Source: Lentisphaeria bacterium
GTDB lineage: Bacteria > Verrucomicrobiota > Lentisphaeria > Victivallales > Victivallaceae
Assembly: GCA_017504435.1 (NCBI GenBank)
Contig: JAFVRD010000032.1
Coordinates: 1-51,610, forward strand
DNA: 51,610 nt
Direction: 5' to 3'
Part shown: positions 1 through 51,610 of the stretch, one piece after another
Position numbering within the stretch: position 1 is the first letter of the stretch
How the letters are laid out: every line of letters starts with the position of its first letter
Notes under the pieces: model-generated
Told to the model about the DNA's origin: nothing
The model's input: the letters and a program-made list of their open reading frames with translations, nothing else
Database searches by the model: none
Program-made: the position numbers and the translations under genes

Positions 1-1360
1 GATGCGCCGCAAACATTTCACTGGGCAATGTCTGGGTGACTGCCCGGAAGGCATCGCCTTTGATGGAAACTTCATCCAGAGTGTGAACGACTTTGCCGTC
101 CACATCTTTCAGCACGATCTGCGCTTTGTAATCACCAAGCACGGCACCGCCGTCGGGGATGTTGAGCATTTCAAAACGCATTACATCGCCGAATTTATAC
201 GCATAACGGTAACTGAAAAGCATATTGGGGATGCTCAGATCATCACCCGGCAGCGGGGTGAGTTTTTTGCTTTTGTCGATCAGACTCTGATAGTAACGGA
301 TCATCCGGCGGTAGCCGGCTCCTTTGTAAACACTGGGCTGAAAACAGGTGTTTTCGTTCCATTCGTTCCATTCAAAGGTGACAATGAAATCCGGATTCAT
401 GGACATCGCATCTTCAAACGTCTTGCGGAAAGTCTCACTGCCGTACTCCTGGGCATTGATCATACCGGTAAAATGATTGACATAGCCAAGTGAACTGATG
501 ATACCGAGAACTTTGCCTTTGTTCTGCGGGCGGGAGAAAAGTTCCATAATGTAAGGTCTGAGCATTTTGAAATATTCTTCATCATAGCGGAAACCGTACT
601 CTTTGCCCATTGAATATACATTGCGCCGGGGGCAAAACCCCAGATAAAGACCGTCTGCGGCATCCAAATAACCCTGCAAATGCTCCATAAGTTCCCGGAT
701 TTTAACGGGATCCGGTGCCGGACGGGAGCTGCCCATGAAATGTTGCTGATAGAATGTCTGCATCGGGATTTTGACATCGGCGACAAAAAGAAAAACATCT
801 CCGGTCTCCTGACGGACTTCCGCCATGAAATTTTTAACAAATTCCGGAGTGCGTTTTTTCGATGCCGCCTCATAGGAATTGATCACGACCTTGCCGTTGA
901 TACGGAACGATTTGGGAGAAGCCGCCGCCCGTTTGATCACTTTGACAATAGTTTTTTTGTTGGCACTGGAGCTGCCGATTCCGGGCAGATAAATTCCCGG
1001 CATTATCATGGATTTGACATCATATTTTTCTGCCGTATCAAAGAGCAGTTCCATAGTACCGCCCAACGGTGTCAACCCGGCGATATTGTAGGATTCCGCC
1101 TGCAAAAAGTGCTGGAGATTGCTCAATTCGGTCTGGTAGACAAATTTATTGCCCTCATAGCGGTGAGCCGGATTTACATACAACGGACGGTCTTTCCAGT
1201 AGTGCAGAAAGTTCTGAAAATCTCCGTAATGCGCCTCCAACTGCGGAAAGATCAGAATATCTTTGGTCGCTTTGCCCGGACGCGGCAAAATATCCACTGC
1301 CGCAGATGCAGCAGCAAATATCGCTGCAAGAAACAAAAATAATGAGCGTAACTTTTTCAT
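1..1360 (-). CDS. Secreted GH71/GH99-like glycoside hydrolase (3' end cut by window edge)
   Basis: The reading frame is open from ATG 1360 to the window edge, so 453 residues are visible and the C-terminus is missing. It starts MKKLRSLFLFLAAIFAAASA, a clear signal peptide, so the protein is exported. An AGGA ribosome site lies just upstream. The body resembles alpha/beta-barrel hydrolases of the GH71 (endo-1,3-alpha-glucanase) or GH99/WbsX type: a strand ending SFRINGKVVINSYEA near residue 155 and a motif FEWNEWNEN near residue 345, where such barrels often carry acidic catalytic or structural residues. The family call is from memory and the substrate is unknown. It is the last visible gene of the operon led by the regulator at 3154-4209, 37 bp after the pseudopilin gene. 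Confidence 0.6.
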   Translation of the reverse strand, partial: MKKLRSLFLFLAAIFAAASAAVDILPRPGKATKDILIFPQLEAHYGDFQNFLHYWKDRPLYVNPAHRYEGNKFVYQTELSNLQHFLQAESYNIAGLTPLGGTMELLFDTAEKYDVKSMIMPGIYLPGIGSSSANKKTIVKVIKRAAASPKSFRINGKVVINSYEAASKKRTPEFVKNFMAEVRQETGDVFLFVADVKIPMQTFYQQHFMGSSRPAPDPVKIRELMEHLQGYLDAADGLYLGFCPRRNVYSMGKEYGFRYDEEYFKMLRPYIMELFSRPQNKGKVLGIISSLGYVNHFTGMINAQEYGSETFRKTFEDAMSMNPDFIVTFEWNEWNENTCFQPSVYKGAGYRRMIRYYQSLIDKSKKLTPLPGDDLSIPNMLFSYRYAYKFGDVMRFEMLNIPDGGAVLGDYKAQIVLKDVDGKVVHTLDEVSIKGDAFRAVTQTLPSEMFAAH

Positions 1361-1397
1361 TTTTCACAGTCCTTTTTATATTTTATGTTGTTTATGC

Positions 1398-2213
1398 TCA
1401 GAAATATCCCGGATCATGCCGGGGATGAGTTTTATTCACATAATAAGTCGGAACAGTCCTCTGAACCAATTCCGGTTTGGTATCCCAAGTGCTGCTGTTC
1501 TGCAATTCGCCATTGTCATTGAATGACTCGGTATGGCCGTCTATACAGACAAACTGAACATTTTTATTATGCCGGAAAGCGACCCGGTCTCCGGAATTTC
1601 CGCTGCCGTCACGATAATTGTTGTTCAAACATCCTTTCAGTGCGTTACCTTCTGTTACCAAATACCAATCGGAATCGAGATAGGAAATCCAGTTTTGCGG
1701 CATTTTTATTTTGCTTCTGCGGTAAGAACAATTTGTTCTGTTAAAAGACCCCATCGCAAACTGAGTCACCGCATAACTGATTGAACGCGGAAGGTAATCA
1801 TTATTGGAAGCTCCTTTGTGCTGTGCTTCATCACTGCGGGATGGACAACCATTGATAGATGCTCCTTCTTTCCATTTTTGCTCACTGGTTCCGGTCGCTC
1901 CGACATGCCGGATAAAACTGCCGTAAACATACCAATTCAGTTTACCAGATCCGACGGCATTGTTGCCGTCATAAGAACGGAACAACAGGGGATTGATCGT
2001 ATTGAAGTGATTCTCGCCCAGCAGATAATCATCATAATTATTGCCGTATTGAGCATTCGCCACGCCAAGCTGTTTCAAATTGGACATACAATTTGCTCCT
2101 CTGCCGCGTTCCCGTGCCGATGCCAATGCCGGAAGCAGCATTGCCGCCAGAATCGCGATGATGGCAATTACGACCAACAATTCGATCAACGTAAAGTTCC
2201 GGATTTTTTTCAT
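1398..2213 (-). CDS. Type II secretion pseudopilin-like protein (prepilin signal, H-X9-DG end)
   Basis: The protein has 271 residues. Its N-terminus MKKIRN is followed by [20 protein letters not shown], the prepilin class III signal with Glu at +5, and then the long hydrophobic alpha1 helix. The residue before the cleavage point is Asn, not the usual Gly. The C-terminal half contains [17 protein letters not shown], which fits the H-X9-DG signature of the DUF1559/GspG-like pilins abundant in Lentisphaerota and Planctomycetota. It should be cleaved by a prepilin peptidase at the inner membrane and either enter a pseudopilus or act at the surface. It lies between a small secreted protein and a secreted glycosidase in one operon, so a role in handling or secreting that enzyme is plausible but unproven. 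Confidence 0.85.
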
Positions 2214-2249
2214 ATCATCATCCTTTCTTGTGAAAATTTCAATTACGGC

Positions 2250-2293
2250 TTAAGGATTACCGGCTGCCGGCCGGGACTGCCGGTAATCCTTAA
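2250..2293 (-). repeat. Intercistronic hairpin, 15-bp perfect stem
   Basis: Arms TTAAGGATTACCGGC (2250-2264) and GCCGGTAATCCTTAA (2279-2293) are perfectly complementary, with a 14-nt loop that itself contains GGCCGG. No T-run follows on the minus strand, so it is more likely an RNA-stabilising or attenuating intercistronic structure than a simple terminator. It lies between the secreted protein gene (ends 2360) and the pseudopilin gene (starts 2213). Confidence 0.75.
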
Positions 2294-2314
2294 ACGGTAA
2301 TTTTCTGAAATTCA

Positions 2315-2341
2315 ACCGGGGAATGATTCACATTCCCCGGT
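2315..2341 (-). repeat. Intercistronic hairpin, 11-bp perfect stem
   Basis: Arms ACCGGGGAATG (2315-2325) and CATTCCCCGGT (2331-2341) enclose a 5-nt loop, starting 18 bp after the stop of the secreted protein gene. Together with the hairpin at 2250-2293 it gives tandem stem-loops in the 146-bp gap. Such stems commonly protect the upstream message from 3' exonucleases and lower downstream expression; that role here is inference. Confidence 0.75.
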
Positions 2342-2359
2342 CAAAACACACATCAGAAA

Positions 2360-3139
2360 TTATTTGATGATCTCGATTTTCATATTACGGAATTCGACCG
2401 GGGTCATCGTGGCGATCACCGGGCAGAGTGCATCACCCATCGCCCACATCTGATAACGGGCATTATTGCCGCGGATCTTTTCTGCCACACCGGGTTTGGT
2501 GGTGAAAGTGAAAGTCTGCCAATCTTTGGTCACTTCGATTTTAGTGTTGCCGAGGAAACTCCAGGTCGTCTGATGCTGGCGCACCGCGACATCTGCATCG
2601 ACCGCTATTTTTGCAGGAGTTGCAAGAATAATTTTGTTATTGGCACGATCGACCCGTTTGATGTGACCGATCAGATTAGTGTTGGGCAGATCCCGGAGTT
2701 TGCCGGTGGGGTCACAGTCAAAGGCAATGTAAGTGCCATTGGTGTTTTTCCATTTGAATGCATCTTTGACTTTGACTTCGGTATCACCGACTTTGATCGG
2801 AGCCGCCAGTGCGGTATCTGAACCTTCCACAAAAAACACACTTGCCGCGCCGAGAACTCTATCCTGATACATCGGATGCAAGCCGATACGGACATTCTGT
2901 TTAGCAGCATATTCAGGCGCAATCCGGATGTCAACACTGTATTTATAGGTTGCAGTTTTGTCAAAATTCACCTGATTGCGGCTGCCCAGCATCCAACAGC
3001 GTTTGGTGATCTGGAAACCTTCCGGTGTGGCTTTGACATTGCCGTTGAACATGTTGGCATTGTTGTACTCAACGATTTCCGCGAATGCCGGCAGTGCTGC
3101 CATGACCGCAGCACAAATTACAGTAGTGATCTTTTTCAT
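2360..3139 (-). CDS. Small secreted protein, possible carbohydrate-binding fold
   Basis: The protein has 259 residues and begins MKKITTVICAAVMAALPAFA, a typical signal peptide with an AFA cleavage site, so the mature protein is about 239 residues. I do not recognise a named family. The mature part is rich in alternating beta-type segments and aromatic residues, for example WQTFTFTTKPGV near residue 205, and ends PVEFRNMKIEIIK. That style is common in beta-sandwich sugar-binding or lamin-like modules of Lentisphaerota. The gene starts 14 bp after the regulator gene and is followed by tandem hairpins, an arrangement that would favour high expression of this gene over its downstream neighbours. 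Function unknown. Confidence 0.7.
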   Translation of the reverse strand: MKKITTVICAAVMAALPAFAEIVEYNNANMFNGNVKATPEGFQITKRCWMLGSRNQVNFDKTATYKYSVDIRIAPEYAAKQNVRIGLHPMYQDRVLGAASVFFVEGSDTALAAPIKVGDTEVKVKDAFKWKNTNGTYIAFDCDPTGKLRDLPNTNLIGHIKRVDRANNKIILATPAKIAVDADVAVRQHQTTWSFLGNTKIEVTKDWQTFTFTTKPGVAEKIRGNNARYQMWAMGDALCPVIATMTPVEFRNMKIEIIK

Positions 3140-3153
3140 TTTTTTCTCCTTTT

Positions 3154-4209
3154 TTAAGGGTTTAGGGTTCTGTTTACTGTATTTCCTGAATAGTACAGCG
3201 CATCTACATATACGCTGGAAATAATTCCACTGCCGCGCTGTGCCATTGCCTTTTCCATAACATCAAATGCCGCCGCCGCCAGCAAATCAAACTGCTGGGC
3301 GACTACGTCGATCAGATAATCCTGTTCCGGGAAACACTTCTGGATATCTGCCCCGACCCAGTTGAAATCCCGCCCCGGCACCAGCTCCGGATGCAAACGC
3401 AAATACTGGGCAAGCATCAGAGTGTGACCGGCTGTCGAAGTGAATATCGAGTCAAATTCCCCTTTGTGAGTCTTGAAAATGTGATCGTACAACTCCAGGG
3501 ATACTTTGAAATCATTTTCCGATCCGGTATAAAATTCCAGCGGCTTGCTCCATTCATAGGCTTCGCATCCGGCAATAAAACCGGAGACCCGCAGCGAAAA
3601 ATCAAATTCATTGCGCCTGTAACCGCAAACCACCGCCCGTTTCCCGTAACGGTAAAGCAATTCCGCCGCCCGGAATCCGATGCGGAAAAGATTACTGCCC
3701 ACACTGGGCAACGCACCGACAATCAAAGGCGCATCCAGCATTACAAACGGATAATGCTCACGGTAAAGATGGTTGAATACCCGTTTCCAGCTGCCGGCCA
3801 TGGAAACTCCGACATTGAAAAATCCGCCGCTGAAGCTTTTGTCCGCAATAACACTTTCCACATGTTCCAGACCATCCCCCCCCGGCGCGCAGAAAACGAC
3901 CTCGCAACCTCGCAACCTCGCTTCCCGCATCAACGCCATGGGATAACCGCCGCCGGAGACCTGCCCATTGAATACCATGAACTTTTTGCCTCTGGTATTC
4001 CCGCTGAGCGTCATCGGAACCACAAAATATCCGTTCGACGGACGGCAGATCAGCACTCCTTCATCCACCAGTGAACGCAATGCCCGGTGTACCATATTCT
4101 GGGAACAACCCAATGTTTCAGCAAATCTGCGCTCGCTCGGCATACGGGTATTGAAAGGGAAATCCCCTTTTAATATCCGGTCTAATATGTGCTGTTTTAC
4201 TTTTTCCAT
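3154..4209 (-). CDS. GntR-type winged helix with LacI-type ligand domain, transcriptional regulator
   Basis: The protein has 351 residues. Residues 1-65 form a GntR-family winged helix (MPSERRFAETLGCSQNMVHR, then ALRSLVDEGVLICRPSNGYFVV). From about residue 75 the chain turns into a LacI/periplasmic-binding fold (KKFMVFNGQVSGGGYPMALM), as in AraR-like regulators that bind sugars. It is the first gene of its operon and 14 bp upstream of the secreted protein gene, so local autoregulation is likely. A palindrome TTCCCC-N7-GGGGAA lies just upstream. Two slippage-prone tracts lie inside the gene: eight C on the plus strand at 3876-3883 and an 8-bp tandem repeat at 3900-3921. The ligand is unknown, but glycan-related neighbours suggest a sugar. 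Confidence 0.85.
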   Translation of the reverse strand: MEKVKQHILDRILKGDFPFNTRMPSERRFAETLGCSQNMVHRALRSLVDEGVLICRPSNGYFVVPMTLSGNTRGKKFMVFNGQVSGGGYPMALMREARLRGCEVVFCAPGGDGLEHVESVIADKSFSGGFFNVGVSMAGSWKRVFNHLYREHYPFVMLDAPLIVGALPSVGSNLFRIGFRAAELLYRYGKRAVVCGYRRNEFDFSLRVSGFIAGCEAYEWSKPLEFYTGSENDFKVSLELYDHIFKTHKGEFDSIFTSTAGHTLMLAQYLRLHPELVPGRDFNWVGADIQKCFPEQDYLIDVVAQQFDLLAAAAFDVMEKAMAQRGSGIISSVYVDALYYSGNTVNRTLNP

Positions 4210-4233
4210 TCCGGGAAAACCACTTTCAATATC

Positions 4234-4252
4234 TTCCCCCCCAACAGGGGAA
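4234..4252 (-). promoter_or_regulatory. Candidate operator TTCCCC-N7-GGGGAA
   Basis: An inverted repeat (plus strand TTCCCC at 4234-4239, GGGGAA at 4247-4252) sits immediately downstream of the candidate -10 box of the GntR/LacI regulator gene. It could be an autoregulatory operator or only a 5' UTR hairpin. It includes a run of seven C. Confidence 0.35.
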
Positions 4253-4280
4253 ATATAACATCACACGATAATGGAGACAA
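4252..4280 (-). promoter_or_regulatory. Candidate promoter of the regulator-led operon
   Basis: On the minus strand, TTGTCT (4275-4280), a 17-bp spacer and TATATT (4252-4257) form a good sigma-70-like promoter. The predicted start is near 4245, about 36 nt upstream of the regulator ATG. Confidence 0.45.
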
Positions 4281-4542
4281 ATTATTCCGGTGAAAAACTT
4301 CCGCTTTCATGATTTTAACGGTTTTTTCAAACCCACTCATCCCCGGCGGTATTTTTACGGTCACAGCGCATCATAAAAACACTGCCCGCTAATACGATTT
4401 TCAGCACACATCAGTACTGCATCATATTTCCGCTTGAGGATATTATACCGCTACTCCGGATAAATAGCTACAGAATACAGAAAAAAAAAATGATTTTTTT
4501 TACGATTGATATAAATTGATTTATTCCGATGTCACTTTCAAA
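4281..4542. other. Intergenic, no gene recognised
   Basis: This stretch, between the regulator promoter and the end of epmA, is A/T-rich and holds no supported ORF. A run of ten A near 4480-4489 followed shortly by a T-run gives a weak A/T stem that could help end epmA transcription, but there is no GC-rich stem. Nothing else was recognised. Confidence 0.5.
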
Positions 4543-5430
4543 TTATTCAAATATCACATCGGCAATATCGTATTCATCACAAAATATCATGCACAAACGG
4601 TCAAAACCGATCGCGCATCCGGAGCTTTCCGGCATCCCGCGCTCCAAAGCCTCCAGAAAATCAGTCGCTTCCGGATATTTCAACATGCCCTGTTCCGCCC
4701 GGAACTGCAGAGCTGCGGCAAACCGCCGTCTCTGTTCAGCAGCATCGGTCAATTCACCGAATGCATTGCCCAACTCCATTCCCCGGATATACACTTCCCA
4801 GCGTTCCGCGACCCGGTTGTCCCGGCTGCTCAACCGGGAAAGCGAAGCACGGGCAGCCGGATAATCGATCAGAAATTCCGGACACTCTTTGCCCAATTCC
4901 GGTTCGACTTTCAGCACCATCAATTCATCAAATGTCCCATCCGCATCCGCCGTAAATGCCGAAACACCCGCATATTTGCGGAACGCTTCATCCACACTTA
5001 TATAACAGTGCCGTCCCAAATCCACCGGATGCCCCTGATATGATATCCTGGCAGTTCCGCAAACCTCCTGTGCCGCCCGGGCAATAAACGCAGCAGTAAA
5101 TTCCGCAAGCTGACGGTAATCCCAATTCACCGCATAATATTCCAGTATGGTGAACTCCTCCCGGTGCTTGCGCCCGGATTCCTCAGCCCGGAACGCCGGC
5201 CCGATCTGGAAAATTTTTTCCATTCCGGCACAAAGCATCCGTTTCATCGCCAATTCCGGACTTGTCCGCAGAAATCCATCGGCACTCGGTACCGATTCAA
5301 TGTACTCCTCCGGCGCAGGAGCAGGTATTTTCACCGCCGTGGAAACTTCATCAAATCCCGCATTATAAAAACCGTTCCGCAATGCACGGAGCAATGCGGA
5401 ACGCCGTTTCAAATTATCTGTTTTACTCAT
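4543..5430 (-). CDS. epmA: EF-P--(R)-beta-lysine ligase-like class II synthetase
   Basis: The protein has 295 residues and matches the catalytic core of lysyl-tRNA synthetase without the anticodon-binding domain, as in EpmA/PoxA/GenX (about 325 residues in E. coli). Class II motif 2 is seen as FQIGPAFRAEESGRKHREEF near residues 75-95, and motif 3 as GFDRLCMIF near the C-terminus. Known family members attach beta-lysine to elongation factor P, which helps ribosomes through proline stretches. ATG 5430 is chosen because it overlaps the prfB stop as ATGA; an in-frame GTG at 5436 is the alternative. It is the last gene of an operon with prfB, nifU and proS, which fits a translation role. epmB and efp are not in the window. 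Confidence 0.85.
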   Translation of the reverse strand: MSKTDNLKRRSALLRALRNGFYNAGFDEVSTAVKIPAPAPEEYIESVPSADGFLRTSPELAMKRMLCAGMEKIFQIGPAFRAEESGRKHREEFTILEYYAVNWDYRQLAEFTAAFIARAAQEVCGTARISYQGHPVDLGRHCYISVDEAFRKYAGVSAFTADADGTFDELMVLKVEPELGKECPEFLIDYPAARASLSRLSSRDNRVAERWEVYIRGMELGNAFGELTDAAEQRRRFAAALQFRAEQGMLKYPEATDFLEALERGMPESSGCAIGFDRLCMIFCDEYDIADVIFE

Positions 5431-6518
5431 TGCCACTTCAAATATGCTTCAATAAAACGGTCAATATCTCCATCCAAAACCCCGGATGTATCACTGGTCT
5501 CCACATCAGTACGCAAATCTTTCACCATCTGATAGGGCTGCAATACATAACTGCGGATCTGACTGCCCCAGCCGTTTTCCATTTGCTCACCACGCAACGC
5601 AGCGGCGGCTTCGCGCCGTTTGCGCTCCTCCAATTCAAATAAACGGGCTTTGAGCATTTTCATCGCCGTGGCCCGGTTCTTGTGCTGGGAACGCTCATTC
5701 TGACAGCTGACCACTATACCGGTCGGCAAGTGAGTTATACGCACTGCACTGTCAGTGGTATTGACGTGCTGCCCGCCTGCCCCGCTGGAACGGTAGGTGT
5801 CCACCCGCAAATCAGCTTCATTGATCTCAATGTCAATGTCGTCATTCAATTCCGGGAACACATCCACTGAACAGAAACTCGTATGTCTGCGGGCATTGCT
5901 GTCAAACGGAGAAATACGCACCAGACGATGCACCCCGTTTTCACCTTTGCAGTAACCGTAGGCAAAATCGCCCATGATATGCAGCGTCACACTGCGGATA
6001 CCGGCTTCATCACCGGGCTGGTAATCAATGAGTTCCTCTTTCCAGTTGCGCCGTTCAGCATACCGGCGGTACATGCGGAAAAGCATGCTCGCCCAATCGC
6101 AGGACTCCGTACCGCCCGCCCCGGCATGAATGGTCAGATAAAAATTGTTCCGGTCAAAACGTCCGGAAAGAAAACTCACGATTTCCAGTTTATCCAGATC
6201 TTTGCTCAACGGCTCGATCAAAGCATCCGCTTCCGCCACAAACGCTTCATCTTCAGCGGCAAGTTCCAGTGCCGTGGCAAAATCATCCAGAGATTCCTGC
6301 ATTTTGCGGTACGGCAGAATAATATTGCGGCAACCGGTTGCGGCTCCGATGGTCTCCTGGGCAGCATCTTTGTCGTTCCAGAATTCCGGAGCATTCATTT
6401 TTGCTTCCAGGGCAGCAAGTTCCTCTTCTTTTTCGCCGATTTTGAGAAAGTCGCCGACCTGCTCCAGACGGGAACGGAATTCAGCGTCTTTCTGGCGCAA
6501 TTCTTCCAGCATCATCAT
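5427..6518 (-). CDS. prfB: Peptide chain release factor 2
   Basis: The protein has 363 residues and is cytoplasmic; RF2 releases finished peptides at UGA and UAA. The stop-recognition tripeptide SPF is seen in LVRISPFDSNARRHTSF, and the catalytic GGQ in GAGGQHVNTTDSAVR, followed by SQHKNRATAM. The usual internal UGA of the programmed +1 frameshift is absent: the N-terminus reads in one frame through MLEELRQKDAEFRSRLEQ. ATG 6518 is chosen because it overlaps the nifU stop as ATGA and follows GGAGAG at good spacing; a GTG at 6542 is possible. RF2 should matter here because most genes in the window end in TGA. Confidence 0.95.
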   Translation of the reverse strand: MMMLEELRQKDAEFRSRLEQVGDFLKIGEKEEELAALEAKMNAPEFWNDKDAAQETIGAATGCRNIILPYRKMQESLDDFATALELAAEDEAFVAEADALIEPLSKDLDKLEIVSFLSGRFDRNNFYLTIHAGAGGTESCDWASMLFRMYRRYAERRNWKEELIDYQPGDEAGIRSVTLHIMGDFAYGYCKGENGVHRLVRISPFDSNARRHTSFCSVDVFPELNDDIDIEINEADLRVDTYRSSGAGGQHVNTTDSAVRITHLPTGIVVSCQNERSQHKNRATAMKMLKARLFELEERKRREAAAALRGEQMENGWGSQIRSYVLQPYQMVKDLRTDVETSDTSGVLDGDIDRFIEAYLKWQ

Positions 6519-7105
6519 TTTTTCAAGCTCTCCAGTTTCCACATATCATCCAAAAGCCGCTGGATCTGGCCCAGACAGGCTCCGCATGCCCCGCCGGCTT
6601 TGCAGTAATTGGTAACTTCTGCCGCACGGCGCAAACCGTTTTCTTTTGCCACATGCAAAATTTTAATATCGGTAATACCGAAACATTTGCAGATCAGCTT
6701 ACCTTCGTGATCCTCCATCGTTTCAAAAGGATTGGGTTCTCCGCGGTAATCTGCGATCGCCGCCTGTAAAGCCTCCATGCCCATGACCGAACAGTGCATT
6801 TTCGCTTCCGGCAGTTCACCCAGCAATTTCACGATATCCTGATTGGTGACTTTCTGCGCCTCCTCCAGCGTCATACCTTTGATCAATTCAGTCAACGCTG
6901 AACTTGATGCAATGGCACTGGCACAACCGAAGGTTTTGAATTTCACATCCGCGATTCGGCCGTTTTCATCCAGTTTGAAAGTCAGTTTCAACGCATCACC
7001 GCAGGATGCATTGCCCACCTGACCGACGCCGTCGGGATTTTCCACTTCACCCACGTTACGGGGATTCATGAAATGATCGATAACTTTATCTGTATAGTTC
7101 CACAT
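6515..7105 (-). CDS. nifU: NifU-like iron-sulfur scaffold with Bfd-type [2Fe-2S] domain
   Basis: The protein has 196 residues. Residues 1-125 are the IscU/NifU N-terminal scaffold (MWNYTDKVIDHFMNPRNVGE) with the three cluster ligands Cys35, Cys61 and Cys105. Residues about 135-185 form a Bfd-like [2Fe-2S] domain with Cys139, Cys141, Cys174 and Cys177 (LICKCFG, then GGACGACLGQ). The C-terminal Nfu domain of full NifU is missing, so this is the two-domain form common in anaerobes. It would assemble Fe-S clusters from a cysteine desulfurase, which is not in the window. It sits 1 bp after the exported-protein gene and overlaps prfB by 4 bp, so it is translated as part of that operon. Confidence 0.9.
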   Translation of the reverse strand: MWNYTDKVIDHFMNPRNVGEVENPDGVGQVGNASCGDALKLTFKLDENGRIADVKFKTFGCASAIASSSALTELIKGMTLEEAQKVTNQDIVKLLGELPEAKMHCSVMGMEALQAAIADYRGEPNPFETMEDHEGKLICKCFGITDIKILHVAKENGLRRAAEVTNYCKAGGACGACLGQIQRLLDDMWKLESLKK

Positions 7106-7106
7106 T

Positions 7107-8312
7107 TTATTTTTTACTCCTCGGAGTTGATTTTACCTGTTTTATGATCCCGACCAGATTTACGGCTACATCATTGCTTTTATAAAGTTTACGGCGTAAA
7201 ACCGTTTCCATATAATAACCCAGCAGTTGACTTTTTTTCAAATTACTGCCCAATGACCACGCCGCAGCGATCTGGATCATATGCTCCATGACTTCACGCT
7301 GCTCATCGGCTGTGAGCTTTGCGCCGGATTTTACCTTTTTTTGGGCATCTTTGACATTGATGCCTTTCCGGTCATGCAGCTGATCCACGATCTTTTGCAC
7401 CGGGGCAAATCTGCCGGTAATGAAAAATTCCGCCCACAACATATCCAAATGCGCCGGCAATACCACTTTTTTGAACGCCAGCGGATCTTTTCCGGCAAAC
7501 TGCCCGATCTGCACTTGCACCTGCGGATCAATGACCTCTTTCTGCGCCATCACCGCATCTTTACCCAATCCGGCAAAAATCAACGCATAATAAAGCCGGT
7601 GCGGTTCCGCAGCTCCGGATGTGGCACGCGCCAGATCATCGTGGAATTGTTTATTCAATTTGAAAAGTTCAACGAATGCCTGCAATACATGACGGGGGTC
7701 ATAATTTTTTTGCCGGCTCCGCATTTCGGCATCGCCCTCGGTCATAAAATAGCGCAATGCCGCCATAATGCGTTCCGGTTGCGGCTGCCGGTAATAATTC
7801 ATTATGAATTTACTGAATTCAGTTCTATCCATCGGCGCATTATCGCTGATGCTCTCTGCTAAATTCAATTTTGCTGACGCACTTTTTACCCCGCCGGAGG
7901 CATCTTTGACGGTCAATGTCCACTCATAAACACCGAAACGGTCTTTTTTCTCAAATTCGCCGCTGACATCTTTGCCGGCAAAATAAATGCCTTTGGCTCC
8001 GGATGGAAGTTCAATCATCACAGTTTCCGGCACAACGATTTTTACACTCCCATCCGGATTTTTCACCTGTATGGCTCCTTTGAGTTTCAAAGGTTCGGTC
8101 AATGGCTCTTTGATGCCGACTGCAATATGCAAGTGAAATACCTGTCCGCATTCGACCTGGGACCGCGTCGGAATAAATATACCGCGCTCCGGCATCACAT
8201 ACCGCACCTGATCATAAACATTATCCGCCACCGTGGGGGACAAATACAGATCATACGCCGCTGCGGAAAACAGCGAAATAAATGCAGCTGCCAAAGAAAG
8301 ATATTTCAACAT
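7107..8312 (-). CDS. Exported protein of unknown function
   Basis: The protein has 401 residues starting MLKYLSLAAAFISLFSAAAY, a signal peptide. ATG 8312 is chosen over the preceding GTG because GGAG lies 6-7 bases upstream. Residues about 20-160 look like a beta-sandwich (GVYEWTLTVKDASGG), and residues about 170-400 are mainly helical. I do not recognise a family. It lies between proS and nifU with 24-bp and 1-bp gaps, so it is co-transcribed with housekeeping genes although its own role is probably in the cell envelope. It has no metal or catalytic motif that I can identify. Confidence 0.75.
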   Translation of the reverse strand: MLKYLSLAAAFISLFSAAAYDLYLSPTVADNVYDQVRYVMPERGIFIPTRSQVECGQVFHLHIAVGIKEPLTEPLKLKGAIQVKNPDGSVKIVVPETVMIELPSGAKGIYFAGKDVSGEFEKKDRFGVYEWTLTVKDASGGVKSASAKLNLAESISDNAPMDRTEFSKFIMNYYRQPQPERIMAALRYFMTEGDAEMRSRQKNYDPRHVLQAFVELFKLNKQFHDDLARATSGAAEPHRLYYALIFAGLGKDAVMAQKEVIDPQVQVQIGQFAGKDPLAFKKVVLPAHLDMLWAEFFITGRFAPVQKIVDQLHDRKGINVKDAQKKVKSGAKLTADEQREVMEHMIQIAAAWSLGSNLKKSQLLGYYMETVLRRKLYKSNDVAVNLVGIIKQVKSTPRSKK

Positions 8313-8336
8313 CACACTCTCCGTAATGAGCTGACT

Positions 8337-10073
8337 TCAGCACTCAAACGCAGCCAACTCAGCTTTGACTTTGGCGGCGATAAATTCCGCAACATCATCA
8401 ATTTTGATACGTTCACTGTCGCGACAGGCCCGGGTGCGGAATTCGACCTCATTTTCAGCCAGAGTTTTCGGAGAAACCACCAACCGCAGCGGGATCCCCA
8501 GCAGATCAGCATCACTGAACATACTGCCAGCTTTTTCTCCGCGGTCATCGTAGAGAACCTCCACACCGCGGGCTTCCAATTGGGCAGCCAGTTTTTCGGC
8601 AGCCTCACCGACTCCGGATTTCTGCGGATCGACCGCACAGATCTCAACCTGCCACGGAGCGATCGACATGGGCCACACCGGACCGTAATTGTCATTGGAA
8701 TATTCAATGACCGATGCCATCGCCCGCCCGACACCGATACCGTAGCACCCCATGATCATCGGATGGCTTTTGCCGTCTTTGTCCAGATAGGTGCAGTTCA
8801 TGGATTCGGAATATTTCGTACCGAGCTGAAAGATATTGCCGACCTCAATTCCGCGGAGCATCTGCAGCGGTTCACCTGAACCGGGAGCCGGATCGCCTTC
8901 CCGGACGGTGGCAATATCCGCCACGATATAATCCACTCCGTCAAGATCGCGGTCTGCGTTGAAATTGAGATAATGATATCCCGGCTCGTTGGCTCCGACC
9001 ACCAGATTGCTGCTCTCCATCGCAGAACGGTCAACGATAATACGTGCTTTTTTGCCTTTCAAATTCAACGGGCTGGCATATCCCGGCACGGCGCCGGCAG
9101 CCAGAATGGAGGCATCATCGGCAAATTTCAACTCCGCAACTTTAAGCGCATTGGAAAGTTTGCTTTCATTGACCTCAAAATCTCCCCTGATCAAAGCAAA
9201 AATCAATTCTCCGGTGCGGGCATCCTGATAAAATACTGCCTTACCGGTGTTTTCAGCGGCAACATTGAGAAATCCGGCGACCTCTTCAATCGTTTTGCAA
9301 TCCGGAGTAGCAACTTTTTCCAACTCTTTTGCCGGAGATTTTTCAAATTTCCAATCCGCAACTGCGATTTCGCGGTTGGCACGGTATTTGCGGTCAGGAG
9401 AAACAAAAATCGTATCTTCTCCGCATTCGGATATCGCCATAAATTCATGGGAGACCTTGCCTCCCATCATGCCGCTGTTGGATTCAATACTCAGCACATT
9501 GGTCAAACCGATCCGGCGGAATATCCGTTCATACGCTTCGTGAGCCCGGACATAATATGCTTCCAGATCCTCCTGACTGGTATGGAAACTGTAGGCATCT
9601 TTCATGGTAAATTCACGCGTCCGGATCAATCCGGCCCGGGGACGTGCTTCATCCCGGTATTTGGTCTGGATCTGATAGAGCATGACCGGCAACTGTTTGT
9701 AACTGTTGATTTCAGTACGCACCAATGCCGTGATACACTCTTCATGGGTCATCGCCAACAGCATGGGTTTGTCATTACGGTCGGAAAAACGGAGCAGTTC
9801 CGCACCAACAGCCTCATAACGGCCGGATTCCTGCCACAAGGCTGCAGGCAGAACCACCGGCATCAAGACTTCCTGACCGTCAATACGATCCATTTCTTCG
9901 CGGATGATCTTCTCTATTTTGTCAACAATTCTTTTACCGGCAGGCAAAAGTGAATATATACCGGCGGAAACCGGCCGGATATAACCTCCGCGCACCAGAA
10001 ACTGGTGGCTGACTGTTTTGGCATCTTTAGGTACTTCACGGAGTCTGCGCCCCGCCATTTTGCTCATTTTCAT
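8337..10073 (-). CDS. proS: Prolyl-tRNA synthetase (bacterial type)
   Basis: The protein has 578 residues, the usual length of bacterial ProRS (about 570). It charges tRNA-Pro in the cytoplasm. Class II motifs are visible: motif 1 region EVLMPVVLPAALW near residue 68, motif 2 TKYRDEARPRAGLIRTREF near 139, and motif 3 GCYGIGVGRAMASVIE near 450. The block between motifs 2 and 3, about residues 225-385, is the INS editing domain that clears Ala-tRNA-Pro. The C-terminal anticodon domain includes EICAVDPQKSG. The start at ATG 10073 is preceded by AGGA. It leads the proS-nifU-prfB-epmA operon, 103 bp after the end of the secretion operon. Confidence 0.97.
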   Translation of the reverse strand: MKMSKMAGRRLREVPKDAKTVSHQFLVRGGYIRPVSAGIYSLLPAGKRIVDKIEKIIREEMDRIDGQEVLMPVVLPAALWQESGRYEAVGAELLRFSDRNDKPMLLAMTHEECITALVRTEINSYKQLPVMLYQIQTKYRDEARPRAGLIRTREFTMKDAYSFHTSQEDLEAYYVRAHEAYERIFRRIGLTNVLSIESNSGMMGGKVSHEFMAISECGEDTIFVSPDRKYRANREIAVADWKFEKSPAKELEKVATPDCKTIEEVAGFLNVAAENTGKAVFYQDARTGELIFALIRGDFEVNESKLSNALKVAELKFADDASILAAGAVPGYASPLNLKGKKARIIVDRSAMESSNLVVGANEPGYHYLNFNADRDLDGVDYIVADIATVREGDPAPGSGEPLQMLRGIEVGNIFQLGTKYSESMNCTYLDKDGKSHPMIMGCYGIGVGRAMASVIEYSNDNYGPVWPMSIAPWQVEICAVDPQKSGVGEAAEKLAAQLEARGVEVLYDDRGEKAGSMFSDADLLGIPLRLVVSPKTLAENEVEFRTRACRDSERIKIDDVAEFIAAKVKAELAAFEC

Positions 10074-10176
10074 GTTGTCAATTCCTGTGTTTAAAGTTTA
10101 AATATACATCCATTCGTATAATATAATACAGGAATAACATTTTTTCACGCAAAAAATATCATAATCCGCAAATTTT

Positions 10177-10518
10177 TTATCCTCCGGCAAATGCAAACGG
10201 CAGAGTCAGGATATTGACGACCAGTGAAAATGGCGCACACACACCCGCCCAGACATTGCCGGCACCCTCATTCAGATAGCCGAAAGGGGCACCGGCAGTC
10301 ATCTGAACTATCCCCAGCGGCAGCAAAAGTATCCTGCCCATATCCTGTGCAACAGCCACCATATTATCCCCTGCCCCGCGCATACCGGAAATAAGGTGCG
10401 GTGAAGCATCTTTGGCAACTTTCAATGCCACCGGAGCCAGCAATGCCATCGTTACCGGTTCGGCTTTCACCGATACTGTACAACTGAATATGATGAGAAT
10501 ACAGAGTATTTTTTTCAC
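10177..10518 (-). CDS. Small exported hydrophobic protein, end of secretion operon
   Basis: The protein has 113 residues from GTG 10518 and begins MKKILCILIIFSCTVSVKA, a signal peptide. The GTG overlaps the gspK stop as GTGA, with GGAG about 11 bases upstream; an ATG at 10530 would add four residues. The mature part has two hydrophobic stretches (ILLLPLGIVQMTAGAPFGYL and FSLVVNILTLPFAFAGG) rich in glycine and small residues, which suggests membrane association. I do not recognise a family. Because it is coupled to gspK, it may be an accessory part of the type II system, but that is only context. Confidence 0.6.
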   Translation of the reverse strand: MKKILCILIIFSCTVSVKAEPVTMALLAPVALKVAKDASPHLISGMRGAGDNMVAVAQDMGRILLLPLGIVQMTAGAPFGYLNEGAGNVWAGVCAPFSLVVNILTLPFAFAGG

Positions 10519-11525
10519 AGGAAATTCCACTCCATGTATTTCAACAACTTATCCGGCGGTCCGGACACCTCAAATCCGGCATAACTGAAAATCAATTTGC
10601 GAAACGGACGATTGCGTGACACTCCATCCGACGGAGCTGAAATTATCACAGTATATGCTCCGCTTTCCACGGCAGAAAATTTGGCCGTCAGCTGATTATA
10701 AAGATCTTCATCCAGATTATCCGAAAGCAGTTCCCGGTCTTCACGCCACAACTTCAATGCCTGCATGATATTGTCGATCTCATCTTCACCCAAATCCGGA
10801 AAGTTCAATTCCACATCCTTTCGGGTCACAGTAAACAGAGATGGATTGCCGCTTAAATCACTGGTATTGGCAGGCGGGATCAAACGCACAGCACTTAATC
10901 TGCCATCTTTATCCAACGGGAAAAGTTCGGTAAAATTGCGGATATACAGAAATTCCTCCCGGAACTGCATCGCCGCATTGCGCGGCAGCGGTTTTTTCAT
11001 GGCATCCTCATAGTCAGCGGATTCCATGCCGCGCTCCTGAATATTCTCATCGCTGTCAATATAATCTGCGATCAATTGCGAAATTTCTTCACACAGATCG
11101 ACAACATCTTCTCCGGCATCCTCCTGTCCGGAAATCATATTCAGCACACTTTGATACTGGCTTTGCCCCATATCCCAGCCGTTGACCGCATCAACCACCT
11201 GGACTTGTACGGTTTCTCCGTAATATTCCAGCGTGTGCTTAACTCCGTCTGCCATAAAGCGGTCATATTCAAACGTGGTGTAATCAACCGTGCCGGGTTT
11301 ATCATTGGGATTGAGATTGCGATCCGCAGCCATCAGCCATTGCACCCGGTTTGCAACACCCTCAGCAATCAGCATTGACCTCTGTAAATCCACATGGGTC
11401 GTCACAGTAAATGTCCCGCTTTTGGATAACGACAAAACTGCCGCTGTCAAAATCCCTGCGGTAAACACCAGACACAATACCGAAATCAATGCGGAATTAT
11501 GACGCCGCAACATATTTTTTTTCAT
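10515..11525 (-). CDS. gspK: Type II secretion minor pseudopilin GspK
   Basis: The protein has 336 residues. A basic leader MKKNMLRRHNSA precedes a hydrophobic helix ALISVLCLVFTAGILTAAVL, as in GspK proteins, which carry an atypical prepilin signal. The large acidic globular part contains NFPDLGEDEIDNIMQALKLW, consistent with the helical domain of GspK that caps the pseudopilus tip. ATG 11525 is chosen since it overlaps the gspJ stop as ATGA; the open frame runs further upstream but only inside gspJ. Its order after gspG-H-I-J is canonical for type II operons. Sequence conservation of GspK is low, so part of the call rests on position. Confidence 0.85.
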   Translation of the reverse strand: MKKNMLRRHNSALISVLCLVFTAGILTAAVLSLSKSGTFTVTTHVDLQRSMLIAEGVANRVQWLMAADRNLNPNDKPGTVDYTTFEYDRFMADGVKHTLEYYGETVQVQVVDAVNGWDMGQSQYQSVLNMISGQEDAGEDVVDLCEEISQLIADYIDSDENIQERGMESADYEDAMKKPLPRNAAMQFREEFLYIRNFTELFPLDKDGRLSAVRLIPPANTSDLSGNPSLFTVTRKDVELNFPDLGEDEIDNIMQALKLWREDRELLSDNLDEDLYNQLTAKFSAVESGAYTVIISAPSDGVSRNRPFRKLIFSYAGFEVSGPPDKLLKYMEWNFL

Positions 11526-12310
11526 TGCTGCCGCCCTCCTCCGCTGCCGGTTCTGCCCGGACGGACGCCGCGCCCCGGACGGACGCCGCCGGAACCCGCA
11601 GTCGATGATGTACCGGTATTGCTCTGCCCGGAAGAAACGGTGGTGGTCTCCGTTGTCCCTGCAGCAGAAGTACGCACTCCGAATGTACTGTTTGCCGAAA
11701 CTCCTGCCGTCCGGCGCAGCCACTGCTCTTTGTCACCGTTTGTCCATTCCACGGTCATCCGGACGGCAAGCGGCGGAGAACTGTTTTCTTCCTCCAGATA
11801 AGTTTCCAGAAATTCCACCGTCCCTTCTGTTTCGGTGGAATTTTCGGCGTAAGCAAAGGTTATTTGCGATACATTGCGGGCAATAACTTCCCTTGTCCAC
11901 GGCATATTGTCATCATCTTCCTCCAGCCACGGGAAGCGTGGATACGGAGAATATTCGGCAATAAGCTGTTCTTCTTCCACAAACACCCGGACAAAAAGCA
12001 GTGAACCGGGACGCTTGCCGTATGAACGGCGCAAAGTGGCAAAAAACAATTCATCTTCCTTGCCATTGAAAATCATTCTTTCCGTACCTTCTTCATCTTT
12101 CCACTTGAATGGTACCAGATTGCGGACATGAGTATCCATCAGATTATCAATTGCCATAAGTTCTTTTAAGTGCTCAGTAACCTGCAAACTGTTCTGATAG
12201 CCCTTATAGAAGGTCGCACCGGATATTGCCGTGATCGTCGCTACTACCGTCAGCAGCCCGATGGCGACTACCAATTCGATCAGCGTAAAAGCATAACGTT
12301 TACTGAACAT
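11522..12310 (-). CDS. gspJ: Type II secretion minor pseudopilin GspJ
   Basis: The protein has 262 residues. The start MFSKRYA is followed by FTLIELVVAIGLLTVVATI, a prepilin signal with Ala before the cleavage site. Two adjacent ATGs exist at 12313 and 12310; the second has better spacing from AGGAGG. The globular part resembles GspJ (ATFYKGYQNSLQVTEHLKEL). The last 45 residues are an unusual low-complexity tail of Ser, Thr and Gly ending with two GVRPGR copies and GSGGGRQQ. In the complex, GspJ joins GspI and GspK at the pseudopilus tip in the periplasm. The gene overlaps gspI by 11 bp and gspK by 4 bp. Confidence 0.88.
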   Translation of the reverse strand: MFSKRYAFTLIELVVAIGLLTVVATITAISGATFYKGYQNSLQVTEHLKELMAIDNLMDTHVRNLVPFKWKDEEGTERMIFNGKEDELFFATLRRSYGKRPGSLLFVRVFVEEEQLIAEYSPYPRFPWLEEDDDNMPWTREVIARNVSQITFAYAENSTETEGTVEFLETYLEEENSSPPLAVRMTVEWTNGDKEQWLRRTAGVSANSTFGVRTSAAGTTETTTVSSGQSNTGTSSTAGSGGVRPGRGVRPGRTGSGGGRQQ

Positions 12311-12704
12311 CATCTGCCTCCTCGTAACCGAACCGGTCAATAACTACAGATAAACGCTCCCGGCGATCTTTCATCCGGATCAGCGTTATTGTCCACTTTT
12401 TCAATGGCAGTTGACCGCTCTGACCGGTAAGTTCCTCCGGCAGACCGTCGGCATCTTCCACAGTACAGTCGATCTGGTAGTCATCATAAGGGAACACCTC
12501 ATCGGGAACACTCAAATCATCCATTCTGGAATTCATCAGCAAGTACTCCACGCCCTGAGTAAGCATGTGCATTTCGTGCCATTGAGTCCGGGCATTGGCA
12601 ATACGCAACTGGGATTGGGTCAGCAGCTGCAGCAGTCCGGAAAGAGACAATCCCAATATGGCTATCGCAACGACTACTTCGATCAGAGTGAAATTTTTTC
12701 TCAT
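12300..12704 (-). CDS. gspI: Type II secretion minor pseudopilin GspI
   Basis: The protein has 134 residues. MRKN is followed by FTLIEVVVAIAILGLSLSGL, a prepilin signal, with Asn in the place of the usual Gly. GspI is a short minor pseudopilin that nucleates the tip complex with GspJ and GspK, and the length fits. ATG 12704 is chosen because AGGAGG lies 7 bases upstream and the gspH stop overlaps as TGATG. Two GTGs directly upstream are unlikely starts. Confidence 0.88.
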   Translation of the reverse strand: MRKNFTLIEVVVAIAILGLSLSGLLQLLTQSQLRIANARTQWHEMHMLTQGVEYLLMNSRMDDLSVPDEVFPYDDYQIDCTVEDADGLPEELTGQSGQLPLKKWTITLIRMKDRRERLSVVIDRFGYEEADDVQ

Positions 12705-13261
12705 CACCACTCCTCCTGAGCCGGTTCCAAATCGCTGCCGTCACCATCATTGATCTGCAAATGACCATTGAGATAGGATATATCAAAATATTTGGCAGAT
12801 TTTTCACATTTTATTACCGGACGGTTGATACATGCAGCTCCGCCATTGGGATAAAACCGGAAAATCTCCACATATTCAGTATCACGCGCCTCGTCTTCGG
12901 CCTTCTCGATCGTGGAAATCTCCATGCGTTCCGAAAATGCAAAACGCATCGGGCCTGATTCAGGAACCTCATCTCCGGCAGACTCCTCTGCATCCGGATC
13001 TGACACGCACGCGTAAAACACCTTTTTTTCAGGCAAAAAACGCACCTCGTGATCCACCCCTTTTTCCGCACACACATAACGCACTGAAGCACACCACGCA
13101 TCCAGTGCCAATGCCTGTTTATTCAACGCCGAAGCCGGCGACTCCTCCTGCAATGAAGAGACCGCCAGCCCGGCAAGCAGTGCCATGATCGCCAGCACCA
13201 CTATCAATTCGATCAGAGTGAATCTCGACCGGATATGATGTTCTTTGATGCCAAAGATCAT
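12704..13261 (-). CDS. gspH: Type II secretion minor pseudopilin GspH
   Basis: The protein has 185 residues. A leader MIFGIKEHHIRSR precedes FTLIELIVVLAIMALLAGLA, a prepilin signal with Arg before the cleavage site. The remaining globular part (VRFLPEKKVFYACVSDPDAE) is acidic and beta-rich as in GspH, which links the tip complex to the GspG shaft. The start overlaps the gspG stop as ATGA. Its place between gspG and gspI is the standard order. Confidence 0.85.
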   Translation of the reverse strand: MIFGIKEHHIRSRFTLIELIVVLAIMALLAGLAVSSLQEESPASALNKQALALDAWCASVRYVCAEKGVDHEVRFLPEKKVFYACVSDPDAEESAGDEVPESGPMRFAFSERMEISTIEKAEDEARDTEYVEIFRFYPNGGAACINRPVIKCEKSAKYFDISYLNGHLQINDGDGSDLEPAQEEW

Positions 13262-13680
13262 AAAAATGCGATTATATCGGCGTTATCTCCCTCGCCGCCG
13301 GGTTCTCCATCAGCACCGTAACTGACGATTTCCACATCATGTTCTTCTCCGGGACTGCGATAAACGTAATCATTGCCCCACGGATCTTTCGGAATAACAC
13401 TGACTCCGCGGAGATACGGTCCCTGCCAGGATTCGAGATCTTCCACATTTTCAATCAATGCCTGCAAACCGCTGTCGCCTTCCGGAAACTTTTTATTTTG
13501 CAATTGATATCCCTGCAGCGCACTGGAGAAGTTTTCCAACTGAGTCTTGGCTGCACCGACATTGGCCTGTTTGACGTAATTCATATACATGGGTGTGGCT
13601 ATTGATGCCAGCGTGACCAGAATCACGATCACAATAACGACCTCAATAAGAGTGAATTTCTTTTTCTGATACCTTTTCAT
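13258..13680 (-). CDS. gspG: Type II secretion major pseudopilin GspG
   Basis: The protein has 140 residues, the usual size. MKRYQKKK is followed by FTLIEVVIVIVILVTLASIA, the major pseudopilin signal, with Lys rather than Gly before the cleavage site. The C-terminal region is typical of GspG: FPEGDSGLQALIENV, WQGPYLRGVSVIPKDPWGND and SYGADGEPGGEGDNADI, the last being the calcium-binding loop region that stabilises the pilus subunit. GspG forms the periplasmic piston that pushes folded exoproteins through the secretin. It overlaps gspF by 4 bp upstream. Confidence 0.96.
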   Translation of the reverse strand: MKRYQKKKFTLIEVVIVIVILVTLASIATPMYMNYVKQANVGAAKTQLENFSSALQGYQLQNKKFPEGDSGLQALIENVEDLESWQGPYLRGVSVIPKDPWGNDYVYRSPGEEHDVEIVSYGADGEPGGEGDNADIIAFL

Positions 13681-14882
13681 ACGGCTCCTCCCTGACTTAT
13701 AGAATTTATTTCCATCATGGAAACGAATATCGCCACCACGACACCTAACACTATCACGGCAAGAAATATAATAACTGCCGGTTCAAACAATCCCAACAGA
13801 CGCTTGATCCGCGTCCGGGTATCCACTTCCAGATTACCGGCAATACTTGCCAGCATCTCACCGACCTGCCCGGACTCCTCTCCGACCCGGAGCATGGATG
13901 CGGTACTGCGGGGCACAAATTCATTGCCTTTAAGAGCGGCAGACAACTTCTCACCGGATTTCAGTTTCCGGTCAATGCCGTCAAATCCCGCAGCTACCGC
14001 CGGATTGCTGATGATCCTCCCGGCAATACGCACTGTCCGGATGATCTCAACATGATTACCGACCAGAATCGCCAGTGTCCGCAAATATTTGCACATCTCC
14101 AAATCAATAACGATCCTGCCGAAGACCGGAATTTTTATCAGCAGCCTGCCCAGAATCAATTTCCATTTTTCAATCCCAAAGTGGTAACGCAAATAAAAAT
14201 ATGTTCCCGTGAATATCAACGGTATCAACCACCATGCCCATTTGAAAAACCCGCCGATGGCAACCAATATCCGCATTGAACCGGGCAATTCACGTCCCAT
14301 GTCGGCAAATATTTTGGCAAAATGCGGCACAAATACCGCGAACAACACCACTGACACGACCAGCACCACACTGAAAATCACACACGGATATATGGAACTT
14401 GATACAATAAAATCCCGGGTTTCTTTGCTTTCACTCATGAATTTATACAATTCAGCGGTAACTTCCGGCAAACATCCGGTCTCCTCTCCGCTTTCGATCA
14501 AATTGGCATAATAGCTCGGAAAAAGAGAACCGTAGGAACGCACCAATTCTGAAAATCTTTTACCCTCATGCAATCCCTGACGCAACGAATTGACAAATTC
14601 TTTCTGCTCCTGATCACCGCTGCCTTCACTGATGATTGCCAGACTCTGCTCCAACGGAATATTCGCACCCAGCAGCGGAGTCAACTGCCGGGTAAATTCA
14701 AACACATCAGCACGCCTGCCGCCGAATCTTGATTTTCCGGCATCTTCAATTCCGGCAAAACGTACCGGAGTCATCCCTCTCAGACGCAATTTTGCCAATG
14801 CTTCTTTTTCATTGGCTCCTTCAATGATGATCTCCTCCGGCGTATGCCCCGGTTTGGCGGCGATGTATTTGTAAAGTGCCAT
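13677..14882 (-). CDS. gspF: Type II secretion inner-membrane platform protein GspF
   Basis: The protein has 401 residues, the family length. Two T2SSF domains flank the membrane segments: FTRQLTPLLGANIPLEQSL near residue 64 and YLRTLAILVGNHVEIIRTVR near 266. Hydrophobic spans are seen around residues 165-190, 215-230 and 370-395 (LGLFEPAVIIFLAVIVLGVV). GspF is the polytopic platform that couples the GspE ATPase to pseudopilus assembly. It lies between gspE (6-bp gap) and gspG (4-bp overlap). Confidence 0.95.
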   Translation of the reverse strand: MALYKYIAAKPGHTPEEIIIEGANEKEALAKLRLRGMTPVRFAGIEDAGKSRFGGRRADVFEFTRQLTPLLGANIPLEQSLAIISEGSGDQEQKEFVNSLRQGLHEGKRFSELVRSYGSLFPSYYANLIESGEETGCLPEVTAELYKFMSESKETRDFIVSSSIYPCVIFSVVLVVSVVLFAVFVPHFAKIFADMGRELPGSMRILVAIGGFFKWAWWLIPLIFTGTYFYLRYHFGIEKWKLILGRLLIKIPVFGRIVIDLEMCKYLRTLAILVGNHVEIIRTVRIAGRIISNPAVAAGFDGIDRKLKSGEKLSAALKGNEFVPRSTASMLRVGEESGQVGEMLASIAGNLEVDTRTRIKRLLGLFEPAVIIFLAVIVLGVVVAIFVSMMEINSISQGGAV

Positions 14883-14888
14883 TTGTGA

Positions 14889-16472
14889 TTACAACTCCGC
14901 TGCCGACCGGTTCAATTCATCCGCAGTAGTAACTCCGGCGGCAACCTTTGCCTCGCCATCTTCTTTCAGCGTGATCATACCATGCCTGACCGCGATCTTT
15001 TCCAATTCTCCGCTGGATGCATTGCGGTTGACCGCTTCACGCAACTCATCATCAAGGATCAGCAATTCAAAAATTCCGCTGCGGCCTTTGTACCCGGTCC
15101 CATTGCATTTACGGCATTTTACTGCCTGCTTTTCACCGTGGCAAACCGGACATATTTTGCGCACCAAACGCTGTGACAGCACCCCGAAAAGCGCACTTGA
15201 GACCAGAAAATTCTCCACTCCCATATCCAACAGACGGGTAACTGCCCCCACCGCATCATTGGTGTGCAGTGTACTTAAGACCAAATGTCCGGTCAATGCC
15301 GCATTGATGGCAATATCCGCAGTCTCTTTGTCGCGGATCTCTCCCACCAGGATCACATCCGGGTCCTGACGGACAATGGAACGCAAACCGGATGCAAAGG
15401 TCACACCGATTTTGGGATTGACCTGCACCTGACAAAGCCCGCGGGTGCGGTATTCCACCGGATCTTCGATCGTAATGATCTTCTTTTTGGAATCATTAAG
15501 CTGACTGATAACACTGTAAAGTGTCGTAGTTTTACCACTGCCGGTCGGACCGACCACCAAAATAATGCCATGCGGTATCCGGATCAATTTTTCAAATTGG
15601 CGCAAATGTGCCTCCGACATGCCGAGCTGACTTAAATCAAAATTCACACTCTCTTTGTTCAGCAACCGCAGTACAATGCTTTCCCCGGTCAGAATCGGTA
15701 TCGTGGAAATACGCATGTCCAATTGAATCCGCCCGAATGAAACATTGGTTCGCCCGTCCTGCGGCAGACGGCTCTCAGCAATATTCAAACCGCCCAGCAA
15801 TTTGATACGCGATGCGATCGCCGGGAACTGATTGCGCGGCGCACTCAGAATTTCCGTAAGCACACCGTCCACGCGGCAGCGCACCGTTACCGAATCTTCA
15901 TCCGGTTCAATGTGGATATCGCTTGCGCCCAACTCCAACGCTCTGGTAAAAATATCATTGACCAACCGGACTATGCGCGCTTCCCCGGCAAGTGTCCGCA
16001 AAGTATTTTCATCATCAGCTTCCTGCTCTTTTTGTTCATCCTGTTCATCCTGAACATTCTGCAGGCGGCTGAGCAAACGTTCCAGAAACGGTCGCCGGAC
16101 AAAACGGATGTGAACATTGCACTGCCATGCCATCTGCACCTGATAAAGCAATTCACCCAAACCGTAAGGAGATGCCACCATGAGTGTCACATCATCACCG
16201 TCAAACTCCAATGTGACACATTCATGGGCATTGAAAAATGCAATCGGAAAATCTGCCGGCACTTCCGGCAGTGCGATATCTTCTTCATCCAATACCGGCA
16301 CTCCGAATGCATTGCTGTATATCTCCACCAACTGCGCTTCGGTCAATTTGCCATCGGCGACCAGTTTGCGGTCAGAACTTTCAGATGCTCCGGCATATTC
16401 AGGACAGCGCGAACGCATTTTTTCAGTCAGCATCCGCAATGCAGCATCAAGATCAATATCAAGTTTGCTCAC
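14889..16472 (-). CDS. gspE: Type II secretion ATPase GspE
   Basis: The protein has 527 residues. Walker A is GPTGSGKT at 308-315, the Asp box surrounds IITIEDPVEYRTRG near 332-345, Walker B is ILVGEIRD at 374-381, and the His box follows as TLHTNDAVGAVTRL. A zinc tetracysteine is present (Cys441, Cys444, Cys453, Cys456), with a shorter spacing than in Vibrio GspE. The N-terminal domain binds the GspL-like protein in known systems. It powers pseudopilus growth from the cytoplasm. The start is GTG 16472, which overlaps the gspD stop as GTGA and has AAGGAG 8 bases upstream. A Glu/Gln/Asp-rich linker lies at 139-155. Confidence 0.97.
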   Translation of the reverse strand: MSKLDIDLDAALRMLTEKMRSRCPEYAGASESSDRKLVADGKLTEAQLVEIYSNAFGVPVLDEEDIALPEVPADFPIAFFNAHECVTLEFDGDDVTLMVASPYGLGELLYQVQMAWQCNVHIRFVRRPFLERLLSRLQNVQDEQDEQKEQEADDENTLRTLAGEARIVRLVNDIFTRALELGASDIHIEPDEDSVTVRCRVDGVLTEILSAPRNQFPAIASRIKLLGGLNIAESRLPQDGRTNVSFGRIQLDMRISTIPILTGESIVLRLLNKESVNFDLSQLGMSEAHLRQFEKLIRIPHGIILVVGPTGSGKTTTLYSVISQLNDSKKKIITIEDPVEYRTRGLCQVQVNPKIGVTFASGLRSIVRQDPDVILVGEIRDKETADIAINAALTGHLVLSTLHTNDAVGAVTRLLDMGVENFLVSSALFGVLSQRLVRKICPVCHGEKQAVKCRKCNGTGYKGRSGIFELLILDDELREAVNRNASSGELEKIAVRHGMITLKEDGEAKVAAGVTTADELNRSAAEL

Positions 16473-18790
16473 ATCCAGAACTCCTTATCCTGAAAGAGTA
16501 CTCCGCGATTTTTATCCGCATCCGGATTATCACCTAATGTGGATTCATAGCTGTTCAACGCTTTGATCGCATCATTGTAACGCCGGACCAGAGCATCTAT
16601 TTCACTGTGTTCGTTGACAATATAACCGGTGATCAATACCAGCAATTCAGTACGTTCGACCGAGGCATTGGTCGAACCGAGCAAGCGTTTCAGGAACGGG
16701 ATCTGATTGATGATCGGCAGCGAATCCAGCGTATCGTTGGCGCGTTCCTGGATCAGGCCGCCGAGTACCATGGTCTGACCATTGGCAATCGTCATGCTGG
16801 TCTCAATCTGCCGCTGGGTGATCAATGGTGATTTCAAATCCGGAGAAAGCGTGTTGGCTGTCGCCTGAGACATGGTTTGAACAATATCCAGTGAAATAAG
16901 ATCGGTACTGGTAACATAAGGCGTTACGGTCAAACCGACACCGGTTTCTTTGTATTCGATGGCATCTGTCACCCCGCCGTCCGTGGAAGACACACTGCCG
17001 GTCACGATCGGCACCTGCTGACCGACATTGATCTTTGCTTCGGTGTGACTTGACACCAGCAATTGAGGACTGGAAATGACTTTGACCTGTCCATTACCCG
17101 CCTGAGCGCGGATATAACCGAACTGGGTCTGCGGATTTTTGGAATCACCCAACCCCATCGTGAAACCGTCCTGACGGTTGCTGCCGGTACGCACCACCGT
17201 ATTGCCGTTGGCATCAGTCATAAACGGAGAGAGAGTATTATTCGCAGATGAGTTGTTGGCATAATTAGTACCGAAAAGCATCTTGGTATTACCTTTGCTG
17301 GCAACTCCGGAAAATTCCAAACCGAATTGAGTGGATTCAGTCAGGGTAACTTCCACCATCAACACCTGCAAAAGCACCTGCGCCGGAACAACATCCAGTT
17401 TGTCCAGCAATGCTTTTACCGACGCATAAGTCCGCGGAGTACAGCGTATGACCAGACGGTTCAGTACGCCGTCAGCAAATACCCGGATCGTTGTCCCGTA
17501 CACTTTGGAATCCTGATCGGTGTTGATATTGGTAGTGTTGGCATTTACCACATCTGAACGGCTGGTGGCACGTCCGCTGGAAGTTCGGTTGGTACGGGCT
17601 ACCGGAGAGTTGACCGTTTCAGTCTTGGTTCGTCCGGTAGTGGCATCAATGGTCAAAGATGTGCCCTGAGTTTCAAAAACCACCGCCAATGCCCGCGCCA
17701 AATGCGCCGCTTTATTGTGACGGACTTTGTAGACAAACACATTCTCCTGATCATCAGAACCGGCGACATCCAACAGAGTTATCCATTCACGAACCATATT
17801 CAATGCTTCTTGAGTCGCTGCAGAAACAATGATCAGACGCATCCGGTCAATACCTACGATCTGCACTGCACCGGGGGCGACATTGCGGTCAGTGGTCTTG
17901 TAAATATTCAACCCGAGAACCGGCAAAACCTCCTGCAATTCATTTGCAATCTTATTGGGCAGGACATTATTGCACGGCAAAACCATCCGCGGCCAGCCGG
18001 ATTTGCCGCTTTTATCAAGATATTCGATCAATTGACGGAGTTTGGCAAGATTTTCCGGAGTGTCACAGACCATAACCGCATTGGGACGGGACAACTCCAC
18101 ACAGGTAACTCCGGGACTCAGGAACGGACGGATCTGTCTGACCACTTCATTAGCTGTGGCATTATGCAGCTGTTTATAGTACACTTCTGCCAAATGACCG
18201 GCTCGCTGATCCGGCTGCATTGCCAATTTTGCGTTTGCCATGACCCGCAGCAGCGAACCTTCCACTTTTACTCCGGCTCCGGCAAGAGTCAACATCCGGT
18301 CAAAAGTGTTCCACAATTCCCGACGGGTCATTTTGGAATTGCAGTTGAGAGTGACTGTACCGGTCAATGCACTGTCTGCTGAAAAATTGAATCCCAGCAA
18401 ATCGCCGAATGCCGACAGCACATCAAGCAGCGGCGCACTGTTGAACACCATGGACACTTCCAGTTCTTCATCGCCGTTGAGTGCGATCAGGTCTTCATAA
18501 AACTTCACCGGAGTACGGCTCAATTCAGCTTCAGCAGGTGCCGGCTTGGCATCCACGCCGAGCTTCGCCATCTGTTCCGGAGAGAGAACCGGTTTCTTTT
18601 CCCGTTTGGGAATGACCTGTTCATCTGCCGCTGACTCCTGACCGGAAACAGATGTTTGCAGTTTATTACGATGCAGAAATGCCAAGCGGTCTTCCGGACG
18701 TTTTTCTTTTTTTTCCGGCTCAACATTGGCACACGACACCACCAGCATCAACGCCAGAACAGCTGCGGAAAACCTGTTCAAAATTTTCAT
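16469..18790 (-). CDS. gspD: Type II secretion outer-membrane secretin GspD (lipoprotein)
   Basis: The protein has 773 residues from ATG 18790. The N-terminus MKILNRFSAAVLALMLVVSC ends in a lipobox (VVSC), so this secretin is probably lipidated. Periplasmic N0-N3 domains follow, then the C-terminal secretin domain with the signature VISSPQLLVSSHTEAKINVG, GVGLTVTPYV and GQTMVLGGLIQERAN. A Ser/Thr/Asn-rich stretch (TNRTSSGRATSRSDVVN) interrupts one N domain. It forms the outer-membrane channel for folded exoproteins. AGGGA precedes the start. An in-frame codon further upstream exists, but the signal peptide fixes the start here. Confidence 0.96.
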   Translation of the reverse strand: MKILNRFSAAVLALMLVVSCANVEPEKKEKRPEDRLAFLHRNKLQTSVSGQESAADEQVIPKREKKPVLSPEQMAKLGVDAKPAPAEAELSRTPVKFYEDLIALNGDEELEVSMVFNSAPLLDVLSAFGDLLGFNFSADSALTGTVTLNCNSKMTRRELWNTFDRMLTLAGAGVKVEGSLLRVMANAKLAMQPDQRAGHLAEVYYKQLHNATANEVVRQIRPFLSPGVTCVELSRPNAVMVCDTPENLAKLRQLIEYLDKSGKSGWPRMVLPCNNVLPNKIANELQEVLPVLGLNIYKTTDRNVAPGAVQIVGIDRMRLIIVSAATQEALNMVREWITLLDVAGSDDQENVFVYKVRHNKAAHLARALAVVFETQGTSLTIDATTGRTKTETVNSPVARTNRTSSGRATSRSDVVNANTTNINTDQDSKVYGTTIRVFADGVLNRLVIRCTPRTYASVKALLDKLDVVPAQVLLQVLMVEVTLTESTQFGLEFSGVASKGNTKMLFGTNYANNSSANNTLSPFMTDANGNTVVRTGSNRQDGFTMGLGDSKNPQTQFGYIRAQAGNGQVKVISSPQLLVSSHTEAKINVGQQVPIVTGSVSSTDGGVTDAIEYKETGVGLTVTPYVTSTDLISLDIVQTMSQATANTLSPDLKSPLITQRQIETSMTIANGQTMVLGGLIQERANDTLDSLPIINQIPFLKRLLGSTNASVERTELLVLITGYIVNEHSEIDALVRRYNDAIKALNSYESTLGDNPDADKNRGVLFQDKEFWM

Positions 18791-18848
18791 AATGTTCCCT
18801 GCTCCACGATTTACTTTTAACAATTATATTCTGGATTATTTACTTTAT

Positions 18849-19589
18849 TCACCGTCTGCCCCGGTTTGCCGGAGCCTGATTGCCGCTGCCGCGCTGAATA
18901 TCACGCAATGTACGGATCATTTGCGACTGCATAAACATCTGGGCCTGCTGGAACTGCTGGGTACTGTTCAACCGCGGACGGTTCGACCTGCCGGCAGAAC
19001 GGTTTTTGGAAGGATCTTGAAGTTCCAACTCCATTTTATCATTGCCGCGCACCAGCACCGCCCGGGTACGGGTAACTTCCGCCAGAGTATAACCATTGGC
19101 CATAGTCTCTCCCAAACGGACATATTGTTTAAATGGAGTATTGCTCTGTCTGCCGCCCATCGCACTCCATCTGGTAAAACCGCCGCCGGCACCGCTCATC
19201 CGCATTGCCTGCATCAGAAACGGATTTATCTGCCGGTTGCTGCCGGTTTGTTTTATGATCGCTCCTTCGACATCCCCCATTTTGAAAGTCCCGACCAAAG
19301 TCATCTCATTTCTGCCGCTGCGGACATTGGCAAGCGGACTGCGGACGTTGCTGAATACATCTGCGGAAATGATCTTTTCCACTGCCGGAGCAAGTTCCGG
19401 CAGTTCCCTTACTTTCTTTTCAACCGGAACACTCGCCCGGCGGACATTTTTACGGGAAGACTTTGCGGAAACCGTTTTTATATTTTTCCCGGAGTCCTTT
19501 TTTTCTTCAGAACTCAAGTTGGAGATCGTCAACAGTAAAATGATCCCGCCGAGTAAAATATTAAATCCTGCCAGAATCTTTTTCATCAT
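18849..19589 (-). CDS. GspC-like inner-membrane component of the type II system
   Basis: The protein has 246 residues. A single N-terminal membrane helix (ILAGFNILLGGIILLLTI) is followed by a basic Ser/Lys-rich periplasmic linker and a small beta domain (EMTLVGTFKMGDVEGAIIKQ, then YVRLGETMANGYTLAEVTRT, then DKMELEL), which matches the homology region of GspC or PilP that docks to the secretin N0 domain. There is no PDZ domain; instead the C-terminus is Gln/Arg/Asn-rich. The start overlaps the gspM-like stop. The position directly before gspD supports a secretin-linking role. The C-type call rests on size, topology and context rather than strong identity. Confidence 0.7.
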   Translation of the reverse strand: MMKKILAGFNILLGGIILLLTISNLSSEEKKDSGKNIKTVSAKSSRKNVRRASVPVEKKVRELPELAPAVEKIISADVFSNVRSPLANVRSGRNEMTLVGTFKMGDVEGAIIKQTGSNRQINPFLMQAMRMSGAGGGFTRWSAMGGRQSNTPFKQYVRLGETMANGYTLAEVTRTRAVLVRGNDKMELELQDPSKNRSAGRSNRPRLNSTQQFQQAQMFMQSQMIRTLRDIQRGSGNQAPANRGRR

Positions 19590-20275
19590 TCACCCTCCGC
19601 CATACTCAATATCTCCCCTGCAGGACGGGTAATTTTCAAATCTTTAACACTCAAAGCCCCTTCATAGCAGAATACCCGGAGCGTACCGGAAAAATTCAAT
19701 CGCGTTTCCGGCACGATATTTACCTGTGCCGCCAGATTGGCACTGCCTACTCCTGTATTGCGCCGGAAACGGTTATCCGGACGCAAATCCAGCCGCCGCC
19801 ACGCCAAACGCGGTTCTATTTCCGCAAAGCCTGCCAGCAATCTGACTACATCATCAAAGTCTCCATTGCCGGAAATATCTATATCCGCACAACTGAAATC
19901 CTGATTGATCCGGCTGATCCGTACCGAACCGATATTGTTGAGCTTGAAATCCTGTTTCCGGGCAACATCACTGATCCGCCGCCGCAATCCGGTTTCGATA
20001 ATGCCATCATGACTGATTATCCACGATGCCGCCGCCAGAGCCTGATATTTGCGGCGTATCTCCCGCAATTTGGCATGCTCTTCTGAAGCGATTTTATGAT
20101 TATTCCGGATTTGAATAAGCTCTGAATTTATTTTCGCGATCTTGACCTGATTGGGCAGATCATGCAAAAATGATCCCAGCCAATTTATCAGCAATACACT
20201 CCAAACCAATGCCAGAACCGCACAGCAGATGATCAATTTCCCTTTTGGGGTGGAGGCAAATTTTTTCAAATTCAT
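19586..20275 (-). CDS. GspM/PilO-like inner-membrane component
   Basis: The protein has 229 residues: a short cytoplasmic start MNLKKFASTPKGK, one membrane helix (LIICCAVLALVWSVLLINWL), a coiled-coil region rich in Lys, Glu and Arg (residues about 45-75), then a ferredoxin-like periplasmic part. That is the layout of GspM and PilO. In type II systems this partner of GspL stabilises the inner-membrane platform. It overlaps the gspL-like gene by 4 bp and the gspC-like gene by 4 bp. The call is from topology and order. Confidence 0.7.
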   Translation of the reverse strand: MNLKKFASTPKGKLIICCAVLALVWSVLLINWLGSFLHDLPNQVKIAKINSELIQIRNNHKIASEEHAKLREIRRKYQALAAASWIISHDGIIETGLRRRISDVARKQDFKLNNIGSVRISRINQDFSCADIDISGNGDFDDVVRLLAGFAEIEPRLAWRRLDLRPDNRFRRNTGVGSANLAAQVNIVPETRLNFSGTLRVFCYEGALSVKDLKITRPAGEILSMAEGE

Positions 20276-21537
20276 TTTTTCGCCCCCTTTTTCACAGCAT
20301 TTTCATTTTCCAACGGAGCCAGCTTGAGATTTATAGTGGCGACCGCACTGTCGCCGGTCTGCCGCTGCTGCAATTGAGAAATCCGCCACCGTCCCAACGG
20401 CTGTATCAAAGCAGGAATATCCAATTTATCATTTTCACACTGCAGAACCATGTCAATATCTGTATCACTCCACCGCATACTGGATACCATTACATTGGAC
20501 GGCAGAATTTCAGAAATCAATCCGAACTCCCGCATCGCATCAAATTTACCAACATTCATTTCTACGACCCGGGTCATCTCTTTGAATTCTTTGGCTGCAC
20601 GTTTGGATGAACTTTTCATCTCCTGCGTCTGCACTTTCAACAAACGCAGCTCCCGGGTCAATGCCCGGTACTCATTGATGTCTCTGCCGTAGGTGCGGCA
20701 GAAATACCACCCCAGATCAGCAAGCAGCAGCACTCCGAGCAGAGCAGAAATTATCAGATGTTTACGGTAACGTACCGGACGGACTTTTTCCGGAAGAACC
20801 TTGAATGCCTCCGGAGCTTTATGAACCATTCCCCGGGAAATCAATACGGCACATAGCAGCAGCGGCATATATTCTTTGAGTGTAAATCCAGCCGTTTCCG
20901 GCAGAACAAACGCCTCTCTAATGACGTTTTCACAAGCTGACATGATCTTCTGCAACTCTTCCGGTTCAGACGGACACGGCATCCATCGGGATCCGCAAAA
21001 ATAAAAGTCCGGCTCAATTTCCGGCAGGTATATCGCCGGAAGTTCCGGTGAAACTGCCATAAATGGGCAAATAAATTCATCGGCAGTACATCCTGCTTTC
21101 TCAAGTTTGTCCGCGATTTTGTTGATTTCAGCTCCCGGGAAAACTGCGACATTTACTCCTACAGTCTCATCCGCACCTGCCTTATCATCGGCAACAAATT
21201 GCATTTGATAAGCATCAGGCAATTTCAACAACCGTCTGGGCAATTCAAATTCCACCGCTCCGCGCTGAGCAGAAACCGGAAGCGCAGCGGATGAAAAACG
21301 AAAAAAAAGCATCCCCGGAACTTTTCCGGTGACCGCGCAATAGTCGGAATTGCCAAGCTTTTTCATCACCTCAGCAACCTGTTCCGAAAAATTTCCGTCA
21401 ACTTTCTCTGCCGCAAATGTTTTCAAATGCCACCGGTTGCCGCGATAATGAAAAAGTCCGCCCCGAACCACATCATCGGCAACACTTATGACCGAAAAGT
21501 CACGTCCCAAACTTATTCTCTGCCAAATCCGATTCAC
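20272..21537 (-). CDS. GspL-like (PilM-PilN fused) inner-membrane component
   Basis: The protein has 421 residues. Residues 1-245 are a cytoplasmic actin-like fold typical of GspL/PilM (FSVISVADDVVRGGLFHYRG; VEFELPRRLLKLPDAY). A membrane helix lies at about 260-279 (HLIISALLGVLLLADLGWYF), followed by a coiled coil and a PilN-like ferredoxin domain (LISEILPSNVMVSSMRWSDT). In known systems GspL recruits the GspE ATPase to the membrane and pairs with GspM. It overlaps both neighbours by 4 bp. Confidence 0.78.
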   Translation of the reverse strand: MNRIWQRISLGRDFSVISVADDVVRGGLFHYRGNRWHLKTFAAEKVDGNFSEQVAEVMKKLGNSDYCAVTGKVPGMLFFRFSSAALPVSAQRGAVEFELPRRLLKLPDAYQMQFVADDKAGADETVGVNVAVFPGAEINKIADKLEKAGCTADEFICPFMAVSPELPAIYLPEIEPDFYFCGSRWMPCPSEPEELQKIMSACENVIREAFVLPETAGFTLKEYMPLLLCAVLISRGMVHKAPEAFKVLPEKVRPVRYRKHLIISALLGVLLLADLGWYFCRTYGRDINEYRALTRELRLLKVQTQEMKSSSKRAAKEFKEMTRVVEMNVGKFDAMREFGLISEILPSNVMVSSMRWSDTDIDMVLQCENDKLDIPALIQPLGRWRISQLQQRQTGDSAVATINLKLAPLENENAVKKGAKK

Positions 21538-22166
21538 TTTTTATTATTCCGATCCAGTTCAATTATTTCCAGCAGTTTGCGCCGGGCAGCAACCGAATCC
21601 TGACCGCGCAACGTATCATATTCACGCATTTGTTCCGGATATTTACGACGCAATTTGCCCAAATCCGGTCTGGAGAATTGCCGAATCGGAGTTTTTTCAT
21701 TGCGATTACCGAAATCACTGTTTCTCCGGCTGCCGCGGAAAGAACCGAGTTTCACACCGGCTTTTTCTGCCAATGCCATCAATTTGCGCATTGCATCCCG
21801 GGGAGAAGTTTGCATTTCCTGCATTATTGCAGAAAATTCTGCCGGGTATTTTTTGCGGATTTGCCGCAAACTGTCATCCCGCTGTGCAGGCAATTCGACA
21901 TTGGCTTCTTTGGCAAGTGCCGCCAATTCACTCTCATATTTCTCACGCAAGGCTTCCAGAGCCGCATATTTTTCCGGGAATGCAGCGGCAATCTTTTCCT
22001 CCGCAATCAATCTGCCGTACATGACTGCTCCAAAATTACCTCTACCCTCACCGCCCCTGCGGAATTCACGACTGCCGCGCCGGGACATTTCATCCGCACC
22101 GCAAAGCAAAAAAAACGGACATAAAAAAAGCAGTAAAAACAATAATCTATATTTTCCAGTCAACAT
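21534..22166 (-). CDS. Exported protein with three KYP-type helical repeats, head of secretion operon
   Basis: The protein has 210 residues from ATG 22166, with GGAGGG 6 bases upstream. It begins with a signal peptide (MLTGKYRLLFLLLFLCPFFL). The rest shows about three related helical segments of roughly 40 residues: one around AAFPEKYAALEALREKYESE, one around LRQIRKKYPAEFSAIMQEMQ, and one around LGKLRRKYPEQMREYDTLRG, the first two ending in A-KEANVEL and AEKAGVKL. Arg/Gly-rich linkers separate them. I do not recognise the family. It is the first gene of the type II operon and overlaps gspL-like by 4 bp, so it is likely an accessory or lineage-specific part of the machine. Confidence 0.65.
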   Translation of the reverse strand: MLTGKYRLLFLLLFLCPFFLLCGADEMSRRGSREFRRGGEGRGNFGAVMYGRLIAEEKIAAAFPEKYAALEALREKYESELAALAKEANVELPAQRDDSLRQIRKKYPAEFSAIMQEMQTSPRDAMRKLMALAEKAGVKLGSFRGSRRNSDFGNRNEKTPIRQFSRPDLGKLRRKYPEQMREYDTLRGQDSVAARRKLLEIIELDRNNKK

Positions 22167-22203
22167 CAGGAACCCTCCACACACGTTAACAAACCACTGT
22201 CAT

Positions 22204-22232
22204 CTATTATTTATAACGTGCAACAAAGACAA
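22204..22232 (-). promoter_or_regulatory. Candidate promoter of the type II secretion operon
   Basis: On the minus strand TTGTCT (22227-22232), a 17-bp spacer and TAATAG (22204-22209) precede the first gene of the secretion operon by about 38 bp. The -35 hexamer is the same as in the candidate promoter at 4275-4280. It is in the 106-bp gap after ftsI. Confidence 0.35.
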
Positions 22233-22272
22233 AATATTTTATTGATCCGGAATTTTTATAAAATTTCTTAAA

Positions 22273-24210
22273 TTATTTCGGCAATTTATCCGGAAAATCG
22301 GGAGGCACATTCATCATCTGCAATACCCGCGACATCGTCCTGCCGAATACCGGCGCCGCAACATTGCCGCCACCGTGCTTTGCACCTCTGACCCGGTCAA
22401 AGGTCACCACCATGACAAAACGGGGATTACGGGCCGGAACAAAACCGGCAAAAGAAGCACAATATTCCGAACCGTAACGCATTCTGCCGGTGACAGGATC
22501 CCGGCTGAGTTTCTGACTGGTACCGGTTTTTCCAGCTACCTCATAACCGGGGATCGCCGCCTGACGGGCAGTCCCTTCACGACCGGTCACCGAGATAAGC
22601 ATTTCTACAAGTTCTTTCACCATCCGGGGATTTTCAAAGGTCTGTACCGGAGAAAAATACGGTTCTTTGAGCATCCGGTTGTTCACCGGATCCCAACGGC
22701 GGTCGATTATCCGCAACTCCGGCATAAATCCGCCGTTGGCAAGTGCACAATACGCCCGGGTCAATTGCAAAATGGAAGTTTGCACAGAATACCCGATCGG
22801 AGCCCGGGTGATCGTCAATTTATCCGGGAACGGAAGTTTCGGAACAACGCCTCTGGTCTCCTGGGCAAAAGGCAAATTGGTACGGACACCGAATTTGAAT
22901 GTACGCATCATCCGCGCCACCCGATCTTCTCCCATCATCAAGGCAATTTTTGCAGTTCCGATATTGCTGGACTTTTTCAAAACTCCTCCCGGAGTCATCA
23001 ATCCATATCCCCGGAAATCTTTCAACGGCCGCCCGGCATAAAACCAGACATTGGAAGTGCCGCAATCAATCATGGTATCCGGAGAGATTATTCCCCAATC
23101 CAATGCTTTTCCCACGGTAAACGGCTTCATCACCGAACCGGGCTCATAAGCATTAACGGCACATTTGAAACTTAACATTTCATTATTCAATTTTCCCGGA
23201 TTGGACAAATCGAAATTCGGCCGCTGGCTGACCGCAAGGATATTGCCGGTCCGCGGATCGGCGATAACCGCATATATCGCATCAACATCAAACTCTTTTT
23301 GAGCCGCATCAAGCTCTTCTTCCAAAACCGCCTGTATGGTCTCATGGATCGTCAGATAAACATCCATACCGTCTCTGCCGTTTTCAACAACGGTAGATTC
23401 ACCGTATCCGAGCAGCTTGCCACTCCGGCTGCGTTCATACATGATGACTCTGTCCACCGGCTGCAGATGCTTGCTCAAACGCCTTTCCAAACCACCGAGT
23501 TCTTCGGTGCTTTCCACCCCGACATTGGCATAGCCAAGCACACTGGCAAGCATTCTGCCTTTAGGATAAAAACGGACATACATTTCTTCAAAGGCAAAGC
23601 CGGAACCGGATATTTTGTTTGCTTTGAGAGCATTGCAGAACTCCAGCACCTGACGGTCACTGGCGGCAGATTCGACCTCAATACGGTTTTCATAACGGGG
23701 AGCCAGACGGACAAATTGATTTTTACGCATCTGCACTTTGCCGTTCTCATCAAGCAGCGGGCGTTTGCGGCTGTCCCGGCGCGGCACAAACGGGGAAAGC
23801 ATTTCGTAAAATTCACTTTCCGAACCATTAAAGTGTCCGGCAAGAATGCGCGCGACATCCCGGCGACGTTTTTCACGACGCGCAGGCACGCTTTCACGAA
23901 CTCCGGGTTTAAGGGATTTTTCCAAATGAACAAACGGTTCATGGACAATGGAATACGGCGAACATATCACCGCCTTGCGCGGCAAATTTCCAGCCAACAG
24001 GTTTCCTTCGGCATCATATATGCACCCGCGTTTGCGTTTTATCATTTTGCGGTACATGTAATGCTGCCGGGCTTTCTCCAGCAATTCATCATGTCTGGAT
24101 ATCTGCAGTGTATAAAATTTCCAGGCGATCAGCCCGGCAAAAAACAGACATCCGACTCCCAGAATGATTATTCTGAACCGGACCTGGTGCAAATGCCCAT
24201 GCCCTGCCAT
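22273..24210 (-). CDS. ftsI: Penicillin-binding protein / septal transpeptidase FtsI
   Basis: The protein has 645 residues. A membrane helix at about 13-33 (IIILGVGCLFFAGLIAWKFY) is followed by a PBP dimerisation domain starting RKRGCIYDAEGNLLAGN, then the transpeptidase domain. The active-site motifs are S-x-x-K in YEPGSVMKPF (Ser near 358), S-x-N in KKSSNIGTAK (near 414) and KTG in VAGKTGTSQK (near 560). It crosslinks septal peptidoglycan in the periplasm and is a beta-lactam target. The start overlaps the ftsL-like stop as TGATG. It closes a short mraZ-rsmH-ftsL-ftsI cluster; no murE, mraY or ftsW follows. Confidence 0.93.
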   Translation of the reverse strand: MAGHGHLHQVRFRIIILGVGCLFFAGLIAWKFYTLQISRHDELLEKARQHYMYRKMIKRKRGCIYDAEGNLLAGNLPRKAVICSPYSIVHEPFVHLEKSLKPGVRESVPARREKRRRDVARILAGHFNGSESEFYEMLSPFVPRRDSRKRPLLDENGKVQMRKNQFVRLAPRYENRIEVESAASDRQVLEFCNALKANKISGSGFAFEEMYVRFYPKGRMLASVLGYANVGVESTEELGGLERRLSKHLQPVDRVIMYERSRSGKLLGYGESTVVENGRDGMDVYLTIHETIQAVLEEELDAAQKEFDVDAIYAVIADPRTGNILAVSQRPNFDLSNPGKLNNEMLSFKCAVNAYEPGSVMKPFTVGKALDWGIISPDTMIDCGTSNVWFYAGRPLKDFRGYGLMTPGGVLKKSSNIGTAKIALMMGEDRVARMMRTFKFGVRTNLPFAQETRGVVPKLPFPDKLTITRAPIGYSVQTSILQLTRAYCALANGGFMPELRIIDRRWDPVNNRMLKEPYFSPVQTFENPRMVKELVEMLISVTGREGTARQAAIPGYEVAGKTGTSQKLSRDPVTGRMRYGSEYCASFAGFVPARNPRFVMVVTFDRVRGAKHGGGNVAAPVFGRTMSRVLQMMNVPPDFPDKLPK

Positions 24211-24653
24211 CAGTTACCCCGATGCGATGTATTCCGGGCAGTTGAAGTGTAATTATGGCGGTTCAACGGGACATGCGCCGCCTGAGCCGCCGAAAGTACG
24301 TTCAATGCGCGGGTTTGAGAATAGTGCATCTGAACCAGCGGCAATCTGAACCGCCGTACTTGTGCCATAACATGTGCCCGGGTCGACAACCGTGCTTCTT
24401 CCCCTTCCAAAAGCGTGATCTCACGCTCCACTCTGGAAATCTCATCATTGACATTTTTTATATCCGTCGCACAATGGGAGATACGGTTGTCCAAAGTAAT
24501 ATATGTATAAAAGAATACACCTGCTGCCAAAATTACCAGCGCAGTCTGACCTACCCGTGCCAACAGTGCAAAAAATTCAGAAACTCCGTTGGAGTTGTCT
24601 GCGCTCCGCCGGGGAACCGTCCGCCGCGTGGAATTTCCAGGTTGAATGTTCAT
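24210..24653 (-). CDS. ftsL: FtsL-like cell-division protein
   Basis: The protein has 147 residues with FtsL topology: a basic cytoplasmic N-terminus, one membrane helix (VGQTALVILAAGVFFYTYIT), then a periplasmic leucine-zipper-like coiled coil (VNDEISRVEREITLLEGEEA), and a disordered His/Asn-rich tail. FtsL binds FtsB and FtsQ and activates septal synthesis. Sequence conservation is always low, so the call rests on topology, size and its place between rsmH and ftsI. Confidence 0.75.
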   Translation of the reverse strand: MNIQPGNSTRRTVPRRSADNSNGVSEFFALLARVGQTALVILAAGVFFYTYITLDNRISHCATDIKNVNDEISRVEREITLLEGEEARLSTRAHVMAQVRRFRLPLVQMHYSQTRALNVLSAAQAAHVPLNRHNYTSTARNTSHRGN

Positions 24654-24698
24654 TTCAAACTCCTTATCATATCATTATATATAAAATTCAAAAATTTT

Positions 24699-25640
24699 TC
24701 ACAGTTTTTGCGCCACCCGCAATTTTGCACAGGCAGAACGGCTGTTCGCTGCGACTTCATCCGCCTCTGCACTCACTGCATGCCGGGTCAATACTTTCAA
24801 CACAGCTTCATGACTGCAGCAACATACCGGCAACCCCGGAGGACAGACACACTGGGTACTCTCCCGCCGGAAAAAATTTTTCACGATGCGATCTTCAAGC
24901 GAATGAAAACTTATCACGGCTATTTTTCCACCGGAAGCCAATAACCGTGTCCCGGTTTTTAAACCACTTTCCAACTGCCGCAATTCATCGTTCACGGCGA
25001 TCCGCACCGCTTGAAAAACCAGCGTCGGATGCGGTAATTTTCCCGGCCGGGATCTGCCCAATACCGCATCGCTCAATTTCACCAGATCTCCGGTACGGGC
25101 AAAAGGTGCGGTTTCGCGCATTTCACAAGCCTTGCGCGCCAATGCCCGGGACTTGTTTATCTCTCCATATTCCCGGAACACCCGTTCCATCTCGGCTTCA
25201 CTTGTCCGGTTCAACCATCTGCCGGCAGTCAATTCAGAGCGTTGATCCATACGCATGTCCAACGCTCCGTCGCTCCGCCACGAAAATCCGCGCTCCGGAA
25301 TATCCAGCTGCGGTGATGACACACCGATGTCCAGCAAAATCCCGTCGACATCATCCCAGCCATGTTCAACCGCCAGAGCCGACAACTCCGCATAATTGCC
25401 CCGCACCAGTGTCACCCGGCTGCCGGCAAATGCCAGTTTTTTCTTTGCCGCATCCAATGCCATGGCATCCCGGTCGATACCCAGCAATTCAAGTTTCGGA
25501 TAACGCTCCAAAAGCATCGCACTGTGTCCGCCGCCGCCGACAGTTCCATCGACCAGTCGCACCGGACGCTCAGAATCAAAAGTCAGCAAATCCACGACTT
25601 CTCTGCCCAACACCGGGATATGTTTGAATTCCTGACTCAT
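24699..25640 (-). CDS. rsmH: 16S rRNA (cytosine-1402-N4) methyltransferase
   Basis: The protein has 313 residues, the family length. The SAM-binding motif is LVDGTVGGGGHSAMLLERYP near residue 30, followed by GIDRDAMALDAAKKKL. Further family blocks are ILLDIGVSSPQLDIPERGFSW near 110 and GGKIAVISFHSLEDRIVKNFF near 230. RsmH methylates C1402 in the ribosomal decoding centre and is classically the second gene of the division cluster. It overlaps mraZ by 4 bp. Confidence 0.97.
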   Translation of the reverse strand: MSQEFKHIPVLGREVVDLLTFDSERPVRLVDGTVGGGGHSAMLLERYPKLELLGIDRDAMALDAAKKKLAFAGSRVTLVRGNYAELSALAVEHGWDDVDGILLDIGVSSPQLDIPERGFSWRSDGALDMRMDQRSELTAGRWLNRTSEAEMERVFREYGEINKSRALARKACEMRETAPFARTGDLVKLSDAVLGRSRPGKLPHPTLVFQAVRIAVNDELRQLESGLKTGTRLLASGGKIAVISFHSLEDRIVKNFFRRESTQCVCPPGLPVCCCSHEAVLKVLTRHAVSAEADEVAANSRSACAKLRVAQKL

Positions 25641-26146
25641 TTTCCGAACACCCCCTGCAGCATACCGCCCAGCGCATCAATATCATCATTACCATCACTG
25701 AGCTGCTGAATAGAGTTCAAATATTCATCCGGATTTTCAGGCATCTGCCAATTTTCCGGCGCACAAATGCGGATATGAGTAACTGCGCCGATCAATTTCA
25801 ATTTTTTATCAGCTCCGATGGAGTCCAAAAGCGATCTGTCCAACGCCATCCGCCCTTGCTTGTCGCAGCGGCAGCGACGTGAAACCGACCCCAAATACGC
25901 CAGCGCCATCTGCATTTCCCGGTTGGCGATGGCTTTTTTGCCGGCTTTGCCCACAAATTCCATGAATGTCGCCAACGGCAGCAGCAGCAATGCCTTGTCA
26001 CGCGCAGGAATCATTACCAGTTCCGTATCCTGATCCTTGCTCCGCCATTCACTCGGCAGCGAAACACGCCCCTGTGCATCCAGCACATGGTCGTAACTCC
26101 CGACAAAAAGTCCGGGAAAAAATCCGCCTGTCGAATCAGTTGGCAT
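25637..26146 (-). CDS. mraZ: Transcriptional regulator MraZ
   Basis: The protein has 169 residues. It has two SpoVT/AbrB-like MraZ half-domains, each with a DxxGR-type motif: LDAQGRVSLPSEWR near residue 22 and CDKQGRMALDRSLL near 100. In other bacteria MraZ forms a ring that binds spaced direct repeats upstream of its own operon. The start ATG 26146 has AGGAGT 8 bases upstream, and a ladder of GGTA repeats overlaps its promoter. A C-terminal tail of about 25 residues beyond the second half-domain is acidic. Confidence 0.95.
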   Translation of the reverse strand: MPTDSTGGFFPGLFVGSYDHVLDAQGRVSLPSEWRSKDQDTELVMIPARDKALLLLPLATFMEFVGKAGKKAIANREMQMALAYLGSVSRRCRCDKQGRMALDRSLLDSIGADKKLKLIGAVTHIRICAPENWQMPENPDEYLNSIQQLSDGNDDIDALGGMLQGVFGK

Positions 26147-26199
26147 ACCTATTTACTCCTTTTTATACCTTTCGATACCTATTTTACCACACAATACCC
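26145..26199 (-). promoter_or_regulatory. Candidate MraZ operator: about 10-bp-phased GGTA direct repeats
   Basis: Read on the plus strand, ATACCT occurs at 26145, 26165 and 26175, TTACCA at 26184 and ATACCC at 26194, so the minus strand carries GGTA cores at steps of 20, 10, about 9 and 10 bp. The missing step near 26155 is taken by the ribosome site AGGAGT. Known MraZ operators are short G-rich direct repeats with a step near 10 bp, so this is most likely the autoregulatory operator of the mraZ operon. The last copy touches the mraZ start codon. Confidence 0.7.
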
Positions 26200-26209
26200 T
26201 TTTTTTCAA
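26181..26209 (-). promoter_or_regulatory. Promoter of the mraZ-rsmH-ftsL-ftsI operon
   Basis: TTGAAA (26204-26209), a spacer of exactly 17 bp, and TAAAAT (26181-26186) form a strong sigma-70-like promoter on the minus strand. Two of the GGTA boxes fall in the spacer and at the -10 element, so MraZ bound there would block RNA polymerase. The predicted start is near 26174. Confidence 0.65.
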
Positions 26210-26307
26210 CTGTTTTTTTGAAAAAATCCCGTTTTTTTCCAAAAAAATCCTCTTTTTATGGAAATTTGCCCCTTTCCAGATGTGGTGGTGGAAATTTTCG
26301 AAATCCA

Positions 26308-26316
26308 TGCTATATT
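26308..26316 (+). promoter_or_regulatory. Candidate extended -10 element of ackA-pta
   Basis: TGCTATATT (TGn plus TATATT at 26311-26316) lies 54 bp upstream of the ackA ATG. No good -35 hexamer is visible at 16-18 bp, which fits an extended -10 promoter. Confidence 0.35.
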
Positions 26317-26369
26317 AATTGGATTGTAAATTTTTCCTATAAACCGGATCTATTTTTCAGGAGGTCGTA

Positions 26370-27572
26370 ATGAAGATTCTGGTCATCAATGCCGGCAGCA
26401 GCTCAATGAAATTCACGCTGTTCGAAATGGAAAACGAAGCCGTACTCGCCAAAGGCGTTTTTGAGCGTCTCGGCAGTGCCAATCCCAATTTGGTCTACAA
26501 ACGGGCCGACGGTTTCAAACTGGAACAGGAGATCCCTGTTGCCGATCATGTCGGAGCTTTTACCGAAATCTGCAAACAGTTGGTCGATCCCGAAAACGGC
26601 GTTATCAAATCCCTTTCCGAAATCGCCGCAGTCGGTCACCGCGTACTTCACGGCGGAGAAAAAATCACCCTGCCGATGCAGGTCGATGAAAATGTCAAAG
26701 CCATCATCCGTGAATGCTTCCCGCTCGGACCGCTTCACAACCCCGCCAACCTTGCCGGTATCGAAGCTTGCGAAAAAGCTATCCCCGGAGTTCCCAATGT
26801 GGCGGTTTTTGATACCCAGTTCCATCAGACCATGCCCCCGGAAGCATATCTCTATGCCATTCCTTACGAATACTATAAAGAACACGGCATCCGTAAATAC
26901 GGTTTCCACGGCACCAGCCATCACTATGTGACTCTTGCCACTGCCAAATTCCTCGGCAAAGATGTGGAAAATACCGATATCATCACCTGCCACCTCGGCA
27001 ATGGATGCAGCATGGCTGCGATCAAAGGCGGCAAAGTTGTCGATACCACTATGGGATTGACTCCGCTGGAAGGGTTGATGATGGGAACCCGCTCCGGAGA
27101 TATGGACCCCGCCGCAGTGCTTCAGATGATCGAACTCGGCTCATCTGCTAAAGAAGTTGATAACATTCTCAATAAGAAATCCGGTCTCTTCGGTGTCGGC
27201 GGTATCGGTACCGGCGACATGCGTGATATGGAAGCCGCCGCTGCGGCAGGCAATGAACGCGCCGCTTTGGCAATCAAAATGTTTGTCCGCCGTATCGTCA
27301 AATATATCGGCTCCTACTTCCTGATGGTCGGAACTCCTGCCGCAGTGGTATTCACCGGCGGCATCGGTGAATTCTCCGTCAGCACCCGCAAAAAAATCAT
27401 CGGACAGCTCGCTCCGATGGGCATTTTCCTGGATGAAAAAGCCAACGAAGAGTGCTTCGGCAAAGCCGGTGTGATTTCCACCGCCGACAGCAAGATCAAA
27501 GCGATCGTCATGCCGACTGATGAAGAAAAAATGATCGCTCTTACCACTGCAAAAATCGTTTTTGACAAATAA
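26370..27572 (+). CDS. ackA: Acetate kinase
   Basis: The protein has 400 residues, standard for AckA. Family motifs are NAGSSSMKF at residue 7, GHRVLHGGEKI near 90, YGFHGTSHHYV near 175, HLGNGCSMAAI near 207 and GTRSGDMDPAAV near 240. It interconverts acetyl phosphate and ADP with acetate and ATP, the energy-yielding last step of acetate fermentation. AGGAGGT lies 7 bases before the ATG. It forms an operon with pta 20 bp downstream and is divergent from the mraZ operon. Codon use is visibly more C-ending than in the accessory genes, suggesting high expression. Confidence 0.98.
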   Translation: MKILVINAGSSSMKFTLFEMENEAVLAKGVFERLGSANPNLVYKRADGFKLEQEIPVADHVGAFTEICKQLVDPENGVIKSLSEIAAVGHRVLHGGEKITLPMQVDENVKAIIRECFPLGPLHNPANLAGIEACEKAIPGVPNVAVFDTQFHQTMPPEAYLYAIPYEYYKEHGIRKYGFHGTSHHYVTLATAKFLGKDVENTDIITCHLGNGCSMAAIKGGKVVDTTMGLTPLEGLMMGTRSGDMDPAAVLQMIELGSSAKEVDNILNKKSGLFGVGGIGTGDMRDMEAAAAAGNERAALAIKMFVRRIVKYIGSYFLMVGTPAAVVFTGGIGEFSVSTRKKIIGQLAPMGIFLDEKANEECFGKAGVISTADSKIKAIVMPTDEEKMIALTTAKIVFDK

Positions 27573-27592
27573 TTTACCGGAGGAAAAAAATC

Positions 27593-28600
27593 ATGTCTGC
27601 AATTGATACATTTGCCGCCAGAGCCAGAAGCGTCAGCCGTACCATCGTCCTGCCTGAAGGTCAGGATCCCCGCGTGGTCGTTGCCGCCAACAAAGCTGTG
27701 GAAGAAAAAGTCGTCTCCAAAATCATCGTCCTCGGCACTGAAGCGGAAATTTCCGCCGCCTGCGCTGAAGCCGGTGTCACTGAACGGAAATTTGAAAGCC
27801 TTGATTACATGGCTTCTGATCTGCTGAAAAAATTTGCCGACGAAATGTACGAAATGCGGAAAGCCAAAGGCGTCACTCCGGAAAAAGCTCTCGCCATGGT
27901 CTCCAACCGCATCTATTTCGGTGCAATGATGTGCCGCAACAAAATCGCTGACGGTCTGGTCGCCGGAAGTATCGCTTCCACCGCCGACATGCTCCGGGCA
28001 GCATTCCACTGCATCGGTACTGCCCCGGGAATCAAAAGTGCCAGCAGCTGTTTTGTCATGGATCTTGCCACCCCCAGTCCGGCCGGTGATGACGTGCTGA
28101 TGTTCGCGGATTGCGGTGTCAACCCCAATCCGGATGCTGATATGCTCGTGGATATCGCCATGGCGACCAGCACCACCTATCGTGCTTTGATCGGCAAACA
28201 GCCGAAAGTGGCGTTCCTCTCATTCTCCACTCACGGCAGTGCCCAGAATGAAATTCTGGAAAAAATCACTGCGGCTTCCAAAAAATTCGCGGACAAAGTC
28301 GCCGCTGAAAAACTGGATATCCTCTGTGACGGTGAAATTCAGGCTGATGCCGCACTCGTTCCCTCGGTTGCCAAAGCCAAAGCCCCGGACAGCCCGCTGG
28401 GCGGCTGTGCCAATATTCTGATCTTCCCCGATCTCAATGCCGGCAATATCGCTTACAAACTGGTTCAGCGTCTGGCTCATGCCCAGGCTTACGGTCCGGT
28501 GCTTCAGGGACTTGCCACTCCGCTTAACGACCTCTCCCGCGGCTGCAGTGCCGATGATATTTACGGAGAAATCGTTATCACGGTCTGCCAGTCTCTCTGA
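27593..28600 (+). CDS. pta: Phosphate acetyltransferase
   Basis: The protein has 335 residues, the short single-domain form of Pta. Motifs include RTIVLPEGQDPRVVVAANKA near residue 16, GLVAGSIASTADMLRAAFHC near 120, and DGEIQADAALVPSVAKAKAP near 245. It converts acetyl-CoA and phosphate to acetyl phosphate, the substrate of the AckA enzyme encoded just upstream. CGGAGG lies before the start. A strong hairpin terminator follows the stop. Confidence 0.97.
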   Translation: MSAIDTFAARARSVSRTIVLPEGQDPRVVVAANKAVEEKVVSKIIVLGTEAEISAACAEAGVTERKFESLDYMASDLLKKFADEMYEMRKAKGVTPEKALAMVSNRIYFGAMMCRNKIADGLVAGSIASTADMLRAAFHCIGTAPGIKSASSCFVMDLATPSPAGDDVLMFADCGVNPNPDADMLVDIAMATSTTYRALIGKQPKVAFLSFSTHGSAQNEILEKITAASKKFADKVAAEKLDILCDGEIQADAALVPSVAKAKAPDSPLGGCANILIFPDLNAGNIAYKLVQRLAHAQAYGPVLQGLATPLNDLSRGCSADDIYGEIVITVCQSL

Positions 28601-28621
28601 TTTTTCCATCAGAAAAACATC

Positions 28622-28658
28622 AAACCTCTCCGGAAAAGTTTTCCGGAGAGGTTTTTTA
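28622..28658 (+). terminator. Rho-independent terminator of ackA-pta
   Basis: Arms CCTCTCCGGAAAA (28625-28637) and TTTTCCGGAGAGG (28639-28651) are perfect complements, followed by TTTTTTA. In RNA about 11 pairs with a five-base loop would form. It may also serve the converging lipoprotein gene from the other side. Confidence 0.9.
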
Positions 28659-28674
28659 TATCCGCATTTTCGGA

Positions 28675-30921
28675 TTACTTTTTCTGATCGGCAGCCGGAC
28701 TTTTTCCGAAAGACACAAACAGGATGTGACCGCTGATCATGCTGCCGCGTTTGCTTAAACTGAACACCCGCCACAAAACACTGAATCGCGAATCATCCCC
28801 ATCCTGAACCACTGAAATAAAAGGAAATATGATTTTTTCGGAGCGGTTGCCTTCTTTACGGTAACGGTAAAGCAAATGCAGAATATGCGATGATTCCCTT
28901 GCACCGTTTTTTGCGCCTCCGGCAATAATACCCAGAAAATGCCAGTTGTAATCACCGTTATAAAACGCCTCCCTGCGGAAAAACAACCCATTGCCGATAT
29001 CTTCTTTAAAGCGCAATTCTGTATAATCTGCCAGCAGACGGTCTGCGGCTGCTTCTGCAGATTTTTTATTTCCGATGGTTGCGGCATCCAGCTTCAAACC
29101 GATTTTACCGGCGATCTCGACCGCCCGGTTGACATCACGCATATACGCTGACTCACGCTGATGTAATTTTTCGGTTTGGATTTTCAATTCTTCATAACGG
29201 ATAAGTTTTTTGAGCCGCTCGATCTCCCCCTTTGTCTGCCAACGGTCATTCAATCCGGTCTCCCGGACAATTTGCTGTTGTTCTTTATTCAAGACACTAC
29301 GCTGACCGGGTAATTTTTTCAACGATACCCGCAGAGTCTCTATATCTTCCGCTTTATATCCGCCTTTGACCACATTGAATCCGAATTTTCCCCGGTAAAA
29401 CAATCCGCCCAAAGCGTATATATCATGCAATTCACTGCATTGATCTCCGGTCACACTGCGTTTATTGCGGTCAAAAACTTTGTAATCCCGCCGCATCCGG
29501 TATTCAGAATCAGAATAATAAACCAGTCTTGCAAAAATTTCGGTCTTCTCAGACTTTTTATCTGTTTTTATCCGGCTCAGCAAGGGCAGCGAAAAAAATT
29601 CACTGCCGTCACCAGTACGCTTGCCCCAGGTCAGCAATGGCAATACACACCAACTTGACTTCTCAGCATCGACGGTGTATTTGAAAAACGGAAAAAACAA
29701 CCCTTCGTAACGCACTCCGGTCGGAAAATCATATTTTTTCCTCAATTCAGCAAAATACAAATTGCAGGTATGATAATCAACCACCGTTTCCGGCAGTTTC
29801 AATGCCGGATCAATGGCTTTGAGTGCATCTGCCATCGCCGGTTTCTGTTGGGAAAACGGACGATCATAACGGATAAGCGAACTCAAATTATTAAATTTTT
29901 GCCGGAGCGGAGAATTTTTTTCATAAATCGCTTTATCAAAACATGACAGCAAAGCCCATGAACAAAATCCGGTATGGGTTTCTGATGTTTCATAAAGCCC
30001 GAATAATTTTCCCATTACATCAAAGCTATATTTTTCTTTGGTTTTCTGTTCTCCAGCCAACAGAAAGTAACGTCGTAAAAAATCCCCGTTGCTCTCGTAT
30101 TCTCCGATGTAAAAAGGTATGATCCAAAATGATTTCGACTCTATGCGCGGCAGTTTGTCAAAAACCTCCTGACGGTATTTTTCCAGTGCGGCAGCATTTG
30201 CAGGATACTCCCTTTTTCCGGCGAAACGGTAATTCCATTCATTACGGAACTGTTTGTTATCAAACCGGCTTCCAAAAAGCCATTTCCATTGCCCATTGTC
30301 AACCTGAGTTCCACGGCTATAATATACCGGAATTATCCATGAACTCTGTTCCTGTACCCAGAAGAGATTATCGTTCCGGTTGCGGTAATAAAGTTTCCGG
30401 TGGTCATAACTGCTGTCCCACAAAGGGAAAAGCCACGACCCGCCGGACTCTTTTTCCTGCCATTGCCAATTAAAAGGAACCAGACCGCAACCGTTTTTAT
30501 TCCATGCCCACAACAGTACCCAGCCGTTCCCGGAAGCGTTGTTCCACGCCGTCAACGGGAAAAGAATACTGTAATCATCGCCCTCATGATTGTAAAACGG
30601 CCGGATGGCAAAACCATAAGGGTCTTTGTCGATAAAAGGCCACAACGCCGACCAGTAAGCATTGGAACAGAAAAAGAACGGCCAGATATTTATTAAAGTA
30701 TCATCCATCCCCGCTACTGCATTTTTATCAGCCCGGACAGAAGATGAAAGCTCCCGGCTGACTTTCTGATACTTCTCAGAACGGATACGGATACCGGACG
30801 GGGCAGAATATTCATCCAGCACGCCGCCGGACATCCGGACGATCCGGTCACTGCTGGCACATCCTGCTGCTAAAACCCCGGTTCCGATGACAAAAGAAAT
30901 GTATTTTATGATTATATTCAC
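28675..30921 (-). CDS. Large lipoprotein with repeated aromatic-Phe-Pro strands
   Basis: The protein has 748 residues from GTG 30921, which has GGAGGG 5 bases upstream. The N-terminus ends in the lipobox LAAGC, so it is a lipoprotein. At least eight short segments share an aromatic/aliphatic-Pro-aromatic pattern: NIWPFFF, ALWPFID, ILFPLTAW, GLVPFNWQW, WLFPLWD, WIIPVYY, WIIPFYI, GLFFPFF and IIFPFISV. They are spaced 15-40 residues apart in the first half, which suggests a repeating beta structure. A charged helical part lies around residues 560-640. No named family or catalytic motif was recognised. The gene is divergent from the pilin operon; its function may be in the outer envelope. Confidence 0.7.
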   Translation of the reverse strand: MNIIIKYISFVIGTGVLAAGCASSDRIVRMSGGVLDEYSAPSGIRIRSEKYQKVSRELSSSVRADKNAVAGMDDTLINIWPFFFCSNAYWSALWPFIDKDPYGFAIRPFYNHEGDDYSILFPLTAWNNASGNGWVLLWAWNKNGCGLVPFNWQWQEKESGGSWLFPLWDSSYDHRKLYYRNRNDNLFWVQEQSSWIIPVYYSRGTQVDNGQWKWLFGSRFDNKQFRNEWNYRFAGKREYPANAAALEKYRQEVFDKLPRIESKSFWIIPFYIGEYESNGDFLRRYFLLAGEQKTKEKYSFDVMGKLFGLYETSETHTGFCSWALLSCFDKAIYEKNSPLRQKFNNLSSLIRYDRPFSQQKPAMADALKAIDPALKLPETVVDYHTCNLYFAELRKKYDFPTGVRYEGLFFPFFKYTVDAEKSSWCVLPLLTWGKRTGDGSEFFSLPLLSRIKTDKKSEKTEIFARLVYYSDSEYRMRRDYKVFDRNKRSVTGDQCSELHDIYALGGLFYRGKFGFNVVKGGYKAEDIETLRVSLKKLPGQRSVLNKEQQQIVRETGLNDRWQTKGEIERLKKLIRYEELKIQTEKLHQRESAYMRDVNRAVEIAGKIGLKLDAATIGNKKSAEAAADRLLADYTELRFKEDIGNGLFFRREAFYNGDYNWHFLGIIAGGAKNGARESSHILHLLYRYRKEGNRSEKIIFPFISVVQDGDDSRFSVLWRVFSLSKRGSMISGHILFVSFGKSPAADQKK

Positions 30922-31152
30922 GTTTTCCCTCCAAGTAATTTCCGGACAGGGTCGTAAAACACCATACACCATCCGGTTACTATGCAATTTCGCATTTCAA
31001 CTGAACTTCTACGGATGTACGAATCAAATACGGAGCATATTTAATATAGTACAGCAAAAAACAAAATGCAAATCCGGTAAATGCCGTGCAGTCATATTTT
31101 TATAACCGGCTGAAGAAAAATCATATTTTTTTCAAACATGCAACTTTGTAAC

Positions 31153-31181
31153 TTGACAACGCCTCCCAAAGGTGCTATTGT
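31153..31181 (+). promoter_or_regulatory. Promoter of the pilin-glycosidase operon
   Basis: A consensus -35 TTGACA (31153-31158), a spacer of exactly 17 bp and TATTGT (31176-31181). The predicted start is near 31188, about 65 nt before the pilin ATG. Confidence 0.65.
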
Positions 31182-31196
31182 TATCCTGTAATCAAC

Positions 31197-31214
31197 ACGT
31201 ACAAATATGTACGT
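31197..31214. promoter_or_regulatory. Palindromic operator ACGTACA-AATA-TGTACGT
   Basis: Seven-base arms around a four-base centre form a perfect inverted repeat that starts 15 bp after the -10 box. Position and size fit a LacI- or GntR-family repressor site. No regulator gene lies beside it; the GntR/LacI protein at 3154-4209 is one candidate but unproven. Confidence 0.6.
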
Positions 31215-31253
31215 AGCAATTTCAAATACCAAACAGTTTAATTGGGGGCTAAA

Positions 31254-32297
31254 ATGAATAAAAAAATTTTTCCAGCACGACAGATTGTTATATTTGAAAA
31301 ACGCTCCGAATCTTCTTTTACATTGATCGAATTGCTGGTGAGCAAAACTTGTCAAATATGTGTTTCGTTGTTTTTTCACCTGAAAACTTTGTCGATTTTT
31401 GCGACAAACTGGAGCAAAAGTACCTCGCTTTTCTTGAAAAGGAAAGAGGGTTTGGGAGAGGGGAAAAACCTCTTTTCCCGTGAAAAGAAGTTTTTCCCCT
31501 CTCCCATAAAGTCTTTCACTTTAATAGAATTGCTGGTAGTCATTGCCATCATTGCCATTCTTGCCGCCATGCTGCTGCCGGCATTGCAAAAAGCACGCAG
31601 CCGGGCCCAGGTAACCAACTGCGCCGGTAATTTGAAAAATCTTGTCACCGCTGACATCTCCTATCAAGGTGCTAATGATGACTTTTTTGTCCCTTATCAA
31701 ATGGATAATGCCACGGAAAAACCGCCGTCAGGAAAATTTCTTTCTGACAACAAATGGTATTATAATGATTTTCTGCACTCATTCCTGAATCAGAACACCA
31801 GCAAAACGGATAATTCCGTCTATCTCTGTCCCGGCGTCAACCATCCTGACAAACAGCGGCATGATGAAGGCATCCTGACCATGAATTACGGTTGGAACCG
31901 GGAGATCCATCAGCGGCTCAATTACACCGGCAATCAGCAAAAACCTCTGAAAAGTGCCACCATCCGCAATCCGGCAAAATTGGGTTCGGTAATGGACAGC
32001 GGTCAGCATCACGTGTGTTGGAAAACAGGCAATTCAGGATATATCAAAGATTATCTCTATATTCCCGGATTTTACGGCAATGCCTCCCGCACCAGCAAAA
32101 TAGCCGCAAAAGGATTAAATGAAGCTGTCAGCGGCAGACACATCAACAAAAACATAAATGTCGGTTATGTCGATGGTCATGTGGCAGCACGTAAAGCCGA
32201 TGACCTTTATTCAAAGACCTGGTGCGATATGAATTTGAACGTATATTTCTGGACAGCCTCCCCGGAGGCAGGAAAAGCTCTGCCTGTATTTGATTGA
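31254..32297 (+). CDS. Pseudopilin-like protein with a doubled prepilin signal
   Basis: The protein has 347 residues. ATG 31254 follows GGGGG; a TTG four codons upstream is a poorer start. Residues 25-33 read SFTLIELLV, but instead of the hydrophobic helix there follow about 57 residues with Cys, Lys and Phe ([12 protein letters not shown]), and then [20 protein letters not shown] begins near residue 91, continuing as a normal DUF1559-like pilin ending near [12 protein letters not shown]. The two motif copies are 198 bp apart, in frame, and differ only at synonymous positions. The intervening DNA contains two hairpins. Either signal could be processed by prepilin peptidase. It heads an operon with a secreted glycosidase and an M28-like/AAC(3) fusion protein. 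Confidence 0.8.
31329..31537 (+). repeat. In-frame direct repeat of the prepilin motif flanking a 198-bp insert unit
   Basis: GAATTGCTGGT occurs at 31329-31339 and 31527-31537, within longer copies encoding SFTLIELLV. The unit length of 198 bp is 66 codons, so the reading frame is kept. Five codons differ between copies, all synonymously. Confidence 0.85.
31388..31505. repeat. Two hairpins inside the pilin insert
   Basis: Hairpin 1 has arms TTTGTCG (31388-31394) and CGACAAA (31402-31408). Hairpin 2 has 16-bp perfect arms GGGAGAGGGGAAAAAC (31454-31469) and its complement at 31490-31505, continued inward by CTTTTC/GAAAAG around a CCGT loop. The motif TCGCTTTTCTTGAAAAG at 31425-31441 also occurs at 45611-45627. 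Confidence 0.85.
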
Positions 32298-32323
32298 TAT
32301 TATTTGAAAAAAGGAATTTTTGG

Positions 32324-34579
32324 ATGAAACAGTTTTTGTTTGCTTTTTCTGCCGTTTTTTTGGCGTTCCAAAGTTTATCCGCTTACACGTTTGAAGAAAA
32401 TACCGCACTGCAGCATCAAACTTATATCCGGCGCAATGCCACTGCCAAACGCCGGGCTGAATTGCGAAAGTGGTTCAGCATCAAACGTCCATTGCGGCAA
32501 ACTCCGGCAGAAAAGGATTTGATCGGATTCTCTGCAAACAAAATCTCTTTCGCCGTGGATAAACAATTCGGTTACCCGGTGAGATTAACCGTCAACGGCA
32601 GCGAAAATCTCCTTGCCAACTACGCCGGAGCGTATCCGTTTTTTGAAATATATCTGACCGATAAAAATAATAAACGCCATTCTTTCGGAAATTACAGCAG
32701 AAAACCGGTCATTCAGCTCCTTCCGGACGGCAAAGGGATGACCATGATCTGGAAACTCGGTGCAGCTACAGTCACGACTGCCGTTACGGTCAACGCTGAC
32801 GGCATGGCGGAATTTAACATCTCGGTCACCAATGTCAAACCGGAATACCGTCTGGTTCAAGTCGATTATCCCATGCTCGCCATCCGTCCCCGCGGTGAAT
32901 CCAAAAACAATATGGTCATTTTGCAAGACCGCCGGGGCAGATTGCGCAAATTGACTGACATCATTAATCCGGCATACAAAGAATATCCCTGTTCCAATGC
33001 CAGATTTCAAATGACCGCTGTTTACGATGATGTCAATAAAAAAGGTGTTTACTTGGCGTCTCAGGACAACAGCGGCTGGGAAAAAATTTTCTGGCACTAT
33101 TATATCCCGGAATACGATTTGGATTTCTTTCATCTTACCCGCTATCCGCTGAACCGGGGCAAAGCTGGCAACTCTCTGGATAAAAGTTTTCCGGTCACCA
33201 TGACCGCTTTTGACGGGGATTGGTATGATGCGGCACAAATCTACCGCCAATGGACATTGCAGCAGCCGTGGGCGAAAAACGGTCCCCTGCACCTCAATAA
33301 AGAGATTCCTGAATTTATGAAACACGCCCCGGTGTGGCTCCGTTTTTATCTCCGGGAAAGCCGGGGCGTCCGTCCGAAAGAGGTGTGGGAAATGTCTAAA
33401 GCATGGGCTGATTTTCTCCCCGGCAGAAAAATACCGGCGGAACTTTTTCACTATTCTGATTTCAAAGAACCAAACTTCAAAAGCAAATACCCGGTCTGTG
33501 AATATTACGGCTACAAAGCCCGTCCGTTTCCCGGATTGCCGGAAACATTGAAAAATATTCATGCTCTCGGTATCCGCTGCTGCGTATTTCTGCAAAGCGA
33601 GATCATCAACCAATTCAATCCGGCAAATGACGCTTTGAAACCGGCTTACAAACTGGATGCCGACGGAAAACCCAGATTTTATCTGGGAGAACGCAGCTAT
33701 GTCTGCCGCATGTCTCCGGTATGGCAGCAGCGGACGGAAGAATTGGTAAATCATCTGCTGGATATGGGATTTGTCGGATTCTATCTGGATACGTTTGCAA
33801 AAAGCACCCCGAATTTTGAATGTCACGCCGACAATCACGGTCACCCTGCCGGCGGCGGTAATACCGATGTTCTCAGTCAACGCGCTTACGGGAAAATGAT
33901 CCGGAAGATCGGCAAAGCCAGAGTGCCGGATTTTTACATTGTCGGTGAAGCATGTACCGAACCGTATATGGATATTCTGGATGTCAAAGAAAATGCCACT
34001 CATACAGATCCGGATGCGATCTTTCTGGAACGCACCATATATGGAGAATATTATCTGCCGCACGGCAGAACCATTTGTGACAGCGATGAAAGTTACACCA
34101 AATTTCTCGGATTGGATTTCCTCAACGGCATGATCCCCGGACGCTTTTTCAATGCTCCCCCTCAAGATGCCCACCGCCGCAAAGTGCTGAAAGATGTCAT
34201 TGCTTATACCGACAACGGCTATTATTATCTCCGGTGCGGTCAAATGCTCCGGCAGTTGAAATTCTCCGGGAACACGACCGTCACTGTCACCGAGATGAAT
34301 AACAAAATCCCGATCGCCCAATGGCAGAATACCGTGTTCCGGTCTGCTCAGGACAATTCCGTAGCGATATATGTGTTCCACTTTGGAGATACAGCCGGAG
34401 AAAATACGCTGTTGCTCCCTGACGGAAAAGAGTGGAACCTCCCCGGAACAAGCAAAATATTCAAACTTGATGCCGCCGGCAACCGCACATTGCTCGGTAC
34501 ACTCAGTGAAAACCGGCAGATCCCGCTTAAACTTGAAGCAGATGCCATTGCCGCATTGGTGATCGTTCCGGAAAAATAA
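32324..34579 (+). CDS. Secreted DUF6259-like glycoside hydrolase
   Basis: The protein has 751 residues from ATG 32324, preceded by AAGGA. It has a signal peptide (MKQFLFAFSAVFLAFQSLSA). An N-terminal beta-sandwich (ISFAVDKQFGYPVRLTVNGS, residues about 65-270) is followed by a TIM-barrel-like part with LGIRCCVFLQSEIINQFNPA near 420, GFVGFYLDTFAKSTPNFEC near 485 and YIVGEACTEPYMDILDV near 540, where Asp and Glu are plausible catalytic residues, and a C-terminal beta domain. This layout matches the DUF6259 group found in Lentisphaerota and related to GH36/GH101-like clans; the family name is from memory and the substrate is unknown. It is the second gene of the pilin-led operon. Confidence 0.75.
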   Translation: MKQFLFAFSAVFLAFQSLSAYTFEENTALQHQTYIRRNATAKRRAELRKWFSIKRPLRQTPAEKDLIGFSANKISFAVDKQFGYPVRLTVNGSENLLANYAGAYPFFEIYLTDKNNKRHSFGNYSRKPVIQLLPDGKGMTMIWKLGAATVTTAVTVNADGMAEFNISVTNVKPEYRLVQVDYPMLAIRPRGESKNNMVILQDRRGRLRKLTDIINPAYKEYPCSNARFQMTAVYDDVNKKGVYLASQDNSGWEKIFWHYYIPEYDLDFFHLTRYPLNRGKAGNSLDKSFPVTMTAFDGDWYDAAQIYRQWTLQQPWAKNGPLHLNKEIPEFMKHAPVWLRFYLRESRGVRPKEVWEMSKAWADFLPGRKIPAELFHYSDFKEPNFKSKYPVCEYYGYKARPFPGLPETLKNIHALGIRCCVFLQSEIINQFNPANDALKPAYKLDADGKPRFYLGERSYVCRMSPVWQQRTEELVNHLLDMGFVGFYLDTFAKSTPNFECHADNHGHPAGGGNTDVLSQRAYGKMIRKIGKARVPDFYIVGEACTEPYMDILDVKENATHTDPDAIFLERTIYGEYYLPHGRTICDSDESYTKFLGLDFLNGMIPGRFFNAPPQDAHRRKVLKDVIAYTDNGYYYLRCGQMLRQLKFSGNTTVTVTEMNNKIPIAQWQNTVFRSAQDNSVAIYVFHFGDTAGENTLLLPDGKEWNLPGTSKIFKLDAAGNRTLLGTLSENRQIPLKLEADAIAALVIVPEK

Positions 34580-34590
34580 AGAACTGTTTT

Positions 34591-37326
34591 ATGACAAATT
34601 ACAAGAATATTTTTCATCTGACCGAAAAACTCCTGCAAAAAGAGAAATTTCTGAGCAATGCTCAAAAACTTTACGCCGTTGAAAAAGATCCCGGGTATGA
34701 GAATTTTGCCCGATCAGCAGCGGTGTGTGTACAGGCATTGAAAGAAGCGGGATTTTCAGATATTGAGTCTATTTCGATTCCCTGTGACGGCGTAACATCT
34801 TTCATGGATCATACCATGCCGCAGGCATGGGACAGAACCGGACGCTGCACTTTGGAAATCATCAACCGCCCGGAAATTGCCGATGCTGAAAAATTACTCT
34901 GCGACAGCAACCGCAACGCACTGGAAGCCGGTATCTGGAGTCCTCCGACTCCACCGGAAGGTATTTGCGGAGAAGTGATAACCGGTGAAACGGTTCAAAC
35001 CACTCCGGAATCTGCCGCCGGGAAATACGTTTTTATCACCGAACCTCCCAAAAATCTGCAGATGATCTCCTGGAGCAAAGCAAATGCCGCCGGAGTTGTC
35101 TGTACCAAAATGGAAGCAGCGGACTTTGCCCCGGATGAATTATGCTGGATGAACGGCGTGGGACATTACGGCTGGTATTACTCCAAAGGCGACAAACGGA
35201 TACCGGTCTTTGTGCTTACTCCGCGACGGGCAGAATTTTTACAGCGATTGCTCGCCTCCGGTCCGGTACAATTGCGCGGCGTGATGAATACCCGCATTTA
35301 CGATGGTGATATTCAAATCATCACCGGCAGAATTCCGGGAGAATCCCCTCAGGAACTGATGTTGATGGCTCACATTTATGAGCCTTTTATCGCTGACGAT
35401 GCAGTGGGATTTGCCGGAAGTGTGGAAATCGGACGGTTGCTTAAAGAATTGGAACAGCTCGGCAAATTCCGTTTGAAACGCTCTTTGCGGGCGGTATTCA
35501 CCATGGAACGGTATGGATTTTTTGCCTATCTCTCGGATCCGAAACGGGCAAAAAAGATATTCGCCGCCCAGAATATGGATGGATTCTGCTCAAAAACTTA
35601 CAGCATCGGCGGCATGCCTTTGAGTTTTTTCATGAGTCCGGTATGCAATCCGTTTTTCGGAGATGTCCTGCAAAAAAAAATGCTGGACACTCTGCTTCCG
35701 GATGTAAAATACCGCTGGCGGCACTCCGTTCTGCATGACGATTCACTGGGCGGCGACCCGGATTTGGATATCCCGACATTGTGGATAGAAGAAGGCACCG
35801 GAAAATATCACCATAACAAACACCGCGCTTTCAATGAGATTGATGAGGACCTTGCGCCCCGGATATTGGCACTGTTGACGGCGTATTGTGCGGTTATGCT
35901 CAGTTCCGATGCCAGCGATTTGCGGCATGCTGTAACTCCGTATATCACCGCATTTGCCAAAGAACGCATCCGTGATGTATCCCGGGCATGGCGGGCAAAA
36001 GAGATAGATTCTGCCGAAGCGGAATACCGTCTGAAACTGATCCATCACTTCGCGTCCGGCAGATTACGGTCATTCAATAAATTGCAGAGCGCACTGGTCT
36101 CTGCCGCCGAATGCAAGCAGTTGGTGAATTCGCTTCCGGGATTGCAGCTGCCCGCCTCTCCCCTGCCCGATCTGACGCCGTGGGAGGTACGGGCGGATAA
36201 TATGTTTATCAAACGGTGTCAAAAAGCAGATATACCGTTTTCTTTTGCCCGGATACCCCATCAGGAACGGCAATTCTGGCAGTGCGCCACCAATCGTCTG
36301 CTGCTGCCGTTGTCCAACGGCAGACGTTCCTTGCTGGAAGTTATGAAAATGCAGCGTTTTTCCGAAAATCCCCCGGCAAAACCATTCACCAAAGCTGAAT
36401 TGCAGCAATATATCGCCTACGTTGAATATCTGGAAAAATACGGTTATGTAACCATTGACCGTCCCGGACATACCACTCCGGAAGATTTTGCAAGGGCATT
36501 GAAAAAATTAGGTGTCACTGAAAATATGCAGCTGATCGTCCACACCGGACTGGCTTCTTTCGGCAGGTTTGACGGCGGTCCGCAGGAATACTGCCGGACC
36601 ATTATGGATGCAATCGGAAAAAACGGCACACTGATGATGCCGGCATTCAACCAATATGACATGAGCGATACAAACGGTGTTTTTGACTGGAAAAATACTG
36701 TTTCAAAAGTCGGAGCTGTCACTGAGTTTTTCCGGAACATGCCGGGCGTTGTCCGTTCGCTTGACCCGACCCATTCAGTTGCGGTGTGGGGCAGAAACAA
36801 AATTGATTTCATCCGGCATCACCATCAGCTGCCAGCCATGCACCGCAATTCTCCCATCGGCCTGCTTGAACAAGCCGGCGGATACTGTTTGCTGGCAGGA
36901 TGCCGCACTGCAGTGACATTCCGGCATGTGGTGGAAACATCATTGAAATGTCCCTGCTGCGGGCAGAGAACTGAGGAATACGGTGCCATTTTGCCGGATG
37001 GATCCCGCAGTAAATTGCGGGCTTGGGCATGGATGAACGGTTCATGCCGCGCCATCCGCCACGGGGAAATTTATTCATGGCTGCAGAAAAACGGTAAAAT
37101 CCGGGAAATTATGCTGGGCAATGCCCATTTGCGATTGTTCAAGTTATCCGATTACCGTGCCGCATACGAGCGTTTGCTAAAAGGTAAAAACGGCTGTAGA
37201 GGTTGTGAAGTCCGCCCCCGGCAAAATGAATTTTCCGTCCCCGGGGACTGGGATACGGAAAATGACTGCCTTAAACCGGACAGTACCGCATTCACCGGAG
37301 AAATCGACTGGGAAAAATATTGCTGA
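34591..37326 (+). CDS. Fusion of M28-like peptidase domain and AAC(3)-like acetyltransferase
   Basis: The protein has 911 residues with no signal peptide. Residues about 1-430 resemble DUF4910/M28 aminopeptidases with an inserted PA-like part: LMLMAHIYEPFIADDAVGFA near 255 occupies the place of the zinc motif H-x-D..ADD but is degenerate, and LWIEEGTGKYHHNKH near 405 contains a possible metal His. Residues about 630-880 match the aminoglycoside 3-N-acetyltransferase fold: LIVHTGLASFGRFDGGPQEY, GTLMMPAFNQYD, DPTHSVAVWG and NSPIGLLEQAGGYCLLAG. A CPCC pair near 787 may bind zinc. AAC(3)-like proteins act on diverse amines, so resistance is not implied. The pairing suggests deacylation and N-acetylation of an amino-sugar or peptide, which is inference. 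The gene starts 11 bp after the glycosidase gene. Confidence 0.7.
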   Translation: MTNYKNIFHLTEKLLQKEKFLSNAQKLYAVEKDPGYENFARSAAVCVQALKEAGFSDIESISIPCDGVTSFMDHTMPQAWDRTGRCTLEIINRPEIADAEKLLCDSNRNALEAGIWSPPTPPEGICGEVITGETVQTTPESAAGKYVFITEPPKNLQMISWSKANAAGVVCTKMEAADFAPDELCWMNGVGHYGWYYSKGDKRIPVFVLTPRRAEFLQRLLASGPVQLRGVMNTRIYDGDIQIITGRIPGESPQELMLMAHIYEPFIADDAVGFAGSVEIGRLLKELEQLGKFRLKRSLRAVFTMERYGFFAYLSDPKRAKKIFAAQNMDGFCSKTYSIGGMPLSFFMSPVCNPFFGDVLQKKMLDTLLPDVKYRWRHSVLHDDSLGGDPDLDIPTLWIEEGTGKYHHNKHRAFNEIDEDLAPRILALLTAYCAVMLSSDASDLRHAVTPYITAFAKERIRDVSRAWRAKEIDSAEAEYRLKLIHHFASGRLRSFNKLQSALVSAAECKQLVNSLPGLQLPASPLPDLTPWEVRADNMFIKRCQKADIPFSFARIPHQERQFWQCATNRLLLPLSNGRRSLLEVMKMQRFSENPPAKPFTKAELQQYIAYVEYLEKYGYVTIDRPGHTTPEDFARALKKLGVTENMQLIVHTGLASFGRFDGGPQEYCRTIMDAIGKNGTLMMPAFNQYDMSDTNGVFDWKNTVSKVGAVTEFFRNMPGVVRSLDPTHSVAVWGRNKIDFIRHHHQLPAMHRNSPIGLLEQAGGYCLLAGCRTAVTFRHVVETSLKCPCCGQRTEEYGAILPDGSRSKLRAWAWMNGSCRAIRHGEIYSWLQKNGKIREIMLGNAHLRLFKLSDYRAAYERLLKGKNGCRGCEVRPRQNEFSVPGDWDTENDCLKPDSTAFTGEIDWEKYC

Positions 37327-37337
37327 AACGCCTAATT

Positions 37338-38162
37338 TCAGTATTCCACGATCATTCCGTCATAGCCGACTTGGATACCGTAAGGACCGAAGTGTTCCTC
37401 CGCTTCACGGTGGGTCAATTTACCGTTGTGAGAAAAATGATTGATCACATACGATGCCCCCGGATTCAAAAAACCTTCTGATTCCATGCGTTTTTTAAGA
37501 GCGATCGTCGGTTCACCGCCCATGTGTCCACGCGCAATATCCAGGAGCAGACCGGTACATTCCGCGATCACGCAATCCAAACGGATATTGTGCTCCCGCA
37601 TAAATTTCCAGTTTTCCTCCTCTGGGACTCCGGTGTCACTGATAATGGCAATATGCTTTCCACCGTGACGGATGATGAAATACATCGGAAATTCAGTAAG
37701 CATGTGATTGGCTTTCATCGGATAAAAAGTCATATCCTCATCCGGCAGTTCCACCGGTTCAAAATATTTGAGCAAATGCAGATCGATTTTGTAATCTTCA
37801 AGCGGATATGCCGCTGCTGCAACTTTTTTGACAACTCCGATATTGCCGTACACATTGAGGACATTTTCCGGATGGGACATGCCGCCGGAACGGAATGAAA
37901 GCAGATCCGGATCCAGATGATCTTCATGGCTGTGAGTAAAAAACAGATGTTTTATGTTTTCACTGTGCAGTTTGAAACGGTGATCCTGCGCTACTGAATC
38001 CGGCCCGAAATCGACCCGCACCCGGTCGTTGATTTTGTATGCACTGCGCATGCGGAAATCTTTGCCGCCGTTTTTCCACGCTTCCTGACAGACCCGGCAA
38101 TTGCAGAATATTGCCGGTATCGCCTCTGCCGCCGCACTTCCCAATATCTGAATACTATTCAT
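37338..38162 (-). CDS. MBL-fold metal-dependent hydrolase, PhnP-like
   Basis: The protein has 274 residues. The metallo-beta-lactamase metal motif HxHxDH is present as FFTHSHEDHLDP near residue 75, with further ligands at MKANHMLTEF near 150 and IISDTG near 173. The start ILGSAAAEAIPAIFCNCRVC resembles PhnP phosphodiesterases, which begin with a similar Gly- and Cys-containing segment. It likely cleaves a cyclic phosphate or another phosphodiester, but the substrate is not evident. GGAG lies 9 bases before ATG 38162. It follows the alpha/alpha-barrel gene by 17 bp on the same strand. Confidence 0.8.
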   Translation of the reverse strand: MNSIQILGSAAAEAIPAIFCNCRVCQEAWKNGGKDFRMRSAYKINDRVRVDFGPDSVAQDHRFKLHSENIKHLFFTHSHEDHLDPDLLSFRSGGMSHPENVLNVYGNIGVVKKVAAAAYPLEDYKIDLHLLKYFEPVELPDEDMTFYPMKANHMLTEFPMYFIIRHGGKHIAIISDTGVPEEENWKFMREHNIRLDCVIAECTGLLLDIARGHMGGEPTIALKKRMESEGFLNPGASYVINHFSHNGKLTHREAEEHFGPYGIQVGYDGMIVEY

Positions 38163-38179
38163 TATCGCACTCCGCTTTA

Positions 38180-39319
38180 TTATTTACCGCGCAAAAAACG
38201 ATCATCCCCGCCATATACCTTAAGCAAATACAGCAATGCGTAACTGGTCGAACGTGAACAGGCGTAATCTTTTGCCAATTCGTTCAATCCGCCCGCCAGT
38301 GCAGTATCATCATCTGCCGGAAACTGCCGCGAGAGCAAGGCAGTCAATGCAGTTTCGATTTCCCGGCTCCGCTCCGGCAGTTCCAGGACGTCTGCCGCTT
38401 CATGGATCACATTCAATATCACCGGAACTGCGGCACAACTTTCCTCAAACTGACCGTCTTCACGCTCTTTTTGTTTGGCAAATACCGCGTCAAGAAATTT
38501 TGTGATCGCATCAAGATAACTCTTTTTAGGATAGATGCGGTATGCACAAAGCAATCCCAATGTACCGAGATCATCATTGCCGCGATGATGATTGCCCTGT
38601 GGATCATCGGCGGGAACTTTACCGGTGGATTTTTCAATAGTTCGGAAAAATCCGTCCTCCTGCTGAATATTTGAACAGAAATAATCTGCAATATGTTCAA
38701 AAAATCCGCCAACCCATTTTTTATCCCCGGTTTCCAGATAAAGATGGTAAAAGAAATTCAGACAGCCGCCCTGAAATGAACCGTGCATATCATTGCACAC
38801 CTGCCACGATGCCATATTGCCGGGCAGCTTCTCAAATAAGACCCCCCACAAAGGCCAGCCGGTCTCATCCATGCCTTTCCGCAAGAACCACTCCGCCCAC
38901 AACTCCGCACGGCGCAGATATTCCCGCTCCCCGGTCGCCCGGTAATATTCCAGAAATCCCCAGGCTCCGGAAAGCGAATCCCGGACGTAGCAGCAGCAGC
39001 ACTTGGCTGATTGTTCCCGGATCGCTCCATAGTGTTCCGGCATAAAAGGATTGAATATCTGCAGCGTCCGCATCTCACGGACGATAAGCTGGGCGGCATT
39101 GAGATATTTCTGATCGCCGAACACCTGCCATGCAGAAAGCATGCACATCAAACCAAATGCCTGATTCCACTGCGCTCCGCGATACCGCTTAGCCGGATCA
39201 CGGCCGGCAAAATAATAAAATGTTCCCAGCAATATCTCCTGTTCACGGTCTGTGGCCTGATTATTGACAAACCAATCCGCCATCAGACGTGCCGATGCCA
39301 ATGCTTTCTGAGTATCCAT
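38180..39319 (-). CDS. Six-hairpin (alpha/alpha)6-barrel glycosidase-like protein
   Basis: The protein has 379 residues and no signal peptide. It consists of regularly spaced helical pairs with aromatic residues (YYFAGRDPAKRYRGAQWNQA near 36; AWGFLEYYRATGEREYLRRA near 119; GGCLNFFYHLYLETGDKKW near 187), a pattern of (alpha/alpha)6 barrels such as GH88, GH105, GH127 and AGE-type proteins. No family motif decides between them. Four consecutive cysteines (KCCCCYVRD, near residue 108) come from a TGC trinucleotide run. AAGGTGAG precedes the ATG. A promoter and palindrome lie upstream, so it is probably the first gene of a two-gene unit with the MBL-fold gene. Confidence 0.65.
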   Translation of the reverse strand: MDTQKALASARLMADWFVNNQATDREQEILLGTFYYFAGRDPAKRYRGAQWNQAFGLMCMLSAWQVFGDQKYLNAAQLIVREMRTLQIFNPFMPEHYGAIREQSAKCCCCYVRDSLSGAWGFLEYYRATGEREYLRRAELWAEWFLRKGMDETGWPLWGVLFEKLPGNMASWQVCNDMHGSFQGGCLNFFYHLYLETGDKKWVGGFFEHIADYFCSNIQQEDGFFRTIEKSTGKVPADDPQGNHHRGNDDLGTLGLLCAYRIYPKKSYLDAITKFLDAVFAKQKEREDGQFEESCAAVPVILNVIHEAADVLELPERSREIETALTALLSRQFPADDDTALAGGLNELAKDYACSRSTSYALLYLLKVYGGDDRFLRGK

Positions 39320-39454
39320 GATCTCACCTTATTCTTCTTTTTATGACAGCTTCATCAAACACTGCGTCAGCTGTGTAAAGTAACTTCGTTTTCCCTTAAA
39401 CAGGTGAACCTTTTTTTTCTGATGCCGCAGTTTTACCAGAAGCTGATCCCTTTA

Positions 39455-39468
39455 TTAAAACGTTTTAA
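39455..39468. promoter_or_regulatory. Palindromic operator TTAAAACGTTTTAA
   Basis: A perfect 14-bp palindrome with central CG, typical of LacI-family sites. It begins 15 bp downstream of the -10 box of the promoter at 39484-39512, the same spacing as the palindrome at 31197-31214. Confidence 0.65.
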
Positions 39469-39483
39469 GCTGTTCCAAAAATT

Positions 39484-39512
39484 AAGATAACTCCATATCG
39501 TTTCAAAATCAA
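39484..39512 (-). promoter_or_regulatory. Promoter of the 39319-37338 unit
   Basis: On the minus strand TTGATT (39507-39512), a 17-bp spacer and TATCTT (39484-39489). The predicted start is near 39477, giving a leader of about 158 nt before the ATG at 39319. Confidence 0.5.
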
Positions 39513-39539
39513 GTCAAAAATCAAAGGGTTTACAGGTTT

Positions 39540-40787
39540 TCACAAATTCAACACATCAATGAAACTGCAGTTGGTATGGTATCCGGGATCAGCATCCGGA
39601 ACCGCCGGAATAACCCGGACCGGAACTCCGTTGCGATCCCTGGTCTGACAGGCGAATCCATGCGTCCCCGCAGCTGCAAAACCGGTAAAAAATGCTCTTT
39701 GAGCAGTTTCGACCCGAGCCATTATCCCTCCGGAGTGTTCCGGATAAAGTTTCAGCAGCTGCATACCGGCACGCACCGTTTCCGGCAGACTCCACCACGG
39801 CATATCATTGTTGATCGCCCGGCGGCTGACCAGATCAAAACTTTTGACGATCCCGCCAGCCCGCTGAAATCCGAAATCAAAAACATGCTTGAACACTTCC
39901 GGTAATATGCCGGCACTTTCCGAAATCAATTCTTGATGTTTGCCCTGCCGACGCATTTCCAGCAGGCATTTCCCGGCCAACCCGACAAATTCCAACGCAT
40001 GACCGGGATCACAGAGGATCATTTCACCATCGCACCACGCAACATGTCCAGCATCAACGGCTTCAATGAAATCAAATTTCTGCAGTTGTTTGTATTTACC
40101 CATGTTGATGTGGCACGCATAAATATAACGGATCATGTCTGCCGCAGTGTCGATATAAAAATTTGTCTCCAAACGCGCGGACGCCAATCTCGCCAAACCG
40201 TAAAGAGCTATCATCCGCGGCCCCTGAAGCAATTTACCGGGGACGAATGCAACCGGATTTTTAGGGTCAAATCCGTGCTGATCTGTCCGGAAACGGTCAG
40301 AAATAATATCCGCAAGCACCTTTTGAAACAAATTCTCAGCCTCAGCGGCACACTCCGGCATATTCAGCATTTCGGCTGCGGCAAAAAGACCTTTGCTGTA
40401 AAACAAATCACTGTAATTGCTGTATTCGCCGGTATCCGGAAAAATACTTTTCCCTTCCGGAGTCATGGCAAAGGCGATTTTACCGCCGTTGGCGATCCGC
40501 AAACGCTCCATAGCGGTCAATACTTTTGCCGCCATATTCCGCAGACGCATTGCCAAATCGGTTTCACCGTTGCGCTCAAACCAGATGGTATGTTCAGCAA
40601 GGCTCTCCAGACCGCGCCCCTGTATCCAGCCGTAAATAAAATCTTTCTGCCGGAAATTTTCATCTCCGGCACCGAAATCCCTGCCGGAAACGATATCAAA
40701 TTTGGTATCAATAAACGGATAATCATGGTTGCGTTCAAAACGTTCAACCATGTATAAGGCAGATTCGCGAATCAAAGCTTTCAACAT
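39540..40787 (-). CDS. N-acylglucosamine 2-epimerase (AGE) family protein
   Basis: The protein has 415 residues, the family size. Typical AGE/cellobiose epimerase blocks are visible: WIQGRGLESLAEHTIWFERN near residue 53, ILCDPGHALEFVGLAGKCLL near 256 and NNDMPWWSLPETVRAGMQLL near 330, with the His and Arg residues expected around the barrel centre. Such enzymes epimerise or isomerise amino or neutral sugars at C2. It lies 15 bp after glycerate kinase in an operon with an oxidoreductase and a sialate O-acetylesterase, so use of N-acyl sugars or sugar acids is a fair guess. No signal peptide. Confidence 0.8.
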   Translation of the reverse strand: MLKALIRESALYMVERFERNHDYPFIDTKFDIVSGRDFGAGDENFRQKDFIYGWIQGRGLESLAEHTIWFERNGETDLAMRLRNMAAKVLTAMERLRIANGGKIAFAMTPEGKSIFPDTGEYSNYSDLFYSKGLFAAAEMLNMPECAAEAENLFQKVLADIISDRFRTDQHGFDPKNPVAFVPGKLLQGPRMIALYGLARLASARLETNFYIDTAADMIRYIYACHINMGKYKQLQKFDFIEAVDAGHVAWCDGEMILCDPGHALEFVGLAGKCLLEMRRQGKHQELISESAGILPEVFKHVFDFGFQRAGGIVKSFDLVSRRAINNDMPWWSLPETVRAGMQLLKLYPEHSGGIMARVETAQRAFFTGFAAAGTHGFACQTRDRNGVPVRVIPAVPDADPGYHTNCSFIDVLNL

Positions 40788-40802
40788 ATAGTCTGCCTTT
40801 TC

Positions 40803-41912
40803 TTACAATTTTCCGGCTATTCTGGCAACATTTGCTCCCGCACGACGGAGATTTTCTGCCGTTGACGCCATCGCATTTTCCAAACTTCCCGGTCCTGATG
40901 CAATACTGTAGCAGCCATCAAAAACGGCTTCCAGACTCCGGGTATCCCCCCGCAGCGCACCGGAAAAAAGCATGACCGGCACCCCGACAGCATGTGCCGC
41001 CTGTGCCACACATGCACACAGTTTGCCGCAAACAGTCTGTTCATCGCTGCACCCTTCGCCGGTAATTACCAGGGATGCACCGGTCAATTCACGTTTGAAC
41101 CCGCTGTATTCCATAACCAATTCTGCTCCGCTGACCATTTCAGCTCCCAGTACATAACGCAGTGCAAATCCAAGACCGCCCGCCGCACCGTCACCGGGAG
41201 AATCAGCCGCATCCCCAAGAATATCCGCCCAGTGCCGCAAATTGGCATCCAATGTCAAAACCATTTCCGCATTGGCTCCTTTCTGCGGCCCGAATACATG
41301 CGCCGCACCGGAAACACCGCACAGCACATTGGTAACATCACAAGCAACTTTCACAGAACATTCACGCCACTTTGCCAATGCGGTAACATCAGCAGCCGCC
41401 ACATCCCGCAAAATACCTCCACCGGCTCCGGGAGGAAATGCGTTACCGGCTTTATCCAGCAAACGCCCCCCCAACGCCTGAATCATTCCGGCACCGCCAT
41501 CTACTGTGGCACTCCCGCCGATACCGATCAGATATTTGCGGAATCCGGCATTATAAAGGGTATCAAGCATCTCCCCTACCCCGAAAGAAGTCGCACTCAG
41601 CGGATCAAGTTCAGCTTTGGCAAGCAATTCAATCCCGTTGGCTCCGGCAGTTTCCACTATCGCCGTATCTCCGGCAATGACCACTTGTGCAGCTACCGGA
41701 CGGCGCAAAGCATCATGCACATTTACCGGCAGATACTTGCCGCCGACGGCGACGCACAACGCATCAGCCATACCTTCTCCGCCATCAGACAGCGGAATTT
41801 CTATCACCGTATCACCGGGACGGACACTCCGCCACCCGGCAGCAAATGCCGCAGCAGCTTCTCCGGAACGCAATGCGCCTTTGAATGAATCCGGCGCAAC
41901 GATTATTTTCAT
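40803..41912 (-). CDS. glxK: Glycerate kinase, type 1 (GlxK/GarK family)
   Basis: The protein has 369 residues; the family is about 375-380. Motifs are the N-terminal IIVAPDSFKGALRSGEAAAA, IPLSDGGEGMADAL near residue 40, YLIGIGGSATVDGGAGMIQA near 127 and SLVITGEGCSDEQTVCGKL near 275. It phosphorylates glycerate to 2-phosphoglycerate, feeding sugar-acid carbon into glycolysis. ATG 41912 overlaps the esterase stop as ATGA. A run of seven C (plus strand, near 41465) lies inside the gene. Confidence 0.93.
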   Translation of the reverse strand: MKIIVAPDSFKGALRSGEAAAAFAAGWRSVRPGDTVIEIPLSDGGEGMADALCVAVGGKYLPVNVHDALRRPVAAQVVIAGDTAIVETAGANGIELLAKAELDPLSATSFGVGEMLDTLYNAGFRKYLIGIGGSATVDGGAGMIQALGGRLLDKAGNAFPPGAGGGILRDVAAADVTALAKWRECSVKVACDVTNVLCGVSGAAHVFGPQKGANAEMVLTLDANLRHWADILGDAADSPGDGAAGGLGFALRYVLGAEMVSGAELVMEYSGFKRELTGASLVITGEGCSDEQTVCGKLCACVAQAAHAVGVPVMLFSGALRGDTRSLEAVFDGCYSIASGPGSLENAMASTAENLRRAGANVARIAGKL

Positions 41913-43870
41913 ATTTCTTCCACTCCGATGCGAAAACTTGATGCCGGCAGCCCGGCACTGTTATACAGCGTACAAGCAGGGAAAGATGCCCAGGCATAAC
42001 GGACTTCAAATATCCAATCTACAGCCGAGGATTTCAAAATCACGCAATTGCCGTCAACCTCAGCCGAATCCGCCGGAACAAAATCCCCGCCATCGGCAGA
42101 AACATAAAACGACTGCTCTTTTTCACTGTCAATACGCAAACCTCCGGCACAATTGAAACTTAATTTCACACTTCCGTCACTCAAACGTTTCGCACCGCAG
42201 ATCTCCGGACCGGACGGCACGATATCCTCATAACCGTATACCCGATTCAGTGCACATTGCGCCAAACGGTATCCCACACTCTTTTTGTCCTGCGGATGGA
42301 TATCCAATTCTTCACCGCAGTCAATGGCACTTGCCATGAATGTTTGCGGAAAATCTTCACAGAGCAGCCGCTGAGCATCACGCAGAAACGCCCACTCAGC
42401 TCCGGAAACAAAAGCTTTGGATACACTGTATCCGGCAAGCTGCACCATGATAAACGGCATTTCATGATTCATGAAGCGGTAACGCCAATCCGCGATCATC
42501 GTCCGGAGCGTTTCGTAATATTCGTTATACATCGGCGCGTTACTTTCACCTTGATACCAGATAACTCCGCGCAGCGCATAAGGCAGCAGCGGATTTATCA
42601 TCCCATCAAAAAGAATTCCGGGAGTATTGGGATTTCCGGCGCCGAAACAACTGGAATCCTTACGGGGATGAACCCGTCCCCGGTCATATTCGGCACAGGC
42701 TTTCCAAATACCATTGAGCAGAATTTCAGCTCTGTCTGATTTGCGGATAAGTTTCCAATTGCCCATAAAACTGCCATCCTGACAGAACGAAAATCCCCGG
42801 GAAGCTATCGTTATAATATTGTTTTTCACCAATGCCGCCGGAATGGGATAATCCCGGACTGCATTGTAAAAATCCACCTGCAATCCATCGCCGGTACGTC
42901 CGATTTCCACCCCGTTGGCATAGGAAATGTCATGTTTATCAATGCCGCCGGTGTGCAAAATAAGATCACATCCGACCCAGTCGGCGGGAATTTCAAAACT
43001 TTTGCGGATCCAAACCGCACCGTTTCCGGCGATATCCTGCTGCACCCAGCTGCCGGGAATTTTCATATCCTGCCATGCACTGTCATCAAAATCCGGATCA
43101 GCAAAGCCGCGTTCCACACCGGTATTGCCGTCATCCGGCAGAACTCCGGCGGCCTTGCTGATATCAAAAGGAACGCCGTTTTCAGATGAATAATTGAGCT
43201 CTTTCTGATGGCTGGCTATCGCCATTGCCACATTTTCAGCAGTATCCGGATTCAGCATCAAGGCACTGTAACTTGTCCACGCTTCGGCAATCGTTCCGCC
43301 CCAGGCAGAGACGATCAGACCGACCGGCACATCCAATTTCTGCCGCAGATAGAAACCGAACCATGCCGCTACTGCCGAACAATCTCCGGCATTGTCATGC
43401 GACATCCTCCGCCACGAACCTTTAGCGACGTTTTCCACTGCCCCGGATGCACAGCGCTCCACCGAAAAGAACCGGAAATCATCCGTTTGCTGATTCAATT
43501 CATAAAATTCCCGTTCCTGACGGCGGCTCAACGGTTCACTATCTGCGGATTTATCGACCCTCCAATCGCCGCCAAGTGTATATTCCATATTGGATTGCCC
43601 GGATGCCAGCCATACGTCACCGATCAAAATATCTCTGACCGTGACCGTTTCAGATGTCCCCGGAACAGAAACGGTCAATTCATGCGCACCGCCTGCCGGC
43701 ATCGCCGGAAAATAAAGCATGAAATTACCTTCATGGGAACTGCGGCAGAAACTTGATTGGTCTGCCAAAGTACCTTTGACCAGACTGTCCGGCAGAGTTT
43801 TTCCCCATACCGGAACCACCCGGTCTCGCTGCAAAACAGCTCCGTCCTGAAAAAGTGAAGCAAGTATCAT
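41909..43870 (-). CDS. Sialate O-acetylesterase-like SGNH hydrolase
   Basis: The protein has 653 residues. The SGNH nucleophile motif is ASGQSNMEYTLGG near residue 88. A jelly-roll insert of the GH2 sugar-binding type follows (GAVWIRKSFEIPADWVGCDL, near 275), then GVIWYQGESNAPMYNEYYE near 435 and the catalytic Asp/His region ELDIHPQDKKSVGYRLAQ near 540. Such enzymes remove acetyl groups from sialic acids or plant and host glycans. No clear signal peptide is present from ATG 43870, chosen because AAAGG lies 9 bases upstream; an in-frame TTG at 43891 would add seven residues. It is 17 bp downstream of the oxidoreductase gene. Confidence 0.88.
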   Translation of the reverse strand: MILASLFQDGAVLQRDRVVPVWGKTLPDSLVKGTLADQSSFCRSSHEGNFMLYFPAMPAGGAHELTVSVPGTSETVTVRDILIGDVWLASGQSNMEYTLGGDWRVDKSADSEPLSRRQEREFYELNQQTDDFRFFSVERCASGAVENVAKGSWRRMSHDNAGDCSAVAAWFGFYLRQKLDVPVGLIVSAWGGTIAEAWTSYSALMLNPDTAENVAMAIASHQKELNYSSENGVPFDISKAAGVLPDDGNTGVERGFADPDFDDSAWQDMKIPGSWVQQDIAGNGAVWIRKSFEIPADWVGCDLILHTGGIDKHDISYANGVEIGRTGDGLQVDFYNAVRDYPIPAALVKNNIITIASRGFSFCQDGSFMGNWKLIRKSDRAEILLNGIWKACAEYDRGRVHPRKDSSCFGAGNPNTPGILFDGMINPLLPYALRGVIWYQGESNAPMYNEYYETLRTMIADWRYRFMNHEMPFIMVQLAGYSVSKAFVSGAEWAFLRDAQRLLCEDFPQTFMASAIDCGEELDIHPQDKKSVGYRLAQCALNRVYGYEDIVPSGPEICGAKRLSDGSVKLSFNCAGGLRIDSEKEQSFYVSADGGDFVPADSAEVDGNCVILKSSAVDWIFEVRYAWASFPACTLYNSAGLPASSFRIGVEEI

Positions 43871-43887
43871 TATATGTGGCCTTTTTA

Positions 43888-45060
43888 TCAATGGGATGAA
43901 CTGAAACTGGAATTATCCGCCTGCCGGATGACTTTACGGCTATGAGTGGAGTTTTTTACCAGATCTGCAAGCATTCCGGCATATTTTGCCGAATCCACCG
44001 GCAACACGACATCCTGTTTGAGCAAACCACTCATCAATATGGCATTGCCAAGTTCCAAGCCGTTGATCCCCTCTTCCAGCGGAGCAATAAGTTCCGTGCC
44101 GTTGATGATGGCATTGGCAACGTTTTCAATGACCAGCTGATGTCCGGAACGCCCGGGAACTGCCGGAGGCAAATTGACCGAACAATCCCAAAACGGCTGT
44201 TTGCCGAAAGATTTTGTTGAAGTACGGGTATATTCCAAACAGGGGATCTCGTTGCGTTTGAATTCGATTTTACCGTTTTCCAGAATCACCCGTCCCCAAT
44301 CCGCCATAACCTCCAGACGGTTGGTTCCCGGAGCTTCGCCGGTGCTGGTGATAAAGTTTCCGGTCATGCCGTCGGCATATTCCAGATAAGCATTCACATC
44401 ATCTTCGACTTCGATATCGTGATATTTGCCGATACAAACTCTGGCACTGACCATTTTCGGCATGCCGAAAAACCATTGCATCAGATCCAGCTGATGCGGA
44501 CACTGATTAAGCAATACTCCGCCGCCTTCACCGCCCCAGGTGGCACGCCAGTCACCGGAATCATAATACATTTGACTGCGGAACCAGTCGGTAATGATCC
44601 AGTTGACCCGGAAAATTTTACCGAGTGCACCGGAATCAATAAGCTGTTTAAGTTTGACATGCGCCGGAAGCGTGCGCTGATTGAACATGGCACTCTTGAT
44701 CAATTCCGGATGTTTCCGGGCAGCGGCGATGAGTCTTTCCGCCTCAGCTTTATGAACAGCGATGGGTTTTTCAACAATAACATGCTTGCCATGTTCCATT
44801 GCGGCGATCGCCAGATCCGGGTGATCATAATGAGGCACAGCAACCAGTACCGCTTCCAGACCGGGAGTTTGTAAAAATTCTTCATAATCGGTGGTGCATT
44901 TTATTTTGGCACGCACTTTTTCATCTATTTTATTGAACGCATCCGGATTGCGGTCACAGACTGCAACCAGCTCCGTATGGGGGAGTATATTCATTGAAAT
45001 AACGTGAGAATTACCCATATTTCCGATGCCGACAACACCGAAACCGACTTTTTTGCCCAT
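43888..45060 (-). CDS. Gfo/Idh/MocA-family oxidoreductase
   Basis: The protein has 390 residues. The NAD(P)-binding Rossmann motif is GVVGIGNMGNSH at the N-terminus, and the family Lys motif is HVIVEKPIAVHKAEA near 90. The substrate-domain motif GGGVLLNQCPHQLDLMQWFF near 180 carries the catalytic Asp/His pair. Members oxidise or reduce sugars, sugar acids or inositols, with substrates not predictable from sequence. AGGAGA precedes ATG 45060. It is the first gene of an operon with O-acetylesterase, glycerate kinase and AGE epimerase, which together look like a route from an acetylated sugar to 2-phosphoglycerate. The C-terminus SSFSSSH is low-complexity. Confidence 0.92.
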   Translation of the reverse strand: MGKKVGFGVVGIGNMGNSHVISMNILPHTELVAVCDRNPDAFNKIDEKVRAKIKCTTDYEEFLQTPGLEAVLVAVPHYDHPDLAIAAMEHGKHVIVEKPIAVHKAEAERLIAAARKHPELIKSAMFNQRTLPAHVKLKQLIDSGALGKIFRVNWIITDWFRSQMYYDSGDWRATWGGEGGGVLLNQCPHQLDLMQWFFGMPKMVSARVCIGKYHDIEVEDDVNAYLEYADGMTGNFITSTGEAPGTNRLEVMADWGRVILENGKIEFKRNEIPCLEYTRTSTKSFGKQPFWDCSVNLPPAVPGRSGHQLVIENVANAIINGTELIAPLEEGINGLELGNAILMSGLLKQDVVLPVDSAKYAGMLADLVKNSTHSRKVIRQADNSSFSSSH

Positions 45061-45098
45061 TTTTTATGTTCTCCTGAGTAAAAAAACTGATTGTTATC

Positions 45099-45128
45099 AT
45101 AATATAGACATTTTTCAGACTTTATCAA
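45099..45128 (-). promoter_or_regulatory. Promoter of the oxidoreductase-led operon
   Basis: On the minus strand TTGATA (45123-45128) is followed by TATATT at 45101-45106 (16-bp spacer), overlapping TATTAT at 45099-45104 (18-bp spacer). The predicted start is about 30 nt before the ATG, so the structured region at 45329-45443 is outside this transcript. Confidence 0.5.
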
Positions 45129-45270
45129 CCGATAAAACCGTTTTTTCAAAAATAATTTGCGCTATTGATTACCGGCAATAAATTGGGAACATGTGCCATT
45201 TCATAAAACTATTCGGGGATAAGGATATCAAATAAATTATTCTTTATTTATATTTTTACAGCTTGACAAT

Positions 45271-45300
45271 TTGATTTGTAAATGCGTTTTACTCATAAAA
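45271..45300 (+). promoter_or_regulatory. Candidate plus-strand promoter facing the structured region
   Basis: TTGATT (45271-45276), an 18-bp spacer and ATAAAA (45295-45300), with a TTGACA at 45263-45268 as a poorly spaced alternative. No plus-strand gene follows, so if active it would make a non-coding RNA that covers 45329-45443. Confidence 0.3.
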
Positions 45301-45328
45301 TAGATGTTAACGAAAAAATTGATTATCA

Positions 45329-45443
45329 GCTGGCTTTCGCAGCGTAATCCTGGCGCAGGTTCAATTCAGCGAGATGATGATTTCATCACAGCTTGCCGCA
45401 CCGGGAGAACTCTCCACGCCCCCCGCGACCTGCAACTGTGATG
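45329..45443. ncRNA. Structured RNA candidate with two competing stems, strand undecided
   Basis: A GC-rich island in A/T-rich intergenic DNA. Long stem B pairs 45384-45391 and 45393-45396 with 45432-45443 (CATCACAG, TTGC with GCAA, CTGTGATG; one bulged C). Stem A pairs TGATG (45375-45379) with CATCA (45384-45388), which competes with B. A further pairing is GCAGGT (45355-45360) with ACCTGC (45428-45433), and small hairpins lie at 45329-45343 and 45404-45415. Competing stems are the hallmark of a switching RNA, but no known family fits well on either strand. The rest of the 45061-45815 gap is A/T-rich, with the other elements listed separately. Confidence 0.45.
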
Positions 45444-45501
45444 TTCCGCAAAAAAGGTAATCAAAAGGGATATTGCCAAAACTCAAAAAAGTTTTTGGAA
45501 G

Positions 45502-45648
45502 ATGATGCTGCGGGAAAATAACCTTTTTCAAAACGCACTATTTCCATCGAGGGTAGATAAGTAGAAAGTTTATTTACATTCTTGAGAACAACTGATTTTT
45601 CAAAGAAGCTTCGCTTTTCTTGAAAAGATGTCTTCCCCGCAGAATCAT
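45502..45648. repeat. Imperfect inverted repeat, about 147 bp
   Basis: The left arm ATGATGCTGCGGGAA (45502-45516) is matched by TTCCCCGCAGAATCAT (45633-45648). Inner parts CCTTTTTCAA (45522-45531) and TTGAAAAGATG (45620-45630) extend the stem with mismatches. Inside lies the 17-mer shared with the pilin insert. It could be a small MITE-like element or the end of a longer structured repeat. No ORF in it is credible. Confidence 0.55.
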
Positions 45649-45670
45649 TTTTGCAACGCCACCTTTGATT

Positions 45671-45778
45671 TATCGCCACCCGCCATTCTAAATTGCATTT
45701 TAAGCTTAAAACTTGAGATTTTAGCTGTAAAATGAAATTCTGAAAATCGCTTCACTTTTGTTCAGAAAAACTCAGAAT
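45671..45778. repeat. 108-bp repeat, copy A
   Basis: A gapless match to 48906-49013 with 15 differences (about 86%), same orientation. It contains ATTCT/CAGAAT inverted motifs able to form two hairpins. It lies 37 bp after the stop of the DUF4838-like gene (minus strand). Confidence 0.85.
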
Positions 45779-45815
45779 ATCACCAGGTCTTGTATTGATT
45801 TTCCCTCTCGCTTTT

Positions 45816-48215
45816 TCACTGGAACATATCCTGTTGATCCGCAATCTCCTCTGTTTTCCGGAACTTGTTTTTGTTAATATCGCGGGCATCCAATTTTACC
45901 AGTACCAGCTGATCCTGACGGATGATTTTTTTCTCCGGATCCACAGCCATTGAAACATAAATATCAAAGAGGCGGTCCGGATCATCCGGATCAAAAAGAT
46001 GACCGACAGCATAGCTGCTGCCTCTGGAAATATGATTAAAAGCTATCATGGAGTCCGCCTCCAGTGTTATTCTGCCCAGATGATAAAATTGATATTCTCT
46101 GTATTTATCCTGCTTCATCACCCGCGTTAAATTTACCGGTCGGGGCAACCGTTTTATGATCCATTGCACCGGACGGTCGCGCCTGTATGACCGGTAATAA
46201 AACCAGTTGCCTGTTTTCGGAACAACTCCGGTATTACAAAGACCGAAAGCCGCCTCCGGATCGTGATCCAGTCCCCGCTTGTTGCGGTCAGGCATGATCC
46301 GGAACACTTTTTTACCGGCGAAATACTCCGGCAGCGGCTTGCCGCCGCGGGCGGCAGCAATATATTGCTCCAAACCGCTCATTACTCTGGCAATTTTTGC
46401 GTTGACTATTTTTTTGTAACGCCCGGGTTTTGTTTTTTTCAGCGAAGCTAATGAATTTTCCGCATCCTGCTGTACAGTATCAACTGCCCGGCTGATGATT
46501 TTTTCAAGATCTCCGAAAGCAGCCTGTTGTGCCGGAGTCATATATTGCCATGCGGCAATGGTGGTTTCATCCAAACTGAACCGCGCCCGGCGCAAAGCAA
46601 GCAAACGCAGGCTGGATTTTCCGACGGAATGTTCCATTTTATCAAAAAGTTTCTGCCAGCGAAGCAAATTTTCTGCAGTGGCATATTTTACTGACAGAAT
46701 ACTTGGATTCCAACGCAGATCATTCCGATGATTGATTTCAAGTTGTTCCAATTCCGCCAGATAAGCTCGCATATCAGATGCCGCCTCACCGTAACAATGG
46801 TCAGTGAACTCCCGGATGATCGTCTGCACATCGGCATTGATGTCCCGACAGAGCACACTCAACATATAAACTCGCAGATCATTGAAGCCGAAATTATCGT
46901 ACGGACCTGAACCAAATTGACAATACGCCATCCATACTTTATTGCGGTGAGCCAGACGGAAGTTATCGGCGATGCGGTTGATATTGGCAAGCAACGGATA
47001 ACCGATGATCGGTCGGGGATATGGTGTCGGATACGCATACCAGTGCATTTTAGAACTAATGGCTGCCCAGGCGGCAAAATTCCGCTCTGCAACTGCATTG
47101 ACCGGATGATTGATCGGTTTGGTAAAATCCACCCCCAGCGGAGCGTAACTCGGCAACAGATTACCGGGCAGTCCGGTCAGCAATTTAGAAGGCATAAGCG
47201 TTTGATTTTTGCGGTATGCGAGAAAACAGAAAAGCAAATCCGGATGAGTTTTTTCAAATCGTCCGCTCAAATCATAGAGAAAATCATAATATGCCCCGGC
47301 AGGGTGATCATGTTTTTTCATCGCTTCAATACAATTTATGCAATAGCAGAATGCTCCATTGTTGTCATCCTGACCGACACCAATGATTTTCATGCCTCCA
47401 CGATAATTTTCGGCAGCAAGCATGATCCTGATATTTTTTTCAAACTCATCACGGAGTCCGGCATTGGTATAACACAACTGCAAGGTCGTTACCCGCTGCC
47501 CTTTGCTGTTCATGGCAAAATATTCCGGATTGGTTTGGAAATACGCTTTATCCTTAAAGTATTTCAGCGGACCGCTGATATTGCCGACCTTACCGCCAAA
47601 GGGAATCAAACCGCTGGGAATGATACGCTGTCCGGCGTGCGTTCCGGAAATGCCGATACTGTCAGCAGTCTGGTCACGCAAAAAATTACGGCGGGCAAAT
47701 TTTTCAGCCGCTGGAGAATGGTAATCGCCGTTGACCGTCATATAAGCTATCGACGGCACAACGGAATGACTGAATCCAGCCGGCAGAGAGAGTGTTTTCT
47801 GTTTGGGGCTCCGGTTGACTCCGTAAAATGTGAACCACCGGCACCCGAAAGCATCCCGCAGCAAGTCATAAATAGCATTGACATTGCCGCATTCGCCCTG
47901 TCCGCAGATATAGAGGTCGCGGGCTTCAATTCTGATCCGCCGTTCATTCTCCAAGAGTGGAGCTGCATCCGAAGGAGCTTTTTTCCCGATCCATATCGTA
48001 TGTATTTTATTGCTGTTTGCTTGGAAATCAGCACCTGATATCAGCTTCAAAAAGGTGTGAAGATCGGCAACTGCCGCTTTTTCTTCTTTATTTGGCGTGC
48101 CGTGAAAAACAATTTTATAATCAGTTTTGCTATTATCGGCAAGAATTACTCTATCTGCAGCCTCCGAACAAACAGCTGCTGTAATTAAAAATAAAACAAC
48201 AATAAATCTTTTCAT
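45816..48215 (-). CDS. Secreted DUF4838-like protein (putative glycosidase)
   Basis: The protein has 799 residues with a signal peptide (MKRFIVVLFLITAAVCSEAA). Residues about 30-130 resemble the GH20-type N-terminal domain (DLHTFLKLISGADFQANSNK, then HTIWIGKKAPSD). The central part matches the DUF4838 pattern: FGCRWFTFYGVN near 122, and IIGVGQDDNNGAFCYCINCI near 275, in which a Cys-rich loop follows conserved Asp residues. A helical domain and a C-terminal sandwich domain follow. DUF4838 proteins are common in glycan-degrading Bacteroidota and Lentisphaerota, but their activity is not well defined. The ATG overlaps the stop of the four-helix-bundle gene as ATGA, so the two are translationally coupled. 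Confidence 0.8.
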   Translation of the reverse strand: MKRFIVVLFLITAAVCSEAADRVILADNSKTDYKIVFHGTPNKEEKAAVADLHTFLKLISGADFQANSNKIHTIWIGKKAPSDAAPLLENERRIRIEARDLYICGQGECGNVNAIYDLLRDAFGCRWFTFYGVNRSPKQKTLSLPAGFSHSVVPSIAYMTVNGDYHSPAAEKFARRNFLRDQTADSIGISGTHAGQRIIPSGLIPFGGKVGNISGPLKYFKDKAYFQTNPEYFAMNSKGQRVTTLQLCYTNAGLRDEFEKNIRIMLAAENYRGGMKIIGVGQDDNNGAFCYCINCIEAMKKHDHPAGAYYDFLYDLSGRFEKTHPDLLFCFLAYRKNQTLMPSKLLTGLPGNLLPSYAPLGVDFTKPINHPVNAVAERNFAAWAAISSKMHWYAYPTPYPRPIIGYPLLANINRIADNFRLAHRNKVWMAYCQFGSGPYDNFGFNDLRVYMLSVLCRDINADVQTIIREFTDHCYGEAASDMRAYLAELEQLEINHRNDLRWNPSILSVKYATAENLLRWQKLFDKMEHSVGKSSLRLLALRRARFSLDETTIAAWQYMTPAQQAAFGDLEKIISRAVDTVQQDAENSLASLKKTKPGRYKKIVNAKIARVMSGLEQYIAAARGGKPLPEYFAGKKVFRIMPDRNKRGLDHDPEAAFGLCNTGVVPKTGNWFYYRSYRRDRPVQWIIKRLPRPVNLTRVMKQDKYREYQFYHLGRITLEADSMIAFNHISRGSSYAVGHLFDPDDPDRLFDIYVSMAVDPEKKIIRQDQLVLVKLDARDINKNKFRKTEEIADQQDMFQ

Positions 48216-48565
48216 TTTTCATCACTTTTTGCCGTATTGATGGATTTTATCAGCATCACCCGGATTTGAGAACAACTGTTATTCAATTCCTGATATTTTG
48301 CTTCATCAATATAATTTGTTTTCAACAGCAGTTCAAGCCAGTAACTTGTTTCGTTGGCTTCTTTGAGAGCGATTTGCAGTTTTGCGATAAAGTCAGGCTT
48401 GCGGTGAGCATATTGGGCTTCATGGATATTGGCTCCGATACTGGTGCCGGCTCTGCCGATTTGATTGGAAACGATCGTTTCGCGCTGTTTTTTTAAGAAT
48501 TTTGCAAAGTTCAGTATTTGTACTGCAAAGTCCACAGATAATGTGCGTAACTTGCTTTCAGCCAT
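48212..48565 (-). CDS. Four-helix-bundle protein (S23/IVP and Avd-like family)
   Basis: The protein has 117 residues, the family length. Conserved blocks are IVSNQIGRAGTSIGANIHEA near residue 34 and ALKEANETSYWLELLLKTNY near 67, typical of the family first found in 23S rRNA intervening sequences and related to the accessory Avd protein of diversity-generating retroelements. These are small basic nucleic-acid-binding pentamers in known cases. AAGGAG precedes the ATG. No reverse transcriptase or 23S rRNA gene is in the window, so this is an orphan member. It lies just downstream of a hairpin array and overlaps the DUF4838-like gene by 4 bp. Confidence 0.93.
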   Translation of the reverse strand: MAESKLRTLSVDFAVQILNFAKFLKKQRETIVSNQIGRAGTSIGANIHEAQYAHRKPDFIAKLQIALKEANETSYWLELLLKTNYIDEAKYQELNNSCSQIRVMLIKSINTAKSDEK

Positions 48566-48616
48566 AAGATTATCTCCTTTCGGAGTTTAATATAACACTG
48601 CATCAGAAAAAATCAA

Positions 48617-48894
48617 GGCGGCAACGCCGCCGTGTAAGCACCGCAGGTGCGCTTTTAATCAGAAACACATCCACCCGCCGACAGGCGGCAACTTCACGGG
48701 CAGCGCAAGCTGACCTCTTCACAAGTGAAATGGAGCGATAGCGGAATGAAACGACTTCACAAGCAAGGCTTCTGGAGTTTGGTGAAGATGTGAAGAAAAC
48801 CTTCGGTTTTGAGTGAAGAGCGGCTGTCGCCGCGTGAAGAGAAGCCTTGCGGCTTCGTTCGCCATTTTCATTTTTCTTTAAAATGAAAATGGCG
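48617..48894. repeat. Array of about nine short hairpins
   Basis: Successive stem-loops in under 300 bp: GGCGGC/GCCGCC (48617-48631), GCACC/GGTGC, CCGCC/GGCGG, CAGC/GCTG, TTCAC/GTGAA, AAAACC/GGTTTT with TTC loop, GCGGC/GCCGC, GAAGCC/GGCTTC, and CGCCATTTTCATTTT with its complement (48860-48894). Many are separated by CTTCAC or GTGAAG. An apparent ORF across it (48603-48914, minus) has a repetitive, unnatural composition. The 48566-49053 gap contains only this array, the terminator-like hairpin and repeat copy B. Confidence 0.8.
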
Positions 48895-48906
48895 GCTTGT
48901 TTTTTT
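48860..48906 (+). terminator. Terminator-like hairpin at the end of the array
   Basis: A 15-bp perfect stem (48860-48874 with 48880-48894, loop TCTTT) is followed within 5 bases by seven T on the plus strand. It would end a plus-strand transcript running through the hairpin array. Confidence 0.55.
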
Positions 48907-49013
48907 ATCACCACCCACCATTCTGAACCGCTTTTTGAGCTTAAAAACTCAGAATTTCGCTGTGAAATGAAATTCTGAAAATCACTTCACTTTTATTCAG
49001 AAAAACTCAGAAT
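48906..49013. repeat. 108-bp repeat, copy B
   Basis: The second copy of the repeat at 45671-45778, directly oriented. Internal ATTCTGA and TCAGAAT motifs form two potential hairpins. It lies 40 bp after the stop of the Mrr-like nuclease gene, the same relative position as copy A to its gene. Confidence 0.85.
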
Positions 49014-49053
49014 GGCAAATCGCCATTCCTCGTTCTCTGAATAATATATCATT

Positions 49054-50052
49054 TCAAAATGAAAATGCAAGCCGCTTAAAAACCTTTCGCTTTATTTTCC
49101 TGTTCAGGGAAGCTGATCGGATATCAAGTCCAGCTGCAATAAGCATTTTACAGAAGTCCCGTCCGTTTATAAGCACAATTCCATTTTCCTGGGCTTTGAG
49201 GACTGCAGACTCAGTGAATTCCTCTGCGAAAGATACCACCCAATTGGTGTATGACCAATTGGTGTCAGCATTGTCACTCTTTTTCCGGTTTTCTGCATAA
49301 TCAGTAATCTGCTGAACAGCCCAATCCCCCGTTTGCCCCCAATGCTTTTTTGCCTGAACAGAAATTGTAAGATGCAGCAAAGGAAAAACTGCTTCAACGT
49401 CGCAATCTCCGATTTTTTCAGAGCTGTTTTTCGGCAATATCTTTGCTTTTGCACCTTGTTTTGCAAAATAAGAAAGAAGCTGTTGTTCAAAGTGGTCCGG
49501 AGAACCATTGGCATCAAGCAATTCACGGCATTTGTCCGCTAACTCTGACGGAAGAGAGAAAGGTTTTTTATCATTGAAGCGTTTTATAGCCGTATTTACG
49601 CTTTCCGCAAGATCTAAGATGTCGGCGGTCGTTTGAAAGCACTTCATCCGCGACAAAAGCGAGGTGGAGGCATACGCCTCACGAGGTCCACAAAAGTCAA
49701 TGATTTTTTCAACCTTCCATTCAAAGCCGATATCCTTGATCTCACGCAAATCAGACACTTTGACTTCCCCGATGAGTTTGCATACAGAAAAACCTCCATC
49801 ACGGGGAACCACAACAATATCATCGGCTTTCATTTCGCAAGTGAAATACCACAGACTCCAACGAGATCTCCAAATTGAACCGCCATAAATATTGTGATAG
49901 ATTTCATCAAATTCTTTACCTGCGTTTTTGGCAATTGCATCACGCATCTATTTATTATTTGCACAATCAGAAAAGCCAATGGTAAGTCTGTTCTCCTTTT
50001 CAAAATGTTCAAATCCGCCTTGATATTTGCAACGATGAATCCAGTACCTCAT
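49054..50052 (-). pseudogene. Mrr-like restriction endonuclease gene interrupted by an in-frame TAG
   Basis: Read from ATG 50052, which has AGGAG at good spacing, the frame encodes MRYWIHRCKYQGGFEHFEKE and on to ANNK (34 residues), then TAG at 49948-49950, then ATG and 297 more residues in the same frame. The N-terminal part before the stop looks like the natural start of the protein, since the fold continues (WYFTCEMKADDIVVVPRDGG, then FSVCKLIGEV). The C-terminal half has an Mrr-type PD-(D/E)xK core: DCDVEA near the catalytic Asp and ISVQAKKHWGQTGDWAVQQI with the QxK pair. It would cleave DNA, perhaps modified DNA. Options are a nonsense mutation, readthrough, or restart at the ATG right after TAG. 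It follows the J-domain gene by 14 bp. Confidence 0.75.
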
Positions 50053-50066
50053 CCCACATCTCCTTC

Positions 50067-51410
50067 TTAAATTTTCTTGTTCGTAATATTTTCTGCCTCT
50101 GCTTTACGAAACAAAGGCTCTGTGTTAAACTCCACGATATGCCGCGAGAGAACATTTGTCAAATCATCGCCACAGATATACCCCGGCTCAACTTTTCGCA
50201 GTTCTCCGGCAAGGTCATCCGGCAGAGAAAAATCCACCCTGCACGGAGACTTTAATGCCCCAAGAGCCGTGATGACACATTTTTCAGCGATTTGCCCAGC
50301 GGTGGCATTGGGGTTTACCCGTAACGGAAGCTCTTTTGTGTGAACGCCATATTCCAGCAGGATATTAAATAAAACCTTTTTGCCTTCCACACGGGAAACA
50401 GTAATTTTTACTGCTTTGTGCCGTTTATCAGCGGCAAGGAGCGATTGCACCTGTTGACGCTTTTCTGCTACTAACTGCTTTATCCCCAGATGTTCATTTT
50501 CAGAACGCTTCCGCAAAAGTTCCTTTGCCAGCTCTCTCTTTGAGTCTGGCCATTTTCGGAATTCCCACGCAATAGAACGCTTTGCCCGTTTGAGTGCGGC
50601 ACGGACAGGCTTAAATTCCTGTTCCACGGCTTTAGTCATTGCGAGAATGTCATCGCAACTCAAAGAGCCTTGCTGGGCATCGGGGTTTACAACCGGGCGT
50701 TTCATCAGATCCTGCAGTTTGCGGACACTTCCGATTTCGTAAGCATTTTGAATTTCCAGCCAAAGCGTCTCATCGTAATAGCCGGTCTTGTCCGGATGGT
50801 GACGCAAGCAGAGGGTGCGATATAATTTTTTCAGTTCCTTGCTGTCAGACTCCGTAACGCCTGGTTCTTTGCGTGGCGGTGGTGTAAAAGGTTTGTCCTG
50901 CATCCGTTCAAAGGTTTCAGCAATCCGTTTTGCATTTTCCGCAGAGTCCTCACGGGAACGCAGGTATTCATTTATCCGTTCCCGAAACAGCTGTTCAAGT
51001 TCCTGCTCTGCTGCAGTCACCTTATCCCTGACCACACCCCAGAAAAACTTATTTTCATTGATACAGATCTGCTGGATGCGGTATGCCATCTCCGCTTGCG
51101 ACACTTTCTCCATACGGCAAAGGCGGTCGAACATCGTTATGTTTTCCTTGTACCGAGTGTACTCGTACCGCAAAAAAGAGGTGTCTGCCAAAGTTTCCCC
51201 AGCGAAAGACTCAAGCCACTGCTGATACGCAGGCTCATCATTTCGCCGGAACTCGGCAAGAAGCATTTGTGCCTTTGCAAAGGATTTTTTCTTTGAAAGG
51301 TACTTTTTCCACAATAACGCTTTCTGGGCTTCCGAATCGGCAACAGCAGGAAGGTGCGGATTTTTCACGGCATCCGTAAAATCATATTCTGCACGCAAGT
51401 CTTCACTCAT
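50067..51410 (-). CDS. J-domain protein with long coiled N-terminus
   Basis: The protein has 447 residues from ATG 51410, chosen because GGAGA lies 7 bases upstream; ATG 51431 is an alternative. Residues 1-185 are helical and charged with coiled-coil character. Residues about 188-236 form a J-domain with the HPD tripeptide at 205-207 (LYRTLCLRHHPDKTGYYDET), which should stimulate an Hsp70 ATPase. There is no Gly/Phe or zinc-finger region, so it is not DnaJ itself. The C-terminal part (residues 260-447) has a helical charged segment and a beta-rich end of unknown family. It lies between a metallophosphoesterase and an Mrr-like nuclease on the same strand. Confidence 0.8.
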   Translation of the reverse strand: MSEDLRAEYDFTDAVKNPHLPAVADSEAQKALLWKKYLSKKKSFAKAQMLLAEFRRNDEPAYQQWLESFAGETLADTSFLRYEYTRYKENITMFDRLCRMEKVSQAEMAYRIQQICINENKFFWGVVRDKVTAAEQELEQLFRERINEYLRSREDSAENAKRIAETFERMQDKPFTPPPRKEPGVTESDSKELKKLYRTLCLRHHPDKTGYYDETLWLEIQNAYEIGSVRKLQDLMKRPVVNPDAQQGSLSCDDILAMTKAVEQEFKPVRAALKRAKRSIAWEFRKWPDSKRELAKELLRKRSENEHLGIKQLVAEKRQQVQSLLAADKRHKAVKITVSRVEGKKVLFNILLEYGVHTKELPLRVNPNATAGQIAEKCVITALGALKSPCRVDFSLPDDLAGELRKVEPGYICGDDLTNVLSRHIVEFNTEPLFRKAEAENITNKKI

Positions 51411-51433
51411 CGTTCTGTCTCCGTGCTTCATTG

Positions 51434-51610
51434 TCACATTTCCACGAGATAGTGTTCGATCCGTCCGTACTCGCTGCCGACATTGATTCCCATAAAACCG
51501 GGAACAACCTCTCCGATGACTCTGCGGTGTGTATGTCCGCAAATCAGATAATTATTGTACATCGGGTCAAATGGCAATTCGTGAACGAGGTCTTTCGCTC
51601 CGGAATAAAA
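51434..51610 (-). CDS. Metallophosphoesterase, C-terminal fragment (cut by window edge)
   Basis: Only the last 58 residues are present, ending GSEYGRIEHYLVEM then TGA. The motif NNYLICGHTHRRVIGEVVPG contains GHTH, the last metal-binding motif of calcineurin-like phosphoesterases. The start and the first metal motifs lie outside the window. The stop is 23 bp upstream of the chosen J-domain gene start, so the two are probably co-transcribed. The substrate cannot be told from this part. Confidence 0.75.
   Translation of the reverse strand, partial: FYSGAKDLVHELPFDPMYNNYLICGHTHRRVIGEVVPGFMGINVGSEYGRIEHYLVEM

Follow-up and report, generated by a model that had tools for sequence, protein, structure and literature searches.

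What does a dense array of small hairpins do beside a gene for an S23 protein? The question is raised by the window, the whole 51,610-nt stretch analysed here (contig JAFVRD010000032.1 of the Lentisphaeria bacterium assembly GCA_017504435.1, positions 1 to 51,610). Proteins of the S23 family were recognised in rRNA intervening sequences decades ago and, to our knowledge, no function has been agreed for them. In the original prediction, the array could either serve the protein as RNA partner or as DNA target, or be a mobile repeat travelling with it. Our preferred reading, to which we assign a probability of roughly 0.6, is that the array is the front end of a mobile cassette of the S23 family that uses tRNA ends, with S23 recognising the structure formed by a short punctuator, p, and its reverse complement, p′. 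This reading provides S23 with a testable candidate partner in the form of a short repeat that, along with its complement, varies in step with the protein. A further implication is that common animal-gut bacteria contain a family of small mobile elements, which use tRNA ends, carry genes for secreted proteins and stack in tandem.

The array had been described as about nine stem-loops punctuated by CTTCAC and GTGAAG, and it is indeed found as such at approximately 48617-48894. Within it, CTTCAC occurs three times (48692, 48717 and 48755) and GTGAAG four times (48782, 48790, 48813 and 48834), and its terminus is an AT-rich 15-bp hairpin (48860-48874/48880-48894) with 100% complementary arms, adjoining seven T. 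Both strands of the region outfold 100 out of 100 dinucleotide shuffles (z of about -3.2 and -3.3). A plus-strand transcript ending near 48906 had been expected; instead, the unit is functionally read on the minus strand, on which the array lies immediately upstream of S23 and the end hairpin is the 5′ end of the unit. The hairpin and its seven T are as described, but the structure that had been called terminator-like is homologous to a hairpin that abuts tRNA 3′ ends elsewhere. In relatives, this left-end hairpin starts at the CCA end of the tRNA, with a 3′ arm complementary to the 3′ end of that tRNA.

Read along the minus strand, the left-end hairpin (CGCCATTTTCATTTT/AAAATGAAAATGGCG, 48860..48894, 15 of 15 positions complementary, with counterparts in relatives) is followed by hairpin A (GAAGCC-GCAA-GGCTTC, 48841..48856) and by the first half of the array (48782..48839), which contains four CTTCAC punctuators and the hairpins GCGGCGACAGCCGC and AAAACCGAAGGTTTT. 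The A′ segment (48763..48773) marks the flip of punctuator orientation and is an 11-nt perfect complement to hairpin A, the 3′ arm of which can also pair with it. The second half (48617..48760) contains three GTGAAG punctuators and the hairpins GGTCAGC..GCTGCCC, CCGCCTGTCGGCGG, GCACCTGCGGTGC and GGCGGCGTTGCCGCC. No Rfam model matched the array at its gathering score, with sub-threshold matches only, and rRNA families gave no match in window positions 48000-49200, where the array copy sits between protein genes.

Downstream from the array on the same strand, a sigma-70-like promoter (TTGATT-16-TATATT, 48589..48616), comparable to sites before S23 in relatives, precedes a gene for a protein of 117 aa (48212..48565). 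The assignment of this gene to the S23-like four-helix-bundle proteins of the 23S rRNA intervening-sequence type is confirmed by PF05635 (1.7e-27; 96.2 bits for a curated cut-off of 33.8) and TIGR02436 (3.9e-30; 104.3 bits for a cut-off of 24). The closest solved structure, and the sole solved relative found, is 2rld, an entry with five chains; according to a reference listed in PMC10053308, five four-helix bundles make up the assembly of a related member of the family. The S23 stop codon is overlapped (ATGA) by the start codon of a cargo gene (45816..48215, minus strand), the 799-aa product of which has an apparent signal peptide and a DUF4838 domain. About 37 nts past the cargo stop lies a right-end segment (RE; 45669..45778, minus strand) with 84-86% identity over about 110 nts to other REs. 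The RE of a preceding unit, followed by a CCGCCA core, is found at 48889..49013 on the minus strand (90% identity over 126 nts to the inter-unit RE of locus L082). Because an RE is present at both 49013-48889 and 45778-45669, the window holds a complete unit of about 3.2 kb (48895 to 45669), in the order end hairpin, array, promoter, S23, overlapping secreted-protein gene and RE. The unit has no gene for an enzyme that could cut or join DNA, which counts against the preferred reading. A PADLOC search with S23 gave no defence match. For the gene upstream of the unit, PADLOC gave weak matches only, the better one being Mrr-like. This Mrr-like nuclease gene (49054-49947, minus strand) and a DnaJ-domain gene (50067-51425, minus strand) adjoin the unit and hardly occur in 33 further genomes of the genus; the Mrr-like gene may be cargo of the preceding unit.

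The proposal that similar arrays accompany S23-like genes in other genomes was followed up in the 80 top-ranking S23 loci among GTDB genomes, which belong to Lentisphaerota and Bacillota of the gut, nearly all of the data being metagenome-assembled genomes. An array was found immediately upstream of S23 in 64 of the 73 loci with enough upstream sequence, compared with 14 of 600 control windows (some of them arrays themselves), and a tRNA or tmRNA 3′ end on the same strand was found within 600 nts in 58 out of 69 loci, compared with 0.7% of random positions; for both counts, the loci are not phylogenetically independent, and background positions and control windows were drawn from the same loci. 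In this sense, the array does travel with an S23 subfamily across two phyla, as anticipated for a mobile repeat. The targets at these loci comprise 15 tRNA isotypes and tmRNA, and hairpin density averages 5.4 per 330 nts, where shuffles give about 1.1 and control windows 1.6. In both phyla the common order upstream of S23 is the tRNA, the end hairpin, hairpins with p, the flip, hairpins with p′, the promoter and S23. Two human-gut scaffolds deposited as phage, L271 (MT835815.1) and L272 (MT835590.1), also contain S23 and arrays, punctuated by GTGATAT and ATGAAAT; those of L271 come after tRNA-Arg and have the same anatomy as the Lentisphaerota and Bacillota units. A scan of IMG/VR gave no relatives. 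One contig labelled Clostridia (L074) carries a Lentisphaerota-type cassette with 91% S23 identity and is probably misbinned. No literature on S23-linked hairpin arrays at tRNA genes was found among the open-access papers searched; the S23-linked array units are real and widespread, and apparently undescribed in that literature.

Is the array active as RNA or as DNA? It could be an RNA element, transcribed as a tRNA trailer or as an S23 leader, excised by RNase III and bound by S23 in the manner of rRNA intervening sequences. This possibility draws on the presence of S23 genes in rRNA intervening sequences with stem-forming ends (PMC4990558), on structured RNA genes being the main targets and on the pairing of the left-end hairpin with the tRNA 3′ end. 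The hairpin carries an inverted copy of the tRNA end of at least 3 nts in 42 of 52 loci and of at least 5 nts in 16, and the weight rests on the longer copies because 3 nts represent only CCA. However, a terminator-like hairpin separates the tRNA from the array in 48 out of 62 loci, and a promoter-like site is found in the last 75 nts before S23 in 74% of 73 loci, compared with 3% of array slices. With these signals flanking it, the array is expected in neither the tRNA nor the S23 transcript. We therefore consider the RNA element unlikely, while still a serious alternative, and favour structured DNA as the probable active form.

The punctuators are the constant part of the array within a lineage. 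Hairpin stems vary freely, and from one S23 lineage to another the 6-nt p and p′, its reverse complement, switch in concert (CTTCAC/GTGAAG, GCTTCAT/ATGAAGC, GTGATG/CATCAC and ATGATG/CATCAT). A single flip separates p from p′ in 48 of 68 loci, for 5.1 expected, and most exceptions have extra copies at the edges. Lentisphaerota and Bacillota have p and p′ in opposite orders, which fits a structure and is compatible with RNA as well as with DNA. The proposed covariance analysis of array copies was carried out on ten window-type arrays: the RNAalifold consensus fold consists of p-p′ rungs with hairpins between them, and 12 pairs have changes on both sides, compared with a mean of 4.7 and a maximum of 9 in shuffles, these counts being approximate owing to gaps and slips in the alignment. 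In the C12 copy from the genome of the window, hairpin A and A′, although distant from each other, likewise change in step.

The type of p follows the S23 lineage. On an S23 tree of 117 columns, which is poorly resolved, p type changes 6 times when unclassified loci are left out and 12 times when they are included as a group, compared with a shuffled mean of 45.6. In the assemblies SIG84, SIG87 and RGIG5419, two S23 types are present and every type has its own p. Because punctuator type tracks S23 lineage, the suggestion that the array is an RNA partner or DNA target of S23, first made from the letters alone, receives indirect support and is plausible. Transfer between phyla was also considered and is unsupported, the S23 tree showing essentially no recent transfer (one change).

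Copies of the array are also dispersed in the genome of the window (61 contigs, 2.26 Mb in total). A search for CTTCAC-N6..34-CTTCAC gave 44 matches, compared with 12 for the reversed control, and these matches mark about 12 arrays: four long and window-like (C26, C1, C12 and C18), six short within pseudopilin genes and two partial. Their stem sequences differ and their punctuators are constant. The long arrays C1, C12 and C18 come after tRNA-Phe, tRNA-Ser and tRNA-Ala genes, respectively. The genome contains one intact S23, that of the window, and a 5′-truncated one at C18, while at C12 nothing but the nine initial codons of S23 is left, in fusion with a lipoprotein gene. Arrays spread through the genome without four-helix-bundle genes had been named as evidence against the association, and about 11 of the 12 arrays here indeed have no adjacent intact S23; elsewhere, the association stands in that this S23 type is rarely found without an array, and the S23-less copies consequently look non-autonomous. 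The short copies are inserted at FTLIELLV codons (L030:3023-4012 and L029:3266-4240, both on the minus strand, and L023, L026, L031 and L032); in L030 and L029 the frame stays open, with FTLIELLV flanking the insert on both sides.

Dispersed S23-less arrays, together with hairpins flanked by a short conserved motif, are reminiscent of REP/BIME repeats, which would be mobilised in trans by a transposase of the Y1 (IS200-like, RAYT) type, with S23 as a passenger. This is very unlikely, since the only Y1 match in the genome is a truncated fragment of 61 residues at C57 and most of the genus has no match, the stems are not conserved as they are in REPs, and there is a tight link between p type and the presence of S23. 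The two systems share dispersed hairpins in both orientations with a short conserved flank, whereas the array has freely varying stems, a punctuator that pairs with its complement and a genome without an intact Y1 transposase. The resemblance of S23 to Avd (PMC10053308) raised another possibility, a relative of diversity-generating retroelements in which S23 would act as Avd with a reverse transcriptase on the array RNA. This idea is barely credible and largely refuted, unless the gene is missing from the assembly: reverse transcriptase (PF00078) has no match in the same genome and is matched in 8 of 34 genomes of the genus, and an unsystematic reading noticed no template/variable repeat pair. 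Both enzymes were thus rejected as movers, being absent or fragmentary in the genome of the window.

Evidence for discrete units comes from their right ends. At L082, three units stand one behind another after tRNA-Ser; S23 is truncated in the second of them and missing from the third. They are separated by a conserved RE of about 125 nts that is full-length once and shortened once. This RE terminates in CCGCCATTTTTTTT, which resembles the tRNA-Ser 3′ end. REs like that of the window at 49013-48889 are also found in L025, L074, L077, L086, L087 and L151. In 12 of 16 GTGAAG-type loci, the cargo start lies at -1 relative to the S23 stop. The cargo varies from locus to locus, most of it being apparently secreted or membrane-bound without a Pfam match and one being SdpI-like. 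Ordinary intergenic clutter, in which terminators and promoters stack beside tRNA genes without forming any element, is a highly improbable account of these regions: several of the hairpins are terminator-like and other elements also gather behind tRNA genes, but clutter does not fit with lineage-specific p/p′ pairs coupled to S23, tandem units with a common RE and recurrence in two phyla.

Several comparisons are consistent with movement. L078 and L082 have closely similar S23 and cargo behind different tRNA-Ser genes, the sister genomes L198 and L199 have different element stubs at one tRNA-Ser site, and L204 and L205 have apparently empty T-run sites at tRNA-Ser, which are suggestive only. 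Other results count against the preferred reading. A search for paired empty and filled sites gave no clean pair, the candidate empties L200, L204 and L205 differing in tRNA or flank, and a search of relatives with the genes flanking the window unit found no clean empty site. A direct repeat of the tRNA end is present in L082, L077, L151 and a few other loci, and one of at least 11 nts lies beyond S23 in 10 of 52 loci, compared with 1 control, hence duplication of an attachment site is not general. The window unit is itself not beside a tRNA, and its downstream RE (45778-45669) has no clear CCGCCA core. A second kind of element is found behind tRNA-Ala and tRNA-Met 3′ ends in the genus (L217, L230, L232, L237, L239 and L027:946). 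Its ends, CCATCCTTCGC..GCGAAGGATG, are inverted, and it has the start of a gene for a putative GIY-YIG-type protein. A further insert (GCAAAAATGCGGGATAGCCTGAATGAAATGAAGGCAATCCC..) is nested in the loop of the left-end hairpin behind tRNA-Ser in L185, L207, L079 and L084.

Under the preferred reading, a cassette would consist of the end hairpin, array, promoter, S23, at least one cargo gene and the right end, and would insert behind tRNA or tmRNA 3′ ends or, where an earlier cassette is in place, behind the tRNA-like core of its right end, which would allow cassettes to stack. In DNA that is extruded or single-stranded, the p/p′ pairs could form the rungs, with small hairpins between them, of a ladder of junctions. 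S23, as an oligomeric four-helix protein, most likely recognises the lineage-specific p/p′ structure and may bring element and target together, with strand chemistry probably performed by host enzymes. Copies that lost S23 would survive as non-autonomous arrays.

Known systems share parts of this anatomy. Integron gene cassettes are also tandem gene units with structured and variable border sites, whereas the array units have a tRNA-end anchor, keep S23 constant and show no integrase or attI/attC core in the sequences read; the few proteins scanned near the units gave no integrase match. The position at tRNA or tmRNA 3′ ends, with a tRNA-like core repeated at some right ends, is shared with tRNA-targeted integrative elements and islands, from which the S23 unit differs in its very small size, its hairpin ladder and the absence of an integrase. 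Rickettsia palindromic elements sit inside genes, as do the in-frame array copies of the pseudopilin genes, but their anatomy is different and the array is tied to S23 and tRNA ends. The closest comparison is with 23S rRNA intervening sequences, which contain S23 genes, have stem-forming ends and have long been suspected of mobility (PMC4990558); in Coxiella burnetii, GACAGAT heptamers lie just upstream of the S23p ORF (PMC4990558). The array units share with them the protein family, stem-forming ends, short repeats upstream of S23 and sites at structured RNA genes. In contrast, they lie outside 23S rRNA, behind tRNA or tmRNA ends or earlier cassettes, and have hairpins between paired punctuators, their own promoter, cargo and tandem stacking. 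The S23 array unit is hence related to rRNA intervening sequences and not a member of them.

The wider S23 family was sampled with 30 distant Verrucomicrobiota loci and four plasmid loci (Bacillota, Spirochaetota, Bacteroidota and Cyanobacteriota). Neither a tRNA nor an evident hairpin array accompanies S23 in the 30 Verrucomicrobiota loci. The upstream and downstream flanks of the 34 distant S23 genes share a mean of 20 inverted 7-letter words, compared with 6.7 in the control, and 29 of 34 loci share at least 10, compared with 6 of 34 control loci (clearest in L273, L274 and L270). Together with the Coxiella heptamers, these inverted arrays suggest a common rule that joins S23 to a short repeat particular to each lineage and to the complement of that repeat; the hairpin ladder would be one form of this rule. 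More tentatively, and with slightly less than even odds in our judgement, S23 proteins of many phyla may define one undescribed class of mobile elements, in which the protein would recognise a lineage-specific short repeat paired with its complement. Within it, gut Lentisphaerota and Bacillota would have a tRNA-anchored hairpin-ladder gene-cassette system, and rRNA intervening sequences would be the best-known remnants. In L154-L183, L269, L270, L273 and L274, inverted repeats of about 7 nts form lineage-specific arrays that bracket S23, several of them within long open frames, and in L269 S23 sits between hsdS and hsdR.
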